Assembly: GCA_030053915.1 (NCBI GenBank)
Contig: JASGCT010000005.1
Coordinates: 1-64,000, forward strand
From: Alphaproteobacteria bacterium
GTDB lineage: Bacteria > Bacteroidota > Bacteroidia > Chitinophagales > Chitinophagaceae
DNA length: 64,000 nucleotides
Direction: 5' to 3'
The notes beneath the pieces were generated by a model. That model was not told the origin of the DNA. It saw only the letters and a program-made list of their open reading frames with translations, and ran no database searches. The number at the start of each line of letters is the position of its first letter. The stretch's first letter is position 1. The position numbers and the translations under genes were made by a program. Of the stretch, positions 1-64,000 are shown piece after piece.

Positions 1-485
1 GCATCAATTTGTTTGCCGGTGCATCCAAGAATGTTATCATTAGTAACATAATGTTGACTATCAATATTATAGCCTTCAGATATAACGGTAATTATTTGAT
101 TATTAACACCGATGTCTGTTTTATTAACTCGTTCTTCCAGAATTTTTAAATCATCTTCTGTAATGGGTTCTTCGGGGTTTTCTCTTTTAAGTAATTCATA
201 AGTTTCGTCAGTTTTAATATGGCTACCGGCAATCCCTACATAAACTTCGTGAATATCAAGTTGCATATTGGTACAACTTTTTTTACAAAGGCTCACTGCC
301 TCTTGGATTGATTTTACGGCTAAGTTTAAATTGAGTACTTCACCATGAACTATTCCTTTACTTTCAGATTTACCGACTCCTAAAATACGTAGTTTACCAT
401 TTTCAATCTTTTGAGCTGCAATACATACAATTTTAGTAGTCCCAATGTCTAAGCCAACTAAATATTTGTTTTCGTTATTATCCAT
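1..485 (-). CDS. ftsA: Cell division protein FtsA, N-terminal part (cut by window edge)
   Basis: Actin-like ATPase that anchors FtsZ to the inner membrane. About 161 codons are visible, reading from ATG at 485 to the left edge. The N-terminus carries the actin-family phosphate-1 motif (LDIGTTKI, about residues 12-19), followed by the conserved GVGKSESKGI..GEV stretch and the start of the SHS2/1C subdomain. The C-terminal part, including the membrane-targeting helix, lies outside. It starts 4 nt after the ftsQ stop, so it is the last visible gene of the dcw operon; ftsZ is expected next but cannot be seen. Identification is firm from motif and position. Confidence 0.95.
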   Translation of the reverse strand, partial: MDNNENKYLVGLDIGTTKIVCIAAQKIENGKLRILGVGKSESKGIVHGEVLNLNLAVKSIQEAVSLCKKSCTNMQLDIHEVYVGIAGSHIKTDETYELLKRENPEEPITEDDLKILEERVNKTDIGVNNQIITVISEGYNIDSQHYVTNDNILGCTGKQID

Positions 486-489
486 ATTT

Positions 490-1545
490 TTATAATTTAA
501 TGTTTTTTTGAGGTAGTTTTTTAAATAGAGCTTTGGGTTGTAAAACTGGCTTTAAGTTTATTTTAGAATCAGCAACCTGATAATCTAACGTTCTATTTTT
601 AATATTAGTGTATAATTTTGTATTTTTTTTAACAAAATTTTTATTATTAAGATTAAAAGCAGGAATTGATTTGGAATTTGTTAAAGGGTTGGTGTTGGCA
701 TTGCTATTTATAAAGTTATTTATAGAATCTATTGAAGTCAAAGTTTGCTTGGTTAAATTAGGATTATTATTATCTGTATATTGTGCTATTTTTGAAGCAA
801 TTACTTCGTTATCGAACGTAAAATTTACATATTTATAATAATTTAATCCTCTTTCATTCCAAATCTTACGAAGAAAATTTTCAGCAATAAAGAATTTATT
901 AAATGCATTATTTATATTTCCAAAATTTAATATTTGATGACCTAAATTTAAATATATTAATAAAATAGAATCATTATAAAACTCAATGTCGCTTACTAAT
1001 GGGTTCCAAAAAGGCGAAGCTGCTAAGATACGATTCAATTGAAAAATTTTTTTTATAAGATTTGAATCTATAGTCTTATTAGACTTATAAATTGGAATAT
1101 TTGTATATATTGGCAATCGAATTGAAATCGAATTTTTAATAGGGGTTAATTTGTAATTTTCGTTTAAATAATATGAGCTACCATTTTTCAAGAATAAGCG
1201 CGCTACTGGGTTTATTTCATATATTTTTAACGAAAAACCGTTTTTATAAGATATATAGGCTTTAGCTTTTTGAACATATTTGTTTTGTAAAATTTCATGT
1301 TCTACTTTATACAAGACGTCTTCATGAATGGGCTCACCTATTTTAATATTATATTTATTAAGAATCTTTGTAAATTCGTTTTCAGTTGTAAATTTATGTT
1401 CATAATTACTTTTAATTTTAATTTCAATTTTTTTATAGACAACTGGAGGTGAAAAAATGGCATTCAGCCCTATAATAACCATTATCAAAAGGCAAATTAT
1501 ACTTGTTAAAATTATCCATTTATATTTTGCTAATTGCATTTTCAT
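490..1545 (-). CDS. ftsQ: Cell division protein FtsQ/DivIB-like
   Basis: Bitopic divisome protein linking FtsA/FtsZ to the FtsL-FtsI septal synthase. It has a short cytoplasmic N-terminus, one membrane helix (about residues 10-32), a POTRA-like segment (about 38-105) and a FtsQ-like beta domain. At 351 aa it is longer than the E. coli protein; the excess is an Asn/Lys/Thr-rich, probably disordered C-terminal tail from about residue 255. The ATG overlaps the murC stop by 4 nt (ATGA), typical of translational coupling. Sequence conservation in this family is low, so the call rests on topology and on the murC-ftsQ-ftsA order. Confidence 0.88.
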   Translation of the reverse strand: MKMQLAKYKWIILTSIICLLIMVIIGLNAIFSPPVVYKKIEIKIKSNYEHKFTTENEFTKILNKYNIKIGEPIHEDVLYKVEHEILQNKYVQKAKAYISYKNGFSLKIYEINPVARLFLKNGSSYYLNENYKLTPIKNSISIRLPIYTNIPIYKSNKTIDSNLIKKIFQLNRILAASPFWNPLVSDIEFYNDSILLIYLNLGHQILNFGNINNAFNKFFIAENFLRKIWNERGLNYYKYVNFTFDNEVIASKIAQYTDNNNPNLTKQTLTSIDSINNFINSNANTNPLTNSKSIPAFNLNNKNFVKKNTKLYTNIKNRTLDYQVADSKINLKPVLQPKALFKKLPQKNIKL

Positions 1546-2912
1546 AATTTTTGTAATATTTCAGAAATATGATTTATTAATTGATCGATGTCGCCAGCAC
1601 CCGCCATTACAAAAATTTGTTCATGATTAAATTTTATGTATTCTGTAACCTCTTTTTTAGTCATAAGTTCTTTATTAGGATTATCTATAGAATTTAGTAT
1701 AAGTTCGCTGTTAATACCAGGAATTGCCTTTTCTCTAGCAGGATAAATTGGAAGTAAGATTGTTTTATTAGGTATTGATAGCACTTCTGCAAATTCTTTA
1801 TAAAATTCTTTAGTACGACTATACAAATGTGGCTGAAAAATAAGTGTAAAATTTTTATTAGGGTGGCACTGTTGCACACTTTGTATAAGTGCTTTAAGTT
1901 CTACGGGATGGTGGGCATAATCATCTATTAAAACTATGTTATGAGTTTTAACCTTATATTCAAAGCGTCTTTTAATACCTTTAAAATTTTCAAGTCCCTT
2001 TTTTATTTGTTTTGATGTTAATCCTAAGAGTGCGCTAACTTGTATTGCGGCACAAATATTTTGAAGGTTATGTTGTCCGGGTAGAAATATTTTAGCTTCT
2101 ACGGGTTCTTCGTTAGGTAAATGAAAATGAAATACCCAATTACCTTGGCTAATTTCTGGATTAATTATTTTCAAAATAAGATCATCATTTTTATTAAACG
2201 CATCATATTTTACTAATTGTGCTTCTAAATTTATAGGCGCTTCTAATTTATTTTGCAATACAACAAAACCATTGGGTTGGGTCTGTTTCATAAAATCTTC
2301 AAATGCGAGGTTAAAGTTTTTAGCATCACCATAAATATCAAGATGGTCTGGATCCATCGTTGTAACCACTGCAATATAAGGTGTTAATTTTAAAAAGCTA
2401 CGATCGTATTCATCAGCTTCAACAACCACATATTGATTATTTGAAATCCAAAAATTTGTTTGGTAATTATTTGAAATACCACCTAAGAATGCCGTACATC
2501 CCACCCCACTCATTTTAAGAAGATGGGCAATTAAAGTCGAAGTAGTTGTTTTTCCATGTGTACCTGCAACGGCAACAACTTTTTTATCTTGGCAGAGTAT
2601 TTGTAAAAATTCACTTCTTTTTGCAATAAAATAGTTATGTGTTTTATAATACTTTAAAATAGAATTCGATTCTGGAATGGCAGGGGTGTAAACAACAATA
2701 TCAATTGCTGGTTCAATGGCTTGAATATGTTCTTGATAATAAATTATAGCGCCTAAGGTTTCTAATTCTGAAGTTATGTCTGATTTTGTTCGGTCATAGC
2801 CATATACAGTAAACTTATTAAATATTGCATATTTGGCAAGAGCACTCATACCAATGCCACCAATACCTATAAAATAGATTTTAGGGTTAATATCTTTACT
2901 ATTAATTGTCAT
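1542..2912 (-). CDS. murC: UDP-N-acetylmuramate--L-alanine ligase MurC
   Basis: Cytoplasmic Mur ligase adding L-Ala to UDP-MurNAc, the first amino acid of the peptidoglycan stem. The Rossmann-like N-domain starts with GIGGIGMSALA (about 16-26); the ATP-binding P-loop is GTHGKTTT (117-124), the His being characteristic of MurC among Mur ligases. The central-domain DEYDRSF motif and C-terminal YAHHP motif are present. 456 aa is the normal length. The start overlaps the murG stop by 11 nt, and the stop overlaps the ftsQ start by 4 nt. Confidence 0.97.
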   Translation of the reverse strand: MTINSKDINPKIYFIGIGGIGMSALAKYAIFNKFTVYGYDRTKSDITSELETLGAIIYYQEHIQAIEPAIDIVVYTPAIPESNSILKYYKTHNYFIAKRSEFLQILCQDKKVVAVAGTHGKTTTSTLIAHLLKMSGVGCTAFLGGISNNYQTNFWISNNQYVVVEADEYDRSFLKLTPYIAVVTTMDPDHLDIYGDAKNFNLAFEDFMKQTQPNGFVVLQNKLEAPINLEAQLVKYDAFNKNDDLILKIINPEISQGNWVFHFHLPNEEPVEAKIFLPGQHNLQNICAAIQVSALLGLTSKQIKKGLENFKGIKRRFEYKVKTHNIVLIDDYAHHPVELKALIQSVQQCHPNKNFTLIFQPHLYSRTKEFYKEFAEVLSIPNKTILLPIYPAREKAIPGINSELILNSIDNPNKELMTKKEVTEYIKFNHEQIFVMAGAGDIDQLINHISEILQKL

Positions 2913-4020
2913 GTAAAAAATTTAAAATGTTATCTACAATTATTTTAACTGCCATTTTTTTTTCTAATTTTAAAAAGCTATCTTTCATAAATTGGTATTT
3001 CGAATCGTCTTGTGCAAGTTCTATAATGTTCGAAACTAAATCTTGTTCAATCAATTTATCTTCCAAAAGCAAAGCCACATTTTGTTCAACTAAACTCATG
3101 GCATTTATTTTTTGGTGGTTATCAGTAGCATACGGGTAAGGAATTAAAATGGCTGGTTTTCCTATTATAATTAATTCTGCAAGACTCATAGCACCCGATC
3201 TACAAACTATAATATCAGCTGCGGCATAAGCCATTTCCATATTTGTAATAAAGGACTGACTCCACAATTGGCCAGGAAATTTATTTTCAAACTGTTTTGC
3301 AAAAGATTCATTTCCGGCACCATATTGCCAAATTATATTTAATTTAGCATCTAATAGTGAAGGTACTTGGTTACCTAAGGTTTTATTAATAGACAAAGCA
3401 CCTAAACTACCACCAAAAATTAAAATAACCTTTCGGCTTGGATTTAAATTAAAGTAAAGTTTGGCTTGCGTATTGTCTATTGATGCGCTATTTAAAATAT
3501 TACTTCTTACTGGGTTTCCAGAATAAATAAATTGGTTTGTTTTAAAATATTTTTGTAATATTGCAAAACCACCAAAGACCATAGAAGCACGTTTTCCTAA
3601 TTTTAAATTGGCTTTACCGGGTAAGGCATTAGATTCATGAATAAAATTAGGAATTTTAAGCCATTGTGCTAAAGCGATTACTGGAAACGTGCTGTAACCT
3701 CCTACCCCTATTACAAGTAGTGGTTTATTTTGTTTAAAATATTTTTTTAAAATTAAAATACTTTTTAAAATTTTAAAAGGTAAGGCTATATTTTTCCATA
3801 ATTGCTTTCTATTGAAACCTGACATGGGCAGTCCAACAATATTAAATCCTGCAGCAGGTATTTTTTCCATCTCCATTTTACCTATAGCGCCAAAAAATAA
3901 TATTTTAATTTCTGGGAATCTATATTGAAACTCTTCAGCTATTGATATGGCTGGAAAAATATGCCCCCCTGTACCTCCACCTGTTATAAATATTGTTTTA
4001 TGATTTAAGTCTGAATTCAT
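2902..4020 (-). CDS. murG: UDP-GlcNAc:lipid I N-acetylglucosaminyltransferase MurG
   Basis: Membrane-associated GT-B glycosyltransferase that adds GlcNAc to lipid I to make lipid II. The N-terminal GGGTGGH loop (14-20) contacts the lipid-phosphate acceptor. The C-terminal half has the donor-binding FGGSLGA and CRSGAMSLAE segments typical of MurG. 372 aa is full length. It sits between ftsW and murC in the dcw operon, 15 nt after the ftsW stop, and overlaps murC by 11 nt. Confidence 0.97.
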   Translation of the reverse strand: MNSDLNHKTIFITGGGTGGHIFPAISIAEEFQYRFPEIKILFFGAIGKMEMEKIPAAGFNIVGLPMSGFNRKQLWKNIALPFKILKSILILKKYFKQNKPLLVIGVGGYSTFPVIALAQWLKIPNFIHESNALPGKANLKLGKRASMVFGGFAILQKYFKTNQFIYSGNPVRSNILNSASIDNTQAKLYFNLNPSRKVILIFGGSLGALSINKTLGNQVPSLLDAKLNIIWQYGAGNESFAKQFENKFPGQLWSQSFITNMEMAYAAADIIVCRSGAMSLAELIIIGKPAILIPYPYATDNHQKINAMSLVEQNVALLLEDKLIEQDLVSNIIELAQDDSKYQFMKDSFLKLEKKMAVKIIVDNILNFLHDN

Positions 4021-4035
4021 AACGATTTATTTAGA

Positions 4036-5298
4036 TTAATTTTCATTTTTAGATTTTGTTGGAATCTTTTCTAAATTATCTTCTTGGTCATTAAATCTAT
4101 CAACCGATAAAATAATACCAATGGCAATGCAAGTGATCATAAAAGAACTGCCACCTAAACTTACTAATGGTAAAGTAACTCCGGTTACAGGGAATAGATC
4201 AACACAAACCATTATATTGGCTAATGCTTGAAAAACAATGGTAAAACTTAAAGTTAAAACTAAAAAAGTTCCTAAAATGTATTTACAACGTTGTACAATT
4301 AATAAACATCGATAGAGTAATGTTAAATACAAAAACATTAAAATAACCCCGCCTAAAATACCATATTCTTCGATAATAATAGCAAACACAAAATCGTTAT
4401 ATGCTTGTGGTAGAAAGTTTCTTTGCTGACTATTTCCAGGTCCTAAGCCCATCAGTAAGCCACCATTGGCAATGGCAATTTTGGCTTGAACTACCTGATA
4501 TTGTTCAGTATTATCCTTAGGATAAAGATAGGATTCGATACGATTAACCCAAATATTTAATCGACTAAATACTGGATTATTAAAACTTGTTGATTGATTA
4601 TTATCGTGCTTAGACTTTGCCATTAAAATTAATATGATTAAAGGAATTAAGGCAATTAAAAGTGTTGTTAAAATAAATTTGAATTTTACTCTACCTATAA
4701 CAAATAATATCATACAGCTTCCAAAAGTTATACATGCATTAGATAAATTAGATAATGAAATTAAAAAACAAATAATAATAACAGGAATTAATAAATTTAA
4801 ATATCCATTTTTAAAATCATTTAACGATTCTTGATTTTTGCTTAGTAATTTGGATATATAAATATATAAAAATAATTTTGCGATATCGCTAGTTTGTATG
4901 GTAAAATGTAAAAATGGAATCTTAACCCACCTACTACCTTCATTTAATTTTATACCCCAAAATTGGGTATAAATTAAAAGGGCGATTGAAAAAACAAATA
5001 AAAGAAACGCAAATTTAGACCAAATAATATAATTTAATCTATGAACTACAAAAACGATACCTAAACCTAATAAACAAAATATAAACTGATTTTTTAAATA
5101 AACATTGGTATTCCCTTGAAATTTAATATATGCAAGCGATCCTGTGGCGCTATAAACAACCAAGATAGAAATTAATGCTAATATAAATACAATACCCCAT
5201 ATATATTTATCGCCACTGGTACGTTTAATAACAGTATCTTTAATATCTGTTAAATTGGGAATATTTTCTTTAAATGTTTCTTGAAATAAAGATACCAT
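4036..5298 (-). CDS. ftsW: Septal peptidoglycan glycosyltransferase FtsW (SEDS family)
   Basis: Polytopic SEDS protein that polymerises lipid II at the septum together with the transpeptidase FtsI. About ten hydrophobic segments are seen. The family signature region GGLLMGLGPGNSQQRNFLPQAYNDFVFA-type (about 277-305) contains the conserved pattern before the large periplasmic loop, and the C-terminal PLVSLGGSS segment is diagnostic of FtsW/RodA. 420 aa is normal. The ATG shares one base with the murD stop (TAATG). RodA is the alternative, but position in dcw between murD and murG indicates FtsW. Confidence 0.95.
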   Translation of the reverse strand: MVSLFQETFKENIPNLTDIKDTVIKRTSGDKYIWGIVFILALISILVVYSATGSLAYIKFQGNTNVYLKNQFIFCLLGLGIVFVVHRLNYIIWSKFAFLLFVFSIALLIYTQFWGIKLNEGSRWVKIPFLHFTIQTSDIAKLFLYIYISKLLSKNQESLNDFKNGYLNLLIPVIIICFLISLSNLSNACITFGSCMILFVIGRVKFKFILTTLLIALIPLIILILMAKSKHDNNQSTSFNNPVFSRLNIWVNRIESYLYPKDNTEQYQVVQAKIAIANGGLLMGLGPGNSQQRNFLPQAYNDFVFAIIIEEYGILGGVILMFLYLTLLYRCLLIVQRCKYILGTFLVLTLSFTIVFQALANIMVCVDLFPVTGVTLPLVSLGGSSFMITCIAIGIILSVDRFNDQEDNLEKIPTKSKNEN

Positions 5299-6650
5299 TA
5301 TAGCAAATTAACTGCTTTTTTAAACTGATTCCCTCTGTCTTCAAAATTTTCAAATAAATCAAAACTGGCACAAGCAGGACTTAATAATACACTATCATTT
5401 TTGGTAGCCAATTCGTTTGCCATTTTAACAGCACTAAACATATTGTCATAATCTAAGATTATGGCCACTTTGTTTTTAAAATGATTGATAATATTGGTAT
5501 TATCCTTTCCTAAACAAATTATAGTTTTAACTTTAGAAGTTACTAATTCATCTAAAATGCTATAGTCAGGATTAGGTTTTTCTTGACCTCCCATAATTAA
5601 AATTACATTATTTGTCATACTTTCCAGTGCAAACCAAGTACAATTTACATTTGTTGATTTACTATCATTAATAAAATGAACCCCTTCTATGGTTGTTACA
5701 TATTCTAAACGATGAGGAAGCCCAACAAATCCTTTTAAAGCTTCTTTAATTTTTTCATTTCGGATGCCTAAAGTTTGTGCCGCCGCAGTGGCTGCCATAA
5801 TATTTTGATAGTTATGCGAGCCTTTTAGACTAAATTCATAACTACTCATTTGCAGGGTTTCTTTCTTAACGACTGCATTCATAATGTGGCTTTTAAAAAT
5901 TACGCCAGGATTAATTGATTTACTCATAGAAAATGGTATTAATTGTGTTGAAAAATTATTATGTTTTAAAAAATTTGTTATAACGTCGTCGTCAAAATTG
6001 TAAATTAAACAATCATCAGCTGTTTGATTCATCACGATTCTAAATTTACTTAGTATATAATTTTGGAATTTATATTCGTAACGTTGTAAATGATCTGGAG
6101 TAATATTTAATAAAATAGCTATATGAGGTTTAAAATATTCGATGCCATCTAATTGATAGGAACTTACTTCAGTAATATAATACATTTTAGGATCTAAAGC
6201 AATTTGTTTACATATTGAAATACCTATATTACCTACCATAGCGCTATTTAGTTTGGCTACTTCACAAATATATTGTAACAAGGCTGTTGTAGTAGATTTA
6301 CCATTAGTTCCTGTAATAGCAACTATTTTAGACTCACCTTTAAAATAGTACGCAAATTCAATATCTGAAATTATTTTTATGCCTTTATCTATCAAATTTT
6401 TAATAAAATTGGTGTCAGGAATTCCTGGACTTTTTATAATGACATCTGCTTGAAAAATTAAGTTTGATTGATGTCCATTTTCTTCAAAAGGGATGAGATA
6501 TTTTATTAATTCTTGTTTGTAATTATCTTTGATTGTTCCTATATCGCTAACAAATATATTAAGATTATTTAATTTAGCTAAAATTGCTGCCCCTACCCCA
6601 CTTTCTTGACCCCCTAAAACCACAATATTTTTAAATAAACTCTTTATCAT
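5298..6650 (-). CDS. murD: UDP-N-acetylmuramoyl-L-alanine--D-glutamate ligase MurD
   Basis: Cytoplasmic Mur ligase adding D-Glu to UDP-MurNAc-L-Ala. It has a Rossmann N-domain (VLGGQESGVGAA, about 11-22), P-loop GTNGKSTT (114-121), and the C-domain with HRLE and FINDSKSTN motifs conserved in MurD. 450 aa is full length. It is sandwiched between mraY and ftsW with one-base TAATG overlaps at both ends, so the three genes are tightly coupled. Confidence 0.97.
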   Translation of the reverse strand: MIKSLFKNIVVLGGQESGVGAAILAKLNNLNIFVSDIGTIKDNYKQELIKYLIPFEENGHQSNLIFQADVIIKSPGIPDTNFIKNLIDKGIKIISDIEFAYYFKGESKIVAITGTNGKSTTTALLQYICEVAKLNSAMVGNIGISICKQIALDPKMYYITEVSSYQLDGIEYFKPHIAILLNITPDHLQRYEYKFQNYILSKFRIVMNQTADDCLIYNFDDDVITNFLKHNNFSTQLIPFSMSKSINPGVIFKSHIMNAVVKKETLQMSSYEFSLKGSHNYQNIMAATAAAQTLGIRNEKIKEALKGFVGLPHRLEYVTTIEGVHFINDSKSTNVNCTWFALESMTNNVILIMGGQEKPNPDYSILDELVTSKVKTIICLGKDNTNIINHFKNKVAIILDYDNMFSAVKMANELATKNDSVLLSPACASFDLFENFEDRGNQFKKAVNLL

Positions 6651-7990
6651 TATCTAATTTTTAAAGTTAAAATTGAAATAACAACGCATAAAAATGTAAT
6701 AATCCAAAATCGTATCACAATTTTGTTTTCAGGAATGCCCTTTTTCTGAAAATGATGGTGTAATGGGCTCATTAAAAAAACACGCTTACCTTCTCCGTAT
6801 TTTCTTTTTGTATATTTAAAATAAGTTACTTGAATAATGACACTTAAATTTTCAATTAAAAAAACAAAACAAATAATAGGAATTAAAAATTCTTTTCTCA
6901 CTATAATAGCTAAAACTGCAATAATACCACCTAATGCCAAGCTACCAGTATCTCCCATAAACACTTGAGCTGGGTAGGCATTGTACCATAAAAACCCAAT
7001 ACATGCTCCAATTAAAGCGGCAATAAAAATAGAAACTTCACCTAAATTTGGAATGTAAGAAATATTTAAATAATCTGCTAAAACAATATTGCCACTAATA
7101 TAAACAAAAATACCAAGTACCAACCCAATAATTAAACTTACACCTGCGGCTAAGCCATCAATGCCATCTGTTAAATTAGCGCCATTAGAAACAGCCATTA
7201 TAATAAATGTAATTATAATAGTATAAATCAACCAAGTATATTTTTCAGCTGAAGGGTGAATCCACGACACAAATTTAACATAGTTAAATTCATGATTCTT
7301 AACAAATGGAAGTGTCGTAATCGGTGTTTTGGCAATCGCAAATTTTCGCTTTTTACCATTAACAATATGTGTTACAAATTTATTGGAATCTAAAACAACA
7401 TTTTGGGAATTTGTTATTAATGTATTCGGGGTATCAGATTCTAAAACAGGCTCGTTTGAATACACTTCTCTATAAACAGTAACAGCATTACTAAAATATA
7501 AAGTAAGCCCAACAACTAATCCTAATCCAAGTTGTCCAATTAGTTTCGATTTAGCCGCTAAACCATCAGAATCTTTTTTTTGATATTTTGCTCCTAATTC
7601 TTTAGCTTTTTTTCGGGCTTTTAACTTAAAGTAATCATCCAAAAACCCAATAAAACCCAACCAAACTGTACTTAATAACATTAAACGTATATATACCTTA
7701 TTTAAGTTTGCAAACAATAATGTAGGAATTAAAATACTTATTAATATAATAATTCCGCCCATTGTTGGAGTGCCAGATTTTGATTTTTGCCCATCTAAGC
7801 CAAGATCTCTAACAGATTCACCTATTTGTTTTCTTACTAAAAAATTTATAATACTTCTACCAAATATTGTGGCAATTAATAAAGAAAAAATTACAGCTAA
7901 AATTAATCTAAAAGTTATATATTGCATCACCCCTAAACCAGGAATATGAATGTGATGTTCTTTTAAAAAATTATATAAATGATAAAACAT
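6650..7990 (-). CDS. mraY: Phospho-N-acetylmuramoyl-pentapeptide transferase MraY
   Basis: Integral membrane enzyme that moves phospho-MurNAc-pentapeptide onto undecaprenyl phosphate, giving lipid I. The Mg2+/active-site LDDY motif is at 117-120, NLTDGIDGLA at 272-281, and the HHH motif (SPLHHHF) near the C-terminus. About ten membrane segments are seen. At 446 aa it is about 80 residues longer than E. coli MraY. The excess is one hydrophilic insertion at about 172-250 between the fourth and fifth helices, predicted to lie outside the inner membrane. It starts 3 nt after the murE stop. Confidence 0.97.
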   Translation of the reverse strand: MFYHLYNFLKEHHIHIPGLGVMQYITFRLILAVIFSLLIATIFGRSIINFLVRKQIGESVRDLGLDGQKSKSGTPTMGGIIILISILIPTLLFANLNKVYIRLMLLSTVWLGFIGFLDDYFKLKARKKAKELGAKYQKKDSDGLAAKSKLIGQLGLGLVVGLTLYFSNAVTVYREVYSNEPVLESDTPNTLITNSQNVVLDSNKFVTHIVNGKKRKFAIAKTPITTLPFVKNHEFNYVKFVSWIHPSAEKYTWLIYTIIITFIIMAVSNGANLTDGIDGLAAGVSLIIGLVLGIFVYISGNIVLADYLNISYIPNLGEVSIFIAALIGACIGFLWYNAYPAQVFMGDTGSLALGGIIAVLAIIVRKEFLIPIICFVFLIENLSVIIQVTYFKYTKRKYGEGKRVFLMSPLHHHFQKKGIPENKIVIRFWIITFLCVVISILTLKIR

Positions 7991-7993
7991 AAT

Positions 7994-9451
7994 TTATGAG
8001 TTGGGTTTAAATAATTGTAATAAAATTTCTTTATCGTCAAAATGTTGCCTTTCGCCCTGTACCTCTTGATATTTTTCATGTCCTTTACCTGCTACTAATA
8101 GAATATCATGTGGCAATAACATGCTGTACCCTTTAGCAATGGCTTCTTTACGGTCATAAATTATGTGCAAATTTACATGATGCGTATCAAAATTTAAAAG
8201 CATATCATTAACAATTTGTTCAGGTGCTTCAAATCTTGGGTTATCAGTAGTTATTATAATATCATGTGCAAACTTGGCAACTGCACTTAACATGAAAGGA
8301 CGTTTCGTTTTATCTCTATTACCACCACATCCAAATACAACGACAACTTTTTGTGGTGGTTTTATAAAACTGATAATTGTTTTTAAAACATTTTCTAAAG
8401 CGTCGGCGGTATGAGCATAATCAACGATACCTAATCTATTATCCAAATCATGCACGCAATCAAATCTACCTTCAGCACCTTCAAGGTTTTTTAACAAAGA
8501 AATCACTTGTTTATCCTTAACACCAAGCAGTATAGCTGCTGCATATATAGCCAACACATTATAGGCATTAAAACTTCCTACTAATTTGGTTTCAATGTCA
8601 TTATTGTTAATCCTGAGCTTTAATCCATTTAATAAGTTAGATTTTACATCAGCTTTAAAATCACTCAATGCATTCAAACTATATGTATATTTAGTGGCTT
8701 TTGTATCAGCTATAATACGGTTACCATAAGCATCATCACAATTTGTTAAAGCAAAAGACGTTGTTTGCAATGAATCAAAAAATATTTTTTTAGCTTTAAA
8801 ATAATTTTCAAAATTTAAATGGTAGTCAAGGTGGTCTTGTGTTAAATTAGTAAAAATAGCTCCTTTAAAACACAAGCCAGCAATTCGTCCTTGTTCTATA
8901 GCATGGCTACTACATTCCATAAAAACATAACTACAATTATTTGCTACCATTTCTTGCAATAGTTCGTTAATAATAATAGAATTAGGTGTGGTATGAGTAG
9001 CTGTAAAAATATGAGTTCCAATTCTGTTTTCTACGGTGCTTATTAAACCACATTCATAACCCAACTTAGAAAATAAATTAAATAATAAAGTAGCACATGT
9101 TGTTTTACCATTTGTTCCCGTTACACCAACCAAATTAAGTTTTGTGCTTGGATTGTTATAAAAAGCGTGAATTATATGTCCTGCAACATTTGCAACATGT
9201 TCTACTTTTATATACGTTATATTAGGATTAATATTTATTTCATCGTTCTCATAAACAATTGCCACGGCACCTTGTTCAATTGCTTTATCAATAAATTTAT
9301 GACCATCTACTTGCGTCCCTTTTAAAGCAAAAAATAAGCCATTTTTAGAAGCAACCCTAGAGTCGATAACTACCTGATTTATTTCACAATAAATATTACC
9401 AATCAAGTTTTCATATCTAATTGTATGCAATAATTCTATAAGTATTTTCAT
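7994..9451 (-). CDS. murE: UDP-MurNAc-tripeptide synthetase MurE (meso-DAP type)
   Basis: Mur ligase adding the third stem amino acid. P-loop GTNGKTT at 112-118; the carbamylated-lysine region and the C-domain DYAHTADALENVL motif are present. The DNPR motif at 403-406 is the known determinant for meso-diaminopimelate, so the organism very likely makes DAP-type peptidoglycan. 485 aa is normal. It lies 5 nt after the ftsI stop. The usual next gene, murF, is missing: mraY follows directly. Confidence 0.97.
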   Translation of the reverse strand: MKILIELLHTIRYENLIGNIYCEINQVVIDSRVASKNGLFFALKGTQVDGHKFIDKAIEQGAVAIVYENDEININPNITYIKVEHVANVAGHIIHAFYNNPSTKLNLVGVTGTNGKTTCATLLFNLFSKLGYECGLISTVENRIGTHIFTATHTTPNSIIINELLQEMVANNCSYVFMECSSHAIEQGRIAGLCFKGAIFTNLTQDHLDYHLNFENYFKAKKIFFDSLQTTSFALTNCDDAYGNRIIADTKATKYTYSLNALSDFKADVKSNLLNGLKLRINNNDIETKLVGSFNAYNVLAIYAAAILLGVKDKQVISLLKNLEGAEGRFDCVHDLDNRLGIVDYAHTADALENVLKTIISFIKPPQKVVVVFGCGGNRDKTKRPFMLSAVAKFAHDIIITTDNPRFEAPEQIVNDMLLNFDTHHVNLHIIYDRKEAIAKGYSMLLPHDILLVAGKGHEKYQEVQGERQHFDDKEILLQLFKPNS

Positions 9452-9456
9452 TATTA

Positions 9457-11565
9457 TTAATTAAATTCTAAAATAATTTGTTGTCCTGGAACCATTATTT
9501 CATCTGGCCGAATACTCTGATTGATTAATTTTCCATGCCCTTTTATTTTAACATGAAGTCCAAGTTCCTCACAAATACTTAAAGCATCTTTCAAAGAATA
9601 GTCATATAAAACTGGCATACGTTTGGATTCATAAATTAAAGAAGGTTCAATATCCACTTTATTTTTCTTAAATTTTAGTTGCACCCAATCAGATACTTGT
9701 TTGTCTTTAACTATGAATTGATTGGGTAAAAAAGACGTCACAAAATTTGTAATATCATAATAGTTTTTAGACTTAGACAGATTGGAATCTTTTTCAAAAT
9801 TTGGCACCTTTGGGTTAAGATGTAATCTATTATTTAAATACAATTTTTCTACAATTGTTTTAAATACAGGACCTGCTACTTTAATACCGTAAAATTGCTT
9901 CGCATCAATTTTATTTTTAACCCATACAAAACAAGTGTATTGTGGATTATCAGCAGGAAAATAGCCAGCGAAACTTGAAAAATATTGATTTATATAACCT
10001 TGCGAACCCGCTGAAATTTTAGCAGTACCCGTTTTACCTGCAACTGGAACTATAAAATTCTTGAACAACTCTTTGGCAGTTCCATTTTCAACAACACCTT
10101 CTAAACATAATTGTAGTTTTTTAATTATTTGAGTTGACGTGAGTTGATTATTTAATATTGTAGGTTGCATGGTTTTAATGATTTTACCTTCCTCAGCAAT
10201 TGCCGATACTAAATAGGGTTTAACCATAATACCATGATTAGCAATGGCATTATAAAATTCAATAATTTGTAAAGGCGTTGTACCAATGGCATAGCCATAA
10301 GACATGGTTACTAATGTACCATTATTATAATGTTTGGTATTAGGCTTAATAATAAAGGGTTTACTTTCACCCCTTAAATCAATACCAGACGTACTGTCAA
10401 ATCTTGATTTAGATAGCATATTGTAATAAATTTGAGGATTATTTTTAAAATTTTGGCTAATTAATTTAGCGAAGCCAACATTTGAACTTAATTCAAAGGC
10501 TTGTTTAACTGTAACAACTTCTTTGTCATGTTCTTCACTATCATGCACTTCTATACCATTAACCACAGCTTTACCTTTTTCTATATTCACCGAAGAGTTA
10601 ATATCAATACTACCATCTTCTAAAAGCGCTAACAAAGAAAATAACTTAAATGTAGAGCCCGGTTCTGTTCGTCTTAACGCAAAATTTAACACCTCATCGT
10701 AATTACCATTAACCTGTTTTTCTAAGTTTGCAATTGCCTTTATTTTGCCTGTATGTGTTTCCATTACAATGACACAACCCTCTTCGGCTTCGTTCCATTT
10801 CATAACATCTAATAAGGCATTTTCGGATACTTCTTGAATATAAGAATCAATAGTAGTGATGATATCCTTACCAATTTCAGGTTCAACTTGGTCTTCATAA
10901 TTTACAGGAAGTGTTGCACCACCAGCAATTAGCCGTACCATACGCTTCCCATTATGTCCTCTTAAAATTGAATCGTACGAACTTTCCAAACCCACCGAAT
11001 TATTATCTCTAAAAATTCCTAAGGTTCGTCTTGCTAATAGTTGAAGAGGATAAATACGTTTGGGCTGTTCAACAGCAATTAAACCACTTCTATATCGACC
11101 TAATTTAAATAATTTAAATTGTTTTAATTTTAAAAAATCAAGATAACTCACATTGGATAATAATTTCAAATATTTGTTTTTTTTCTTAAAAGCTTGAATT
11201 AAAATTTTACGATATTCCAATGGCTGTTTTTCAGGAAATAATTTTGATAATTGTAAACTTAAAGAGTCTAAATGCTCCCAAAATTGACGCCCATTTTGAT
11301 TTCTTAAGTAATCTACATTTAAATCCATATAAATATCATACTCTGGTATTGACGTCGAAAGTAATTCGCCATCCTCACTATAAATATTGCCTCGTTCTGC
11401 AATAATATCTTGAATTTTTAAATGAATGCTATCGCTAATTGTTGTCCAAATTTTACCCTGAAATTGTTGAATATAAACCGCTCTACCAATTACCAAAATA
11501 AATAAACTACATATTAAAATGAAAAATAAAATTGCCCTAAAACGTAATTGTTCTTTAATTGCCAT
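9457..11565 (-). CDS. ftsI: Septal penicillin-binding protein FtsI/PBP2B-like with one PASTA domain
   Basis: Class B transpeptidase that cross-links septal peptidoglycan with FtsW. It has an N-terminal membrane helix (about 10-32), a PBP dimerisation domain, and a transpeptidase domain with SxxK (S304-TF-K307), SSN (360-362) and KTG (511-513). A C-terminal PASTA-like domain occupies about residues 640-702; PASTA is absent in E. coli FtsI but common in Bacteroidota and Firmicutes proteins. 702 aa. The start overlaps the ftsL stop by 11 nt. Confidence 0.95.
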   Translation of the reverse strand: MAIKEQLRFRAILFFILICSLFILVIGRAVYIQQFQGKIWTTISDSIHLKIQDIIAERGNIYSEDGELLSTSIPEYDIYMDLNVDYLRNQNGRQFWEHLDSLSLQLSKLFPEKQPLEYRKILIQAFKKKNKYLKLLSNVSYLDFLKLKQFKLFKLGRYRSGLIAVEQPKRIYPLQLLARRTLGIFRDNNSVGLESSYDSILRGHNGKRMVRLIAGGATLPVNYEDQVEPEIGKDIITTIDSYIQEVSENALLDVMKWNEAEEGCVIVMETHTGKIKAIANLEKQVNGNYDEVLNFALRRTEPGSTFKLFSLLALLEDGSIDINSSVNIEKGKAVVNGIEVHDSEEHDKEVVTVKQAFELSSNVGFAKLISQNFKNNPQIYYNMLSKSRFDSTSGIDLRGESKPFIIKPNTKHYNNGTLVTMSYGYAIGTTPLQIIEFYNAIANHGIMVKPYLVSAIAEEGKIIKTMQPTILNNQLTSTQIIKKLQLCLEGVVENGTAKELFKNFIVPVAGKTGTAKISAGSQGYINQYFSSFAGYFPADNPQYTCFVWVKNKIDAKQFYGIKVAGPVFKTIVEKLYLNNRLHLNPKVPNFEKDSNLSKSKNYYDITNFVTSFLPNQFIVKDKQVSDWVQLKFKKNKVDIEPSLIYESKRMPVLYDYSLKDALSICEELGLHVKIKGHGKLINQSIRPDEIMVPGQQIILEFN

Positions 11566-11887
11566 TTTGAATTGTGTCTTTTGAAATGATTAATGTAAAT
11601 GGAATATTTTCGGCAACTACCAATCCTAATCCTATAGCCTTTTGCGTAATGTACTTTTCGTTGGTAACAGAATTTAATTTAGCTTTTGATAGCTTATATT
11701 TTATTTTTAAATCCTCTAATTCAACCTCTGTTTTAGAAATATCTCTAATTAATTTATCGCCTAAATGTCCATTTCTTATATAAATAATTATTAAAAAAAA
11801 ACCTGTAATTAGTAATTTTAAATGGTTAAATATCCAGTCGGATTTAAATAAATTAGGAAAACTAAACATTTTTTTTAACTTCAACAT
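11555..11887 (-). CDS. ftsL: FtsL-like small divisome protein
   Basis: Small bitopic protein of 110 aa with one membrane helix (about residues 22-40) followed by a coiled-coil-like segment rich in Glu, Lys and Leu (about 45-85). This is the topology of FtsL, which forms a complex with FtsQ and activates FtsWI. FtsL sequences are poorly conserved, so the call depends on size, topology and the invariant position between rsmH and ftsI. It lies 2 nt after the rsmH stop and overlaps ftsI by 11 nt. Confidence 0.82.
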   Translation of the reverse strand: MLKLKKMFSFPNLFKSDWIFNHLKLLITGFFLIIIYIRNGHLGDKLIRDISKTEVELEDLKIKYKLSKAKLNSVTNEKYITQKAIGLGLVVAENIPFTLIISKDTIQNGN

Positions 11888-11889
11888 AA

Positions 11890-12798
11890 CTATGGTTTCA
11901 TAAATTTAACGGCTCTTAATTTGGCACTTGAACTTCTGGGATTAATTTTTTGCTCTTCTAAACTAGCCATAACTGGCTTTTTTGTCAATACTTCCCATTG
12001 TTTATAAGCATTTTTTTTATAACCAAATACAGCATCATAAGTAGCATTAGAATTTGATTCAGAAAAAAAATGTTTAACAATTCGGTCTTCAATAGAATGA
12101 AAACAAATAAAAACAACGCAACCATTGTTTTTTAAAACCTTTGATAAACTTTTTAGAAGCGCTTGTAAAACGTCAACCTCAGCATTCACTTCCATTCTTA
12201 AGGCTTGAAATAATTTAGCCCAAAATTTAATAGGATTACCAACTACCATTGGCTTTAACCATTTCATAAAGCTAAAAATTGTAGTAAAATCATGGTTATG
12301 TCTCGTGTCAATAATATAATTTGCTAAGTTTCTGGCATTGGTAACCTCACCATAATTTTGAAAAATTGTTTTTAATTGCTCATAATTATAGTTTTCTAAA
12401 ATCAAAGATGCCGTTTTGGTATTTCTTTTATCCATCCGCATATCTAAAGGTCCATCAAATCTATAACTAAAACCCCGCAATGGTTCGTCAAATTGATGAC
12501 TACTTACACCCAAATCTGCCAAAATACCATCTACTTCTTGAATGCCATGAAAAGCTAAAAAATTTTCTAAATAACTAAAATTCTCATTAACAAAATAAAA
12601 TCGTTCATCTTTAAAAAGCATATTCTTTACATCGGCATCTTGGTCAAATGCTATTAATTTACCATCTTTATTCAACATGTTCATGATTGCACTACTATGA
12701 CCTCCACCTCCAAAAGTTGCATCAACATAAACCCCGTTTGGTTTTACGTTTAAAAAATGAATGGCTTCCTTCAACATAATAGGTGTATGATACATCAT
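11890..12798 (-). CDS. rsmH: 16S rRNA (cytosine(1402)-N(4))-methyltransferase RsmH (MraW)
   Basis: SAM-dependent methyltransferase acting on C1402 in the 16S rRNA decoding centre. The N-terminal HTPIMLKE, the SAM-binding FGGGGHS loop (29-35), DLGVSSHQ and FRGFSYR-like segments, and the C-terminal PRSSSAKLRA motif are all characteristic. 302 aa is full length. Two consecutive ATGs (12798 and 12795) could serve as start. It is the second gene of the dcw operon, 6 nt after the mraZ stop. Confidence 0.97.
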   Translation of the reverse strand: MMYHTPIMLKEAIHFLNVKPNGVYVDATFGGGGHSSAIMNMLNKDGKLIAFDQDADVKNMLFKDERFYFVNENFSYLENFLAFHGIQEVDGILADLGVSSHQFDEPLRGFSYRFDGPLDMRMDKRNTKTASLILENYNYEQLKTIFQNYGEVTNARNLANYIIDTRHNHDFTTIFSFMKWLKPMVVGNPIKFWAKLFQALRMEVNAEVDVLQALLKSLSKVLKNNGCVVFICFHSIEDRIVKHFFSESNSNATYDAVFGYKKNAYKQWEVLTKKPVMASLEEQKINPRSSSAKLRAVKFMKP

Positions 12799-12804
12799 GA
12801 TTTA

Positions 12805-13278
12805 TTAGTTGGATTTAGATTTTAAATTATTCAATACCTTTTCACCCAATTCACTTGGATTAAATTTAGATAAATCAAAATAGATAGATTTGTACTCCTC
12901 AGCATTCCAAATTTCAAATTTATAAAACCCTCCAACTATTATCACATCTTTAGTAATTTTACCATAATCCCTTAAAAGTTGTGGTAAAAGTATTCTTTCT
13001 GTAGAATCATAAGTTACTTCAATGGCACTACTTACATAATATCTTAAAAAATGTCTGTTATCAGACGACAACCCTTCCAGGTTTTTATATTTATCTTCCA
13101 CATGAATTTTGAAAGATTCTGGCAAATACACTTCTATGCAAAAATCTAGCCCTCTATTTAATTTAAATACTTTTTGTCCCTCTGGTAATAGTTTTTTTAG
13201 GGATGAAGGAATTGCTAGACGCCCCTTAGCATCTACACTTGCTTCCCATTCACCTGTGATATTTTCTAAAAAAACCAT
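12805..13278 (-). CDS. mraZ: Transcriptional regulator MraZ
   Basis: AbrB-fold DNA-binding protein that regulates the dcw operon in other bacteria and is its first gene. Two MraZ repeats are visible: DAKGRLAIP near the N-terminus and DSTERILLP in the second half. The frame is open upstream to 13380, but I start at the ATG at 13278 (157 aa, MVFLENITGEW): this matches the family length, and the upstream extension would cross the TATTTTTG box at 13298-13305. Its operator in other bacteria is a set of short direct repeats upstream of mraZ. Confidence 0.95.
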   Translation of the reverse strand: MVFLENITGEWEASVDAKGRLAIPSSLKKLLPEGQKVFKLNRGLDFCIEVYLPESFKIHVEDKYKNLEGLSSDNRHFLRYYVSSAIEVTYDSTERILLPQLLRDYGKITKDVIIVGGFYKFEIWNAEEYKSIYFDLSKFNPSELGEKVLNNLKSKSN

Positions 13279-13297
13279 ATTTTTGCACTTTACAACA

Positions 13298-13305
13298 CAA
13301 AAATA
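13298..13305 (-). promoter_or_regulatory. Putative -7 box of the mraZ (dcw) promoter
   Basis: TATTTTTG on the minus strand matches the Bacteroidota TAnnTTTG -7 element and lies 19 nt before the mraZ ATG. No TTG sits at ideal -33 spacing; the nearest is about 30 nt upstream of the box. It would drive the whole minus-strand operon. Confidence 0.5.
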
Positions 13306-13340
13306 CACATTTTTGCATAAATATATTTTTTTTTGCAAAA

Positions 13341-13441
13341 AATATTTATCAACATTTTTTAAAAAAAATCCCAAAAACAATAAAATTACATAAAAACAAA
13401 GATTTTTGTTTATAACACCACAACAAATGTTGATAAATATT
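13341..13441. repeat. Perfect 17-bp inverted repeat upstream of mraZ
   Basis: AATATTTATCAACATTT at 13341-13357 is the exact reverse complement of 13425-13441. The 67-nt spacer contains a smaller inverted repeat, AAACAAA (13394-13400) and TTTGTTT (13405-13411). Each 17-bp arm contains TTATCAACA, one mismatch from the DnaA box TTATCCACA. It may be an operator for MraZ, DnaA or another regulator; the sequence shows only the repeat. Confidence 0.75.
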
Positions 13442-13457
13442 AAACAAATGTTTATAA
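13422..13457. repeat. 15-bp direct repeat with 21-bp period upstream of mraZ
   Basis: AACAAATGTTGATAA (13422-13436) recurs with a single change as AACAAATGTTTATAA (13443-13457). The 21-bp offset is two helical turns, which would place bound proteins on the same face. The first copy overlaps the right arm of the 17-bp inverted repeat. Confidence 0.7.
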
Positions 13458-13661
13458 TATAAGACTAAAAAAATATTCAAAGTGCAATTTTGTGGGATTT
13501 GCAATCTAAAAAATAAGCTTTTGTTAGAATTTTTAACTTTTTTTAACAAAATAAATGGCGAAAAAATAATTTTATTACTTCTTTATATTACATAAATTTG
13601 TAAAAAAATAATTTTTGTATTAAAATAATAAAAAATTTACAACGCTTTTAATAATTTTTCG

Positions 13662-13669
13662 TACCTTTG
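13662..13669 (+). promoter_or_regulatory. -7 box of the fusA promoter
   Basis: TACCTTTG is a perfect TAnnTTTG match and lies 38 nt before the fusA ATG. The region upstream is AT-rich, without a clear TTG at -33. It likely drives fusA-DUF420-SUI1-serC. Confidence 0.7.
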
Positions 13670-13707
13670 CAACCAATTTTAAAAAAAAACTATATAATAT
13701 TAATGTT

Positions 13708-15858
13708 ATGGGAGATTTAAAACTTCAAAGAAATTTTGGTATTGCCGCCCACATTGACGCCGGCAAAACTACTACTACCGAACGTATTTTACGTTATACG
13801 GGTATGATTCATAAAATAGGTGAAGTGCACGATGGTGCTGCTACTACAGATTGGATGGAACAAGAAAAAGAACGCGGTATTACAATAACCTCAGCCGCAG
13901 TAAGCTGTCAATGGAATTTTCCTACTGATAAAGGCAAGGTTTATGCAGATACTAAAAAATATTATTTTAATATCATAGATACTCCAGGACACGTTGATTT
14001 TACCGTAGAAGTAGAACGCTCTATGCGGGTTTTAGATGGTTTAATTGCTCTCTTTTCGGCCGTTGATGGCGTTGAACCACAATCAGAAACCGTGTGGCGA
14101 CAAGCCAATAGATACCGAGTTCCAAGAATTGGATTCGTTAATAAAATGGATCGCGCCGGTGCCGATTTTTTAATGGTTGTAAAACAAGTTAAAGAAATGC
14201 TTGGAGCTAAAGCCACGCCTCTACAACTGCCAATAGGCGCCGAAGATAATTTCAAAGGTGTTGTTGACTTAGTAAGAATGGTTGGTATTAAATGGCACGA
14301 AGAAACCGAAGGTATGACGTATGAAGAAATTCCTATCCCAGATGATATGCTTGAAGATGTTGAATTTTGGCGTAAAGAACTTATTGAAACTGTTGCCGAA
14401 TACGACGAAAAACTACTTGAAAAGTTTTTTGAAGACCCAAATTCTATTTCTGAAGATGAAGTGCATGAAGCTATTAGAAAAGCAACTATCGACCTGTCAA
14501 TCGTCCCTATGATGTGCGGTTCTTCTTTTAAAAATAAAGGTGTACAAACCTGTTTAGACGGCGTATGTAGGTATTTACCTTCACCCCTTGATATTGGTGC
14601 TACTGAAGGTACAGACCCAGACACCGATGAAAAAATATTTCGTAACCCAGATCCTAAAGAACCATTTGCAGCCCTCGCTTTTAAAATTATGACTGACCCT
14701 TATGTGGGTCGTTTAGCCTTTTTCAGATGTTATTCTGGTAGATTAGACTCAGGTTCTTATGTAAGAAATATGCGTAGTGGCAAAAATGAAAGAATCAGCC
14801 GTATCATGAAAATGTTTGCCAATAAACAAAATCCTATCGATTTTATCGAAGCCGGTGATATCGCCGCTGCAGTAGGATTTAAAGAAATAAAAACTGGCGA
14901 CACCTTATGCGATGAAAAACATCCTATTATCCTCGAAAATATGTTCATACCAGAACCCGTTATTTCGGTTGCGGTAGAACCTAAAACCCAAGCCGATGTT
15001 GATAAAATGGGCTTAGCCATTTCCAAACTTATTGAAGAAGATCCTACTTTAAGAGTTCGTAGCGATGAAGAAACTGGGCAAACCATTCTGTCTGGTATGG
15101 GCGAACTGCACCTCGAAATTATTGTTGAGCGTATGAGACGCGAATTTAAAGTAGAAGTGAATCAAGGTAACCCACAAGTAGCTTATAAAGAAGCCTTCTT
15201 GAATACCATAGAACATACTGAAGTACTTAAAAAACAAACGGGTGGTCGTGGTAAATTTGCTGAAATTGTATTTGATATTGGACCTGCCGATGCCGATTGG
15301 ATTGAAGCCAACAAAGATAAACGCATGCAGTTTGTAAATGATTTATTTGGCGGTTCTATTCCTAAAGAATTTGTACCTGCCATCATTAAAGGTTTTGAGT
15401 TCGCCATGAATACTGGCGTACTTGCTGGATACCCCGTTAGAGATATGAAAGTGAGAGTTTTTGACGGTAGTTACCATGATGTGGATTCAGATACCATGTC
15501 ATTTGAATGGTGTGCAAAAATTGCCTTTAGAGAATCGGCTAAAAAAGCCAAACCTATTTTACTTGAACCTATTATGAAAGTGGAAGTAGTAACGCCAGAC
15601 CAATACATGGGTGATGTTACGGGTGACTTAAACAGAAGACGTGGTATCATGGAAGGTATGGATACACGTGGTAATGCTCAAGTTATTAAAGCTAAAGTAC
15701 CTTTAAGTGAAATGTTTGGCTATGTAACACAACTTCGTAGTTTAAGTTCCGGACGTGCTACCTCAACAATGGAATTTAGCCATTACGCCCAAACACCCAA
15801 TAATATTGCCGAAGCCATTATTGCCAAAAGTAAAGGAAAAATAAAAATAGAAGACTAA
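13708..15858 (+). CDS. fusA: Elongation factor G
   Basis: Translational GTPase that catalyses ribosome translocation and, with RRF, recycling. The GTPase domain starts at the N-terminus with G1 AHIDAGKTT, the G2/G3 elements RGITI and [17 protein letters not shown], and G4 [10 protein letters not shown]. Domains II-V follow, with the domain [10 protein letters not shown] segment and C-terminal RSLSSGRAT. 716 aa is the usual length. The codon and base composition is slightly less AT-rich than its neighbours, as expected for a highly expressed gene. It is first in a plus-strand unit and its stop overlaps the next ATG by one base. Confidence 0.98.
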
Positions 15859-16421
15859 TGCCAAACGAAAAGCGTGCTAAATTAATAATCGGTTCGTTTT
15901 CAATGGTTGTTTTTATTGTTGTTGTAGTTTTAGATCGCATTAAAGTACCTAATTTCTTGCCTTTCAACCCTAATATTTTAGCATTGCTTAATGCCATTAT
16001 AAATGCCATTGTTGCTGTATTGTTAGTGATGGCTTTGGTGGCTATTAAGAATAAAAAAATAGCTTTACATAAAAATTTCATGTTGACGGCTTTAACACTG
16101 TCCGTTGTATTCTTAGTATCTTATATTTTACATAAATTGGTGGCTGGTGAAGTTCGTTTTGGTGATAGCGATAAAAATGGTGTGCTTAGTATAGCCGAAA
16201 AAGAAGCCGTAGGCGCTTGGCGTTATATATATTTTGTGATATTAATTAGTCATATTATATTGGCGGCATTAGTGCTTCCATTTGTTTTAATGAGTGCTTA
16301 TAGAGGCTTGGTAGGCAATTACCCTCAACATAAAAAATTAGCAAAAAAAACCTTCCCTTTTTGGCTCTATGTTGCCCTAACAGGTCCCATCGTTTATGCT
16401 TTTATTTATAAATACTATTAA
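15858..16421 (+). CDS. DUF420 integral membrane protein with an EF-hand-like loop
   Basis: Membrane protein of 187 aa with five hydrophobic segments (about 9-26, 40-62, 74-96, 121-145, 168-186). Pattern and conserved histidines (H71, H92, H132) fit DUF420 (YozB-like), a family often found beside cytochrome oxidase and SCO genes. Its biochemical role is unknown. In the loop before the fourth segment, residues 103-114 (DSDKNGVLSIAE) match the 12-residue EF-hand consensus exactly, which is unusual for this family as I know it. The ATG shares one base with the fusA stop. An SCO homologue lies about 2 kb downstream, supporting a respiratory context. Confidence 0.82.
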   Translation: MPNEKRAKLIIGSFSMVVFIVVVVLDRIKVPNFLPFNPNILALLNAIINAIVAVLLVMALVAIKNKKIALHKNFMLTALTLSVVFLVSYILHKLVAGEVRFGDSDKNGVLSIAEKEAVGAWRYIYFVILISHIILAALVLPFVLMSAYRGLVGNYPQHKKLAKKTFPFWLYVALTGPIVYAFIYKYY

Positions 16422-16426
16422 CATTT

Positions 16427-16765
16427 ATGAAAAAAACGAACCTGCAAGATTTACAATTCGTTTATAGTACTAATAAAAACATCATTATTGAATCTAATAC
16501 CATAGTTGAACAGACTTTGGATCCTCAAAATCAAGCTTTGAAAATCAGATTGGATACCAAATTAAAAGCAGGTAAAATTCAAACCGTTATTTCGGGTTTT
16601 GTAGGTAATGTTGCAGATGCAGAAGAACTTACAAAATCTTTAAAAGTGCATTGTGGATCGGGCGGTAGCTTTAAAGATGGTCTCATCTGCATTCAAGGAG
16701 ATCATCGCGAAAAATCAAAACAATTTCTTTTAAAACAACATTATAAAAAAACAAAAATCATATAA
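16427..16765 (+). CDS. SUI1/eIF1-like translation factor (YciH family)
   Basis: Small protein of 112 aa whose C-terminal half matches the SUI1 fold: KIQTVISGF, then LKVHCGSGGSFKDGLICIQGDHREK. In eukaryotes eIF1 controls start-codon selection. The bacterial YciH can influence initiation-codon fidelity in vitro, but its cell role is unclear. It lies 5 nt after DUF420 and 1 nt before serC, downstream of fusA, so co-expression with EF-G is likely. Confidence 0.88.
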   Translation: MKKTNLQDLQFVYSTNKNIIIESNTIVEQTLDPQNQALKIRLDTKLKAGKIQTVISGFVGNVADAEELTKSLKVHCGSGGSFKDGLICIQGDHREKSKQFLLKQHYKKTKII

Positions 16766-16766
16766 A

Positions 16767-17843
16767 TTGAAACAACATGCCCTAAATTTTAATTCTGGTC
16801 CAGCTGTTTTACCTTTGGAAGTTATAGAAACATCGAAACAAGCTCTTCAAAATTTTAATGATACAGGACTTTCGATTTTAGAAATTGGACATCGTACTGA
16901 AGCTTTTAAAGCACTTGTATTTGAAACTCAAAATAATGTTAAAAATTTAATGAATATAGGGGCAGATTATGAGGTTTTATTTTTAACTGGGGGGGCAACA
17001 CAACAATTTATGCAAATTCCTTATAACCTTTTAAATAAATCAGATTCAGCAGCTTATGTAGTAAATGGTATCTGGGGTGAAAAAGCAGTGCAAGAAGCTC
17101 AAATTTGGTCTCAAATTCAGGTTGTTTCAAATACCACAAACGAAAATCATACTAAAATTGAGACGGATTTTGTTGTTGACAAAAATCATAAATACCTCCA
17201 TGTAACATCAAATAATACAGTTGAGGGCACGCAATGGCACCAATTCCCTAAAACTGAAATTCCTTTAGTGGCTGATATGAGTAGTGATATTTTTAGTCGT
17301 CAACTCGATTTTACGAAGTTCGATTTAATCTACGCAGGAGCTCAAAAAAATTTAGGGGCGGCTGGAGTTACTTTAGTTGTCATCAAAAAATCAATTTTAG
17401 AAAATAATCCTGAAAACCTGTCGCCAATTTTAGATTATCGTCAGCATATTAAAGCCGGAGCAATTTTAAATACCCCACCTGTTTTTGCAATTTATGTTTT
17501 AAGCGAAACTGTAAAATGGATTATAAATAACGGCGGTTTAAATTCTATGGAACAAAACACTTTTGAAAAAGCAAGTGCTATTTATAAAATTATTGATGAC
17601 TATAAGGATGTGTTTCATTGCCCGGTTCGTAAAGAAGACCGTAGTTTCAATAATATCATTTTTAATATGCCCAAAGAATTAGAAACCAATTTTTTAAATG
17701 AATGTAAAGCCCATAAATTTATCGGTTTAAAAGGTTATAGAACTAAAGGCGGGGTTAGAATCAGCATATATAACGCGATGCCGCTTGAGGATGTTAAAAT
17801 CTTGGGTAATTTTATGTTAGATTTTGTTAAACGGTATGTTTAA
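16767..17843 (+). CDS. serC: Phosphoserine aminotransferase
   Basis: PLP enzyme converting 3-phosphohydroxypyruvate and glutamate to phosphoserine and 2-oxoglutarate in serine (and pyridoxal) synthesis. N-terminal NFNSGPAVLP, the FLTGGATQQF phosphate-binding loop and the PLP-lysine motif AGAQKNLG are clear. 358 aa is the normal length. The start is TTG at 16767: no in-frame ATG precedes the conserved NFNSGPA sequence, and the ATG at 16777 is out of frame. The stop overlaps the convergent merC-like gene by 4 nt. Confidence 0.96.
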   Translation: MKQHALNFNSGPAVLPLEVIETSKQALQNFNDTGLSILEIGHRTEAFKALVFETQNNVKNLMNIGADYEVLFLTGGATQQFMQIPYNLLNKSDSAAYVVNGIWGEKAVQEAQIWSQIQVVSNTTNENHTKIETDFVVDKNHKYLHVTSNNTVEGTQWHQFPKTEIPLVADMSSDIFSRQLDFTKFDLIYAGAQKNLGAAGVTLVVIKKSILENNPENLSPILDYRQHIKAGAILNTPPVFAIYVLSETVKWIINNGGLNSMEQNTFEKASAIYKIIDDYKDVFHCPVRKEDRSFNNIIFNMPKELETNFLNECKAHKFIGLKGYRTKGGVRISIYNAMPLEDVKILGNFMLDFVKRYV

Positions 17844-18280
17844 TTTTTCTGACAACCACAATCGCTATTATCAACATAGGTTGCATTTGAGGGTTGATGG
17901 TGTGAATGGGTTCCTTTTTTTAATGACCTTTTACAGATTATAAAATTCAATGCGTGGGCTAATATAATAAAAAAAGCCCCAGAACTAACCAAAATTATTT
18001 CATCATTTTCAAGTAAAAATTTCGTAAAAACTATCACAATACCTATTGTAAATAAAATGATAGGTAGCAAAGAATGGTTATGCTTTTTGATGCCAAAATA
18101 AAATTGGGAAGTGCCGATACAGAATGAAATAAAAATCATACCAGCTTCAAACCATTCATTTTCAAAAAAACTGCCTAAAAAATAGGGCAAGCTTGTCATA
18201 AAAAAGGGTAAAACAGCACAATGAATTGCACAAATTAATGCGGCACTTATTCCTAGGGTATCCCAATTTATTTTTATCAT
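17840..18280 (-). CDS. MerC-domain membrane protein
   Basis: Membrane protein of 146 aa with four hydrophobic segments and the MerC-type early Cys-rich helix (AALICAIHCAVLPF, Cys17 and Cys21). MerC proteins import mercuric ions in mer operons, but chromosomal Bacteroidota members have no mer genes nearby and their substrate is unknown. The C-terminus is His/Cys-rich (SHHQP and DCGCQ), suggesting metal binding. It is convergent with serC (4-nt overlap) and divergent from the SCO gene; the two share a 44-nt promoter region. Confidence 0.8.
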   Translation of the reverse strand: MIKINWDTLGISAALICAIHCAVLPFFMTSLPYFLGSFFENEWFEAGMIFISFCIGTSQFYFGIKKHNHSLLPIILFTIGIVIVFTKFLLENDEIILVSSGAFFIILAHALNFIICKRSLKKGTHSHHQPSNATYVDNSDCGCQKN

Positions 18281-18301
18281 GAATTTATGCTTAAAATTTG
18301 T

Positions 18302-18309
18302 TACTTTTG
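18302..18309 (+). promoter_or_regulatory. -7 box of the SCO-family gene
   Basis: TACTTTTG matches TAnnTTTG and ends 15 nt before the SCO ATG. It abuts the minus-strand box at 18310-18317. Confidence 0.6.
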
Positions 18310-18317
18310 CAAAATTA
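18310..18317 (-). promoter_or_regulatory. Putative -7 box of the merC-like gene
   Basis: Read on the minus strand this is TAATTTTG, a TAnnTTTG match 29 nt before the merC-like ATG at 18280. It lies back to back with the SCO box, so only one polymerase could occupy the site at a time. Confidence 0.45.
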
Positions 18318-18324
18318 ATAAATA

Positions 18325-18933
18325 ATGACTAAAAAAACCTTGTTCTATGCAGTTTTTTTTATTGTACTTTTAACAATTCTATTTTTATATAACAAATATA
18401 ATAAATATAATGCAAAAATTGTCTTGCCCGTATTAAGCTATGTGAACCCTTTTGCATTTACAGACCAAAATAATAATTCCTTTACAAATAAAACAATGGA
18501 AGGAAAAATTTGGGTAGTTAGTTATTTCTTCACGTCTTGTAAAGGTATTTGTCCTAATTTAAATACGGCGCTTAAAACTATTGCTATAGAATTTAAAAAT
18601 GATACGAATGTTAAGATTATAACCCATACCTGCCAACCAGAAAAAGATTCAATAGCTGTTTTAAAAAAATATGCTGCAGACTGGGAAATAACACCGCATC
18701 AATGGTATTTTGTAACAGGCAATAAAAACGAATTATACTATATGGCTCGGCAAAGTTATTTGTTAGACGATCCCAATAATAATCGCAAAAATATCTCTGA
18801 TGACTTTATACATACACAATTTTTTGCTTTAGTAGATAAGGAAGGACAAATAAGAGGACAAATTTATGATGGCTTAAAGCAGTCCGATTTAAAACTATTG
18901 GCTGATGACATTCGTAATTTAGAAAAAGAATGA
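18325..18933 (+). CDS. SCO1/SenC family copper chaperone-like thioredoxin protein
   Basis: Membrane-anchored thioredoxin-fold protein of 202 aa with one N-terminal helix (about 5-22). It has the SCO copper-binding set: C72-KGI-C76-P and His163 (DDFIHTQFF). SCO proteins insert copper into the CuA site of cytochrome c oxidase or act as thiol reductases for it, on the periplasmic face. No oxidase gene is in the window, but a DUF420 gene is 2 kb upstream. It is a single gene facing the cobalamin adenosyltransferase. Confidence 0.92.
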   Translation: MTKKTLFYAVFFIVLLTILFLYNKYNKYNAKIVLPVLSYVNPFAFTDQNNNSFTNKTMEGKIWVVSYFFTSCKGICPNLNTALKTIAIEFKNDTNVKIITHTCQPEKDSIAVLKKYAADWEITPHQWYFVTGNKNELYYMARQSYLLDDPNNNRKNISDDFIHTQFFALVDKEGQIRGQIYDGLKQSDLKLLADDIRNLEKE

Positions 18934-19000
18934 CCAAACTAAAGTTTATATTAGTTGTTTTGAAATTTTAAATTTTTGCGGTTTTATAAAAGCTATTTTT

Positions 19001-19552
19001 TTAAGGTTTCCAATATATTTCTGCTTTGTTGGTTTTAAAAAGCACATATCGGGCTAAAACAAATAAATAATCACTTAGTCTATTTAAAAATATTATATAA
19101 TTCTCAAAGTTTTGAAGTTTTTTAGTAATAACCCATTCAACTAAACGTCTTTCGGCTCTACGACAAACTGTTCTTGCATGATGCAATTGCGATGCTAATG
19201 GCATCCCTTGAGGTAAAATAAAATATTTTAAAGGTGGCATCATGGCTTGATACCTATCTATTTGTTGTTCTAAAAAGCCTATGTTCTCTACAGTTATTTC
19301 GGGGAGTTTAAAAGCGGGAGTTTCATTGAGGTCGCAAGCTAAAATACTACCCAAATTAAACAACCAAATTTGAATTTTTGTTAGTTCGTCCCTACATAAA
19401 CTCAGGTTATCGATATCAATTACAAGTCCAATACAAGCATTTAATTCATCAACAGTTCCATAAGATTCAATTTGCAAATCAAACTTCCAGACTTTGTTCC
19501 CACTTAATAAAGCGGTTTGTCCTTTATCGCCAATTTTAGTATAAATTTTCAT
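19001..19552 (-). CDS. Cob(I)alamin adenosyltransferase, PduO type
   Basis: Transfers adenosyl from ATP to cob(I)alamin to make coenzyme B12. The N-terminal MKIYTKIGDKGQTALL segment and YGTVDELNACIG are the PduO ATP-binding signature, and VCRRAERR is the conserved Arg cluster. 183 aa is full length. It lies 6 nt after the ABC ATPase stop and ends the gatC-ABC-adenosyltransferase unit. It implies a B12-dependent enzyme elsewhere in the genome. Confidence 0.94.
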   Translation of the reverse strand: MKIYTKIGDKGQTALLSGNKVWKFDLQIESYGTVDELNACIGLVIDIDNLSLCRDELTKIQIWLFNLGSILACDLNETPAFKLPEITVENIGFLEQQIDRYQAMMPPLKYFILPQGMPLASQLHHARTVCRRAERRLVEWVITKKLQNFENYIIFLNRLSDYLFVLARYVLFKTNKAEIYWKP

Positions 19553-19558
19553 ATTTTG

Positions 19559-20236
19559 TTAATGAATTGTGTCAATAATGCCGTCTCTCATTCTAATAAT
19601 TTTTTTGGCATGTTTGGCAATATCTTCTTCATGAGTTACAATAATAATAGTATTCCCTTGTTCAGAAATATCCTTAAAAATTTCCATCACCTCAAGAGAT
19701 GTTTTAGAATCAAGATTACCTGTTGGTTCATCGGCTAATAATATAGCAGGGTTATTAACAAGCGCCCGAGCGATAGCAACTCTTTGAATTTGCCCCCCAC
19801 TTAATTCGTTCGATTTATGATGTGCACGGTCTTTAAGCCCAACTTTCTCAAGGCATTCCATGGCTCTTTTAGTTCTTTCTGATTTTCCAACTCCGCTATA
19901 TACTAACGGTAACGCCACATTTTCAGTTGCAGAAAGTCGAGGTAATAAGTTAAATTGTTGAAAAATAAACCCAATTTCTTTGTTTCTTACTTTGGCAAGG
20001 TCGTCGTCCTTCATTTTACTTACATCTTGTCCGTTTAATATATATGCGCCCATAGTTGGCGAATCAAGGCAACCTAATATATTCATTAAGGTACTTTTGC
20101 CACTTCCTGAAGGACCCATTAATGCTATGTATTCGCTTTTATAAATGGATAAACTAAGGTCTTTTAATACTGGAATAATATTTTTACCTAAGTAATAATT
20201 TTTTTTGATATTTACAAGTTTTATAAGTTCTTTCAT
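19559..20236 (-). CDS. ABC transporter ATP-binding protein (LolD/MacB type)
   Basis: ATPase subunit of 225 aa. Walker A is GPSGSGKST (41-49), the Q-loop is in [10 protein letters not shown], the signature LSGGQIQRV is at 145-153, and Walker B is ILLADEPTG (165-173). The best fit is the MacB/LolD/FtsE group, which pairs with FtsX-fold permeases for lipoprotein release or export. No permease is adjacent, so substrate and partner cannot be assigned. It starts 1 nt after the gatC stop. Confidence 0.93.
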
Positions 20237-20237
20237 T

Positions 20238-20528
20238 TTATTTTGATATTATTTTAGGTACTTTAAAAAAATGTTGGTCGTTATTTATGGAATTGTTAAA
20301 AACAGAATTCGTGTTAAGGTGTTCTATTTTGGGATCGTCAACAATATTTTCAATATTGGTTAATGGTATATTTTTGGAAGTTAATTGATTAGGATTTATA
20401 TTCTTCAATACATCCATCATAGCAATCATGGAATCTAATGATTTTTTTATGGTGGAAAGTTCATCAGGATTTATATCTAAATACGATAAATTGGCAAGGT
20501 GTTTAATAGTGTCGAAATTAATGTCCAT
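20238..20528 (-). CDS. gatC: Asp-tRNA(Asn)/Glu-tRNA(Gln) amidotransferase subunit C
   Basis: Small subunit (96 aa) that wraps around GatA and stabilises the GatCAB complex, which amidates misacylated Glu-tRNA(Gln) or Asp-tRNA(Asn). It matches the family in the early [14 protein letters not shown] helix, the mid DVLKNIN segment and the terminal FKVPKII. gatA and gatB are not nearby. First gene of the minus-strand unit. Confidence 0.88.
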
Positions 20529-20541
20529 TGTTTATTTTTTA

Positions 20542-20549
20542 CAAAATTA
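20542..20549 (-). promoter_or_regulatory. Putative -7 box of the gatC operon
   Basis: Minus-strand TAATTTTG, 13 nt before the gatC ATG. Such boxes arise easily in AT-rich DNA, but the position is right. Confidence 0.45.
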
Positions 20550-20716
20550 ATCATTTTTTAATTATAAAAAAAATTTTATGTTAAATGGTAAATTTTAAGT
20601 ATTTTGGGACTATATAATTTATGAAACAAAAAAAAAAATAGGAATCTTAGAAAAAAAAACGATACACAATTAAAATAATTTTAACAAATAATAATAATAT
20701 TCAATCAAAAATTTCC

Positions 20717-20724
20717 TACCTTTG
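20717..20724 (+). promoter_or_regulatory. -7 box of the IscA-type gene
   Basis: TACCTTTG, a perfect match, ending 10 nt before the ATG at 20735. The 5' leader would be only a few bases. Confidence 0.65.
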
Positions 20725-20734
20725 CAAAAAAATT

Positions 20735-21076
20735 ATGGAAAAAATCATAGAATTTACAACAGGGGCATTAATCGAAATAAAAAGATTAAACAGTCTTGAA
20801 ATTATGGCTAATCCATTAAACGATAAAGTTTTAAGAATCGGTGTAAAAGGTGGTGGTTGTAGCGGTATGACCTATATTTTGGAGTTCGACCAAACCACAC
20901 CTAGTGATGAAATTTTCAATACCCAAGATATCACATACTGTATCGATAAAACACATAAATTATACTTAATCGGAATGACCATCGATTGGGAAAATGGTTT
21001 ACAAAATAGAGGTTTTACATTCAAAAATCCCAATGCGTCTAAAACCTGTGGTTGCGGCACGTCGTTTGCTGTTTAA
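20735..21076 (+). CDS. Iron-sulfur cluster assembly protein, IscA/ErpA (HesB) family
   Basis: A-type Fe-S carrier of 113 aa. The three conserved cysteines are present: C42 in GGGCSGMTY and C105/C107 in the C-terminal CGCGTSF. These proteins pass Fe-S clusters to apo-enzymes. IscA, SufA and ErpA cannot be told apart from sequence alone. It is monocistronic, with its own promoter, 112 nt before sucA. Confidence 0.93.
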   Translation: MEKIIEFTTGALIEIKRLNSLEIMANPLNDKVLRIGVKGGGCSGMTYILEFDQTTPSDEIFNTQDITYCIDKTHKLYLIGMTIDWENGLQNRGFTFKNPNASKTCGCGTSFAV

Positions 21077-21162
21077 TATTTGCTAAAATTATAATTTATT
21101 TATTTTTTAACACTTAAATTAAATTTTTATTTATTTTGTTGCAAAAATTTAAAAATATTATG

Positions 21163-21170
21163 TACATTTG
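21163..21170 (+). promoter_or_regulatory. -7 box of the sucA operon; fixes the sucA start
   Basis: TACATTTG matches TAnnTTTG and ends 18 nt before the ATG at 21189. A possible in-frame TTG start at 21168 lies inside this box and would not be transcribed. Confidence 0.65.
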
Positions 21171-21188
21171 CAAAAATCAAAATTTGAT

Positions 21189-24041
21189 ATGCAAGATTTA
21201 AGTTTTATTTACAATTCCCACCCTAATTATATTGAACAATTATATAAATCGTTCAAAAACGACCCAGCATCTATTGACGAAGAATTTAAATTATTTTTTG
21301 AAGGATTTGATTTTGCTGTTTCTAATTATGTTCCTCCACATGCAAATCTTGAATCTAAACAAGAATCTAAACCCATCGAACCAGCCATATCGTCAATTCA
21401 AAACGCATCTTTGCCACTCAAAACCCCACACGCAAATCTCAATAATACCTCGCCTAACGCCTCAAACCTAGAGAAAGAACTTCAAGTATATCGATTAATT
21501 TCAGGATACAGAAATAAAGGTCATTTATTAGCTAAAACAAATCCTTTAAAACCTAGAAAAGATCGCAACCCTGAGTTAGAACTAAAATTTTTTAATTTAA
21601 CCAGTCAAGACCTACAAACTCAATTTAAGTGCTCTAATTTAATTGGTTTAAATAACGCCACTTTAAAAGAAATTTTAGAGTTTCTTCAAAAAGCATATAC
21701 TGGTAAAATTGGTATAGAATTTAAATATATTTCCAACCAAGAGATTGTTAATTGGTTGTCTCAAAATATTGAATTTGAATTTAATAAGGAATTTACTAAC
21801 GAAAAAAGACGCCGCATATTTGATAAAATAAACCAAGCAACCGTTTTTGAAAATTTTCTACAAAAAAAATTTATTGGTCAAAAAAGATTTAGTTTAGAAG
21901 GTGGCGAAACAACGATTGCGGCTTTAGATGCCATCATTCAATCTGCCTCAAATATTGGCGTTGAAGAATTTGTGATTGGTATGGCACATCGAGGCCGTTT
22001 AAATGTCCTAGCAAATGTTTTAGATAAAACATACGAAAGTATCTTTTCAGAATTTGAAGGCGAGGTTACACCAACCGAAACTATGGGGAGCGGTGATGTG
22101 AAATACCATCTCGGTTATAGTAGTGAAATTAATACCTTGTCTGGTAAAACAGTCTATGTTAAACTTATGCCCAACCCATCTCATTTAGAAGCTGTTGATC
22201 CTGTTGTTTTAGGCTATACCCGCTCAAATGCCGATATCTTATATAATTCAAATTACGATAAAATACTTCCTTTATTAATACATGGCGACTCCTCGATCGC
22301 TGGACAGGGTATAATTTATGAAATTTTACAAATGTCTAAATTAAAAGGATACTATACCGGTGGTACCATTCATTTTGTTATAAATAATCAAATTGGTTTT
22401 ACTACTGATTTTGATGATGCCCGAAGTTCAGCATATTGTACTTCTTTAGCGGCGATGATTCAAGCCCCAGTATTACACGTGAATGGAGACGACCCTGAAG
22501 CAGTTGTAAAATGCGTTGAATTAGCCGTTCAATACAGGCAAAAATATAAGTCAGATATTTTTATTGATATGGTATGCTATCGAAAACATGGTCATAATGA
22601 AGGCGATGATCCAAAATATACCCAACCCAATTTATATGCACTTATTGAAAACCACCCCAGCGTTCGAGAAATCTATTTTCAAAAATTAGTGAATTTAGGA
22701 AGCCCTGAAATTGTTAGTTTAGCTAAAGATATGGAACAAAAGTTTTGGAAAGATTTACAAGATCGTTTAGAAAATGTTAAACAAAATAATCTACCATATC
22801 ACTATCAAGCCCCTCAAAAAATATGGCAGTCTATGAAAAGTAATGTTAAAGAAGAAGATATTTTTGCTGACGTACTTACGAATATTTCAAGCACAGATTT
22901 TAATCAGCTTTTTAATATTATCATGACATTTCCAGATGATTTTAACCTAACCCCAAAGGTAGATAAATTAATTCAAGATAAAATTAAACTTTTAGAAAAC
23001 ACAAATAAAGTAGATTGGGCAACTGCCGAACTATTAGCTTATGCTTCTATTTTAAACGAAGGCAAAACCGTTCGAATAAGTGGTCAAGATGTGCAACGCG
23101 GTACCTTTAGCCATAGACATGCTGTACTTTACGATGCTGATAGTAATACGCCTTATAACCGTTTAGAGTTCAACAACGGTTTCAAAGACATGAAGTTAAA
23201 AATATATAACTCATTATTAAGCGAATATGGAGTTTTAGGGTTTGAATACGGATATGCTTTAGCCAACCCTGATGCCTTAGTTGTATGGGAAGCACAATTT
23301 GGCGATTTTGCAAACGGCGCCCAAACAATCATTGATCAATTCATCGCTTCTGGAGAACAAAAATGGCAACGCAAGAACGGACTGGTTATGTTATTACCAC
23401 ATGGCTACGAAGGACAAGGTCCTGAACATAGCAGTGCAAGAATTGAACGATTTTTGCAATTAGCCGCCGATTGTAATTTTATAGTATCAAATGTTACTAC
23501 TGCCGCCAACTTTTTTCATTTATTAAGACGACAAATTATTTGGCCTTTTAGAAAACCATTAATTAATTTTACGCCTAAATCTAATTTAAGAAACCCCCTA
23601 ACCTATAGTAACTTTAAGGATTTTGTTAGCGGTGGCTTTAATCCTATTATTGATGACATCGACCAAAATAATAACAGAAGTTTAGTTGATAAAATATTAT
23701 TGTGCTCTGGTAAAATCTACTTTGACCTTTACGAACAACAAAAAAAAGATAATATTCGTAATGTTGCTATAATTAGAATCGAACAAATTTATCCTCTTCC
23801 AATACAACAATTAAAAGACATTTTTCAAAAGTATCCTAAATATGATAAGCGTCAAATAAAATTTTACTGGGTGCAAGAGGAACCATTAAACATGGGCGCC
23901 GCTTTGTTTTTAATTATGAATCTAACCTTTATTAAATTCGGCATCATCAGTCGAAAACCTACAAGCTCTATCGCCACCGGTTTTTATAAAATTCACCAAA
24001 AAGAACAATTAGATATTATAACTACAGCATTTAAAGTTTAA
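21189..24041 (+). CDS. sucA: 2-oxoglutarate dehydrogenase E1 component
   Basis: Thiamine-diphosphate enzyme that decarboxylates 2-oxoglutarate in the TCA cycle and transfers succinyl to the lipoyl group of E2. N-terminal SFIYNSHPNYIEQLY matches the E2-binding leader of OdhA/SucA. The GMAHRGRLNVL, HGDSSIAGQG and HGYEGQGPEHSSAR motifs are diagnostic. I start at ATG 21189 (950 aa) rather than the upstream TTG, because the -7 box covers the TTG. It is followed by sucB after 10 nt, the usual pairing. Confidence 0.97.
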   Translation: MQDLSFIYNSHPNYIEQLYKSFKNDPASIDEEFKLFFEGFDFAVSNYVPPHANLESKQESKPIEPAISSIQNASLPLKTPHANLNNTSPNASNLEKELQVYRLISGYRNKGHLLAKTNPLKPRKDRNPELELKFFNLTSQDLQTQFKCSNLIGLNNATLKEILEFLQKAYTGKIGIEFKYISNQEIVNWLSQNIEFEFNKEFTNEKRRRIFDKINQATVFENFLQKKFIGQKRFSLEGGETTIAALDAIIQSASNIGVEEFVIGMAHRGRLNVLANVLDKTYESIFSEFEGEVTPTETMGSGDVKYHLGYSSEINTLSGKTVYVKLMPNPSHLEAVDPVVLGYTRSNADILYNSNYDKILPLLIHGDSSIAGQGIIYEILQMSKLKGYYTGGTIHFVINNQIGFTTDFDDARSSAYCTSLAAMIQAPVLHVNGDDPEAVVKCVELAVQYRQKYKSDIFIDMVCYRKHGHNEGDDPKYTQPNLYALIENHPSVREIYFQKLVNLGSPEIVSLAKDMEQKFWKDLQDRLENVKQNNLPYHYQAPQKIWQSMKSNVKEEDIFADVLTNISSTDFNQLFNIIMTFPDDFNLTPKVDKLIQDKIKLLENTNKVDWATAELLAYASILNEGKTVRISGQDVQRGTFSHRHAVLYDADSNTPYNRLEFNNGFKDMKLKIYNSLLSEYGVLGFEYGYALANPDALVVWEAQFGDFANGAQTIIDQFIASGEQKWQRKNGLVMLLPHGYEGQGPEHSSARIERFLQLAADCNFIVSNVTTAANFFHLLRRQIIWPFRKPLINFTPKSNLRNPLTYSNFKDFVSGGFNPIIDDIDQNNNRSLVDKILLCSGKIYFDLYEQQKKDNIRNVAIIRIEQIYPLPIQQLKDIFQKYPKYDKRQIKFYWVQEEPLNMGAALFLIMNLTFIKFGIISRKPTSSIATGFYKIHQKEQLDIITTAFKV

Positions 24042-24051
24042 TTTTTAAAAT

Positions 24052-25389
24052 ATGATTACAGAAATACTGGTACCAAGTCTTGGTGAATCTATTCAAGAAG
24101 TAACATTTTCAAAATGGTTGGTTGCAGATGGCGCATTTGTACAAATAGACCAACCCATTGCAGAACTTGAAAGCGAAAAAGCAACACAAGAACTGACAGC
24201 CGAAGTTGCAGGCTATATAACCCATTGCACTACCGAAGGTGCTACATTAAAAATACACGACCTCATCGCTAAAATTGATAGTAATAATAAAAATACAACA
24301 CAAAATAAAAACGATGAATTTCAAACATTAAATAATCTTTTTTCGCAGGCCAACTCTACCCATACGCCTTTAACAGAACAAGATAAAACCGAATTTAAAA
24401 AATATGAAGCCGTTCCAATTCATGCTACGCCCTTAGCCAAACAAATGATTGATGATGGTAATATTGATATTTCGCAACTAAAAGCAACAGGTACCGGAAA
24501 TAAAATTACAAAAAATGACGTCTTATCTGTATCGCAACTTGAAGCCAACAACAATCCCACAGAAAAAATTGACCATCAAGCACCCCCTCAAAATAAAACA
24601 TTACCCCTGACACCAGTAACACAACAACCACAATTTAAAAATTCAATTGACAGTTCGATAATGAGGCAAAATCGACCAGAAAAAATTAGTAATATTAGAC
24701 GCACAATTAGCAAACGTTTAGTTGATGTTAAAAATTCAACAGCTATGCTTACTACTTTTAATGAAGTAGATATGCAAGCAATTTTAGATATTAGAAAAAA
24801 ATATAAAGAAAAATTTAAAGAAAAACATAATGTAAGCTTAGGATTTATGAGTTTTTTCCTTAAAGCTGCAGCACAAGCGTTAATCGAGTTTCCTGCCGTA
24901 AACGCCTATTTTATGCAAGACCAAATTATTTATCATAACTATGTTGATATTTCTGTTGCTGTAAGTACCACCAAAGGATTAACCGTACCCGTTGTTCGTA
25001 ATGTGCATGTTTTAAGCATGGCAGAAATTGAAATGGCTGTTGCAGAATTGGCAGAAAAAGCCAAAAATAATAAAATTTCGTTAGATGATTTAACAGGCGG
25101 TACCTTTACTGTGTCTAATGGTGGAATTTTTGGCAGTTTAATGAGCACCCCAATTATCAATCCACCACAATCTGCTATATTAGGTATGCATAAAATTCAA
25201 GAAAGACCCGTTGTAGTCAATAGTAAAATTGAAATTAAACAAATGATGTATGTGGCTTTGAGTTACGACCACCGTATCATTGACGGTAAAGATTCTGTTG
25301 GATTTTTAATTAGAATCAAAGAACTTTTAGAAAACCCTATCTTACTTTTAGTTGGTAAAGACCCAATTTCATCTCTCCTTGAATTATAA
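24052..25389 (+). CDS. sucB: Dihydrolipoamide succinyltransferase (E2 of 2-oxoglutarate dehydrogenase)
   Basis: Core E2 enzyme of 445 aa that passes succinyl from the lipoyl arm to CoA. Domain order: one lipoyl domain (1-75, lipoyl-Lys K43 in ESEKATQEL), a linker, the peripheral E1/E3-binding domain (HATPLAKQMIDD..., about 124-160), a Pro/Gln-rich linker, and the catalytic domain ending in the active-site DHRIIDGKD. Adjacency to sucA favours the succinyl rather than acetyl enzyme. lpd (E3) is not present. Confidence 0.95.
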   Translation: MITEILVPSLGESIQEVTFSKWLVADGAFVQIDQPIAELESEKATQELTAEVAGYITHCTTEGATLKIHDLIAKIDSNNKNTTQNKNDEFQTLNNLFSQANSTHTPLTEQDKTEFKKYEAVPIHATPLAKQMIDDGNIDISQLKATGTGNKITKNDVLSVSQLEANNNPTEKIDHQAPPQNKTLPLTPVTQQPQFKNSIDSSIMRQNRPEKISNIRRTISKRLVDVKNSTAMLTTFNEVDMQAILDIRKKYKEKFKEKHNVSLGFMSFFLKAAAQALIEFPAVNAYFMQDQIIYHNYVDISVAVSTTKGLTVPVVRNVHVLSMAEIEMAVAELAEKAKNNKISLDDLTGGTFTVSNGGIFGSLMSTPIINPPQSAILGMHKIQERPVVVNSKIEIKQMMYVALSYDHRIIDGKDSVGFLIRIKELLENPILLLVGKDPISSLLEL

Positions 25390-25397
25390 TTTGTTTC

Positions 25398-26564
25398 ATG
25401 CTTATTCTAAAAAAATACATTCATACAGCTAAAGATATAATCAATAAGTTTGATGGTTTAAAACCTTTTAATAAGTTTTTGAAAGGCTACTTTTATGAAA
25501 ATCATAAATTTGGAAGTAGAGATAGACGCATGATTTCCAATATATGTTATTCCATTTTCAGATTAGGAGCGTCTATACAGAATCTTCATTTTAACGACCA
25601 AGCTAAGGTTGCCTTATTCTTAAATGATGCCAGTATAGATATTTGGGCTGAAATTTACGACAATGACTGGATTTTACATTGGCATAAATCTATTCCTGAA
25701 AAAATTGAATTTGTAAACCACAAATATCCAGATTTTAATTTTGACAATATGTTTCCTTTTAAATACTTAATGTCAAACCATATAAAATTTAATGACTTTA
25801 TTTATTCTTTTTTAAAAAAACCAGAATTTTTCATAAGACTTCGTCCTGGTTACGAAGAAAAAGTACAATTTAAACTAAACCAAGCCGAAATCAATTATAC
25901 TAAAATATCAAACCAAATTTTGTCTTTTAAAGAAAATATTGATTTAGAAAAATTTTTATTAATAGATATTGAAGCCGTTATTCAAGATATAAACTCTCAA
26001 CGTGTTTGTGAATTGTTAAAAAAAATCCCCCCAAAAAATACATACCATGTTTTAGATGCTTGCGCCGGCGCAGGGGGCAAAACAATACTCATTCATGATA
26101 CCTTAGAACCCGCAACCATTTCGATTAATGATATTAGAACCCAAAAAATAAAAGTCTTACAAAAAAGATTATTAAAGGCAAGAATTCAAGTACTAAAATA
26201 TTTTAACCTTGATTTAACCACGAACCTTATTTTTAAAAAATTTAACCTTATTTTAATTGATGCACCCTGCAGTGGTAGCGGTACATGGATTAGAACCCCC
26301 GAAGCTATTAAATATTTTGAAAATGAACACTTATCAAAATTACGCTACACGCAAACTTCTATAATAAAAAACTGCCTTGAAATGCTTGAAGTTGGTGGGT
26401 ATTTATTATATGTAACTTGTTCGGTTTTTAAATCTGAAAATGAAGATCTTATAACGCATATTATTTCTCAAAATGATTTAGAATTAATTGAAAGCCAATA
26501 TTTTATAGGATATGAGAATCATGGTGAAACCTTGTATGGCGCATTATTAAAAAAAAACAATTAG
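25398..26564 (+). CDS. RsmB/NOP2/Sun-family RNA cytosine-5 methyltransferase
   Basis: SAM-dependent m5C methyltransferase of 388 aa, probably acting on rRNA. Motif I is DACAGAGGKT (about 218-227), motif IV DAPCSGSGTW (about 290-299) with the cysteine that releases product, and motif VI YVTCSVF with the catalytic cysteine. An N-terminal NusB-like helical part may be present. It lies 8 nt after sucB and 1 nt before the transketolase half, so it is transcribed with sucAB although unrelated in function. Confidence 0.9.
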   Translation: MLILKKYIHTAKDIINKFDGLKPFNKFLKGYFYENHKFGSRDRRMISNICYSIFRLGASIQNLHFNDQAKVALFLNDASIDIWAEIYDNDWILHWHKSIPEKIEFVNHKYPDFNFDNMFPFKYLMSNHIKFNDFIYSFLKKPEFFIRLRPGYEEKVQFKLNQAEINYTKISNQILSFKENIDLEKFLLIDIEAVIQDINSQRVCELLKKIPPKNTYHVLDACAGAGGKTILIHDTLEPATISINDIRTQKIKVLQKRLLKARIQVLKYFNLDLTTNLIFKKFNLILIDAPCSGSGTWIRTPEAIKYFENEHLSKLRYTQTSIIKNCLEMLEVGGYLLYVTCSVFKSENEDLITHIISQNDLELIESQYFIGYENHGETLYGALLKKNN

Positions 26565-26565
26565 T

Positions 26566-27402
26566 ATGAATAATTTAACAGATATAGCTACCCAAATAAG
26601 GCGAGACATTGTAAGAATGGTTCATGGGGCGTCTAGTGGGCATCCAGGCGGCTCCTTAGGATGTACTGATTTCTTAACCGTTTTGTATTTTAAAATCATG
26701 ACCCTCCAATTACCTTTTTCAATGTCTGGTTTGAACGAAGATGTATTCTTTTTATCAAACGGTCATATTTCGCCCCTTTTTTATGCAGTATTGGCACGGC
26801 GTGGATATTTTGATATCGATGAATTGAAAACATTTCGCAAAATCAACAGTCGTTTACAAGGACATCCCACCACACATGAACATTTGCCTGGTATAAGGGT
26901 GGCTTCGGGTTCGTTAGGACAAGGACTTAGTGTTGCTATTGGGGCTGCCTTAGCAAAAAAATATAATCAAGATCATTGCTTTGTATATACTTTAGTTGGC
27001 GACGGCGAATTGCAAGAAGGACAAAATTGGGAAGCCATCTTATTTGCCGCTCATAACAAAGTAGATAATTTAATTTTAACTGTAGATTTTAATGGTCAAC
27101 AAATAGACGGTTCTACAAAACAGGTTTTACATTTAGGCAATATTGGAGAAAAATTTTCAGCCTTTGGATGGCAAGTTTTTACAATGGACGGACACAATTT
27201 AGAAGATATTGAAAATACAATATTAAATGCCAAGGAAAGCCACGGCAATGGTTTACCCAAGGTTATTATCATGACTACTTCTATGGGGAAAGGCGTACCA
27301 TTTATGGAAGGAAGCCACGAATGGCATGGTATAGCACCCAACGACCAACAATTAGCCCATGCCCTTCAAGTATTAGGTGAAACAAATTTAGGCGATTATT
27401 AA
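26566..27402 (+). CDS. Transketolase, N-terminal (ThDP pyrophosphate-binding) subunit
   Basis: 278-aa protein matching only the N-terminal half of transketolase. It has SSGHPGGSLGCTDFL at the start, the ThDP/Mg2+-binding GDGELQEGQNWEA (about 145-157) and the DFNGQQIDG segment. In split transketolases this subunit pairs with a separate C-terminal pyrimidine-binding subunit. That gene normally follows, but here the next gene is a convergent TonB receptor. The end is natural (HALQVLGE...), not a frameshift: no C-terminal half is visible in any frame downstream. It ends 3 nt before the receptor stop. Confidence 0.9.
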   Translation: MNNLTDIATQIRRDIVRMVHGASSGHPGGSLGCTDFLTVLYFKIMTLQLPFSMSGLNEDVFFLSNGHISPLFYAVLARRGYFDIDELKTFRKINSRLQGHPTTHEHLPGIRVASGSLGQGLSVAIGAALAKKYNQDHCFVYTLVGDGELQEGQNWEAILFAAHNKVDNLILTVDFNGQQIDGSTKQVLHLGNIGEKFSAFGWQVFTMDGHNLEDIENTILNAKESHGNGLPKVIIMTTSMGKGVPFMEGSHEWHGIAPNDQQLAHALQVLGETNLGDY

Positions 27403-27405
27403 CAA

Positions 27406-30400
27406 CTAAAAATGGTATCGAACACCCAGCTGTATTTGCCAAACATCTGCTAAATTTGCACCTTTAGAAAAACTACTGTAATTAATACTTCCATTAAACG
27501 CGTTAAAATTATAAACAGGCTCGCCTTGTGGGTTGATACCTAAAAAGGTTAATAAATAAGGGTTATTTAAATAATTATTTGTACCCCATGCGGCATTCAA
27601 TAAATTATTAATATTAAAAATATCAAATCGAAACTCAACTGAATGGGTATTTTTTAAACTATATATAAGTTTGGTACTTAAATCGAAACGAAACACTTGT
27701 GGTACTATGCCTCCATTACGTTCTATATATCTACCACGTCTGGTTTTTAAATAAGGGTCTTGATTAATATAATTTTCAAAAGCCTCATTTTGGTCTTGTT
27801 TTGTAATAGTAACACCGTTCATGCTGTAATCCGCAAAATTCATTTCGCCTTGGTCTTTAGGCACGTAAAGTAAGTCGTTTCCGTAAATGCCATCACCATT
27901 CTGATCACCAGCATACACGTAATTATAGCGACCACCGAATTTATTTTCAGCAAATAAAGTAAATAAAATATGTAAATCTTTGATAATAGGTTGTTTGTAG
28001 CTAATATATCCTAATAATCGGTGAGGATTTTCGTAGTCCGATATGCCAAGCCCCGGTTTGTTATTGCCATTGACCGACAAAATGCCATTCCAACCAGATG
28101 TATAATTTGCTTGTAAACTAGCGTAATCTTTGGCACTTAGAAAATTATAAGCCGCAAACCAGGCAAACCTATTTTTTGCTATAAAGGGTTTTTCAAGTTG
28201 AATTTTGAAGTTAAATACACCACCTAAAGGTGCCGAAGTTAAAATGATAGCCTCACTTATATCCGTATTGGCACGAATATAGCTTACATTAGTTTCGTTT
28301 GAATTAATGGCTTGATACGGATTCTTATTAATTAACCCATAAATAGGTCGTTTATCTGGACCATTAAAATTAGAAATTGCTGGCTTTTGATTTGAATTAT
28401 AAAATACATTGGCGCTTAAATTTTGAGAAAATAAAACTTCAGAGGTGAATTGAATATTTTTAAACTGATGTTGCACTTCAAAATTAGCCCGAAACACTTG
28501 AGGATATTTATAATCTGGAGAAATTAAAAATAAATTATAATTTGGTAAAGTGTTGTTACCAGTAACAACTGGAGGTGTCCAAGGTTGCGGGAAAGTGGTG
28601 TTAAATTGTCGATTTGCAATGGAATACCCATTGTTATTTTCAGAGCCATATATTAATCCATTGCCAGTTTGAGCCGTACTAAAATATAATAATGGATTCA
28701 CACCATTAAAAAGCCCTACCCCACCCCTTAAAAAGGTTTGATGTTTTCCTAAGACATCGTACGTATAACTAATTCTAGGACTCCACTGAAGTAAAGACGA
28801 AGGTGGCAAGCCAGAAGCCACTTTATTAATAAACCCATCTGCATTATAAAAATCTGTTGTAGAATTATTATAAACTGCATTGGCAGGAAATTGGTTAAGT
28901 AAAATAGGAATATCGAACCGAATGCCAAATTGGATTTTCAAGTTGGGGTCTATAACAAACTCATCTTGTAAATAAACACCAATTTGAAGTAATGAATTAT
29001 TAGATACCCAATTAGAACGATCGTTGGTATTACTATAATTATAGCTATAACCAATGGGTAAAGCTGTTGGACTTTTAAACGAATCGAAATTACTATAGGT
29101 ATAATTGCCTAAAACATTGGGGTTAAACGTATTTTGAAGGGAGGTATAATCGACCTGTAGTCCTAAATTTAAAAAATGTCTTTTAAAATTATAATACACA
29201 TTATCAGTTAGTTGAAAATTCAAGGTATTCGTTTGATTACGATTGGTTAATGAATAGCCATCTGGACCAAAACTGATTAAGGCTTGTTGATTGAATCCGT
29301 TTAAAATTGTAACACTTGGAAAATCTGTGCCATTATTGGTGCGATAATTTTGGTCGTAATTTACACCTAAGACTATTTCATTTTTTATATCATATTTAAA
29401 TTTTGAATTCAGTTGTGCTACCAATCCATAATTATTACTAAAAGCCCGATAATTTGAATTTTGAAAACTTAATAATGTCGATGATTGATAAATATTAGAA
29501 TTAGGAAAATCTTTAAATGAATTTAATGCATTGAGTTTGATACTCAATTTATGATCTTGAGAAAGATTCCAATCTAACTTAAAAATAAAATTAAAGGCTT
29601 GATTAATAAGATTATAATTAGTATATGAACCCGTTTGATAATTATAACGCGCATTTAGATAATTAGAGATTGAGTCTAACACTATTTTGGTAGAGTTTGC
29701 ATCGGTTCCTGGGCGAAATGAATTGGCAGGTGTTTGATTAAACAGCCCTTCAAAATTAACTAAATAAAATATTTTATTGAGTTTAATAGGTCCTGAAACT
29801 GTAGCGCCGAATTGCACATTATTAAAATTAGTAAAATCAGTATTCTGTTGCCCATCAATACCACCAAGTTTTCCTGCCAAACTTGCACCACGATAATTAA
29901 CAAATCCAGTTCCATGAAGTTTATTGGTACCAGATTTTGTTATAATATTGATAGACCCACCTGTAAAACCAGAATATTTTAAATTATAAGGCGTTGCATT
30001 TACAGATATGTTTTCGATAGCATCAATTGATAAAATATTAGACGAGGTTTGCCCGCCCGGCAATGGATATAACCCAAATTTATTATTAAATGACGTACCA
30101 TCTATTGTTATATTATTAAGGCGATTATCTAAACCTAAGATCGATAAATTTTGATTGGCGTAAGGATTTAAATTAATAAAATCGTTCAGGCTACGATTTA
30201 AGGTTGGAAAATTTTTGAGGGTGGACTTATTTATAAGTGTGCCGAAAGGACTTTGCTTTATAATAAAACTGGTATCTTTATTTAAAACAGTTACCGTATC
30301 TAAAACGGTTGTTTTTTTAAATAAAGATTTCAAGATACTTTTAACATCAATAGGTTCGCTTTTAGGTGTATCCGTAACCGCTGGTGGCACAATGTTTGTA

Positions 30401-30849
30401 AGGATGGAATCTTCAAGGTTTGATTCTGTACTATCGGTTTTATGAACCCGTGTTGTATCTGTTATTTTAGGAACACCCCATTTTTTAATAGAATCCACTT
30501 TGAGGATTGCTTTAAGAATGGCACTGTCCCATTTTAGAAAAATATTGAGCTGAATAGTTTGCCCAACATTTATATCGTCAATTTCAAAACTTTGGCTAAT
30601 AAAGCTATCTTTAGAAATATGTATTTGGTATGGACCGCCAAGTAACACGTTATTAATTTTAAAACTTCCCTCTTTAGAATTTGTAGTATAAGTAGTTTGT
30701 GTAGGAACATGGGTAGCTTTAATAGTAACATTAGAAATGGGTTTATTTTTGGGGTTAATCGTGTAACCCGATATAAAACCATTATTATCTTGAGACAACG
30801 CTTCAAGGCAAGATAATACGGTACATAAAATTAATAATATCTTTTTCAA
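27406..30849 (-). CDS. Oar-like TonB-dependent outer-membrane receptor (paralogue 1)
   Basis: 1147 aa. Signal peptide at 1-20 (MKKILLILC... to ALSQ), carboxypeptidase-regulatory-like beta domain (about 23-103), a Thr/Asp/Lys-rich spacer (about 106-182), plug domain (about 195-310) with NRLNNITIDG, and a large beta-barrel ending in QLGVRYHF, a terminal aromatic outer-membrane signal. Ligand unknown; the Oar group has been linked to peptide or protein handling, but I cannot infer a substrate. The start is TTG at 30849, supported by the signal peptide and a TAATTTTG box 13 nt upstream. It is a distant paralogue of the gene at 31440-34790. Confidence 0.88.
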   Translation of the reverse strand: MKKILLILCTVLSCLEALSQDNNGFISGYTINPKNKPISNVTIKATHVPTQTTYTTNSKEGSFKINNVLLGGPYQIHISKDSFISQSFEIDDINVGQTIQLNIFLKWDSAILKAILKVDSIKKWGVPKITDTTRVHKTDSTESNLEDSILTNIVPPAVTDTPKSEPIDVKSILKSLFKKTTVLDTVTVLNKDTSFIIKQSPFGTLINKSTLKNFPTLNRSLNDFINLNPYANQNLSILGLDNRLNNITIDGTSFNNKFGLYPLPGGQTSSNILSIDAIENISVNATPYNLKYSGFTGGSINIITKSGTNKLHGTGFVNYRGASLAGKLGGIDGQQNTDFTNFNNVQFGATVSGPIKLNKIFYLVNFEGLFNQTPANSFRPGTDANSTKIVLDSISNYLNARYNYQTGSYTNYNLINQAFNFIFKLDWNLSQDHKLSIKLNALNSFKDFPNSNIYQSSTLLSFQNSNYRAFSNNYGLVAQLNSKFKYDIKNEIVLGVNYDQNYRTNNGTDFPSVTILNGFNQQALISFGPDGYSLTNRNQTNTLNFQLTDNVYYNFKRHFLNLGLQVDYTSLQNTFNPNVLGNYTYSNFDSFKSPTALPIGYSYNYSNTNDRSNWVSNNSLLQIGVYLQDEFVIDPNLKIQFGIRFDIPILLNQFPANAVYNNSTTDFYNADGFINKVASGLPPSSLLQWSPRISYTYDVLGKHQTFLRGGVGLFNGVNPLLYFSTAQTGNGLIYGSENNNGYSIANRQFNTTFPQPWTPPVVTGNNTLPNYNLFLISPDYKYPQVFRANFEVQHQFKNIQFTSEVLFSQNLSANVFYNSNQKPAISNFNGPDKRPIYGLINKNPYQAINSNETNVSYIRANTDISEAIILTSAPLGGVFNFKIQLEKPFIAKNRFAWFAAYNFLSAKDYASLQANYTSGWNGILSVNGNNKPGLGISDYENPHRLLGYISYKQPIIKDLHILFTLFAENKFGGRYNYVYAGDQNGDGIYGNDLLYVPKDQGEMNFADYSMNGVTITKQDQNEAFENYINQDPYLKTRRGRYIERNGGIVPQVFRFDLSTKLIYSLKNTHSVEFRFDIFNINNLLNAAWGTNNYLNNPYLLTFLGINPQGEPVYNFNAFNGSINYSSFSKGANLADVWQIQLGVRYHF

Positions 30850-30862
30850 GTTAAAAATTGTA

Positions 30863-30870
30863 CAAAATTA
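30863..30870 (-). promoter_or_regulatory. Putative -7 box of receptor paralogue 1
   Basis: Minus-strand TAATTTTG, 13 nt before the TTG start at 30849. No clear -33 TTG at good spacing. Confidence 0.45.
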
Positions 30871-30963
30871 CAAAATAAAAACTATATTTATAAAATTAAT
30901 TTAAAATTTCAAAATATTATATTTATTAACAACGATGTTTTAAAAATTTTATATAAATTTTTA

Positions 30964-31308
30964 TTATAATTGGTTATCATTTTTTATTTTCTGAACAAAA
31001 TCCAGACTAACCTCAAAATCTTCCGCAATTTCTAAAATACTTAATTTACCTCTTTTTAATGACTTTTTAATACTGTCAATTTTGCCTTCAATTTTGCCTT
31101 CAATTTTAATTTGGTCAAATAACGACATTCTATTATCATCAATATCATCTTCAAGGTCGCTTTCTAATTGATTAAATTTATACATATCTATAGTTTTTAT
31201 TGTTTTTAAAATATAATTTTTATAAGTAGTTTTAAAGTTTTTTCCGTTTTCATCGTCTGGGAGTTTATTGATTAATTTTAAATAGGTTTCTAAGTTATTA
31301 TCAATTTT
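30964..31308 (-). pseudogene. 3' remnant of an Rpn/PD-(D/E)XK-nuclease-family transposase-like gene
   Basis: A 114-codon open frame with no start at its upstream end; it begins right after a stop at 31309-31311. An internal ATG at 31185 would give only 73 aa. The readable protein has an acidic segment, IEGKIEGKI repeats, and a terminal helix-turn-helix-like part (KLSILEIAEDFEVSLDFVQKI). This is the typical tail of Rpn/PD-(D/E)XK transposase-like proteins; the nuclease domain is gone. I saw no terminal inverted repeats. It is probably a decaying fragment stranded between two receptor genes. A functional small protein is possible but unlikely. Confidence 0.6.
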
Positions 31309-31382
31309 TTACAATGGTACAAAAATTTAGATTAAATATTCGCGTCATAAAATATTTTTTCGAAGACACATTTTAGACAAAC

Positions 31383-31414
31383 AAAAAAGGAGGATAATTT
31401 ATCCTCCTTTTTTT
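31383..31414. terminator. Strong bidirectional rho-independent terminator
   Basis: Perfect 15-bp inverted repeat: AAAAAAGGAGGATAA (31383-31397) and its complement (31399-31413) around a single base. A GGAGGAT/ATCCTCC stem is flanked by A and T tracts, so it can work in both directions. It lies 26 nt past the stop of the receptor at 31440, on its minus-strand side. Confidence 0.85.
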
Positions 31415-31439
31415 AATCTATTAAGAAATTGATTAACGA

Positions 31440-34400
31440 TTATCGGCTTCCAAAATAATAGCGAAGTCCGATTTGCATTTGCCATACTTCAAATACAGAA
31501 GCGTTGGTTTGAAAACTTCTATTGATTAACGTCGTTGAACCATCTACATTTGTTTGAGTTGCTAATTGATAAACTGGATTTACAGCACCGCTAACAGTAC
31601 CATAATTTCTTAGATTTAAGATTTGTCCGTTAGATGTTGGTCTAGAAGATACGCCTAATTCAGCATTGATTAGATTAGGTAAATTAATAAGATCGAACCT
31701 TAATTGTAAGCCATGTCTTTGCTTGCCACCTTTTTTATGGTTGGTGTAATAAAAAATATCTTGTGCTATGCTAATATCGGCTCTAAGAAAGAAAGGAAGC
31801 ACAGCGGCATTTCTTTCGGAATATTGACCACGAATATTACTTAAATAAGGATCTTGGGCAATAAATGACTTAAGGGCTTCGCGTTGTTGGGTTTGTGTGT
31901 AAGCAAAAGTGGACGTGGTTTCAAAAAGCATATTATCAATTTGTGCATCGGTTGGAACATACATTAGCTCATTTCCAAAAACACCATCTCGGTTCAAATC
32001 CCCATTAATTGTGTAAGAAAAAACGCCATTTTGTTGGGCAGTTACACCAAGTGTAATAGTTGTGGCACCTCCCAAAGGTTTACCATAATCTATTTTATAA
32101 CTTAATAAGCCCACAAATCTATCAGGTACTAAATTATCAGTATTTGCTAACCCTAATTCATTATTATTAGTAGCACTTCTAGCACCTGTCCAGCTTGAAG
32201 CAGCAATCGATCCGGCCGACATAAAGTCTTTAGATTCAGATTTGGTATAAGCTATAAATCCGTAAAACCCTTTAATAGTAGGCATTTCAATTTTTAAAGT
32301 CAATTGGCTATTAAAAGCACCGCTTCTGTTGCCCAAAACAATGGCATTTTGAACATTGGCATTAATTCTGGTACTATTACCTACCGTTGTTGAACTTGAA
32401 GACCCTGTAACACCATAATATACACGTGCATCACCACCAGCATTAATATTGTATCTACCTCTTGGTGCAGTGCTAAAATTTGCATTTGTATAGTTTACAG
32501 CATTTAAATAATAATTATATAAATATTCCACGCTAAAGTTTAATCCAAATGGTAATCGGTATTCAAGTGCTATATTGTTTTTCCAAGCTTGAGGGAATTT
32601 AAAACCCGGGTCATTAAAAGCTAAATCTAAAGTAGAATTAGCCCCTGGAGTAGTCGGTGTAAAATAAAGGGCTGGATTAGCAGTAAATCCATAATTTCCA
32701 GCGGCAGTTGTTGTGGTTAAAATACCATTATTGCCTACAGCATTAGAAATAAATACATAAGGAGGACGCCCAGTAAATATACCAGTTCCACCTCTTAAAA
32801 TAAAGGATTTATTTCCTAAAATATCCCAATTAAAGCCAAAGCGAGGTTCAATTAAAAAACTTAAACCTGGTAAGGTATTCGTGCTATATTTTTGAGTATT
32901 ATCATTACCAAAGTTCAAAGCACTAACTACAGGGTTATTCAATGCTGTATTGCCAAACCAAATCAATGAGGTTCTTATACCAAAGATTAAAGTTAGATTT
33001 TCATGTGGATGATTTTCGTCTTGAGCATAAAAATCTAATTTACTTGATTCTAACACCTGTAAAGGTTCGGCATTATTGGGTAGTAAAGAATATCTTAGTA
33101 AAAAATTATTTGTAGTTAAGGTTGAAGGCTTTCCGCCGTTAGCTATAGACTGGTTTGCAGCCGCGTAAAAAGCGTTTACATCATCAAAAACATAAACACC
33201 ATTAGAACCGGGGAAAAATACATTGTTGGATTTAAAATATTCATAATTAAAACCCGCTGTAATTTTATTTTTATTCTTATCTATCGTAATATTTTCGGTG
33301 ATATGAAATAAACTATAATTTAGTTTATTGCTTGGGCTAAAGGGGTCGTTACCAAATGATACTAATGTAGTTTGGCCTGCACCGTTTCTAATGTCAACTG
33401 TTGGAAATGACACATTAGATTTAGCTCTATCTTCATTATTATAATCATAACCAATAATTAAGTTATTAGAAACAATTTTTGAAAATTGGCTATTCCATTC
33501 AACTACGCCAGACGTTGTATTAGCATTTTGAGTATAACCACTATTTTGATATGATAATGAATTTATATTGATTCTATTACCTATTCCTACTGCACTGGAA
33601 TTACTGATTGGGTTATATTGGCTTGATAATTGGCTGATGAATCTAAAATTAATTTTATTATTTTCGTTTATATTCCAATCAATTTTAGCTAAAAATTTAG
33701 TAGCTTTGGTTTCGGCATTATAATTTTCCCAAGGTCCTGTAGCATAATTAAAATTAGACTGTAAGTATTTAGATAATGAATCTAACAATGTATATCGTGG
33801 TCTGGAAATATTAGTACTTCCACCAGCATTCGGGGAGCCTGTAGAAAAAAGTGATAAGGCGGGTGCAGTTCTATTATATCCCTCAAAATTTACAAAAGCA
33901 AATAATTTATTTTTAACAATTGGGAAACCAATGCGACCACCATAAAGTTGTTGATTAAAAATAACATTTGTTAATTTTGTTTTATAGGCGGTAGTTCCTA
34001 AAAAAGCACTTGTATTATCGTTATAAGTACCATAAGCTGAGGCTTCAATCTCGTTAGTACCTGAACGGGTAACAGCATTTATACCTGCTCCAACGAAGCC
34101 ACTTTGACGTACATCAAAGGGGGCAATATTTACTTGAATTTGTTCAATAGCATCAATTGATATTGGAAAAATACCAGTTCTGCCTCCGGCTTGTCCAGCA
34201 GCATTACCACCACTTAATCCAAAGCCATCATTTAATACCGAACCGTCAATTGAGAAGTTATTATATCTTGAATCAACACCACCAAACGAACGACCGTTTC
34301 CTTGAGAATTATATTTGGTAATATCTGAAATGTTTCTCGATCCTATGGTTGGGATATTTAAAATTTCTTTTCTACCAAAAGTTTGAGTGGCGCCGGTTTT

Positions 34401-34790
34401 ATTTCGAGAAAATGACGAATTTCTATTAGATTGTACTACTACATTTTCTAAAGTTGTTTTATCGGCACCTAAGGCAAAATCGATATTGGTGGTTTGCCCT
34501 AAATCGGTAAATACGTCGCTTTCTTTTTGAGACTCTAATCCAACATAAGTAACCATAATTGTGTAAGGACCTCCCACCCTAACAGCATTAAAACTATAAA
34601 ATCCTGCCGAACTTGTGGTAGTTGAATATACACTACCTGTGGGTTCGTGAACCGCTTTAACGTTGGCACCTACTAAAGGTGTCTTGGACTTGTCGAAAAC
34701 ATAGCCCGAAATTGCTCCAGTTGTGGTAATTTGAGCTTTTACCATTACTAAGCTCAGCAAACCTAAAATAAAGAAACATAATTTTTTCAT
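31440..34790 (-). CDS. Oar-like TonB-dependent outer-membrane receptor (paralogue 2)
   Basis: 1116 aa from the ATG at 34790 (MKKLCFFILGLLSL..., signal peptide ending at VKAQ). An upstream in-frame start at 34832 is rejected because the TAACTTTG box at 34806-34813 lies between. A carboxypeptidase-regulatory-like domain (about 25-105) is followed by a plug (about 120-250; RYNNFSIDG matches paralogue 1) and a beta-barrel with a Ser/Asn/Gly-rich sequence. The end, EVWQMQIGLRYYFGSR, parallels DVWQIQLGVRYHF in paralogue 1. It lacks the charged spacer of paralogue 1. Ligand unknown. A strong terminator follows. Confidence 0.9.
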   Translation of the reverse strand: MKKLCFFILGLLSLVMVKAQITTTGAISGYVFDKSKTPLVGANVKAVHEPTGSVYSTTTSSAGFYSFNAVRVGGPYTIMVTYVGLESQKESDVFTDLGQTTNIDFALGADKTTLENVVVQSNRNSSFSRNKTGATQTFGRKEILNIPTIGSRNISDITKYNSQGNGRSFGGVDSRYNNFSIDGSVLNDGFGLSGGNAAGQAGGRTGIFPISIDAIEQIQVNIAPFDVRQSGFVGAGINAVTRSGTNEIEASAYGTYNDNTSAFLGTTAYKTKLTNVIFNQQLYGGRIGFPIVKNKLFAFVNFEGYNRTAPALSLFSTGSPNAGGSTNISRPRYTLLDSLSKYLQSNFNYATGPWENYNAETKATKFLAKIDWNINENNKINFRFISQLSSQYNPISNSSAVGIGNRININSLSYQNSGYTQNANTTSGVVEWNSQFSKIVSNNLIIGYDYNNEDRAKSNVSFPTVDIRNGAGQTTLVSFGNDPFSPSNKLNYSLFHITENITIDKNKNKITAGFNYEYFKSNNVFFPGSNGVYVFDDVNAFYAAANQSIANGGKPSTLTTNNFLLRYSLLPNNAEPLQVLESSKLDFYAQDENHPHENLTLIFGIRTSLIWFGNTALNNPVVSALNFGNDNTQKYSTNTLPGLSFLIEPRFGFNWDILGNKSFILRGGTGIFTGRPPYVFISNAVGNNGILTTTTAAGNYGFTANPALYFTPTTPGANSTLDLAFNDPGFKFPQAWKNNIALEYRLPFGLNFSVEYLYNYYLNAVNYTNANFSTAPRGRYNINAGGDARVYYGVTGSSSSTTVGNSTRINANVQNAIVLGNRSGAFNSQLTLKIEMPTIKGFYGFIAYTKSESKDFMSAGSIAASSWTGARSATNNNELGLANTDNLVPDRFVGLLSYKIDYGKPLGGATTITLGVTAQQNGVFSYTINGDLNRDGVFGNELMYVPTDAQIDNMLFETTSTFAYTQTQQREALKSFIAQDPYLSNIRGQYSERNAAVLPFFLRADISIAQDIFYYTNHKKGGKQRHGLQLRFDLINLPNLINAELGVSSRPTSNGQILNLRNYGTVSGAVNPVYQLATQTNVDGSTTLINRSFQTNASVFEVWQMQIGLRYYFGSR

Positions 34791-34805
34791 AAAAAATAAA
34801 TTTTG

Positions 34806-34813
34806 CAAAGTTA
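34806..34813 (-). promoter_or_regulatory. -7 box of receptor paralogue 2
   Basis: Minus-strand TAACTTTG, 15 nt before the ATG at 34790, with a TTTTG about 16 nt upstream of the box as a possible -33 element. Confidence 0.6.
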
Positions 34814-34957
34814 ACACAAAACTTATTATCAAAACAAAATAAATTGTATTTTTTTTAACAAATATATGTTTTTTGTTAATTTTGGTTAATTTTTATAAAT
34901 TTTTGAAAAATTTATAAAAAAACACAAATAATTTATTTTTTTTGCTTAAATAGGCAA

Positions 34958-37549
34958 TTAATCTGTCAATACAGGATTATTTAATGTATTTTCTTGAAAT
35001 TGTATCGAAAACTTTAAATGGTCTATTTCGGGTTCGGTATCTATTAAAATAGTACTAATACCTTGTTGATTATTTTTTAATTTTATAATTTCTTCGGATA
35101 AGGGGTCTTCGATAAATTTTTGGATAGCGCGTTGTAATGGTCTTGCACCAAATTGAATATCAAAGCCTTTTTCGGCAATAAATTCTTTAGCTGTATCAGA
35201 AATTTCGATATAATACCCTAATTTGTACACTTTTTCTTGTAAGTCTCTAAACATGATATCGACAATTCTTAGAATACTTTCTTTTTGGAGGCTATCAAAA
35301 ATGACCACATCATCAATTCTATTTAAAAATTCAGGCGAAAACGTTTTTTTAAGAGCGCGTTCTAATACCATTTTAGATTCAGATTCAGCGTTTTGTATTT
35401 TGCTTGTAGTGCTAAAACCAATACCAGTGCCAAATTCTTTAAGGTTACGAATGCCGATATTTGAGGTCATGATAATAAGGGTATTTTTAAAATCCACTTT
35501 TCTACCGAATCCATCGGTTAAGATACCTTCATCAAGTACTTGGAGGAGTAAATTAAAAATATCGGGGTGGGCTTTTTCTATTTCATCGAAAAGGATAACG
35601 CGATAGGGTTTACGGCGTACTTTTTCGGTAAGTTGTCCACCTTCTTCGTAACCAACATAGCCTGGAGGTGCACCAACTAAGCGACTTACTGAAAATTTTT
35701 CCATATATTCGCTCATATCAATGCGAACTAAAGCGTCATCGCTTTCAAAAAGATGTTTGGCGAGGGCTTTGGCTAATTCGGTTTTTCCGACACCGGAAGG
35801 TCCAAGAAAAATAAAAACACCAATGGGTTTATTGGGGTTTTTTAAGCCAACTTTATTTCGTTGAATGGCTTTAACAACTTTAGTAACGGCATCATCTTGA
35901 CCGATAACCACATTATTAATAATTGTTTTTAAATTAATGAGTTTATTGGATTCTGTTTCAATAACTTTATTGATAGGGATTCCAGTGATAGTGCTTACCA
36001 CATCGGCAATTTGTTTTTCGGATATTTGTATAATTTGCTGTTCAAGCTTATCTCTAAGGGCTTCACGGGCGGCAAGAAGTTCTGTGAGAAGGATGCGTTC
36101 TTTTTCAAGTAATTCGGCGGCATATTCAAATTTATGATTGGAGACGTATTGTTTTTTTTCAAGTTTCACTTTTTCGATACGTTCTTCTAGGTCATCTAAA
36201 TCTTTAGGTGTGGTCATTTTAGTTAAATGGGCTCGGGCGCCAGCTTCGTCTAAGATATCGATGGCTTTATCGGGTAGAAGGCGATCTGAAATATATCGAT
36301 CGCTTAATTTCACACATTGCTCGATGGCAGATGGGGTATAAATAACTTTATGAAATGTTTCATAGCTTTCTTTTATATTATTTAGGATATGAATGGTTTC
36401 ATCGATAGAGGGTGGTTCGATCATTACCTTTTGAAAGCGGCGTTCAAGGGCACCATCTTTTTCGATATACATTCTAAACTCATCGAGGGTTGAGGCACCA
36501 ATACATTGTAGTTCGCCACGGGCAAGGGCGGGTTTTAAAATGTTAGACGCATCTAAAGAGCCGCTTGCACCGCCGGCGCCAATAAGGGTGTGCATTTCAT
36601 CGATAAATAGAATGACATCTCTATTTTGTTCAAGTTCTTGCATAATCGACTTAATCCGTTCTTCGAACTGACCGCGGTATTTAGTTCCAGCCACTAAACT
36701 TGCCATATCCAGGGCTATAACACGTTTCTCGAACAAAACGGGGCTCACTTTTTTTTGAATAATGCGAAGCGCTAAGCCTTCAACAATAGCTGTTTTGCCA
36801 ACTCCTGGTTCGCCTAATAAGATGGGATTATTTTTTTTACGCCGGCTTAAAATTTGACAGACGCGTTCAATTTCCATATCTCGCCCAATAATATTATCCA
36901 GTTTACCTTGAATTGCAAGTTTGGTTATATCTCTGCTAAAATTATCTAATACTTGCGTTTTTGATTTTGTGTTTGATTTAGAATTTGAAGAAAATGCATT
37001 TTTGTTTTCATAGGTATTTTGCTTTACTTGATCTAATAAATTCTCATCCTCAAGTTGCGATTTATAGGGATTTATAAAAGGGGGGTTAGAATCAATATTG
37101 TTTTTATCAATTTGAGAGTAAATTTCTAATTCGGTTCTATACAAATCGTAAGTAACCTCGTATTGGGCAATAATATTTGTTACAATATTGTCTTTATTCT
37201 TTAAAATTCCAAGCAAAAGATGTTCAGGTTCGGTTTGGTTACTTTTTAAATATTTAGCTTCTAAATAACTTACTCTGAGGGCTTTTTCGGCTTGTTTGGT
37301 TAATGGTAAGCTAACAGAATCGTTTAAATTGGGGTTTATATTAATACTTAAAGAGCCTTCAATTTCAATTTTGAGCAGGTCTATTTTAACCTTTAAATTT
37401 TTAAGCAATTTTATTGCTAAATTTTTATGTTCTTTTATTAAGGCTAACATGATGTGTTCTAAACCAATAAAATCATTGCCGATTCTTAAGGCTTCGTCTC
37501 GACTAAATGATATAATTTCTTTAGTACTTGATGAAAAATTATTGTCCAT
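34958..37549 (-). CDS. clpC: AAA+ unfoldase ClpC (Clp protease ATP-binding subunit)
   Basis: Hsp100 protein of 863 aa that unfolds substrates for ClpP. Double Clp-N domain (about 3-145), first AAA+ with Walker A GEPGVGKT (246-253), a UVR-containing middle region ([15 protein letters not shown]), second AAA+ with [12 protein letters not shown], and a C-terminal D2-small domain. A GIGFS tripeptide region in the second AAA+ domain fits the ClpP-docking loop, so a protease role rather than ClpB disaggregation is expected. The linker at about 150-200 is Asn/Ser/Lys-rich. clpP is not in the window. Transcribed alone. Confidence 0.95.
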
Positions 37550-37574
37550 TTTTATATATTTTTTTAGGTAATAG

Positions 37575-37582
37575 CAAAGGTA
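37575..37582 (-). promoter_or_regulatory. -7 box of clpC
   Basis: Minus-strand TACCTTTG, 25 nt before the clpC ATG at 37549. Perfect TAnnTTTG match. Confidence 0.6.
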
Positions 37583-37758
37583 ATATTTATTTAAATACTA
37601 ACGTAATTTTAAATGATTTATTTTTTTTAACCATTAATTCTTGAATAGAATTTGTTAATAGAATCTTATAAAATATTATAAATTTAGTTAAATTTAAAAA
37701 AATTATAAAGAAAATAAAAGAAAATCTGTATCTTGTCAAAAATTTAAAATTATTATTT

Positions 37759-38685
37759 ATGTTAAAAATTGGTCTTTTGTTTGGTCAGGAGCGTAGTTTT
37801 CCTGAGGCTTTAATTGAAAAAATTAATGGGTTGGGATTACCTAATATTACTGCGGAAAAAGTTCATATTGATGCAGTAGTTCAGGGTAAAGCCACGCCTT
37901 ATGCTGTTATTTTAGATCGGATAAGTCAGGATGTGCCATTTTACCGAGCCTATCTTAAAAATGCTTCTTTAACGGGCACTTATGTTGTAAACAACCCATT
38001 TTGGTGGAGTGCCGATGAAAAGTTCTTCAATAATTGTTTAGCCACTAAAATTGGGGTACCGGTGCCCAATACAGTGATATTACCATCGCATCAAATGCCA
38101 GCGGGAACTACCGACAAGAGTTTTAGTAATTTAGCCTATCCATTAGATTGGGAAGGTATCTTTGAATATATTGGTTTTCCGGCTTATATGAAGCCTCATA
38201 GTGGTGGTGGCTGGAAAAATGTGTATTGTTTAAAATCGAAAGAAGAATTTTTTGAAAAATATGCTGAAACAAACGAATTAGTGATGCTTTTGCAAGAGGA
38301 AATTAAATTTACGTCTTATTTTAGGTGTTATTGTGTGGGTGGGCATGAGGTTAGAATTATGCCTTATGAACCTCGTAACCCGCACCATTTACGTTATGTA
38401 GCCGATTTTAAACCAAGTAAAACTTTATTGAAAACGATGAAAGATATCGTACTAAAAATTAATCATGAATTGGGTTACGATTTAAATACTGTTGAATTAG
38501 CAGTACGCGATGGTATTCCTTATGCCATCGATTTTTGTAATCCTGCACCAGATGCCGATTTAAAAAGTGTGGGTGAAGACAATTTTAAATGGATTGTTGA
38601 TGTGATGTCGAAGTTTTTAGTTGACAAAGCCAAAGCCTTTGTTCCCAATCAGCCTAATATTAAATGGGGTAATTTCATAAAATAG
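37759..38685 (+). CDS. ATP-grasp superfamily ligase, uncharacterised
   Basis: 308-aa cytosolic protein without signal peptide or membrane helix. An N-terminal pre-ATP-grasp-like region (MLKIGLLFGQERSFP) leads to a Lys/Gly loop (YMKPHSGGGWKNVY), a mid-domain VMLLQEEIKF, and the C-terminal metal-binding pattern AIDFCNPAPDAD. The fold joins a carboxylate to an amine via acyl-phosphate; the substrate is unknown. The next gene, 4 nt away, is a GCS2-type carboxylate-amine ligase, so the two probably act in one pathway. A degenerate TATCTTGT at 37729-37736 could be the -7 box. I do not recognise a named family member. Confidence 0.75.
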   Translation: MLKIGLLFGQERSFPEALIEKINGLGLPNITAEKVHIDAVVQGKATPYAVILDRISQDVPFYRAYLKNASLTGTYVVNNPFWWSADEKFFNNCLATKIGVPVPNTVILPSHQMPAGTTDKSFSNLAYPLDWEGIFEYIGFPAYMKPHSGGGWKNVYCLKSKEEFFEKYAETNELVMLLQEEIKFTSYFRCYCVGGHEVRIMPYEPRNPHHLRYVADFKPSKTLLKTMKDIVLKINHELGYDLNTVELAVRDGIPYAIDFCNPAPDADLKSVGEDNFKWIVDVMSKFLVDKAKAFVPNQPNIKWGNFIK

Positions 38686-38689
38686 GAAT

Positions 38690-39808
38690 ATGGTTATACA
38701 TAATAATAGTAAAAATATTTTTACTCTTGGTATTGAAGAAGAATATATGATAGTAGATCCCATTTCTCGGGAGTTAAAAAGTCATCAGCAAAAAATTGTT
38801 CAAGAAGGTCAAAAATTATTAAAGGATAAAGTAAAAGCTGAGATGCATCAGGCAGTTGTAGAAGTTGGAACCGATATTTGTAAAGATATTAATGAAGCTT
38901 TTACAGATATTTCGAATTTAAGGGGTATTATATTTGAAATCTCCAAATCGTTGGGCTTTGGTGTTGGCGCTTCTGGGACGCACCCTTTTAGTCATTGGGA
39001 GAGCCAGCTCATTACAAACCACGAGCGTTATAATCAAATTGTCAATGAATTACAGGAAGCGGCAAGAAGTAATTTAATTTTTGGTTTACATGTGCATGTT
39101 GGGATGCCAGACAAAAAATTAGCGGTTCATATTGCCAATACGGCACGTTATTTTTTACCTCATATTTATGCTTTAAGTACCAATTCGCCTTTTTGGGAGT
39201 CAAGAAACACAGGCTATAAATCGTTTAGAACCAAAATTTTTGATAAATTTCCAAGAACGGGTATTCCAGATTATTTTGAAAGTTACGATGCTTACGAAAC
39301 ATATATAAATTTATTAATAAAAACCAATTGTATAGACAATGCAAAAAAAATTTGGTGGGATTTACGCGTGCACCCATTTTTTGATACCTTGGAATTTAGA
39401 ATTTGTGATGTTCCTATGACAATTCAAGAAACAATATGTATTGCAGCGTTGTTTCAGGCTATTTGTGTAAAATTATATAAATTAAGAAGCAAAAATTTGA
39501 ATTTCAATATGTATCAGCGCACAGTGATTAATGAAAACAAATGGCGGGCAAGTAGATATGGTATTGAAGGTAAACTCATAGATTTTGGGAAAGAGACTGA
39601 GGTTAATACGAAAGAACTGCTCTTAGAACTTTTAGATTTTGTTGACGATGTTTTAGACGATTTAGATAGTAGGTCATCGGCTGAGTATATGAAAACGATA
39701 CTACAAAATGGAACTGGTGCAGATAGGCAATTAGCGGTATATCATTCTAAAAACAATTTTTTAGATGTCATTGATTATGTTCAAGGAGAATTTATAAAAG
39801 CGTATTAA
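38690..39808 (+). CDS. Carboxylate-amine ligase, glutamate-cysteine ligase family 2 (YbdK-like)
   Basis: 372-aa GCS2-fold enzyme. N-terminal FTLGIEEEYMIVDP is the family signature for ATP/Mg2+ binding. AEMHQAVVEVGTDIC, HVHVGMPD and the WWDLRVHPFFDTLEFRICD segment follow the YbdK pattern. E. coli YbdK has weak glutamate-cysteine ligase activity in vitro, but the true role of most members is unknown. Translationally close (4 nt) to the ATP-grasp gene, the pair looks like a two-step amide or peptide synthesis module. It is convergent with the DUF5683 gene. Confidence 0.88.
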   Translation: MVIHNNSKNIFTLGIEEEYMIVDPISRELKSHQQKIVQEGQKLLKDKVKAEMHQAVVEVGTDICKDINEAFTDISNLRGIIFEISKSLGFGVGASGTHPFSHWESQLITNHERYNQIVNELQEAARSNLIFGLHVHVGMPDKKLAVHIANTARYFLPHIYALSTNSPFWESRNTGYKSFRTKIFDKFPRTGIPDYFESYDAYETYINLLIKTNCIDNAKKIWWDLRVHPFFDTLEFRICDVPMTIQETICIAALFQAICVKLYKLRSKNLNFNMYQRTVINENKWRASRYGIEGKLIDFGKETEVNTKELLLELLDFVDDVLDDLDSRSSAEYMKTILQNGTGADRQLAVYHSKNNFLDVIDYVQGEFIKAY

Positions 39809-39849
39809 TTAATTCTTAATTGTTTAATTTAGGGTATTTTAACAAAGGT

Positions 39850-40500
39850 TTATTTACCTATATGTAAAACTAGTTTTGCGCCGAAATGGGTGGGTGAAAT
39901 TTGTGGTGCGATATCAAGTGAAAGGTCTTTAGAAACTGAAAATGATTTTAAGTGCCCTGCAACAGCGGCTTCAGCAACATTTAAGCCCCATGTAATAAAT
40001 ATCCAAAATAACGATAAGGTTCTATTTTCTCGAAATGCATCGCGGTTGAGAGCTAATAGGTAATCACTATTTTTAATATTATTTAAATCAGGTGAAATAT
40101 TAAAATAAGCTGTGCTGTCGCTTGGCAAATTTTGTCGTGCTTTAATAGCAAAATTTAATTGGTTATAAATATTATTATTATAAAAAAAGAGTGAGACAGG
40201 GATGGCGACAACCCCAACCACAATGGGAACTTTCCAATAATTTTTATTATAAACTTGTCCTAATCCTGGTAAAATTGCCGAAAGGATGATCGCTGTTTTG
40301 GGTTTATGTTGTTTAAAACTAAAGTTATTTTTAAATTGATTTAAATAATTTTTTGAAGTATCTTGTTTAAGGGGTTGCGGGTGAGTTTTTAGTTTAGAAT
40401 GGTTTTTAGAGGAGTCGTTGTTAGGTGCAGCAAAAGATAGATTAATAATTACTAAGTATAAGATGAGAAAAATATAAAATTTTGAGCCCAAAATTGACAC
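39850..40500 (-). CDS. DUF5683 membrane protein
   Basis: 216 aa with an N-terminal signal peptide (ending near FAAP), a Lys/Asn-rich stretch, then the DUF5683 core: AIILSAILPGLGQVYNKNYWKVPIVVG (positions about 70-96) and two or three membrane segments, ending with NVAEAAVAGHLKSF. Function unknown. In many Bacteroidota this gene follows parA-parB, as here (7 nt after parB); the dapB and lepB genes that often come next are absent. A related C-terminal module is seen in the protein at 45574-47718. Confidence 0.8.
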   Translation of the reverse strand: MSILGSKFYIFLILYLVIINLSFAAPNNDSSKNHSKLKTHPQPLKQDTSKNYLNQFKNNFSFKQHKPKTAIILSAILPGLGQVYNKNYWKVPIVVGVVAIPVSLFFYNNNIYNQLNFAIKARQNLPSDSTAYFNISPDLNNIKNSDYLLALNRDAFRENRTLSLFWIFITWGLNVAEAAVAGHLKSFSVSKDLSLDIAPQISPTHFGAKLVLHIGK

Positions 40501-40507
40501 TCTAAGA

Positions 40508-41419
40508 TTAGTTAGCTTGGATTTTTAATTTATCTAAAAGGTTATTGAGTTCGGCTATAGAATTATAGTAGATATCGATTGTACCGGAGCCATTTTTTTG
40601 GTGGTTTAAGGTAACTTTTGTTTCCATAAAATAACATAATTTATCTTCTATTTTTTTAAAGACTGGGTTTAAACGATCTTCTTTGTTAATAGGTTGTGGT
40701 TTGTTAGCTAAGGGTTTTTGATTGACGTTTTTAGCCAGTTGTTCTGTTTGGCGAACATTCAGGTTTTTTGATAGGATTTCTTGAAAAATAAACAATTGTT
40801 TTTCAATATCTTCAGAAGTAATTAAGGCTTTGGCGTGTCCCATGGTGATGGTATTTTTTCTAACGGCGTCTTGGATATCCGGCGGCAGTTTTAGTAAGCG
40901 AATATAATGACTAACCAGCGTTCTGTCTTTACCCATGCGTTTAGCAATATCTTCTTGTGTATAGTTTAAATCTTCTATCATGCGGCTTAAACACAAAGCT
41001 ACTTCTATAGGGTTTAGGTCTTCGCGTTGCATATTTTCTAATAAAGCGAATTCTAATTTTTCGTTGTCGTTTGCTTTACGAATATAGGCTGGGATATCGC
41101 GAAGTCCGGCAAGTTTTGAGGCTCTCCAACGCCGTTCGCCTGAGATGAGTTGGTAGGTATCGTCGGCATTTTTAACAACAGTTATGGGTTGGATAAGGTC
41201 GTGCATTTTGATAGATTCTACAAGTTCTAAGAGGGCATTTTCATCAAAATATTTTCGGGGTTGACTAGGATTGGGGGATATTTTATCTATTGAGATTCTA
41301 TGGGTTGAGGCCACGTCTGAGGCTTGAAGATTGGGTTTATTAATTAGAGGGTTTTCGATACTTCTTAATAACGAATTTATACCTCGTCCGATAGATTCTT
41401 TTTGTTCTTTTGTGCTCAT
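40508..41419 (-). CDS. parB: Chromosome partitioning protein ParB/Spo0J
   Basis: CTPase clamp that binds parS sites and loads SMC, acting with ParA in origin segregation. The ParB N-domain is clear (ISPNPSQPRKYFDE, then LISGERRWRASKLAG, the CTP-binding GERR motif, about 94-97). A helix-turn-helix follows (YTQEDIAKRMGKDRTLVSHYIRLL) and a C-terminal dimerisation part. 303 aa. It starts 4 nt after the parA stop. I found no obvious parS palindrome nearby. Confidence 0.96.
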   Translation of the reverse strand: MSTKEQKESIGRGINSLLRSIENPLINKPNLQASDVASTHRISIDKISPNPSQPRKYFDENALLELVESIKMHDLIQPITVVKNADDTYQLISGERRWRASKLAGLRDIPAYIRKANDNEKLEFALLENMQREDLNPIEVALCLSRMIEDLNYTQEDIAKRMGKDRTLVSHYIRLLKLPPDIQDAVRKNTITMGHAKALITSEDIEKQLFIFQEILSKNLNVRQTEQLAKNVNQKPLANKPQPINKEDRLNPVFKKIEDKLCYFMETKVTLNHQKNGSGTIDIYYNSIAELNNLLDKLKIQAN

Positions 41420-41423
41420 ATAT

Positions 41424-42224
41424 TTAATTTATTATTTTATCTTGGGAGTTTATTTTAGTTAAATTGTTTTTTTGTAATATTTCTTTAGCTAAATTCATAT
41501 AATTTGCAGCACCTTTACTATCGACATCGTACAAAATAACGGGTTTTCCAACGCTTTGGGCTTCACTAATTTTTGAGTTTCGGTTGATGATATTTTCAAA
41601 AACGAGGCTTTCGAAATGGTTTCTAATTTCGGAAGTAATTTGGTTATTTAAACGTAAGCGGGAGTCGAGCATGGTTAATAAAATGCCTTCAATAACAAGT
41701 TCGGGGTTAAGTCTTTGTTGAATTATTTTGATGGTGTTTAAAAGTTGTCCTAAACCTTCGAGTGCAAAATATTCGCATTGTACTGGGATAATTACTTTAT
41801 GTGAAGCCACGAGGGCATTAACGGTTAATAAGCCAAGTGACGGGCTACAATCGATAATTATAAAATCATATAGGTTTAAAATAGGTTCCATTATTTGTTT
41901 AAAAATAAGTTCTCTATCTTTAATGTCGGTCAGTTCTAATTGTGCGCCTACGAGGTCGATATGTGCAGGTGCAATTTGTAAAAATTTAAGTTCGGTTTCG
42001 TGGATAATATTTTGAAGTGGAATTTTATCAACTAAGCAGTTATAAATAGAGTGGTAAACATTTTGTAAATTAATTCCTAAACCTGTGGTAGAATTTGCTT
42101 GAGGGTCGAGGTCGATTAAAAGTGTTTTAAATTCAAGCACGGCTAAACTAGCGGCAAGATTAATGGCTGAGGTTGTTTTTCCAACGCCGCCTTTTTGGTT
42201 AACGATACTATAAACGATACACAT
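41424..42224 (-). CDS. parA: Chromosome partitioning ATPase ParA/Soj
   Basis: Deviant Walker A ATPase of 266 aa. KGGVGKTTSAINLA (about 11-24) is the ParA P-loop, LLIDLDPQANSTTGLG the Walker A' region, and IIDCSPSLGLLTVNAL the Walker B. It forms nucleoid-bound dimers that drive ParB-parS movement. First gene of parA-parB-DUF5683; its promoter box lies inside the end of the preceding GH3 gene. Confidence 0.96.
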   Translation of the reverse strand: MCIVYSIVNQKGGVGKTTSAINLAASLAVLEFKTLLIDLDPQANSTTGLGINLQNVYHSIYNCLVDKIPLQNIIHETELKFLQIAPAHIDLVGAQLELTDIKDRELIFKQIMEPILNLYDFIIIDCSPSLGLLTVNALVASHKVIIPVQCEYFALEGLGQLLNTIKIIQQRLNPELVIEGILLTMLDSRLRLNNQITSEIRNHFESLVFENIINRNSKISEAQSVGKPVILYDVDSKGAANYMNLAKEILQKNNLTKINSQDKIIN

Positions 42225-42239
42225 ATTTATGATATTATA

Positions 42240-43757
42240 TTAATTTTGGTTGCAAATGTACAAAATTTCGTTCAAAAAATCACGATTATTATTTAGACGT
42301 GGGATTTTATGTTGTCCGCCTAATTTATTGTTAATTTTTAACCAATGATGAAAGGTGTTTTGTTTAAGGGTGGTAATTTTAGGTTTTAAGATAGCCATGT
42401 CGAGGGTTCTTTTAGCTTCATAGTCGCTATTTAGGTTCATTAAATTTTGGTCTAAGACATCACTAAACTCTTCGATATTGGGGGGTTCTTTTTCAAATTC
42501 TATAAGCCAATCGTGGTATCCTTTAGACGTTGTGGTTAGATAGGCAGGAGCTACAGAATATTCTTTAATAAACGCATTTGTTTGAAGGCAAGTAGCTTCG
42601 ATAGCACGGTCGGTATTATCAACCATCAGTTCTTCTCCAAAGGCGTTAATAAATTGTTTTGTACGTCCTTTAATAATAATTCGATACGGGTTTAGCGACG
42701 TAAATTCGATTGTATCGCCAATAATATAGCGCCACAAACCGCTGTTCGTAGAGATGATTAAAACATAAGTTGTTTTAAGTTCAACTTTATTGAGTCCGAT
42801 GGTTTTAATTTTATTGCCATAAAATTCATCTAGGGTCATGAATTCATAAAAAATGCCATGATCGAGTAGTAGAAGCATGCCTTCTTGTTCAAGGTTATCT
42901 TGAATAGCAAAAAATCCTTCTGAAGCATTATAAATTTCTAAAAAATTAACATTGTCTCCTAAGATTTCTTGGAATTGTTTTTTATATGGATGGAACGAAA
43001 CCCCCCCATGAATAAATACCTCAAATTGGGGCCAGACGTCTTTTATAACTTTTTTTTGTGTCATGTCGAGGATTTTTTTTAATAAAATGAGACTCCAAGT
43101 AGGGACGCCTACTAAAGAGGTTACATTTTCGTTAATAGTAGTTTCGGCAAGTTTATTAATTTTAGTTTCCCAGTCGTCTAAAAGTGCGATACTGAGGTCT
43201 GGAGTTCTAATTAAGGTTGACCAGAATGGTGAATTTTGGAGTAAAATGGCACTAAGGTCGCCACAATTTACTTGATTATTTAGAGGGTGAAGCTGGTGGC
43301 TACCGCCAACTACTAATCCTTTACCAGCTAATAAATTAGAATTAGGGAACAACTTAAAATAGATACTAAGTACATCTTTAGAGGCTTTATAATGTCCTTC
43401 TTCAAGACATTCAGAGCTAATTGGGATATATTTACTTTTACTGTTAGTAGTTCCACTACTTTTAGCGAACCATTCTACAGGGGTGTTCCAAATTACGTGG
43501 TCTTCGCCTTGGATTATTTGATTAATAAAATGATAATAGTCTTCGTATTCAGAAATTGGCACTTTTTGTTTAAAATTTTTGATTGAAAAAATGGATGCAA
43601 ATTCGTGTTGAAGTCCGAATTGCGAATATTGTGCATTGGTAATTAGGTCTTGTAAAACTTTTCGTTGGGTTTGAATAGGGTTTAGCATCCAAGAATCAAT
43701 ATTCTTTTGGTTTAAAATAAAATAAGATTGTATGGCTGGGTTTAATAAAGTTTTCAT
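42240..43757 (-). CDS. GH3-family acyl-acid amido synthetase-like protein
   Basis: 505-aa member of the ANL-like GH3 family, known from plants, where it adenylates acyl acids (auxin, jasmonate) and conjugates them to amino acids; bacterial members are widespread but uncharacterised. The ATP-binding KSSGTTNSKSKYIPIS segment (about 91-106), the middle YNASEGFFAIQD motif and GRTKQFINAFGEELM in the C-domain are typical. The start is the ATG at 43757: a TTG 9 nt upstream lies within the TATCTTTG box. It is divergent from rny and 15 nt before parA. Confidence 0.88.
   Translation of the reverse strand: MKTLLNPAIQSYFILNQKNIDSWMLNPIQTQRKVLQDLITNAQYSQFGLQHEFASIFSIKNFKQKVPISEYEDYYHFINQIIQGEDHVIWNTPVEWFAKSSGTTNSKSKYIPISSECLEEGHYKASKDVLSIYFKLFPNSNLLAGKGLVVGGSHQLHPLNNQVNCGDLSAILLQNSPFWSTLIRTPDLSIALLDDWETKINKLAETTINENVTSLVGVPTWSLILLKKILDMTQKKVIKDVWPQFEVFIHGGVSFHPYKKQFQEILGDNVNFLEIYNASEGFFAIQDNLEQEGMLLLLDHGIFYEFMTLDEFYGNKIKTIGLNKVELKTTYVLIISTNSGLWRYIIGDTIEFTSLNPYRIIIKGRTKQFINAFGEELMVDNTDRAIEATCLQTNAFIKEYSVAPAYLTTTSKGYHDWLIEFEKEPPNIEEFSDVLDQNLMNLNSDYEAKRTLDMAILKPKITTLKQNTFHHWLKINNKLGGQHKIPRLNNNRDFLNEILYICNQN
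42253..42260 (-). promoter_or_regulatory. Putative -7 box of parA inside the GH3 coding end
   Basis: Minus-strand TACATTTG, 28 nt before the parA ATG, within the last codons of the GH3 gene. It would allow parAB transcription independent of GH3. Confidence 0.45.
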
Positions 43758-43763
43758 AAAGTT

Positions 43764-43771
43764 CAAAGATA
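43764..43771 (-). promoter_or_regulatory. -7 box of the GH3 gene, very close to its ATG
   Basis: Minus-strand TATCTTTG, ending only 6 nt before the ATG at 43757. This suggests a leaderless or near-leaderless transcript and excludes the upstream TTG at 43766. Confidence 0.6.
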
Positions 43772-43853
43772 CAAAAAAAAGTCTACAAATTCTTAAAAAT
43801 ACGTTAAAAAAAAGAATTTATTAACATTTTAAGTTGCTTTGCATTTTTTTTGT

Positions 43854-43861
43854 TATCTTTG
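43854..43861 (+). promoter_or_regulatory. -7 box of rny
   Basis: TATCTTTG ending 48 nt before the rny ATG at 43910; a TTG lies about 18 nt upstream of the box (in AAGTTGC) at acceptable -33 spacing. Confidence 0.6.
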
Positions 43862-43909
43862 CGATATCTGGTTAAAATTACTAGAAAAATTGATTCATGA
43901 ACTTATAAA

Positions 43910-45556
43910 ATGAAATTTATGTTACTGTTAGTATTAATAGAAGACCTTCACGCCTTAACCTCTACTGAGATAGAATTTTTGGTATTTATCATTATTGCAG
44001 CCATTGTGGGGTTAGTTGCGGGGTTATTTTTAGGAAAAGTTATATTTGCCCCAAGTTTTAAGCGTATATCAAGTGAGGCTGAAGTGAAAGCAACCATTAT
44101 TTTAAAAGATGCTGAATTGCAGGCTGAGAATTTGAAAAATGACTATTTGATGGAGGCTAAAGACCAGGTGGTTAAATTGAAAATGCAAGCCGAAACAGAT
44201 GGAAATGAAAAAAAGATGAAACTGAATGAATGGGAGGTTAAATTAAAACAACAACAAAATTCTTTTAATCAAAAGGAAAACAACTTGAATGTTAAAAATG
44301 AAAATCTTGAAAAATTAATCAAAGAAAACAATAATCAAAAAGATTTATTTAAAAAACAGCAAGATATTTTACATATTAAAAAGCAGGATTTAGACAAACG
44401 CGAAGTGAATTTAATTCAAGAGTTGGAGAAAATTGCCAATTTAAATTCGGCTGAAGCCAAGGGTTTGATTTTGGATAAAATAAAGCAAGAAGCTGAGAGT
44501 AAAGCTTTAGAGTTACAACAGGAAATTTTAGATGAGGCGAAAGAAAAAGCAAATAAAGAAGCTCGGAAAATTATTATTCAAACTATTCAAAGAGTAGCGG
44601 CTGAGCAAACTATAGAGAATGTTGTGAGCGTATTTCCATTAGAATCTGATGAGTTAAAAGGTCAAATTATTGGGCGTGAAGGCAGGAATATTAGAGCTAT
44701 TGAATCGGCAACAGGGGTAGATTTGGTAGTTGATGATACGCCTGAGGCAATAGTTATATCTTCTTTTGATCCTTTAAGACGGGAGCTTGCTCGTTTAAGT
44801 TTGCAGCGTTTGGTGTCGGATGGTCGTATTCATCCAGCCAGGATTGAGGAGGTTGTAGAAAAGACAAAGCGGCAATTAGAAGAACAGGTTATGGAAATTG
44901 GCGAAAGGACGATTATTGAATTAGGAATTCATGGGTTACATAAGGAATTGGTACGGATGGTTGGTAGAATGCGCTTTAGAAGTAGTTATGGTCAAAATTT
45001 ATTAATGCATAGTCGCGAAACGGCCAATTTATGTTCCTTAATGGCGGCTGAAATGGGTCTTAATGTTAAATTTGCTAAAAGGGCGGGTTTATTACACGAT
45101 ATTGGCAAAGTTCCTGATGAAGAGACTGAATTGAGTCATGCCTTGTTAGGTGCAAAATTAGCTGAAAAATTTGGTGAGAATGCTCAAATTGTAAATGCCA
45201 TTGGGGCGCATCATGATGAAATAGAGATGACTTGTATTATTTCGCCAATCATTCAGGCATGCGATGCCATAAGTGGGGCACGACCTGGGGCACGGCGTGA
45301 AATTATGCAGCAGTACACGCAAAGAATAAAAGATTTAGAAAACATTGCTTTAGAATTTTCTGGAGTTGAAAAAGCTTTTGCCATTCAAGCCGGACGTGAG
45401 TTAAGAATTATAGTTCAACCCGACCTGGTTTCCGATGCTAATATTGATACTTTAAGTTTAGAAATTGCTCAGAAGATTCAAACTAATATGAGTTATCCAG
45501 GTCAAATTAAAGTTACTGTAATACGCGAAAAAAGGTCTGTTAATACAGCCCGATAA
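43910..45556 (+). CDS. rny: Ribonuclease Y
   Basis: Membrane-anchored endoribonuclease of 548 aa for mRNA turnover. N-terminal membrane helix (about 22-48), long coiled coil (about 55-220, Lys/Glu/Gln-rich), KH domain ([22 protein letters not shown], about 252-273) and HD domain with [16 protein letters not shown] metal ligands. The ATGs at 43910 and 43919 are both possible starts. It is divergent from the GH3 gene and 17 nt upstream of the PEGA-domain gene. Confidence 0.96.
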
Positions 45557-45573
45557 CACTGAATTATGAGTCC

Positions 45574-47718
45574 ATGATAAAAATTATTATTCGATTCTTA
45601 GTTTTTAATTTATTTTTTATTAATATATCATTTGCTCAAAACAAGGCGCAATTATTAAAAGTAAGGGATTTTAAAAGGGTTAACTTAGATTTAGATGGTC
45701 ATCGGCATGCAATTAAAGCCGTCAATTCTAATTTAAATTGTATTTTATGTAAGGTAAAAACCAATATTAATGCTAAGGACTTAAATGTAACTCTTTCCAA
45801 TGGCAAAGTTGTAAAAAAAATACAGAGTCCAAAGATAAAAGATGAAGTTTGGGTATATGTACCGCATAATACGGGTTCTATTACCTTTAGTTATGATTCA
45901 AATAGAGCAAGTCCCACAACTGTACTATTACCAAAGGAGATTAAACCAGCAACGGTTTTTAACTTTAAATTATCCATAGAAAAAAACACGAATTACCGCG
46001 AGCAAGACACTTTAAAATTTTTTAGCGATCCAGAAGAAGCTGAGCTGTATATTTTTGATGTGTTTACAGGAAAAACTACGCCTGTTTTAGACGAAATTCG
46101 TTATCCAGGTTCATATAATATAAAACTAACTAAACCGTATTATTATGTTATTGACACAACGATTAAAGTAATTAAAGGCGGCAAAAATAGTTGGCACTTT
46201 AAGTTAAAAAGTAAGCTTAGTCAAATTCAGTTTATTCCTAATTCAGAAAGCAAAGATGCTATGGTAAAATTAGATGGCATGGTAGTTGACAATTCTAAAT
46301 TACCTTTTATTTTAGAAAATATTTTTCCAGGCGAGCATCAAATTGAGGTTTTTAAAGATTTATATAAACCCTTACAATTTAAATTTACACCAACTAATAA
46401 AGACAGCGTTATTAATGTTAGATTGACGCCTAATTATGGTATTTTAGATTTAAATTACTATCCTGATGATGCTTTAGTAACCTTAGATGATACGATGTTT
46501 TTGGAACAGACTCAAAAAGGGTCTGGGTTTATTCATAAGAAAATTAATCAAGGGAAGCATCGATTAAGCATAAAAAGAATTGGTTACGATGATTACCATG
46601 AAGATATTAAAATACCTTTATTAAACGATTTAACAAAGGTTGTTAGTTTAAAGCCCAATTATTCGAGTCTTCAAATTATAACGAATCCGCCTGAAGCCAA
46701 AATTTATATTGATGATTTTTTGATGCTTAAATTATCGAATGCTAAATTTAATAATTTTTTAAAAGGGAAGCATAAAATATCATTATACAAGGAAGGTTAT
46801 CGGGTTTATCAAGATAGTTTTACGATTAAAGATGAAAAAAATTTTGTTATTAATAAAAATCTTACTCCCATTTTATCAGATTCTATAAGGCGCAACAATC
46901 CTTTATTATTTGACAGTAATTTATTTAAGGCTAGGTTTCCAAGGCTATCATTTACGGATTCCGTGTATCATACTTTTAGTAATTGGCATTTAGCTGAAAA
47001 AGCCAAGGTAAAAGAACTTGGGTTTGGGTCGCCATTTTTGCCTTATGGATTTTTTTCATTACAAACTTTACCTACCCAAGCCAATGTATTTATAAATGAT
47101 ATTAATTTGACGCAAAAATCGAATATTTTCATTAAAATTCCTGTAGGAAAATATAATTTAAAACTTTTGAACGACGGGTATCCATCCTTTAGTACAAAAA
47201 TAAAAATAGTCAATAAAGAGGTTACAAATTTAAGTTGGTTTTTTGGTTCACTTTCTCAAAAAACAACATTTAAGACAAAGCTACCAAAGACAAATTTTGA
47301 TTCTTTTAAAAATCAAGATGATTATCAATATAAAACGTCTTCTCAATTTGGATGGGGTATTTCTGAAATATTTATTCCAGGTTTAGGGCAATATAAGACC
47401 AACGACGACAATAGCAAGTGGTGGATTTTAAAAGCGTCATTAGTTTGGATAGGTGCCATATCTAGTATCATTTTAGAACAAATGGCGCAGTCTCAATACC
47501 GAGAATATCAAAATGCACCTGAATATATTAACAGGGCACCTTTGTTAAAAAGTGCCAATTTGAATCATCAACTTTCTTTATTTACTGCTACAGCTACATT
47601 AGGCTTGCATTTATATGATGTTATACATATTTTTAAAAAAATATCTAATAAAAACACTATGCGAAGAAATAAATTGAATGGGTTTGATAATTTTGATAAT
47701 CTAAATAATGTAAAATGA
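45574..47718 (+). CDS. Secreted PEGA-repeat protein with DUF5683-like C-terminus
   Basis: 714 aa. Signal peptide at 1-22 (ends SFAQ). After a beta-rich N-region (about 30-200), four PEGA-like repeats are visible: three in tandem at about 212-440 (motifs like IYIDDFLML and GKHKISLYKEGY) and one at about 495-560 (NVFINDINL, GKYNLKLLNDGY). The C-terminus (about 590-700) resembles DUF5683, with IFIPGLGQYKTNDD and two membrane segments. PEGA domains are found in envelope proteins; the function is unknown. It overlaps the FGE-fold lipoprotein by 4 nt, so the two are probably partners. Confidence 0.72.
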   Translation: MIKIIIRFLVFNLFFINISFAQNKAQLLKVRDFKRVNLDLDGHRHAIKAVNSNLNCILCKVKTNINAKDLNVTLSNGKVVKKIQSPKIKDEVWVYVPHNTGSITFSYDSNRASPTTVLLPKEIKPATVFNFKLSIEKNTNYREQDTLKFFSDPEEAELYIFDVFTGKTTPVLDEIRYPGSYNIKLTKPYYYVIDTTIKVIKGGKNSWHFKLKSKLSQIQFIPNSESKDAMVKLDGMVVDNSKLPFILENIFPGEHQIEVFKDLYKPLQFKFTPTNKDSVINVRLTPNYGILDLNYYPDDALVTLDDTMFLEQTQKGSGFIHKKINQGKHRLSIKRIGYDDYHEDIKIPLLNDLTKVVSLKPNYSSLQIITNPPEAKIYIDDFLMLKLSNAKFNNFLKGKHKISLYKEGYRVYQDSFTIKDEKNFVINKNLTPILSDSIRRNNPLLFDSNLFKARFPRLSFTDSVYHTFSNWHLAEKAKVKELGFGSPFLPYGFFSLQTLPTQANVFINDINLTQKSNIFIKIPVGKYNLKLLNDGYPSFSTKIKIVNKEVTNLSWFFGSLSQKTTFKTKLPKTNFDSFKNQDDYQYKTSSQFGWGISEIFIPGLGQYKTNDDNSKWWILKASLVWIGAISSIILEQMAQSQYREYQNAPEYINRAPLLKSANLNHQLSLFTATATLGLHLYDVIHIFKKISNKNTMRRNKLNGFDNFDNLNNVK

Positions 47719-49148
47719 GACGAGGCGTTTTGGGGTTTCTAATTTTATTATTATCTTGTAAAAATTATTTTCAATTTAATTTTCCGGAAGTAACGCCTCG
47801 TGGCACCGCAGTGGTAACAAATGCCCCTACCCTGTCTAAATTTTCGTTTGACACGGCAAATATTAGTATTCAAATTGAAAATTTATACAAACTTGAAATT
47901 GCTAGTTATGGTATATTGTATGATACGCAACCAAATTTAACTGAAAGTAATAGCAGAATTTTATTGGGGGGTTTACAGAATGATACAAATATTAATGGGA
48001 TGTATCATTTTAGTCTTAGAAATTTAAATAGCAATCAAACGTATTATTTTATTGGGTTTATTACATATAAAAATGGTTTTACAAATAAAACAGATGTATT
48101 TAGTTTTAAAACTAAAATAAAGCCTGACATTGTAATAAATATGCCTACTTTACCTAATGATATTGATGATACAAAGCTCAAGTTATCGTATATTATTACC
48201 AATCCTGACTCTATATATTTTGACTCTATTGGTTTTGTGTATAGTAGAACAAACCCGATGCCTACTTTTGTGATGGATACTGTTAAGTATGCTACAAGGA
48301 ATCTCGTTTTTAGGCAGGGCAATTATTTGGATAGTCTTCTTAATTTAACGCCTAATGCCATGTATTATATTAGGGTATTTTATAGGCATAACAACCAAAC
48401 ATTTTATAGTAATAACATCATCCAAGTGAAATCGTTACCACAATCTGTAGCGCAACTTTATAGGGATTTGGTTACAGTTAATGCTGGCGTTTTTACAATG
48501 GGATGCACGGCAGAACAGGATGATGGGAATTGTAATATAGGTAATGGGGCAAAAATACAGAACGTAAGTTTGAGTAGTTATAGAATTTGTAAATTTGAAG
48601 TTACGCAACAGTTATGGTTTGATGTACTTGGTTCAAATCCAAGCCGAAACTTAGGAAATTTACAACGACCTGTTGATAACATCTCTTGGTTAGATTGTCA
48701 AAATTTTATAAGTCGTTTAAATTCTCTTTCGGGAAGGCAATATAATTTTCTTACAGAAGCGCAGTGGGAATATGCGGCTCGTGGTGCCAGTCAAAACAAT
48801 ATTTTTTTATATAGTGGTAGTTCTAATTTGTTTAATGTGAGTTGGTATTTATCGAATAGCGATGATTCCTCGCATGTTGTGGGTTTAAAACAACCAAACG
48901 GTTTAGGAATTTATGATTTAACAGGTAATGTTGCTGAATGGTGTTTTGATTGGTATGGGAATTATGTAAATAACGGTTTATTGATTTTTAATCCAACAGG
49001 ACCTTTAAATTCAGGCAGTAATTCAAAGGTTTTTAGAGGTGGGTCGTATTTATCGAGTTTAGTAGAATCTAGATTATCATATCGCAGTTTTCAACGTTTA
49101 GATTTAAAAAGTTCTAATATCGGGCTTCGCTTAGCACATCCCAATTAA
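47715..49148 (+). CDS. Lipoprotein with FGE/sulfatase-modifying-factor fold, probably non-catalytic
   Basis: 477 aa. Lipoprotein signal: MRRGVLGFLILLLSC, Cys15. A fibronectin-like or beta-sandwich region spans about 30-245, then an FGE-like domain from about 255: FTMGCTAEQDD, KFEVTQQLWFDVLGSNPS, PVDNISWLDCQNFISRLN, LTEAQWEYAARG, NVAEWCFDWYG and the C-terminal VFRGGSY...GLRLAH. The cysteine pair used by true formylglycine-generating enzymes near the C-terminus is absent (SRLSYRSFQR), so it is likely structural, as are GldJ/GldK-type homologues in Bacteroidota. ATGA overlap with the PEGA gene. Confidence 0.82.
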   Translation: MRRGVLGFLILLLSCKNYFQFNFPEVTPRGTAVVTNAPTLSKFSFDTANISIQIENLYKLEIASYGILYDTQPNLTESNSRILLGGLQNDTNINGMYHFSLRNLNSNQTYYFIGFITYKNGFTNKTDVFSFKTKIKPDIVINMPTLPNDIDDTKLKLSYIITNPDSIYFDSIGFVYSRTNPMPTFVMDTVKYATRNLVFRQGNYLDSLLNLTPNAMYYIRVFYRHNNQTFYSNNIIQVKSLPQSVAQLYRDLVTVNAGVFTMGCTAEQDDGNCNIGNGAKIQNVSLSSYRICKFEVTQQLWFDVLGSNPSRNLGNLQRPVDNISWLDCQNFISRLNSLSGRQYNFLTEAQWEYAARGASQNNIFLYSGSSNLFNVSWYLSNSDDSSHVVGLKQPNGLGIYDLTGNVAEWCFDWYGNYVNNGLLIFNPTGPLNSGSNSKVFRGGSYLSSLVESRLSYRSFQRLDLKSSNIGLRLAHPN

Positions 49149-49228
49149 ATATAAGTTAGGTTCCTAAAAAATAAAGTTGTAATGAAATCAAAATTTGTAA
49201 CAAAGACCAAAAAATATTAGCATAAATC

Positions 49229-49975
49229 ATGGTTGATGGTAAAAAAATAATAGTTGTTATGCCAGCTTATAATGCTGTTAAAACTTTAGAAAAAACGTAT
49301 TCTGAAATACCATTTAATTTAGTTGATGATGTTATTTTAACAGACGATAATAGCCAGGATAATACCATTGAATTAGCTCATAAATTGGGTATTAAACATA
49401 TACTTAAACATGATAATAATAGTGGTTATGGAGCGAATCAAAAGACTTGTTACACGAAGGCTTTATTTTTAAATGCGGATATTATTATTATGTTACATCC
49501 AGACTATCAATATACCCCAACGCTCATTCCAAGTATGGTTTATATGATTACAAGTGGAAATTATGATGTAGTTTTAGCATCTCGAATTTTAGGGAAAGGT
49601 GCCTTAAAAGGTGGCATGCCTTTGTTAAAATATATTGTAAATAGAGTACTTACCTTAATACAAAATATTATTATGTCTCAAAAATTATCAGAGTATCATA
49701 CTGGTTATAGGGCATTTACTGCAGATAGTTTAAGAAACATTTCTTATCATTTAAATTCTGATAATTTTATATTTGATAATCAAATTTTAGCACAACTTAT
49801 GTTTAAAAAATATAAAATTGGCGAGCTTAGTTGTCCTACTAAATATTTTAAAGATGCTTCTAGTATTGGTTTTTGGCGAGGGGTTGTTTATGCTTGGGGG
49901 GTATTAAAAGTATCCATATTATATAGGTTACATTTATGCGGCATTATACGCTATAAGATTTTAGCTAAGGATTAA
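49229..49975 (+). CDS. Family 2 glycosyltransferase (dolichyl-phosphate-mannose-synthase-like)
   Basis: GT-A enzyme of 248 aa, no N-terminal membrane helix. VVMPAYNAVKTLEKTYSEIP opens the nucleotide-binding domain; DDNSQDNT is the conserved GT2 acidic loop; HPDYQYTP stands in the usual DxD region. The RILGKGALKGGMPLLKY and HTGYRAFT motifs match GT2 proteins that use a polyprenyl-phosphate acceptor. Sugar and acceptor are unknown. 80 nt after the FGE-fold gene, possibly same transcript. Confidence 0.88.
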   Translation: MVDGKKIIVVMPAYNAVKTLEKTYSEIPFNLVDDVILTDDNSQDNTIELAHKLGIKHILKHDNNSGYGANQKTCYTKALFLNADIIIMLHPDYQYTPTLIPSMVYMITSGNYDVVLASRILGKGALKGGMPLLKYIVNRVLTLIQNIIMSQKLSEYHTGYRAFTADSLRNISYHLNSDNFIFDNQILAQLMFKKYKIGELSCPTKYFKDASSIGFWRGVVYAWGVLKVSILYRLHLCGIIRYKILAKD

Positions 49976-50086
49976 ATAGATTTATTTTATAGGTATTTCA
50001 GGTGTCATGATATGGTTATTGTAATAGAATTGCTTTCAAGTTACTAAATAATTGTATATTTTTAAGTCTAATAAAACAATATGTTG

Positions 50087-50094
50087 TACATTTG
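50087..50094 (+). promoter_or_regulatory. Putative -7 box upstream of the epimerase gene
   Basis: TACATTTG, 112 nt before the epimerase ATG at 50207, giving a leader of about 100 nt. The leader contains a 17-codon reading frame (50124-50177) whose reality I doubt. Confidence 0.45.
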
Positions 50095-50206
50095 TACCAA
50101 TTTTTTTAAAATAACAGAATTTTATGAATTGTATCATGACGCTATCAAGAATTGAATTTATAAATAATCGAGTTTAAAAAATGACACATTTTAAAAAACT
50201 ATTTAG

Positions 50207-51181
50207 ATGGTATTAGTTACAGGGGCTACAGGCTTAGTTGGTTCTCATTTTATTTTGAGATTTATCGAAAATGGGCGATCTATAAAAGCCATTTATAACC
50301 ATACCCTTCCTAAATTGCAACACCCTAATTTAGAATGGGTTAAAGCCGATATAACACAAATCGAACAACTTCATACTGCATTTATTGGGGTTGATGAGGT
50401 GTATCATTGTGGTGCCAAGGTTTCTTTTAGTAATAAAGAGGATGCAAGTCTTTATAGTATTAATGTAATTGGCACGCGGCACATTGTTAATTTGTGCCTT
50501 CATTATAAAATCAAGAAACTTCTTTATGTTTCTAGTATTGCAGTATTAAATGCCGAGACCGATACGGATATTCAAGAAACATTAGAAATTGATAATTATA
50601 GTCCTCGATCCATGTATGGAAAAACAAAATATTTAGCTGAAATAGAAGTGTGGCGTGGCATTTCCGAAGGCTTACAAGCTATAATTGTTTTACCGAGTAT
50701 TATTTTAGGATGGGGTGATTGGAACAAAAGTTCACTTGTAATTTTTAAACAAGCCTACCAATCTTTTCCATTTTATACGAAAGGAGGCACAGGCTTTGTT
50801 GATGTTAAAGACGTTGTAAACGCTTCAATACTACTCATGGAAAATCAACACTTTGGTGAACGCTTTATTTTGAATGGTTATAATGCTAGGTTTAGAACTA
50901 TTTTTAACTTAATAGCCAAAAATTTTAATAAAAAACTTCCCTATATCTATTTGCCATTATGGCTATCCTATTTTTTAGGGTTTGTGCTTGCGTTATTTTG
51001 TTTGATACTTCGTAAAAAAACGTTCTTAACTTTTGAAACCATCGCTTCAGCGCATCGAAACCTAAGTTTTGATAATTCAAAATTATTAAAAGTTCTACCA
51101 AATTTTAGTTATACCCCTTTAGAACAATCTATACACGACATTTGCAGTGAATACGAAGAAAATTTACAAACAAAAAGCTAA
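50207..51181 (+). CDS. NAD-dependent epimerase/dehydratase (extended SDR)
   Basis: 324 aa. Rossmann NAD-binding motif VTGATGLVGSHF (about 4-15), YHCGAKVSFSN, catalytic YxxxK in SMYGKTKYLAE (about 137-147) and a downstream ILGWGDW. A hydrophobic stretch at about 249-268 could be a C-terminal membrane contact. It resembles dihydroflavonol-reductase/3-beta-HSD-like proteins; the substrate is unknown. Preceded by a 231-nt gap without a gene. Confidence 0.85.
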   Translation: MVLVTGATGLVGSHFILRFIENGRSIKAIYNHTLPKLQHPNLEWVKADITQIEQLHTAFIGVDEVYHCGAKVSFSNKEDASLYSINVIGTRHIVNLCLHYKIKKLLYVSSIAVLNAETDTDIQETLEIDNYSPRSMYGKTKYLAEIEVWRGISEGLQAIIVLPSIILGWGDWNKSSLVIFKQAYQSFPFYTKGGTGFVDVKDVVNASILLMENQHFGERFILNGYNARFRTIFNLIAKNFNKKLPYIYLPLWLSYFLGFVLALFCLILRKKTFLTFETIASAHRNLSFDNSKLLKVLPNFSYTPLEQSIHDICSEYEENLQTKS

Positions 51182-51217
51182 CTATTTTTATGGAATTTAA
51201 ATTATTAAATAAAAGTT

Positions 51218-51937
51218 GTGCTTAAAATAATCAAACATACCATTCTATTTTTTTTAGGATTTTTATTTATCACTTTAACCTATCATTGTTCCAAACCGCA
51301 ATTAGGCTTAACGGTCAAGGTACAAGGAAATTTTAGCGATAGTCAAAAAATATATTTAGTGCTGATAGGTATTGGTAATGTGTATGTTATAGATTCTTCA
51401 AATGCTAAGGAGGGTCAGGTTCGTTTTCATCGAAAAAATGTTCAAGACGATCAATTATGGTCGATTGTTTATGGCAATAAAAAAGAGGTACTATTTATCA
51501 ACGATGTACCGCGATTAACCATTAAAACTAATAGTCATTCTAAAATTCCTTGGAGGGTTGAGCAATCGGTAGCGAGTATGGATATCCAGATATTAGATTA
51601 TTATTTTAAAACGGTGAATCTTAAATTAGATTCCATTCGCAATAATATGATAAAATTGAGTCAAAAAGATACTCATTATCAAAGTGTTAAATTACAATAT
51701 CAATTAGAATTGTCTAAAGTACAACATATTTTACCTACTTTATGTGCACAGGTAAAGCATCCGATGTTAGCGTTTTTTATTATTGGTAAATCGTTAGATT
51801 ATTTAAACGTGAAGGATGTTAAAAAAATTCTTGGGGACGCTTTAAAAACGTTTAAGAATCAATATATACTTATAAAAACCAAAACGTATCTCGATTTATT
51901 AGAAAACGAGAATCCCAATTATAAACCAATTTATTAA
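51218..51937 (+). CDS. DUF4369-like envelope protein without thioredoxin domain
   Basis: 239 aa from GTG at 51218. N-terminal hydrophobic segment (about 8-22) with Cys24 after THYHC-like residues; the lipobox is poor (His at -1), so lipid attachment is uncertain. The middle (about 30-105: VKVQGNFSDSQKIYLVL, then VYVIDSS and VRFHRKN) matches DUF4369, the beta domain that normally precedes a thioredoxin domain in Bacteroidota disulfide reductases. Here a helical segment (about 115-239) follows and no CxxC is present. 36 nt after the epimerase and 15 nt before the SDR. Confidence 0.6.
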   Translation: MLKIIKHTILFFLGFLFITLTYHCSKPQLGLTVKVQGNFSDSQKIYLVLIGIGNVYVIDSSNAKEGQVRFHRKNVQDDQLWSIVYGNKKEVLFINDVPRLTIKTNSHSKIPWRVEQSVASMDIQILDYYFKTVNLKLDSIRNNMIKLSQKDTHYQSVKLQYQLELSKVQHILPTLCAQVKHPMLAFFIIGKSLDYLNVKDVKKILGDALKTFKNQYILIKTKTYLDLLENENPNYKPIY

Positions 51938-51952
51938 AACAAACATATTTTT

Positions 51953-52717
51953 ATGAGTCTAAAAACAATTTTTATTTCAGGTGCTACAAGTGGTATAGGG
52001 CTTGAAACAGCTAAATTATTTGCGCAACATGGTTGGCGTTTAATGTTGCTTTCACAATCAAATCATAAATTAATCAGTGTCAAAATTGAATTGGAGCAAC
52101 ATTATAAATGTCCAATTTATATACTTGAAGCCGATGTATCGAATAAAGAGCAGTTAAAACAAGCTTTTGCGCATATCCCCACCGAATGGCAGGATATAGA
52201 TATTTGTTTAAATAATGCTGGATTAGCATTGGGTAAGGATGCGTTTCAGGATAGTTTAGAAGAAGACTGGGAGCGGATGTTAGATGTGAATGTCAAGGGA
52301 TTAATTCATTTAACGTATTTAATGATTCCATTTTTTAAAAAGCATCGGAAAGGTTATTTTATAAATTTAGGAAGTACTGCCGCAAAATGGGTATATCAGG
52401 GTGGTGCCATTTATTGTGCTTCAAAAGCGGCTGTGGACACTTTTTCTGAAGGGCTAAGAATTGATTTACTACCGTTTGATATAAAAGTTACAACGATTCA
52501 TCCGGGAGCTGTGGAGACTAATTTTTCGGTTGTTCGTTTTAAAGGGGATATTGAAAAGGCTCAAAGTATTTATCAAGGATTAACCCCTTTATATGGGAAA
52601 GATATTGCCGAAGTGGTTTGGTATTTAGCGAATATGCCTAAAAATGTTGTTGTTAACGATATGGTTATCACGCCGTTAGCTCAAGCCAACAATCATTATT
52701 TTAATCGAAAGAAATAG
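51953..52717 (+). CDS. Short-chain dehydrogenase/reductase (YdfG-like)
   Basis: 254-aa classical SDR. Cofactor motif SGATSGIGLETA (about 9-20), NNAG (about 87-90), catalytic Ser near LGSTAAKW, and YCASKAA with Tyr and Lys (about 154-160). C-terminal HPGAVETNF fits the YdfG/serine-3-dehydrogenase-like group. Physiological substrate unknown. Last gene of the 50207-52717 unit, convergent with fabH. Confidence 0.9.
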   Translation: MSLKTIFISGATSGIGLETAKLFAQHGWRLMLLSQSNHKLISVKIELEQHYKCPIYILEADVSNKEQLKQAFAHIPTEWQDIDICLNNAGLALGKDAFQDSLEEDWERMLDVNVKGLIHLTYLMIPFFKKHRKGYFINLGSTAAKWVYQGGAIYCASKAAVDTFSEGLRIDLLPFDIKVTTIHPGAVETNFSVVRFKGDIEKAQSIYQGLTPLYGKDIAEVVWYLANMPKNVVVNDMVITPLAQANNHYFNRKK

Positions 52718-52741
52718 TTATTTTTTTTTATCTCTTTTTTT

Positions 52742-53740
52742 TTAGGAATTATAGCCCCATTTAACCCAAGTAGCGCCCCAGGTAAAGCCCCCTCCAAAAG
52801 CGGCTAAAATTAAATTGTCACCTTTTTTTAATTGTTTTTCCCAATCTGCCAAACATAAGGGGATTGTAGCGGAGGTAGTATTACCATATTTTTGAATATT
52901 AATCATCACTTTATCCATTGAAATAGCCATTCTGTTGGCGGTGGCTTCAATAATTCTTTTATTGGCTTGATGGGGTACTAACCAAGCGATATCGTCTCCA
53001 ATCAAATGATTTCTTGCCATTAATTCAGCGCTCACATCGGCCATACATTTAACAGCATATTTAAATACAGATTGTCCTTCTTGAAAAATATAATGTTCTT
53101 TTTGTTCAACTGTTTCTTTGGATGCTGGAAACATACTTCCTCCGGCTTTCATTTTTAAAAAATCTGCACCAATCCCGTCGCTTTTTAAAATACTATCTTT
53201 TATATGACATTCAGAATCAGTAGTACGTTCAATTAAAACGGCAGCGGCACCATCTCCAAACAAAATGGAGGTTGTTCGATCGGCATAATTTATGATAGAG
53301 CTCATTTTTTCGGCACCCACTAATAAAATTTTCTTGAATCTACCGGATTCTATAAACGAAGTACACATGGTTAATCCATATAAAAATCCTGAACAAGCGG
53401 CATTTAAATCGAAACTAAAGGCATTGGTAGCACCGATGTTATAAGCGATTAGATTAGCATTAGCTGGGAATACAAAATCAGGGGTTACTGTAGCGCAAAT
53501 GACTGCATCAATTGTTTTGGGGTCGAGATTTTTAGTTTGGATTATTTTTTCACAAGCTTTAGTACCTAAATAAGAACTGGCTTTATCCTTATCTTTTAGA
53601 ATACCCCGTTCTTGTATTCCGGTTCTTGTTAAAATCCACTCTTCGGTGGTTTCAATCATCGATTCAAAATCTTTATTAGTTAGCTTTGTTTCAGGCACAA
53701 AAGAACCAACTGCAGTAATTGTTGCATATATTTTATCCAT
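52742..53740 (-). CDS. fabH: Beta-ketoacyl-ACP synthase III (FabH)
   Basis: Initiates fatty-acid synthesis by condensing acyl-CoA with malonyl-ACP. The catalytic triad is visible: C116 in LNAACSGFLYG, His in VPHQANKRI, and Asn in YGNTTSATIP. 332 aa is full length. It is monocistronic here, without plsX or rpmF neighbours. A near-match -7 box (TATCTTTA) lies at 53783-53790 on the minus strand. Many Bacteroidota have more than one FabH, so whether this is the housekeeping copy is open. Confidence 0.95.
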   Translation of the reverse strand: MDKIYATITAVGSFVPETKLTNKDFESMIETTEEWILTRTGIQERGILKDKDKASSYLGTKACEKIIQTKNLDPKTIDAVICATVTPDFVFPANANLIAYNIGATNAFSFDLNAACSGFLYGLTMCTSFIESGRFKKILLVGAEKMSSIINYADRTTSILFGDGAAAVLIERTTDSECHIKDSILKSDGIGADFLKMKAGGSMFPASKETVEQKEHYIFQEGQSVFKYAVKCMADVSAELMARNHLIGDDIAWLVPHQANKRIIEATANRMAISMDKVMINIQKYGNTTSATIPLCLADWEKQLKKGDNLILAAFGGGFTWGATWVKWGYNS

Positions 53741-53843
53741 AATATTTGTTAAAATTTGTTTAAAAAATGTTTATAAAAATCGTAAAGATACAAAAATTTA
53801 AGACAAAAATACATTTTTTATTAAAAATATGCTAAATTTTTTG

Positions 53844-53851
53844 TAATTTTG
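53844..53851 (+). promoter_or_regulatory. -7 box of ruvA
   Basis: TAATTTTG ending 8 nt before the ruvA ATG at 53860. The mRNA leader would be very short or absent. Confidence 0.5.
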
Positions 53852-53859
53852 AACGAATT

Positions 53860-54447
53860 ATGATTGCTTTATTAAAAGGAAATTTTTTGTATTTAACTCC
53901 AGCTAAACTCATTGTAGAAATTGGCGGTTTGGGTTACGAGGTACAAATCAGTTTACAAACTTATGAGCCAATTAAAAATTTAACAGAAGGCAGTTTATTT
54001 ATTTATCATCACATTACCGAACAATCACAAAGTTTGTTTGGTTTTTATACTCAAAAAGAAAAGGAGATTTTTATTTTGCTGATGACTGTTAATGGTATTG
54101 GTGCCAATACTGCCCGATTGATTTTATCTGGTATGCAAATTGATGAGCTTTTTAAAGCCATTAGTTTAGGTAATTTACTTCAATTAGAAAAAATTAAAGG
54201 CATCGGTAAAAAAACGGCCGAACGCATTATTATAGAACTAAAAGACAAAATCATTAAAATATCATCTACTAATTTTGAAGAAGGTTTATCACCAGAAAAA
54301 AACATAAAGCATGATGCAATACAAGCTTTGATGACTTTAGGGATTGCTAAAATTATTGCTGAAAAAAGTGTTGAGACCAGTCTTTTAAATGCAACCGAAG
54401 ACTTAAATTTGGAGTCACTTATTAAATTAGCTCTAAAAAATTGTTAA
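53860..54447 (+). CDS. ruvA: Holliday junction DNA helicase subunit RuvA
   Basis: Tetrameric junction-binding protein that loads RuvB for branch migration. 195 aa. OB-fold domain I (MIALLKGNFLYLTPAKLIVEIGGLGYEV), two helix-hairpin-helix motifs (MTVNGIGANTARLIL and IKGIGKKTAERIIIELKD), and domain III (HDAIQALMTLGIA). ruvB and ruvC are not adjacent. The TAA stop overlaps the sprA start region by 7 nt. Confidence 0.97.
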   Translation: MIALLKGNFLYLTPAKLIVEIGGLGYEVQISLQTYEPIKNLTEGSLFIYHHITEQSQSLFGFYTQKEKEIFILLMTVNGIGANTARLILSGMQIDELFKAISLGNLLQLEKIKGIGKKTAERIIIELKDKIIKISSTNFEEGLSPEKNIKHDAIQALMTLGIAKIIAEKSVETSLLNATEDLNLESLIKLALKNC

Positions 54448-57400
54448 AAGTGAGAAATTTTTTATTTTATAAACTTTTTCTACTGCTATTTATTGGTAAT
54501 TTTAATATATTAGTTATAGGTCAAAACTCTTCTACGCAATCAAATACTAAAAAAAAAAATATCATTTATAAGCATGATATTAAAGACCGTTATGCACCTA
54601 AATTTGAATTGGGTAATAAAAATGCGTTTAATATACAAGATACAAATTTAATTAAAGAAGATATTTTTTATGATCCGTATAAAAAAAATTTTTATGTTCA
54701 AGAACGCATTGGGAGTCGTATCTATCGTCAACCATTTTTGTATAATCAAAATGAATTTTATCAAAAATATAACAAACAAAAGGAGGCAGAATATTTTCAA
54801 TTACGTGCCAATATTTTAAATAAACTTAATAAAAAAGTAAAGCGACCTGAATTTGTAATTGATGAAAGTTTTTACGCGAGTCCCTTATTTTTTAATAACG
54901 ATGAGTCTAATTTTGGGAAGCTTGGCAATACGTTAAATGATGCGAAACAACAAGTTAAGAATGCCAAAAAGGGCGTTGATGATTTAAAGAATGTAGATGG
55001 CGTTAAATTAGATTTTCAACTTTTGGGTGATGTGTCGATAACCATGGGTTATTTAGGGTCTAAATCATATAATCCCAATTTAGCTCCTAACCAAAGAAAT
55101 GTAGAAAGTTTTGATTTTAAACCTAATTACAACTTAAATGCCAACGTAAAATTGGGTGATAATTTTAAACTTCCCTTTAATTTTACAAATCTAAACGAGT
55201 TGGCGCTTGACAATCAGGTTAAATTAAGTTTTAAAGGTCGTAAAAATCAAATCATTAAATCGATAGATGCTGGGAATATCAATTTTCAAACTAAAAGTAC
55301 TTTAATACCCAGTACTCAAAATTTATTTGGGATAAAATCGAGGTTGCAATTTGGGAAATTATATGTAACAGGAGTTATAGCTACCCAAAATTCCAATAAA
55401 GATGCATTGAGTTTAAAAGGGGGCAGTTCGGTGCAAAAATTTAGTAAAAAAATTGATGATTATGATGAGAACAAACACTTTTTATTAGGTCAGTATTTTA
55501 AACAACATTTTAGCGAGGTTATGGGTCATTTACCACAACCCAATTCGCAAGTAAATATTCAAAGGATAGAGGTTTGGGTAACCAATAGAAATAATAATAC
55601 CAACGATGTTCGTTTTGTTACAGCTTTTTCAGATTTAGGTGAAACCAACCCATATAGCAATTTACTAAGCAGTAATAATTCTAATTTTCCAGATAATAAT
55701 GCCAATAATTTATTTTCGAAATTATTAGCTAACAAATCTTTAAGAGATCCTACTGACGTTAGTACCCAATTACAAGCGATGGGTTTTAAATCAGTTCAGG
55801 ATTTTGAAAAAGTGTATGCAAGAAAACTAACCACTTCTGAATATTATTTTAATCAACAAGCGGGCTTTATTTCTTTAAATATTCAACTATTACCAGATGA
55901 TGTTTTAGGGGTTGCTTACCAATTTTCTTATAATGGTAAAACATATCAAGTGGGAGAATTTTCTACAGATGTGAACCCCGATACAACCAATGGTAATCAA
56001 CAGGTTATTTTTCTAAAGATGTTAAGGGCAACGTCGCCTCGCGTTGATTTACCTATTTGGGATTTAATGATGAAAAACGTATATTCATTAGATTTTTCTG
56101 GGAATATAGAACGCACAGATTTTCAATTAAATTTATATTATAGTGATCCAGGTGCAGGGTTAAAAAGATATTTACCGGTAAGTGATGCTTCGGCTTCGGG
56201 TAAGACTTTATTAAGATTATTAAATTTAGATAATTTAAATAGCACCAACAATCCACAACCAGATGGTATTTTTGATTTTGTTGAAGGATACACTATTTTA
56301 TTAAATAGAGGTAAGATTATTTTTCCTTATTTAGAGCCTTTTGGTAAAGACTTAGAAACGGTTGCATTTCAATCGCAAACGCAGGAGGTTCGGAATAAAT
56401 TTTTATTTTATCAGCTTTATGACTCGTTAAAGTTTTTTGCTCAAAATTCAAACCAAGTGAATCGTTTTATCATAGAAGGGCAGGCAAAGGGTGTTAGTGG
56501 TGAATTTACAATTAATGCCTTTAATATTCCACAAGGTTCTGTTAGTATTCAAGTTGGTGGTTATAAATTAATTGAAGGTCAAGACTTTGTGATCGATTAC
56601 GGTTCTGGGCGAGGTAGAATTATCAATCCAGCATATATCAATAATGCCTCAACGGCTGTAGTAACATTTGAAAATAGTGCGGGGATATCAACACAACAAA
56701 AGAATTTTTCGGCGCTTCGGCTTGATTATGTAGAAAATGATAATTTAACTTTTGGATTTACAGCTGTTGGGTTAGGTGGCACGCCGTTTTTCAGTAAACT
56801 TAATTATGGTGATGACCCAGTAAAAAATGCTGTTTATGGTCTTGATGTTAGTTATAGAGGGCAGTCGGAATATATTACGTCTTTAGTTAATAAAGTTTTG
56901 CCGGTAAAATCCAAAGCACCTTCTTTTTTTACGTCCTATGTTGAGGTGGCGTATTTTAAACCAAGTCATCCAAGTTCAATTGGCACGTCTGGTACGATTT
57001 ATATTGATGATTTTGAATCGGCCGGTTCGAGTATTGATTTAAAAGATCCATCAAATGCTTGGGTGATGTCTAGTGTTCCTCAAGGTCAATCCAATTTATT
57101 TCCAGAAGCCTCCCTAAACAACGATTTAAGTTCTAATTACAATCGGGCAAAGCTGGCATGGTACAAAATTCTACCTTTGCTACAACAACCCAATACGGCA
57201 ACCACCACATCTAGTAATATAAATCCCTTACGCAATAATTTTGCAGAATTAAACGACCCAAGAGTTCGTAGGGTATTACGTTCCGAAATTTATCCAGGTG
57301 TTACCCAGTTTGATAATATTGCGTTATTCCAGACCTTCGACTTAGCGTATTATCCTATGTTGCCGGGACCTTACAATTTTCAATTGAACCCAAGTTTTAT

Positions 57401-60400
57401 CAATCAGAATGGGCGATTATTAAATCCTCAGAATAGCTGGGCTGGCATTATGCGGGCTATCGACCAAACCGATTTTGAAACCAACAATATTGAATATATT
57501 GAATTTTGGATGTTAGACCCTTTTATTAAATTCCCTAGAAATGGCGGTAAACTTTATTTAAATATAGGGAGTATTAGTGAAGATGTTTTACAGGATGGTA
57601 AACGCATGTTTGAGCAAGGACTTCCAACACCCAATTTATTAAATTTTATAGACTCCACTGTATGGGGTTATCAGCCTCAAAACCCCATTCAAATTATCAA
57701 TACATTTTCAAACGAACCAACGGATAGAATTTATCAAGATTTAGGATTTGATGGGATGAATAAAGCGGTAGAGTTAAGATTTCGTCAAGACCAAATTAAT
57801 CAATGTCGATTAAATTTTGGAGAAAATTCAGCAATTTACACCCGCTATTTGCAAGACCCATCTCAAGATGACTATGAATGGTATCTTGATGATAAATTTA
57901 CCTCAACTGATGGCATATTAAGACGTTATATAAACTTCAATAATATGGAAAATAATTCGCCCGTGGTATCAGGCGGATCTAATATTTTACCTCAGGCTAC
58001 AATTTACCCTGATGTTGAAGACCTTAATAAAGATAATACTTTAAACCAAAACGAATCGTACTATCAATATGAAATTCCAATTGAACCGGGTATGAATACG
58101 TCAAATTCACCGTATATTTATAACACCAAAGTCTCTCCAGTTTTTAATGTAGATGATACAACAGCCTATCATTTTGAAACATGGTATCAATTTAGAATAC
58201 CAATCCGCAATTTCACAACGAAAATTGGCGAAATTAGAGACTTTAAATCTATTCGTTTTTTACGATTATTTTTGAAAGATTTTAACGACACGATTGTGAT
58301 GCGATTTGGAACATTAAATTTATTACGAAATAATTGGCGTCCCTATACGTATAATTTAGATACCAATGGTTCTTTAACGGAATCTAATAATAATCCTTTT
58401 AGTGTAGGCGTTGTTAATCTTTTTGAACATCAAGCGAAAACTCCTGTTGGCTATTTAGTTCCGCCAGGAATATTGCAGCAGCAAATTACTACGGCGTCAA
58501 ACAGTCTTGCAACATTAAACGAACAAGCTATAAGTTTACGAATCGACGATTTACCTTATAAAAACAATAAAGCAGTATTTAAGTCGGTAAATTTAGACCT
58601 TCGGCGTTATAAAAAACTACAAATGTTTATCCATGCTGAATCGAAAGATGATATCAGACGCGTAAATTTACAAGACAATGAGGTTGAAGCTGTTATTAGA
58701 ATTGGGCAAGATGCTGTTAATAATTTTTATGAAATTAGACTGCCTTTAAAAGTAACAGCTCCTGGGTATTATAGCGACATTGCTGGGGCAAGTATCGTAT
58801 GGCCAACTGTTAATAATTTAGACTTAGTACTTCAAGATTTAATTAATTTAAAATTAAAACGAAACACCAGCCGTTTTCCTCAAAATCAAATCTACCGCCT
58901 TAAAAATGGCAACACAACACTTAGTGTGATTGGGAATCCTAATATTGCAGAAGTTTACACAATTTTAATGGGTATTGAGAATGTATCTGCACGTTCTATT
59001 TCAGCCGAAATTTGGTTTAACGAATTAAGACTAACCGATTTTGTAGAAGATGGAAGTTGGGCAGGTTTAGCGCGCCTTGATGCTACTTTAGCCGATGTTG
59101 GTACGGTAAATTTTTCGTTTAATGGACGTCAAGCTGGCTTTGGAAGCGTTGACCAAAATATTAATAATAGAAGTTTAGATAATCAATATCAAATAGATTT
59201 TGCGACTAATTTAGAGCTTGGAAAATTTTTACCAAAACAAGTTAAAATGTCTTTGCCTTTGGCTTTTTCGGTTCAAAATACCACATTACAACCCAAATAC
59301 GACCCCTTAGATAAAGATGTATTAGCACAAGATAAAATTAATTCTAGTGATAATCCCGACTCGGTTCGCTCTTTAATTGAAGACCAAACTACTGCTATCA
59401 ATGTTGCTTTGAATAACATAAGGGTGTTAAGCAACAGCCCTAAAAAGCCAATCTATAGTTTAACAAATTTTGATGTGTCGTATAGTTATGCACAAATTAA
59501 TCACACCAATGCTACGATTGCTCGTGATTATTTGGAAAAACACGTAGTTTCATTTGGTTACACCTATGCAGTTACCCCTAAATATATTCAGCCTTTTAAA
59601 AAGCTAATTCCTCAAAAAATGAAGGCATTTGCCCTTTTCCACGAACTCAACTTCAATTTTATACCTTCAAATATTACTTATAGAATAAATATGAATCGCC
59701 AATACGGTGAATTTGTTCCAAGAATTATTAATAGTTTTGGGGGCGATGTAGAACGTGTAGATACAACCTACAATAAGTTTTTTACAGTGGACCAAAGTTT
59801 TAATTTAAAATTTAATCTTACCAAATCCATTACGTTAGATTTTACAAGCAGTGCTAAAAGTTTAATTGATGAACCAGAAGGCAGAATTAATTCCAGAATT
59901 AAAACGGATTCTTTATTAAAAAATTTAGTTAAATTAGGACGTACTACTCTTTATAATCAGCGCTTTAATGCCCGCTATAATTTACCTTTAAAATATATTC
60001 CTTTTTTATTTTGGGTTAATGCCAATTATACCTATTCGGCAAATTTTGAATGGTTAGGTGCTAGTGCCAATGCCTTAGATTTAGGACATACCCTAAGTAA
60101 CGATAACCAACAAGCGGTCAATACACAATTTAATTTTGAACAATTATATGGAAAAAGCAAGTATTTAAAAAAGGTAATTTCTAATACGCCAAGCGCTTCG
60201 GGTTCTAAAGTTATTCATCAACTACCCAAACCAATAATATCAAAGGATTCAGCGTTAAAAGGGCTCAAAGGAAGAGCCCGGGATTCTGCCTTAGTAGTTT
60301 GGAAAAAAGATTATCAAATATACAAAAGCGAAGTTAGAAGGGTTAAGTCTGAACAACGCGATGCTAACGGCATTTCTTATTTTAGTAGGGCAATTGGCGG

Positions 60401-61799
60401 CTTTATAACGATGTTTAGAACATTTACCTTAGATTATTCGCAACGGTATGTTTCAAGAGTTCCAGGCTATTTAGGACGTTCATCACTTTTTAATAATAAT
60501 TTCGATGGATTTTCGTCTATAGCAGGCTATGCATTCGGCGCTACGCCAACAACAAATTGGCTCAACCAGCGAGCTTTAGAAGGTTTTTATACCAGAAGTT
60601 TAAATTTTAATTTACAAATTACGCAATCGTACACCCAAAACTTAAACTTACGTTTATTAGTAGAACCTATTAGGCATTTAACGATCAACTTAACTTTAGA
60701 TCGTTCGTTAACAAAAGATTATTCAGAATTATTTAAAGATACGGCCGGACTTGGTATTTACAATCATTTATCACCATTATCAAAGGGAAGTTTTAAAATG
60801 AGCTATACTTTTTTAAATACATCTAAAATTTCGCAACCCATTGGTAATGTGTCGCAATTGTTTAGGATTTTTGAAACGAATAGGCGTATTGTTGCTGAAC
60901 GTGTAGCGGCATTGAATCCTTATTGGCAAAGGCTTCCACAAGTTTCAAAATATACGGCAGAGGGCTTTCCTACTGGATATAATAAATTTGCTCAAGAAGT
61001 TTTAATTCCATCATTTTTAGCAGCGTATTCTGGGGAAAGCCCAGAAAGTGTACCCCTTTTACAAACAGGAAGTAATAGTTTAGAATTTAACCCATTTGGT
61101 AAATTTATACCATTTCCAAATTGGCAAATTAATTATAGTGGGCTTTCGCAAATTCCAGCGATTAAAAAAATTTTTAATACAATTAGTTTTAAAAATGCTT
61201 ATATAAGTACCTTAGAAATGGGTGCTTTTACCTCGGCACTTTTATATGATGACCCTTTTAATTACGGAGGACCTGGCTTTATTGATACTGTTACTGGAAA
61301 TTATGTACCTTATTTTGTAGTTCCGAATTTAACCATTAGCGAACGATTTGAACCATTTTTTGGAATCGATTTAACAACCAAACAATTTTCATTTCGATTT
61401 GAATATAAAAAATCCCGAATTTTTACACTTAGTTTAATTGATTATCAAGTAAGTGAAGGGGTAACCTCCGAATATGTTTTTGGTTCCAGTTATCAAATAA
61501 GAGGCTTAGCCTTGGGTGTTACTAAATTATTAGGAACATTAAAAAGCGATTTAGTTGTACGCATTGATGTTAGTATGCGTGATTCTAAACGGGCAAATAG
61601 TCGTTTAGAGCAAAATAGTACAATTGGTGTTGAAGGTCAAAATGATATATTAATTTCACCCTCAGTTGATTTTATAATTAATGGTAATTTTAATGTAAAA
61701 TTCTTTTTTGAACAAAGACGCTTAACACCTTATGTATCCAATAATTATCCTACAGTTAATACAAGGGCTGGGATCACCTTACGCTATTCATTTAGATAA
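54441..61799 (+). CDS. sprA: Giant cell-surface protein SprA (type IX secretion translocon)
   Basis: 2452-aa outer-membrane protein. SprA is the T9SS translocon: a very large single-chain barrel needed for export of CTD-bearing proteins and, in gliding species, adhesin delivery. N-terminal signal peptide (hydrophobic about 7-27), then SprA-type sequence (DRYAPKFELG, LGDVSITMGYLGSK, YIDDFESAGSSIDLK, LRLTDFVEDGSWAGLARLDA) and a beta-rich C-terminus ending RAGITLRYSFR. The start is TTG at 54441 overlapping ruvA, or GTG at 54450; no ATG precedes the signal peptide. Its presence predicts a T9SS elsewhere in the genome. Confidence 0.93.
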   Translation: MLKVRNFLFYKLFLLLFIGNFNILVIGQNSSTQSNTKKKNIIYKHDIKDRYAPKFELGNKNAFNIQDTNLIKEDIFYDPYKKNFYVQERIGSRIYRQPFLYNQNEFYQKYNKQKEAEYFQLRANILNKLNKKVKRPEFVIDESFYASPLFFNNDESNFGKLGNTLNDAKQQVKNAKKGVDDLKNVDGVKLDFQLLGDVSITMGYLGSKSYNPNLAPNQRNVESFDFKPNYNLNANVKLGDNFKLPFNFTNLNELALDNQVKLSFKGRKNQIIKSIDAGNINFQTKSTLIPSTQNLFGIKSRLQFGKLYVTGVIATQNSNKDALSLKGGSSVQKFSKKIDDYDENKHFLLGQYFKQHFSEVMGHLPQPNSQVNIQRIEVWVTNRNNNTNDVRFVTAFSDLGETNPYSNLLSSNNSNFPDNNANNLFSKLLANKSLRDPTDVSTQLQAMGFKSVQDFEKVYARKLTTSEYYFNQQAGFISLNIQLLPDDVLGVAYQFSYNGKTYQVGEFSTDVNPDTTNGNQQVIFLKMLRATSPRVDLPIWDLMMKNVYSLDFSGNIERTDFQLNLYYSDPGAGLKRYLPVSDASASGKTLLRLLNLDNLNSTNNPQPDGIFDFVEGYTILLNRGKIIFPYLEPFGKDLETVAFQSQTQEVRNKFLFYQLYDSLKFFAQNSNQVNRFIIEGQAKGVSGEFTINAFNIPQGSVSIQVGGYKLIEGQDFVIDYGSGRGRIINPAYINNASTAVVTFENSAGISTQQKNFSALRLDYVENDNLTFGFTAVGLGGTPFFSKLNYGDDPVKNAVYGLDVSYRGQSEYITSLVNKVLPVKSKAPSFFTSYVEVAYFKPSHPSSIGTSGTIYIDDFESAGSSIDLKDPSNAWVMSSVPQGQSNLFPEASLNNDLSSNYNRAKLAWYKILPLLQQPNTATTTSSNINPLRNNFAELNDPRVRRVLRSEIYPGVTQFDNIALFQTFDLAYYPMLPGPYNFQLNPSFINQNGRLLNPQNSWAGIMRAIDQTDFETNNIEYIEFWMLDPFIKFPRNGGKLYLNIGSISEDVLQDGKRMFEQGLPTPNLLNFIDSTVWGYQPQNPIQIINTFSNEPTDRIYQDLGFDGMNKAVELRFRQDQINQCRLNFGENSAIYTRYLQDPSQDDYEWYLDDKFTSTDGILRRYINFNNMENNSPVVSGGSNILPQATIYPDVEDLNKDNTLNQNESYYQYEIPIEPGMNTSNSPYIYNTKVSPVFNVDDTTAYHFETWYQFRIPIRNFTTKIGEIRDFKSIRFLRLFLKDFNDTIVMRFGTLNLLRNNWRPYTYNLDTNGSLTESNNNPFSVGVVNLFEHQAKTPVGYLVPPGILQQQITTASNSLATLNEQAISLRIDDLPYKNNKAVFKSVNLDLRRYKKLQMFIHAESKDDIRRVNLQDNEVEAVIRIGQDAVNNFYEIRLPLKVTAPGYYSDIAGASIVWPTVNNLDLVLQDLINLKLKRNTSRFPQNQIYRLKNGNTTLSVIGNPNIAEVYTILMGIENVSARSISAEIWFNELRLTDFVEDGSWAGLARLDATLADVGTVNFSFNGRQAGFGSVDQNINNRSLDNQYQIDFATNLELGKFLPKQVKMSLPLAFSVQNTTLQPKYDPLDKDVLAQDKINSSDNPDSVRSLIEDQTTAINVALNNIRVLSNSPKKPIYSLTNFDVSYSYAQINHTNATIARDYLEKHVVSFGYTYAVTPKYIQPFKKLIPQKMKAFALFHELNFNFIPSNITYRINMNRQYGEFVPRIINSFGGDVERVDTTYNKFFTVDQSFNLKFNLTKSITLDFTSSAKSLIDEPEGRINSRIKTDSLLKNLVKLGRTTLYNQRFNARYNLPLKYIPFLFWVNANYTYSANFEWLGASANALDLGHTLSNDNQQAVNTQFNFEQLYGKSKYLKKVISNTPSASGSKVIHQLPKPIISKDSALKGLKGRARDSALVVWKKDYQIYKSEVRRVKSEQRDANGISYFSRAIGGFITMFRTFTLDYSQRYVSRVPGYLGRSSLFNNNFDGFSSIAGYAFGATPTTNWLNQRALEGFYTRSLNFNLQITQSYTQNLNLRLLVEPIRHLTINLTLDRSLTKDYSELFKDTAGLGIYNHLSPLSKGSFKMSYTFLNTSKISQPIGNVSQLFRIFETNRRIVAERVAALNPYWQRLPQVSKYTAEGFPTGYNKFAQEVLIPSFLAAYSGESPESVPLLQTGSNSLEFNPFGKFIPFPNWQINYSGLSQIPAIKKIFNTISFKNAYISTLEMGAFTSALLYDDPFNYGGPGFIDTVTGNYVPYFVVPNLTISERFEPFFGIDLTTKQFSFRFEYKKSRIFTLSLIDYQVSEGVTSEYVFGSSYQIRGLALGVTKLLGTLKSDLVVRIDVSMRDSKRANSRLEQNSTIGVEGQNDILISPSVDFIINGNFNVKFFFEQRRLTPYVSNNYPTVNTRAGITLRYSFR

Positions 61800-61895
61800 T
61801 GTTACAAAACCAATAAGTTATAAACTTTCAATGCCTATTATTGTAAAATTTAAACCCTTTGGTATAATTTTATTTTTTTATTTAGAAATTATAAT

Positions 61896-61903
61896 TATAT
61901 TTG
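61896..61903 (+). promoter_or_regulatory. -7 box of the Sel1-repeat gene, 4 nt before its ATG
   Basis: TATATTTG matches TAnnTTTG and ends 4 nt before the ATG at 61908, so a transcript from it would be leaderless. Confidence 0.55.
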
Positions 61904-61907
61904 CATT

Positions 61908-63941
61908 ATGAATAAGGTTTTATTATGTTATTTTTGGTTGACATTAAGTATAACAATGCCCTTTTTAAGTTATACACAACATGCAAATACAAACGAAAAA
62001 GATTTTAAATTACTTCTAAAAAAAGCCAATCATGGCAATAAATATGCTCAAAATGAGGTTGGCAATTGTTACCTAAACGGTCGTGGTGTTGAACAAAATA
62101 ATATTTTGGCAATTGAATGGATTCAAAAAGCGGCTTCCCAAGGATTATTAGAAGCTCAAATGAAACTGGCAAGTGTTTATTACGACGGTACACAGGGTAT
62201 TGAATCTAATAAAGAAAAAGCTTTTGAATGGTATAGCCTTGCGGCACAGCATAATCACCCTGAATCTAAATTTAAATTGGCTGAAATGTTTTATAAAGGC
62301 ATTGGGACGCGCGTTGACTTAGTAAAAGCATACGAATGGTTTTTAAATGCTGCCAATCAAGGTTTGCCACAAGCTGAGTATATGGTTGGTAAATTATTAG
62401 ATGAAGGCGACATAAAAAGCCAAGACAATGTAAAAGCCTTTGACTGGTTTATGAAAGCGGCAAATAAAGGATTGGCAGAAGCCCAGTATATTTTGGGTAA
62501 AATGTACGATGAAGGCGATGGGGTTCAAAAAAATGTTACATTAGCTTTTGAATGGTATTTAAAAGCGGCAGAACAAAACTTACCAGAAGCCCAGCTAAAT
62601 GTAGGCTTTATGTACGATACTGGCGAAGGCGTAGCTATTAACAAAGAAAAAGCGTTTCAATGGATAAAAAAAGCGGCTGATGCTGGATTAATGGAAGCCC
62701 AATTTGGTTTAGGCAATAAATATGACTCTGGCGATGGTGTAAGCAAGGATAAAATATTAGCCTTTCAGTGGTATTTAAAAGCGGCTGAACAGGGCTATGA
62801 AGATGCATTTTATACAGTTGGTATCAAATTATATGATGGTGAGGGGACTCCAATTAATAAATTCGATGCCTATAAATGGTTATTAAAAGCTGCCGAAATT
62901 GGCGATTCTGAAGCCCAATTTATAGTAAGTAAAATGCTTCTAAAAGGTGACGGTGTTATAAAAGACCCAGCTAAAGGTGCCGAATGGTTAAATAAAGCCA
63001 TTGAATTTGGTGATGCTGAGGATTTTGCTGCTTTAGCTCAAATATATGATAATGGTGAGGGTGTTAAAAAAGATAAAATGAAAGCCTTTGAATGGTATCA
63101 TAAAGCCGCAGTAAAAGGGCTAAAAGAAGCCCAATATAATTTAGGTTGTATGTATGCTAATGGCGAAGGCGTTGCAATGAATAGAAAAATGGCCTTTCAT
63201 TGGCTATTTCAAGCCGCTGAACAAGGATTAACAGAAGCCGAATTTCAAGTTGGTAAAATGTATTATAACGGCGATAGTATTAAAAAAGATAAAGCTAAAG
63301 CCATGATTTGGTTTCAAAAAGCGGCACTTAAAAATGATGTACAAGCCCAATACAATTTAGCTACAATGTACGAAACGGGTGATGGTGTTCCGGTTGATAA
63401 AATTAAGGCATTTGAATGGTATTACAAAGCAGCAAGTAATGGCGACAATGAAGCGCAATTTTTTATAGGTAAAAAATATTTTCTTGGAGAAGGTATTGAA
63501 GCGAATCAACAAAAAGCCTTTGAATGGTTTTTAAAATCGGCTGAGCAAGGTAATATTAGTTCAGAAATAAATATTGGCTACATGTACGAAAACGGCGAAG
63601 GTGTGGCTATGAATAAACAAAAAGCCTTTGAATTTTATAGTAAAGCCGCCGAACAAGGCTTTAGTGAAGCCCAATTTAATATAGGTAATATGTATTATAA
63701 AGGCGAAGCCATTGCTCAAAACAAAGAAAAAGCCTTTGAATGGTATTCTAAAGCTGCTGAACAAAACTTGCCAATTGCGCAATATTATTTAGGGCTGTTA
63801 TATTGTGATGGTGATGGGATAGCCAAAAATATTAGTCAAGGCGAACATTGGCTTAAAAAAGCCTTATATAATGTAGATACCGATAAAGAATTACATGCGC
63901 TAATCAAAGCATCTCTTGCAAAATATAAGTTTAAAAAATAA
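61908..63941 (+). CDS. Secreted protein of 17 Sel1-like repeats
   Basis: 677 aa. Signal peptide at about 1-24 (hydrophobic, to SYTQ), then 17 consecutive Sel1/TPR-like repeats of 36 residues (one of 37) from about residue 41 to 655. The consensus is GLxEAQYxLGxMYxxGEGVxxNKxKAFEWYxKAAEQ-like. Such alpha-solenoids bind proteins; the partner is unknown. Repeats are very regular at DNA level as well (recurring AAAGCCTTTGAATGGTAT), suggesting expansion by duplication. The gene stands alone, 108 nt after sprA, with its own promoter box. Confidence 0.9.
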   Translation: MNKVLLCYFWLTLSITMPFLSYTQHANTNEKDFKLLLKKANHGNKYAQNEVGNCYLNGRGVEQNNILAIEWIQKAASQGLLEAQMKLASVYYDGTQGIESNKEKAFEWYSLAAQHNHPESKFKLAEMFYKGIGTRVDLVKAYEWFLNAANQGLPQAEYMVGKLLDEGDIKSQDNVKAFDWFMKAANKGLAEAQYILGKMYDEGDGVQKNVTLAFEWYLKAAEQNLPEAQLNVGFMYDTGEGVAINKEKAFQWIKKAADAGLMEAQFGLGNKYDSGDGVSKDKILAFQWYLKAAEQGYEDAFYTVGIKLYDGEGTPINKFDAYKWLLKAAEIGDSEAQFIVSKMLLKGDGVIKDPAKGAEWLNKAIEFGDAEDFAALAQIYDNGEGVKKDKMKAFEWYHKAAVKGLKEAQYNLGCMYANGEGVAMNRKMAFHWLFQAAEQGLTEAEFQVGKMYYNGDSIKKDKAKAMIWFQKAALKNDVQAQYNLATMYETGDGVPVDKIKAFEWYYKAASNGDNEAQFFIGKKYFLGEGIEANQQKAFEWFLKSAEQGNISSEINIGYMYENGEGVAMNKQKAFEFYSKAAEQGFSEAQFNIGNMYYKGEAIAQNKEKAFEWYSKAAEQNLPIAQYYLGLLYCDGDGIAKNISQGEHWLKKALYNVDTDKELHALIKASLAKYKFKK

Positions 63942-63966
63942 GGCAAGTTTATGTTGTTTAATAAAA

Positions 63967-63992
63967 TATCAAAAAAATACTTTTTTTTGATA
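63967..63992 (+). terminator. Weak hairpin after the Sel1-repeat gene
   Basis: TATCAAAAAAA (63967-63977) and its complement TTTTTTTGATA (63982-63992) around a 4-nt loop, 26 nt after the stop. The stem is almost all A-T, so terminator function is only a possibility. Confidence 0.3.
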
Positions 63993-64000
63993 AAATTGAA

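Follow-up and report, generated by a model that had tools for sequence, protein, structure and literature searches.

ATP-grasp ligases and ligases of the glutathione-synthetase fold use the same acyl-phosphate chemistry on different acids and amines. RimK, LysX and ArgX act on proteins, glutathione synthesis combines a ligase of the glutamate-cysteine type with one of the glutathione-synthetase fold, and GspS pairs a synthetase with an amidase. GCS2 enzymes convert a carboxylate, in most cases the one at the gamma position of glutamate, into an acyl-phosphate that is then joined to an amine, as described in the accessible part of PMC2588565. Two further examples of the glutathione-synthetase fold, named in an excerpt of PMC12568646, are YgiC, which links a peptide to a polyamine, and Cp1B, which links epoxysuccinate to an amino acid; according to the same excerpt, the E. 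coli YgiC was reported as a peptide-spermidine ligase in work from 2023. The enzyme kinds encoded by the genes described here are known. Their combination and its product were not met in the literature searched.

The gene pair under study lies in a window of 64,000 nucleotides, which is the whole stretch of DNA that was analysed, and comprises the following features:

37550..37758, no strand assigned: AT-rich intergenic region upstream of AG, covered by a small-ORF scan
37759..38685, plus strand: AG, ATP-grasp ligase of RimK/LysX/Ddl-like fold and unnamed family, 308 aa, ATG start
38690..39808, plus strand: GCS2, carboxylate-amine ligase of the PRK13515/YbdK family, 372 aa, ATG start

The original prediction of two amide-bond-forming enzymes 4 nt apart was borne out, as both open reading frames are complete and lie on the same strand with a gap of 4 nt. 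They are not chance reading frames, since, among the 395 genomes searched, 126 others also encode AG, with 52-73% identity. Upstream of the pair is a divergent Clp ATPase gene, and convergent genes for DUF5683, ParB, ParA and a GH3-family protein follow downstream; these window neighbours appear unrelated to the pair. The region 37550..37758 is the presumed site of the promoter of both genes.

GCS2 is a confident carboxylate-amine ligase of the PRK13515/YbdK type with predicted activity, scoring 191.4 bits against Pfam PF04107 (cut-off 21) and 521.1 bits against NCBIfam PRK13515.1 (cut-off 371). It is homologous to E. coli YbdK (1r8g, E 1.2e-47) over residues 10-316 of 372; the two differ in their NCBIfam equivalog, PRK13515 for GCS2, and in that GCS2 is set in a ligase cassette. 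As a canonical glutamate-cysteine ligase it was rejected, with 51.2 vs 249 bits for TIGR02048 and 17.6 vs 463 bits for TIGR01436.

No Pfam family matches AG above its cut-off. The best NCBIfam match of AG, rimK_fam (TIGR00768), reaches 28.2 bits at a cut-off of 143.4, far too little for a RimK family alpha-L-glutamate ligase. A D-Ala-D-Ala ligase was likewise rejected (best NCBIfam Ddl model PRK14572, 11 vs 489 bits), as was a bacterial glutathione synthase (GshB), for which no NCBIfam glutathione synthase model matched at E 1, and membership in the R2K ATP-grasp clade (Pfam R2K_2 15.5 vs 26.2 bits, R2K_3 13.1 vs 26.3 bits). Matches of AG to a coronavirus ORF7a family, below threshold in both Pfam and the PDB, were taken as chance. 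By the curated NCBIfam cut-offs, neither AG nor GCS2 belongs to the ordinary enzymes of glutathione or D-Ala-D-Ala synthesis.

The AlphaFold2 model of AG (mean pLDDT 83.9) has the ATP-grasp fold, with Z 10.7-13.4 over residues ~81-299 (VIA-align, 50 matches listed). Among the matches listed, the maxima were 13.4 for D-Ala-D-Ala ligase, 11.3 for RimK and 11.1 for LysX/ArgX. As these lie within ~2 Z units of each other, the structural comparison with RimK and Ddl that had been proposed for AG confirmed the fold, but the fold by itself does not name the enzyme. K145, GGGW 149-152, E246, D258 and N261 are invariant in 23/23 near relatives and in 19/19 more diverse ones; the GGGW element is lost in 7 divergent homologues. 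We take K145 to be the catalytic lysine and E246, D258 and N261 to form the metal site. Fold, lysine and C-terminal acid/Asn residues together place AG in the ATP-grasp superfamily. With RimK, LysX and ArgX it shares the fold including the ATP-grasp lysine and the glycine-rich loop; it differs in its low score for the RimK family (28 vs 143 bits) and in its metal-site motif, D-x-x-N in place of the classical E-x-N. A shifted metal-site variant has been described in another ATP-grasp clade, according to the accessible part of PMC4431377.

The fold of AG near that of RimK, LysX and ArgX, among others, would suit an enzyme that attaches a peptide tag to proteins, a product considered in the original prediction, and the graspetide-type ligases PsnB and AMdnB, also ATP-grasp enzymes, are among its structural matches. 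That AG makes such a tag or modifies a graspetide-type ribosomal peptide is nevertheless very improbable. In the window, no precursor peptide was seen at 37550..37758, where the sole small ORF (15-95 aa) is antisense. Upstream of AG in other loci, 114 small ORFs of this size were found in 60 gaps, with matches between pairs of loci only, and the protein-tag product was therefore given up. A graspetide system was rejected on the same scan, no precursor gene being conserved past locus pairs. Esterases, aminopeptidases and a glutathione-synthetase-fold ligase better suit a small molecule.

The search of 395 Bacteroidota genomes matched AG in 137, before the exclusion of three weak matches (G053, G250, G355; E 7e-5 to 6e-4) and of the 7 divergent homologues (32-43% identity); the window's own genome and the 126 mentioned above were kept, 127 in all. 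In G272, AG is broken into two pieces and has a stop. GCS2 occurs in 129/395 genomes when all matches are kept, including 12 distant ones at 32-38%. Two further genes track with the pair, C3, found in 115/395 genomes and in 114 after a 25-residue match in G047 was dropped, and C4, found in 86/395 at E 1e-20 or better. The co-occurrence in the 395 genomes, given as both, first only, second only and neither, was 114, 13, 15 and 253 for AG/GCS2, 110, 17, 4 and 264 for AG/C3, 109, 20, 5 and 261 for GCS2/C3, 84, 43, 2 and 266 for AG/C4, and 69, 45, 17 and 264 for C3/C4. Fisher values reached 2e-73 (2.6e-66 for AG/GCS2), the statistic ignoring shared ancestry. Among the 15 genomes with GCS2 only, 11 have distant matches and the other four (G144, G154, G220, G318) possess C3. 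C4 is absent from 43/127 AG genomes. GCS2 is not indispensable, being missing in 13/127, including four genomes of the same order in which C3 and C4 are still present, and a gamma-glutamyl product is therefore not certain.

The genes are also lost together. In family f5, among the matches listed, nine genomes have none of the four genes and six have all four; G154 of this family carries GCS2, C3 and C4 with no AG match. In the window's own family, G017 is devoid of all four, and G007 of GCS2, C3 and C4, its AG homologue being divergent. Such concerted loss inside families points to a real link between AG, GCS2, C3 and C4. There is accordingly little to be said for AG and GCS2 as unrelated housekeeping ligases that became neighbours by chance of the gene order in the phylum: in 44/114 genomes with both genes they are not adjacent, as this explanation would allow, but their co-occurrence holds there too, and their loss is concerted with that of C3 and C4. 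We consider it highly unlikely.

AG and GCS2 are adjacent on the same strand in 70 of the 114 genomes that have both, always with AG first, so that the neighbourhood check proposed for the pair was run and found it adjoining in relatives. With this neighbouring, and with the curated cut-offs for glutathione and D-Ala-D-Ala enzymes not reached, the original prediction stands on both points. Linkage on the same strand within set distances was further seen for GCS2-C3 (61/109), AG-C3 (60/110), C4-C3 (47/69) and AG-C4 (51/84).

A finer picture comes from named loci, the best 80 of at least 583 confirmed matches, which lean to near relatives as they represent the best matches only; 79 were counted, L143 being left out as its AG reading frame was not called. 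GCS2 follows directly after AG in 60/79 and within two genes downstream in 70/79. Six of the other nine loci stop no more than 1 kb past AG, and in L144, L150 and L166 C4-C3 comes directly after AG. A divergent gene for EstB lies just upstream in 68/79 loci and EstA upstream in 17/79; C4 is inside 23/79, and C3 likewise inside 23/79. In some relatives AG, GCS2, C4 and C3 stand in a single cassette, mostly accompanied by a serine esterase gene; the fullest order, for example in L165 and L167, is EstB (divergent) followed by EstA-AG-GCS2-C4-C3. Three loci labelled Opitutia/Didemnitutus, which we take to be Verrucomicrobiota, have the order GCS2-M29 peptidase-C3, in L132 and L137 right after EstA-AG; with a G+C of 62-68%, near that of their AG, they look native rather than like contaminants. 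Thus, the earlier statement that no glutathione-synthetase signature or peptidase stands beside the pair is correct within the window and fails in relatives, where C3, hydrolases and peptidases are found. The implied isolation of the pair has to be abandoned, the conserved unit being larger and including C3 or C8, a class-I GATase-like hydrolase and esterases.

C3 is a protein of ~395 aa. Two C3 proteins gave no Pfam match at E 0.1, the sole PDB match of the C3 profile was YgiC at E 0.12, and the copy of L042 was rejected as an NCBIfam glutathione synthase (glut_syn E 0.041, 12.9 vs 299 bits). In these searches, two proteins against Pfam and a profile against the PDB, C3 did not qualify by sequence as a member of the glutathione synthetase/GspS family; nor was a direct sequence relation between AG and C3 seen on comparison. 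By its model C3 is a predicted full-length ligase of the glutathione-synthetase/glutathionylspermidine-synthetase fold. The model (pLDDT 89.4) is that of the Aquiflexum lacus copy, not of the copies in the window's genome, and matches YgiC (7uk8) with Z 25.4, rmsd 3.8 and 342 aligned residues and homoglutathione synthetase (3kal) with Z 24.7, rmsd 3.8 and 369 aligned residues, followed by YjfC (24.4), human glutathione synthetase (24.2) and GspS (23.8). This fold group extends to Z 18.8, and the following matches drop to 12.7 and 7.6. C3 and a sodium:solute symporter domain form one fused protein in one genome (L089); by tblastn, a symporter is not beside most C3 genes, with loosely similar stretches in L150, L056 and L125.

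Seventeen AG genomes are without C3, and 16 of them encode C8, a protein of 451 aa that matches the putative glutathionylspermidine synthase 3n6x (E 3.1e-8) and scores 24.5 bits against Pfam CP_ATPgrasp_2, under the cut-off of 32. By coordinates, C8 begins at most ~350 nt downstream of AG in 16/16. It was found in 0/40 tested AG genomes with C3 (of 110) and in 0/23 tested genomes without AG. Hence, 126/127 AG genomes have either C3 (110) or C8 (16); the sole one with neither, G381, consists of 220 contigs and is listed as complete. This complementarity suggests that AG needs one partner of the glutathione-synthetase/GspS type. C3 appears to be replaced by C8 in other lineages, and AG with C3 or C8 appears to be the constant core. 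A sequence relation between C8 and C3 (probability 2.2) is too weak for a claim. GCS2 accompanies C3 in 109/114 genomes and C8 in 8/16, where it is unlinked and 38-46% identical.

The hydrolases of the gene set are diverse. C4 (~275 aa) is a class-I glutamine-amidotransferase-like hydrolase, with 34.6 bits against PF00117 (cut-off 22.8) and a predicted activity. Its residues C90, H193 and E195, presumably the catalytic triad, are invariant in 10/10 sequences. Both esterases, EstA and EstB, belong to the PF00756-type serine hydrolases. Among 50 C3 loci, an Amidohydro_3 gene lies near C3 in nine (L032, L037, L079, L081, L084, L093, L135, L148, L155; four loci called by Pfam and the rest by similarity, L037 and L135 appearing to be the same contig) and an M29 peptidase gene in six (L047, L048, L057, L132, L137, L143). 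An M42 peptidase gene followed by C4 occurs in two genomes (L075, L172). Esterases and aminopeptidases both form broad families; some of these neighbours may be unrelated. A role in anti-phage defence was rejected as AG, GCS2, C3 and C4 gave no PADLOC match at E 0.01, and there were no matches to phage families.

The window's own genome, probably Chitinophagaceae-like to judge from the nearest named matches, has one GCS2, two copies of C3 on other contigs, one of them at a contig edge, and one intact C4 on another contig, 3 nt after an M42 peptidase gene. An EstB homologue, 56% identical, is also encoded on another contig, and an EstA-like protein with 33% identity may be a paralogue. With C3, C4 and EstB elsewhere and only AG and GCS2 together, the pathway seems to be present but unclustered in this genome.

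Because three ligases co-occur with hydrolases of amides, peptides and esters, the gene set is best read as making and turning over a single small compound of peptide-like nature. AG and GCS2 probably catalyse two steps of a multi-ligase pathway, conserved in many Bacteroidota, for making and remodelling a small peptide of gamma-glutamyl type or a peptide-amine conjugate. From the gene set, its co-occurrence, the folds and families and the ligase replacement, all directly observed, we infer the following steps. GCS2 would couple an amine to glutamate through its gamma-carboxylate, or to a similar acid, and AG would form a further amide bond by the acyl-phosphate route usual for ATP-grasp ligases. 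The last residue or an amine cap might be added by C3 or, in other lineages, by C8. C4, the M29/M42 aminopeptidases, amidohydrolases and serine esterases could trim or recycle the compound. The idea of an ATP-grasp/GCS2 pair serving a small metabolite thus survives in outline, with an extended gene set and without the pair standing alone.

The nature of this compound can be narrowed by comparison with known systems. Like glutathione synthesis, the present set combines a GCS-type ligase with a glutathione-synthetase-fold ligase, C3. Unlike it, GCS2 is of the PRK13515/YbdK kind, C3 has no above-cut-off sequence match to glutathione synthetase, AG is a third ligase, and the GATase-like hydrolase and esterases are added, in an organism that already has BshC of bacillithiol synthesis. 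A second low-molecular-weight thiol, in which GCS2 would make gamma-glutamyl-cysteine, C3 convert it to a glutathione analogue and AG extend or modify the product, is rather unlikely, and similarly doubtful are the functions that C4 and the esterases would assume with it, gamma-glutamyl peptidase and S-acyl hydrolases. The profile of GCS2 also matches plant glutamate-cysteine ligases (E 3e-5), in favour of a thiol, but the cut-offs for cyanobacterial and plant GCS were not reached. The C3 fold is that of eukaryotic glutathione synthetase, though a third ligase would be left over. As to the hydrolases, the match of C4 to gamma-glutamyl peptidase 1 is at chance level (E 0.57), and EstB resembles, among others, S-formylglutathione hydrolases (E 1.5e-6), while its best matches are other esterases. 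Finally, BshC is present in the window's genome and in 40/40 tested AG genomes, compared with 37/40 without AG, the latter chosen without GCS2 too. There is consequently no obvious thiol gap, and a thiol is possible but not needed. Replacement of bacillithiol by the AG pathway was rejected, BshC being retained in all 40.

The second comparison is with YgiC/YjfC and GspS. C3 shares their fold over its full length (Z 25.4, 24.4 and 23.8), C8 matches a putative GspS by sequence, and a Cys hydrolase often lies beside the ligase. On the other hand, C3 aligns structurally with YgiC/YjfC and GspS at only 12-14% identity, the hydrolase stands as a protein of its own, of class-I GATase-like type, and the set is combined with GCS2 and AG. 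A peptide-polyamine conjugate, whose gamma-glutamyl peptide would be built by GCS2 and AG, with C3 or C8 adding the polyamine and C4 as the amidase, would explain why the top match of C3 is E. coli YgiC, why C8 resembles a putative glutathionylspermidine synthase, and why C4 and C3 are neighbours in 47/69 genomes, like the synthetase and amidase of GspS. We regard such a conjugate as rather unlikely too. YgiC and the glutathione synthetases are tied as matches of C3, their Z values being ~1 or less apart, and YgiC is said to be without GspS activity in the accessible part of PMC12506659.

A small pseudopeptide is likewise made outside NRPS in the synthesis of E-64, where the ligase Cp1B (9cjn, Z 22.8 to C3) also has the glutathione-synthetase fold; this system is fungal, and in place of GCS2 and AG the accessible part of the source gives Cp1B an oxygenase and an amide bond synthetase as partners. 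A cassette of AG, GCS2 and C3 was not found in the open-access literature searched, by title or abstract opening, among the matches listed. In the work of Iyer et al. from 2009 on amidoligases, part of this gene context may already be in print.

In summary, AG occurs in about one third of the sampled Bacteroidota genomes (127/395), and yet AG and C3 lie under all Pfam and NCBIfam family cut-offs used here. The gene set, the mutually exclusive C3 and C8 variants and the named carriers, among them Aquiflexum lacus, Pedobacter nototheniae, Hydrotalea sandarakina and Niabella pedocola, turn an anonymous gene pair into a testable pathway. As a tentative suggestion, three successive ATP-dependent ligases, one of them swapped for an analogous enzyme in other lineages, may yield a new compound resembling glutathione or trypanothione, present alongside bacillithiol and with its own hydrolases and esterases, in much of Bacteroidota. 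Should the compound prove to be an abundant peptide or thiol, the small-molecule chemistry of a common bacterial phylum would be seen differently.

The order of GCS2 (the carboxylate-amine ligase), C4 (the class-I GATase-like hydrolase) and C3 (the predicted glutathione-synthetase/GspS-fold ligase) is retained at locus L173 of genome G154, and no match to the ATP-grasp ligase AG was found anywhere in that genome. At several other loci AG and GCS2 are separated by a Uma2-family (PF05685) gene, an assignment that covers a cluster of nine members, two of which were checked by Pfam.

Uma2-family genes between AG and GCS2 (others occur)
L103:2139-2753
L112:8965-9609

Seven divergent AG homologues (loci L063-L069, 31-43% identity) are devoid of the GGGW motif, and GCS2 was absent from the stretch fetched around each of them. 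Possibly, these are re-purposed paralogues. In several genomes AG ends in a C-terminal tail rich in Lys and Ala, and this tail is long in L041 and L043.

AG with Lys/Ala-rich C-terminal tail
L041:7457-8635
L043:7791-8864
L052:7168-8193
L056:7148-8128

An 867-aa open reading frame at L089:5637-8240 comprises a sodium:solute symporter domain (PF00474) with the C3 ligase fused behind it. Two genomes of the same family, G272 and G390, likewise have long C3 open frames, of 535 aa and 591 aa respectively. The window's genome contains two C3 copies that differ from each other, each on its own contig.

C3 copies in the window's genome
L072:63-1259
L073:6158-7354

In the serine hydrolase EstB, a DxNxNGxIDxxD stretch is nearly invariant (alignment A10: L098:6997-7812, minus strand, and relatives) and, by sequence, resembles an EF-hand or dockerin calcium loop. 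A GH3-family protein lies 2.4 kb away from the AG/GCS2 pair, with DUF5683, ParB and ParA in between.

GH3-family neighbour
window 42240-43766, minus strand, GH3-family protein (PF03321)

Plant members of this family are amide synthetases that conjugate amino acids.
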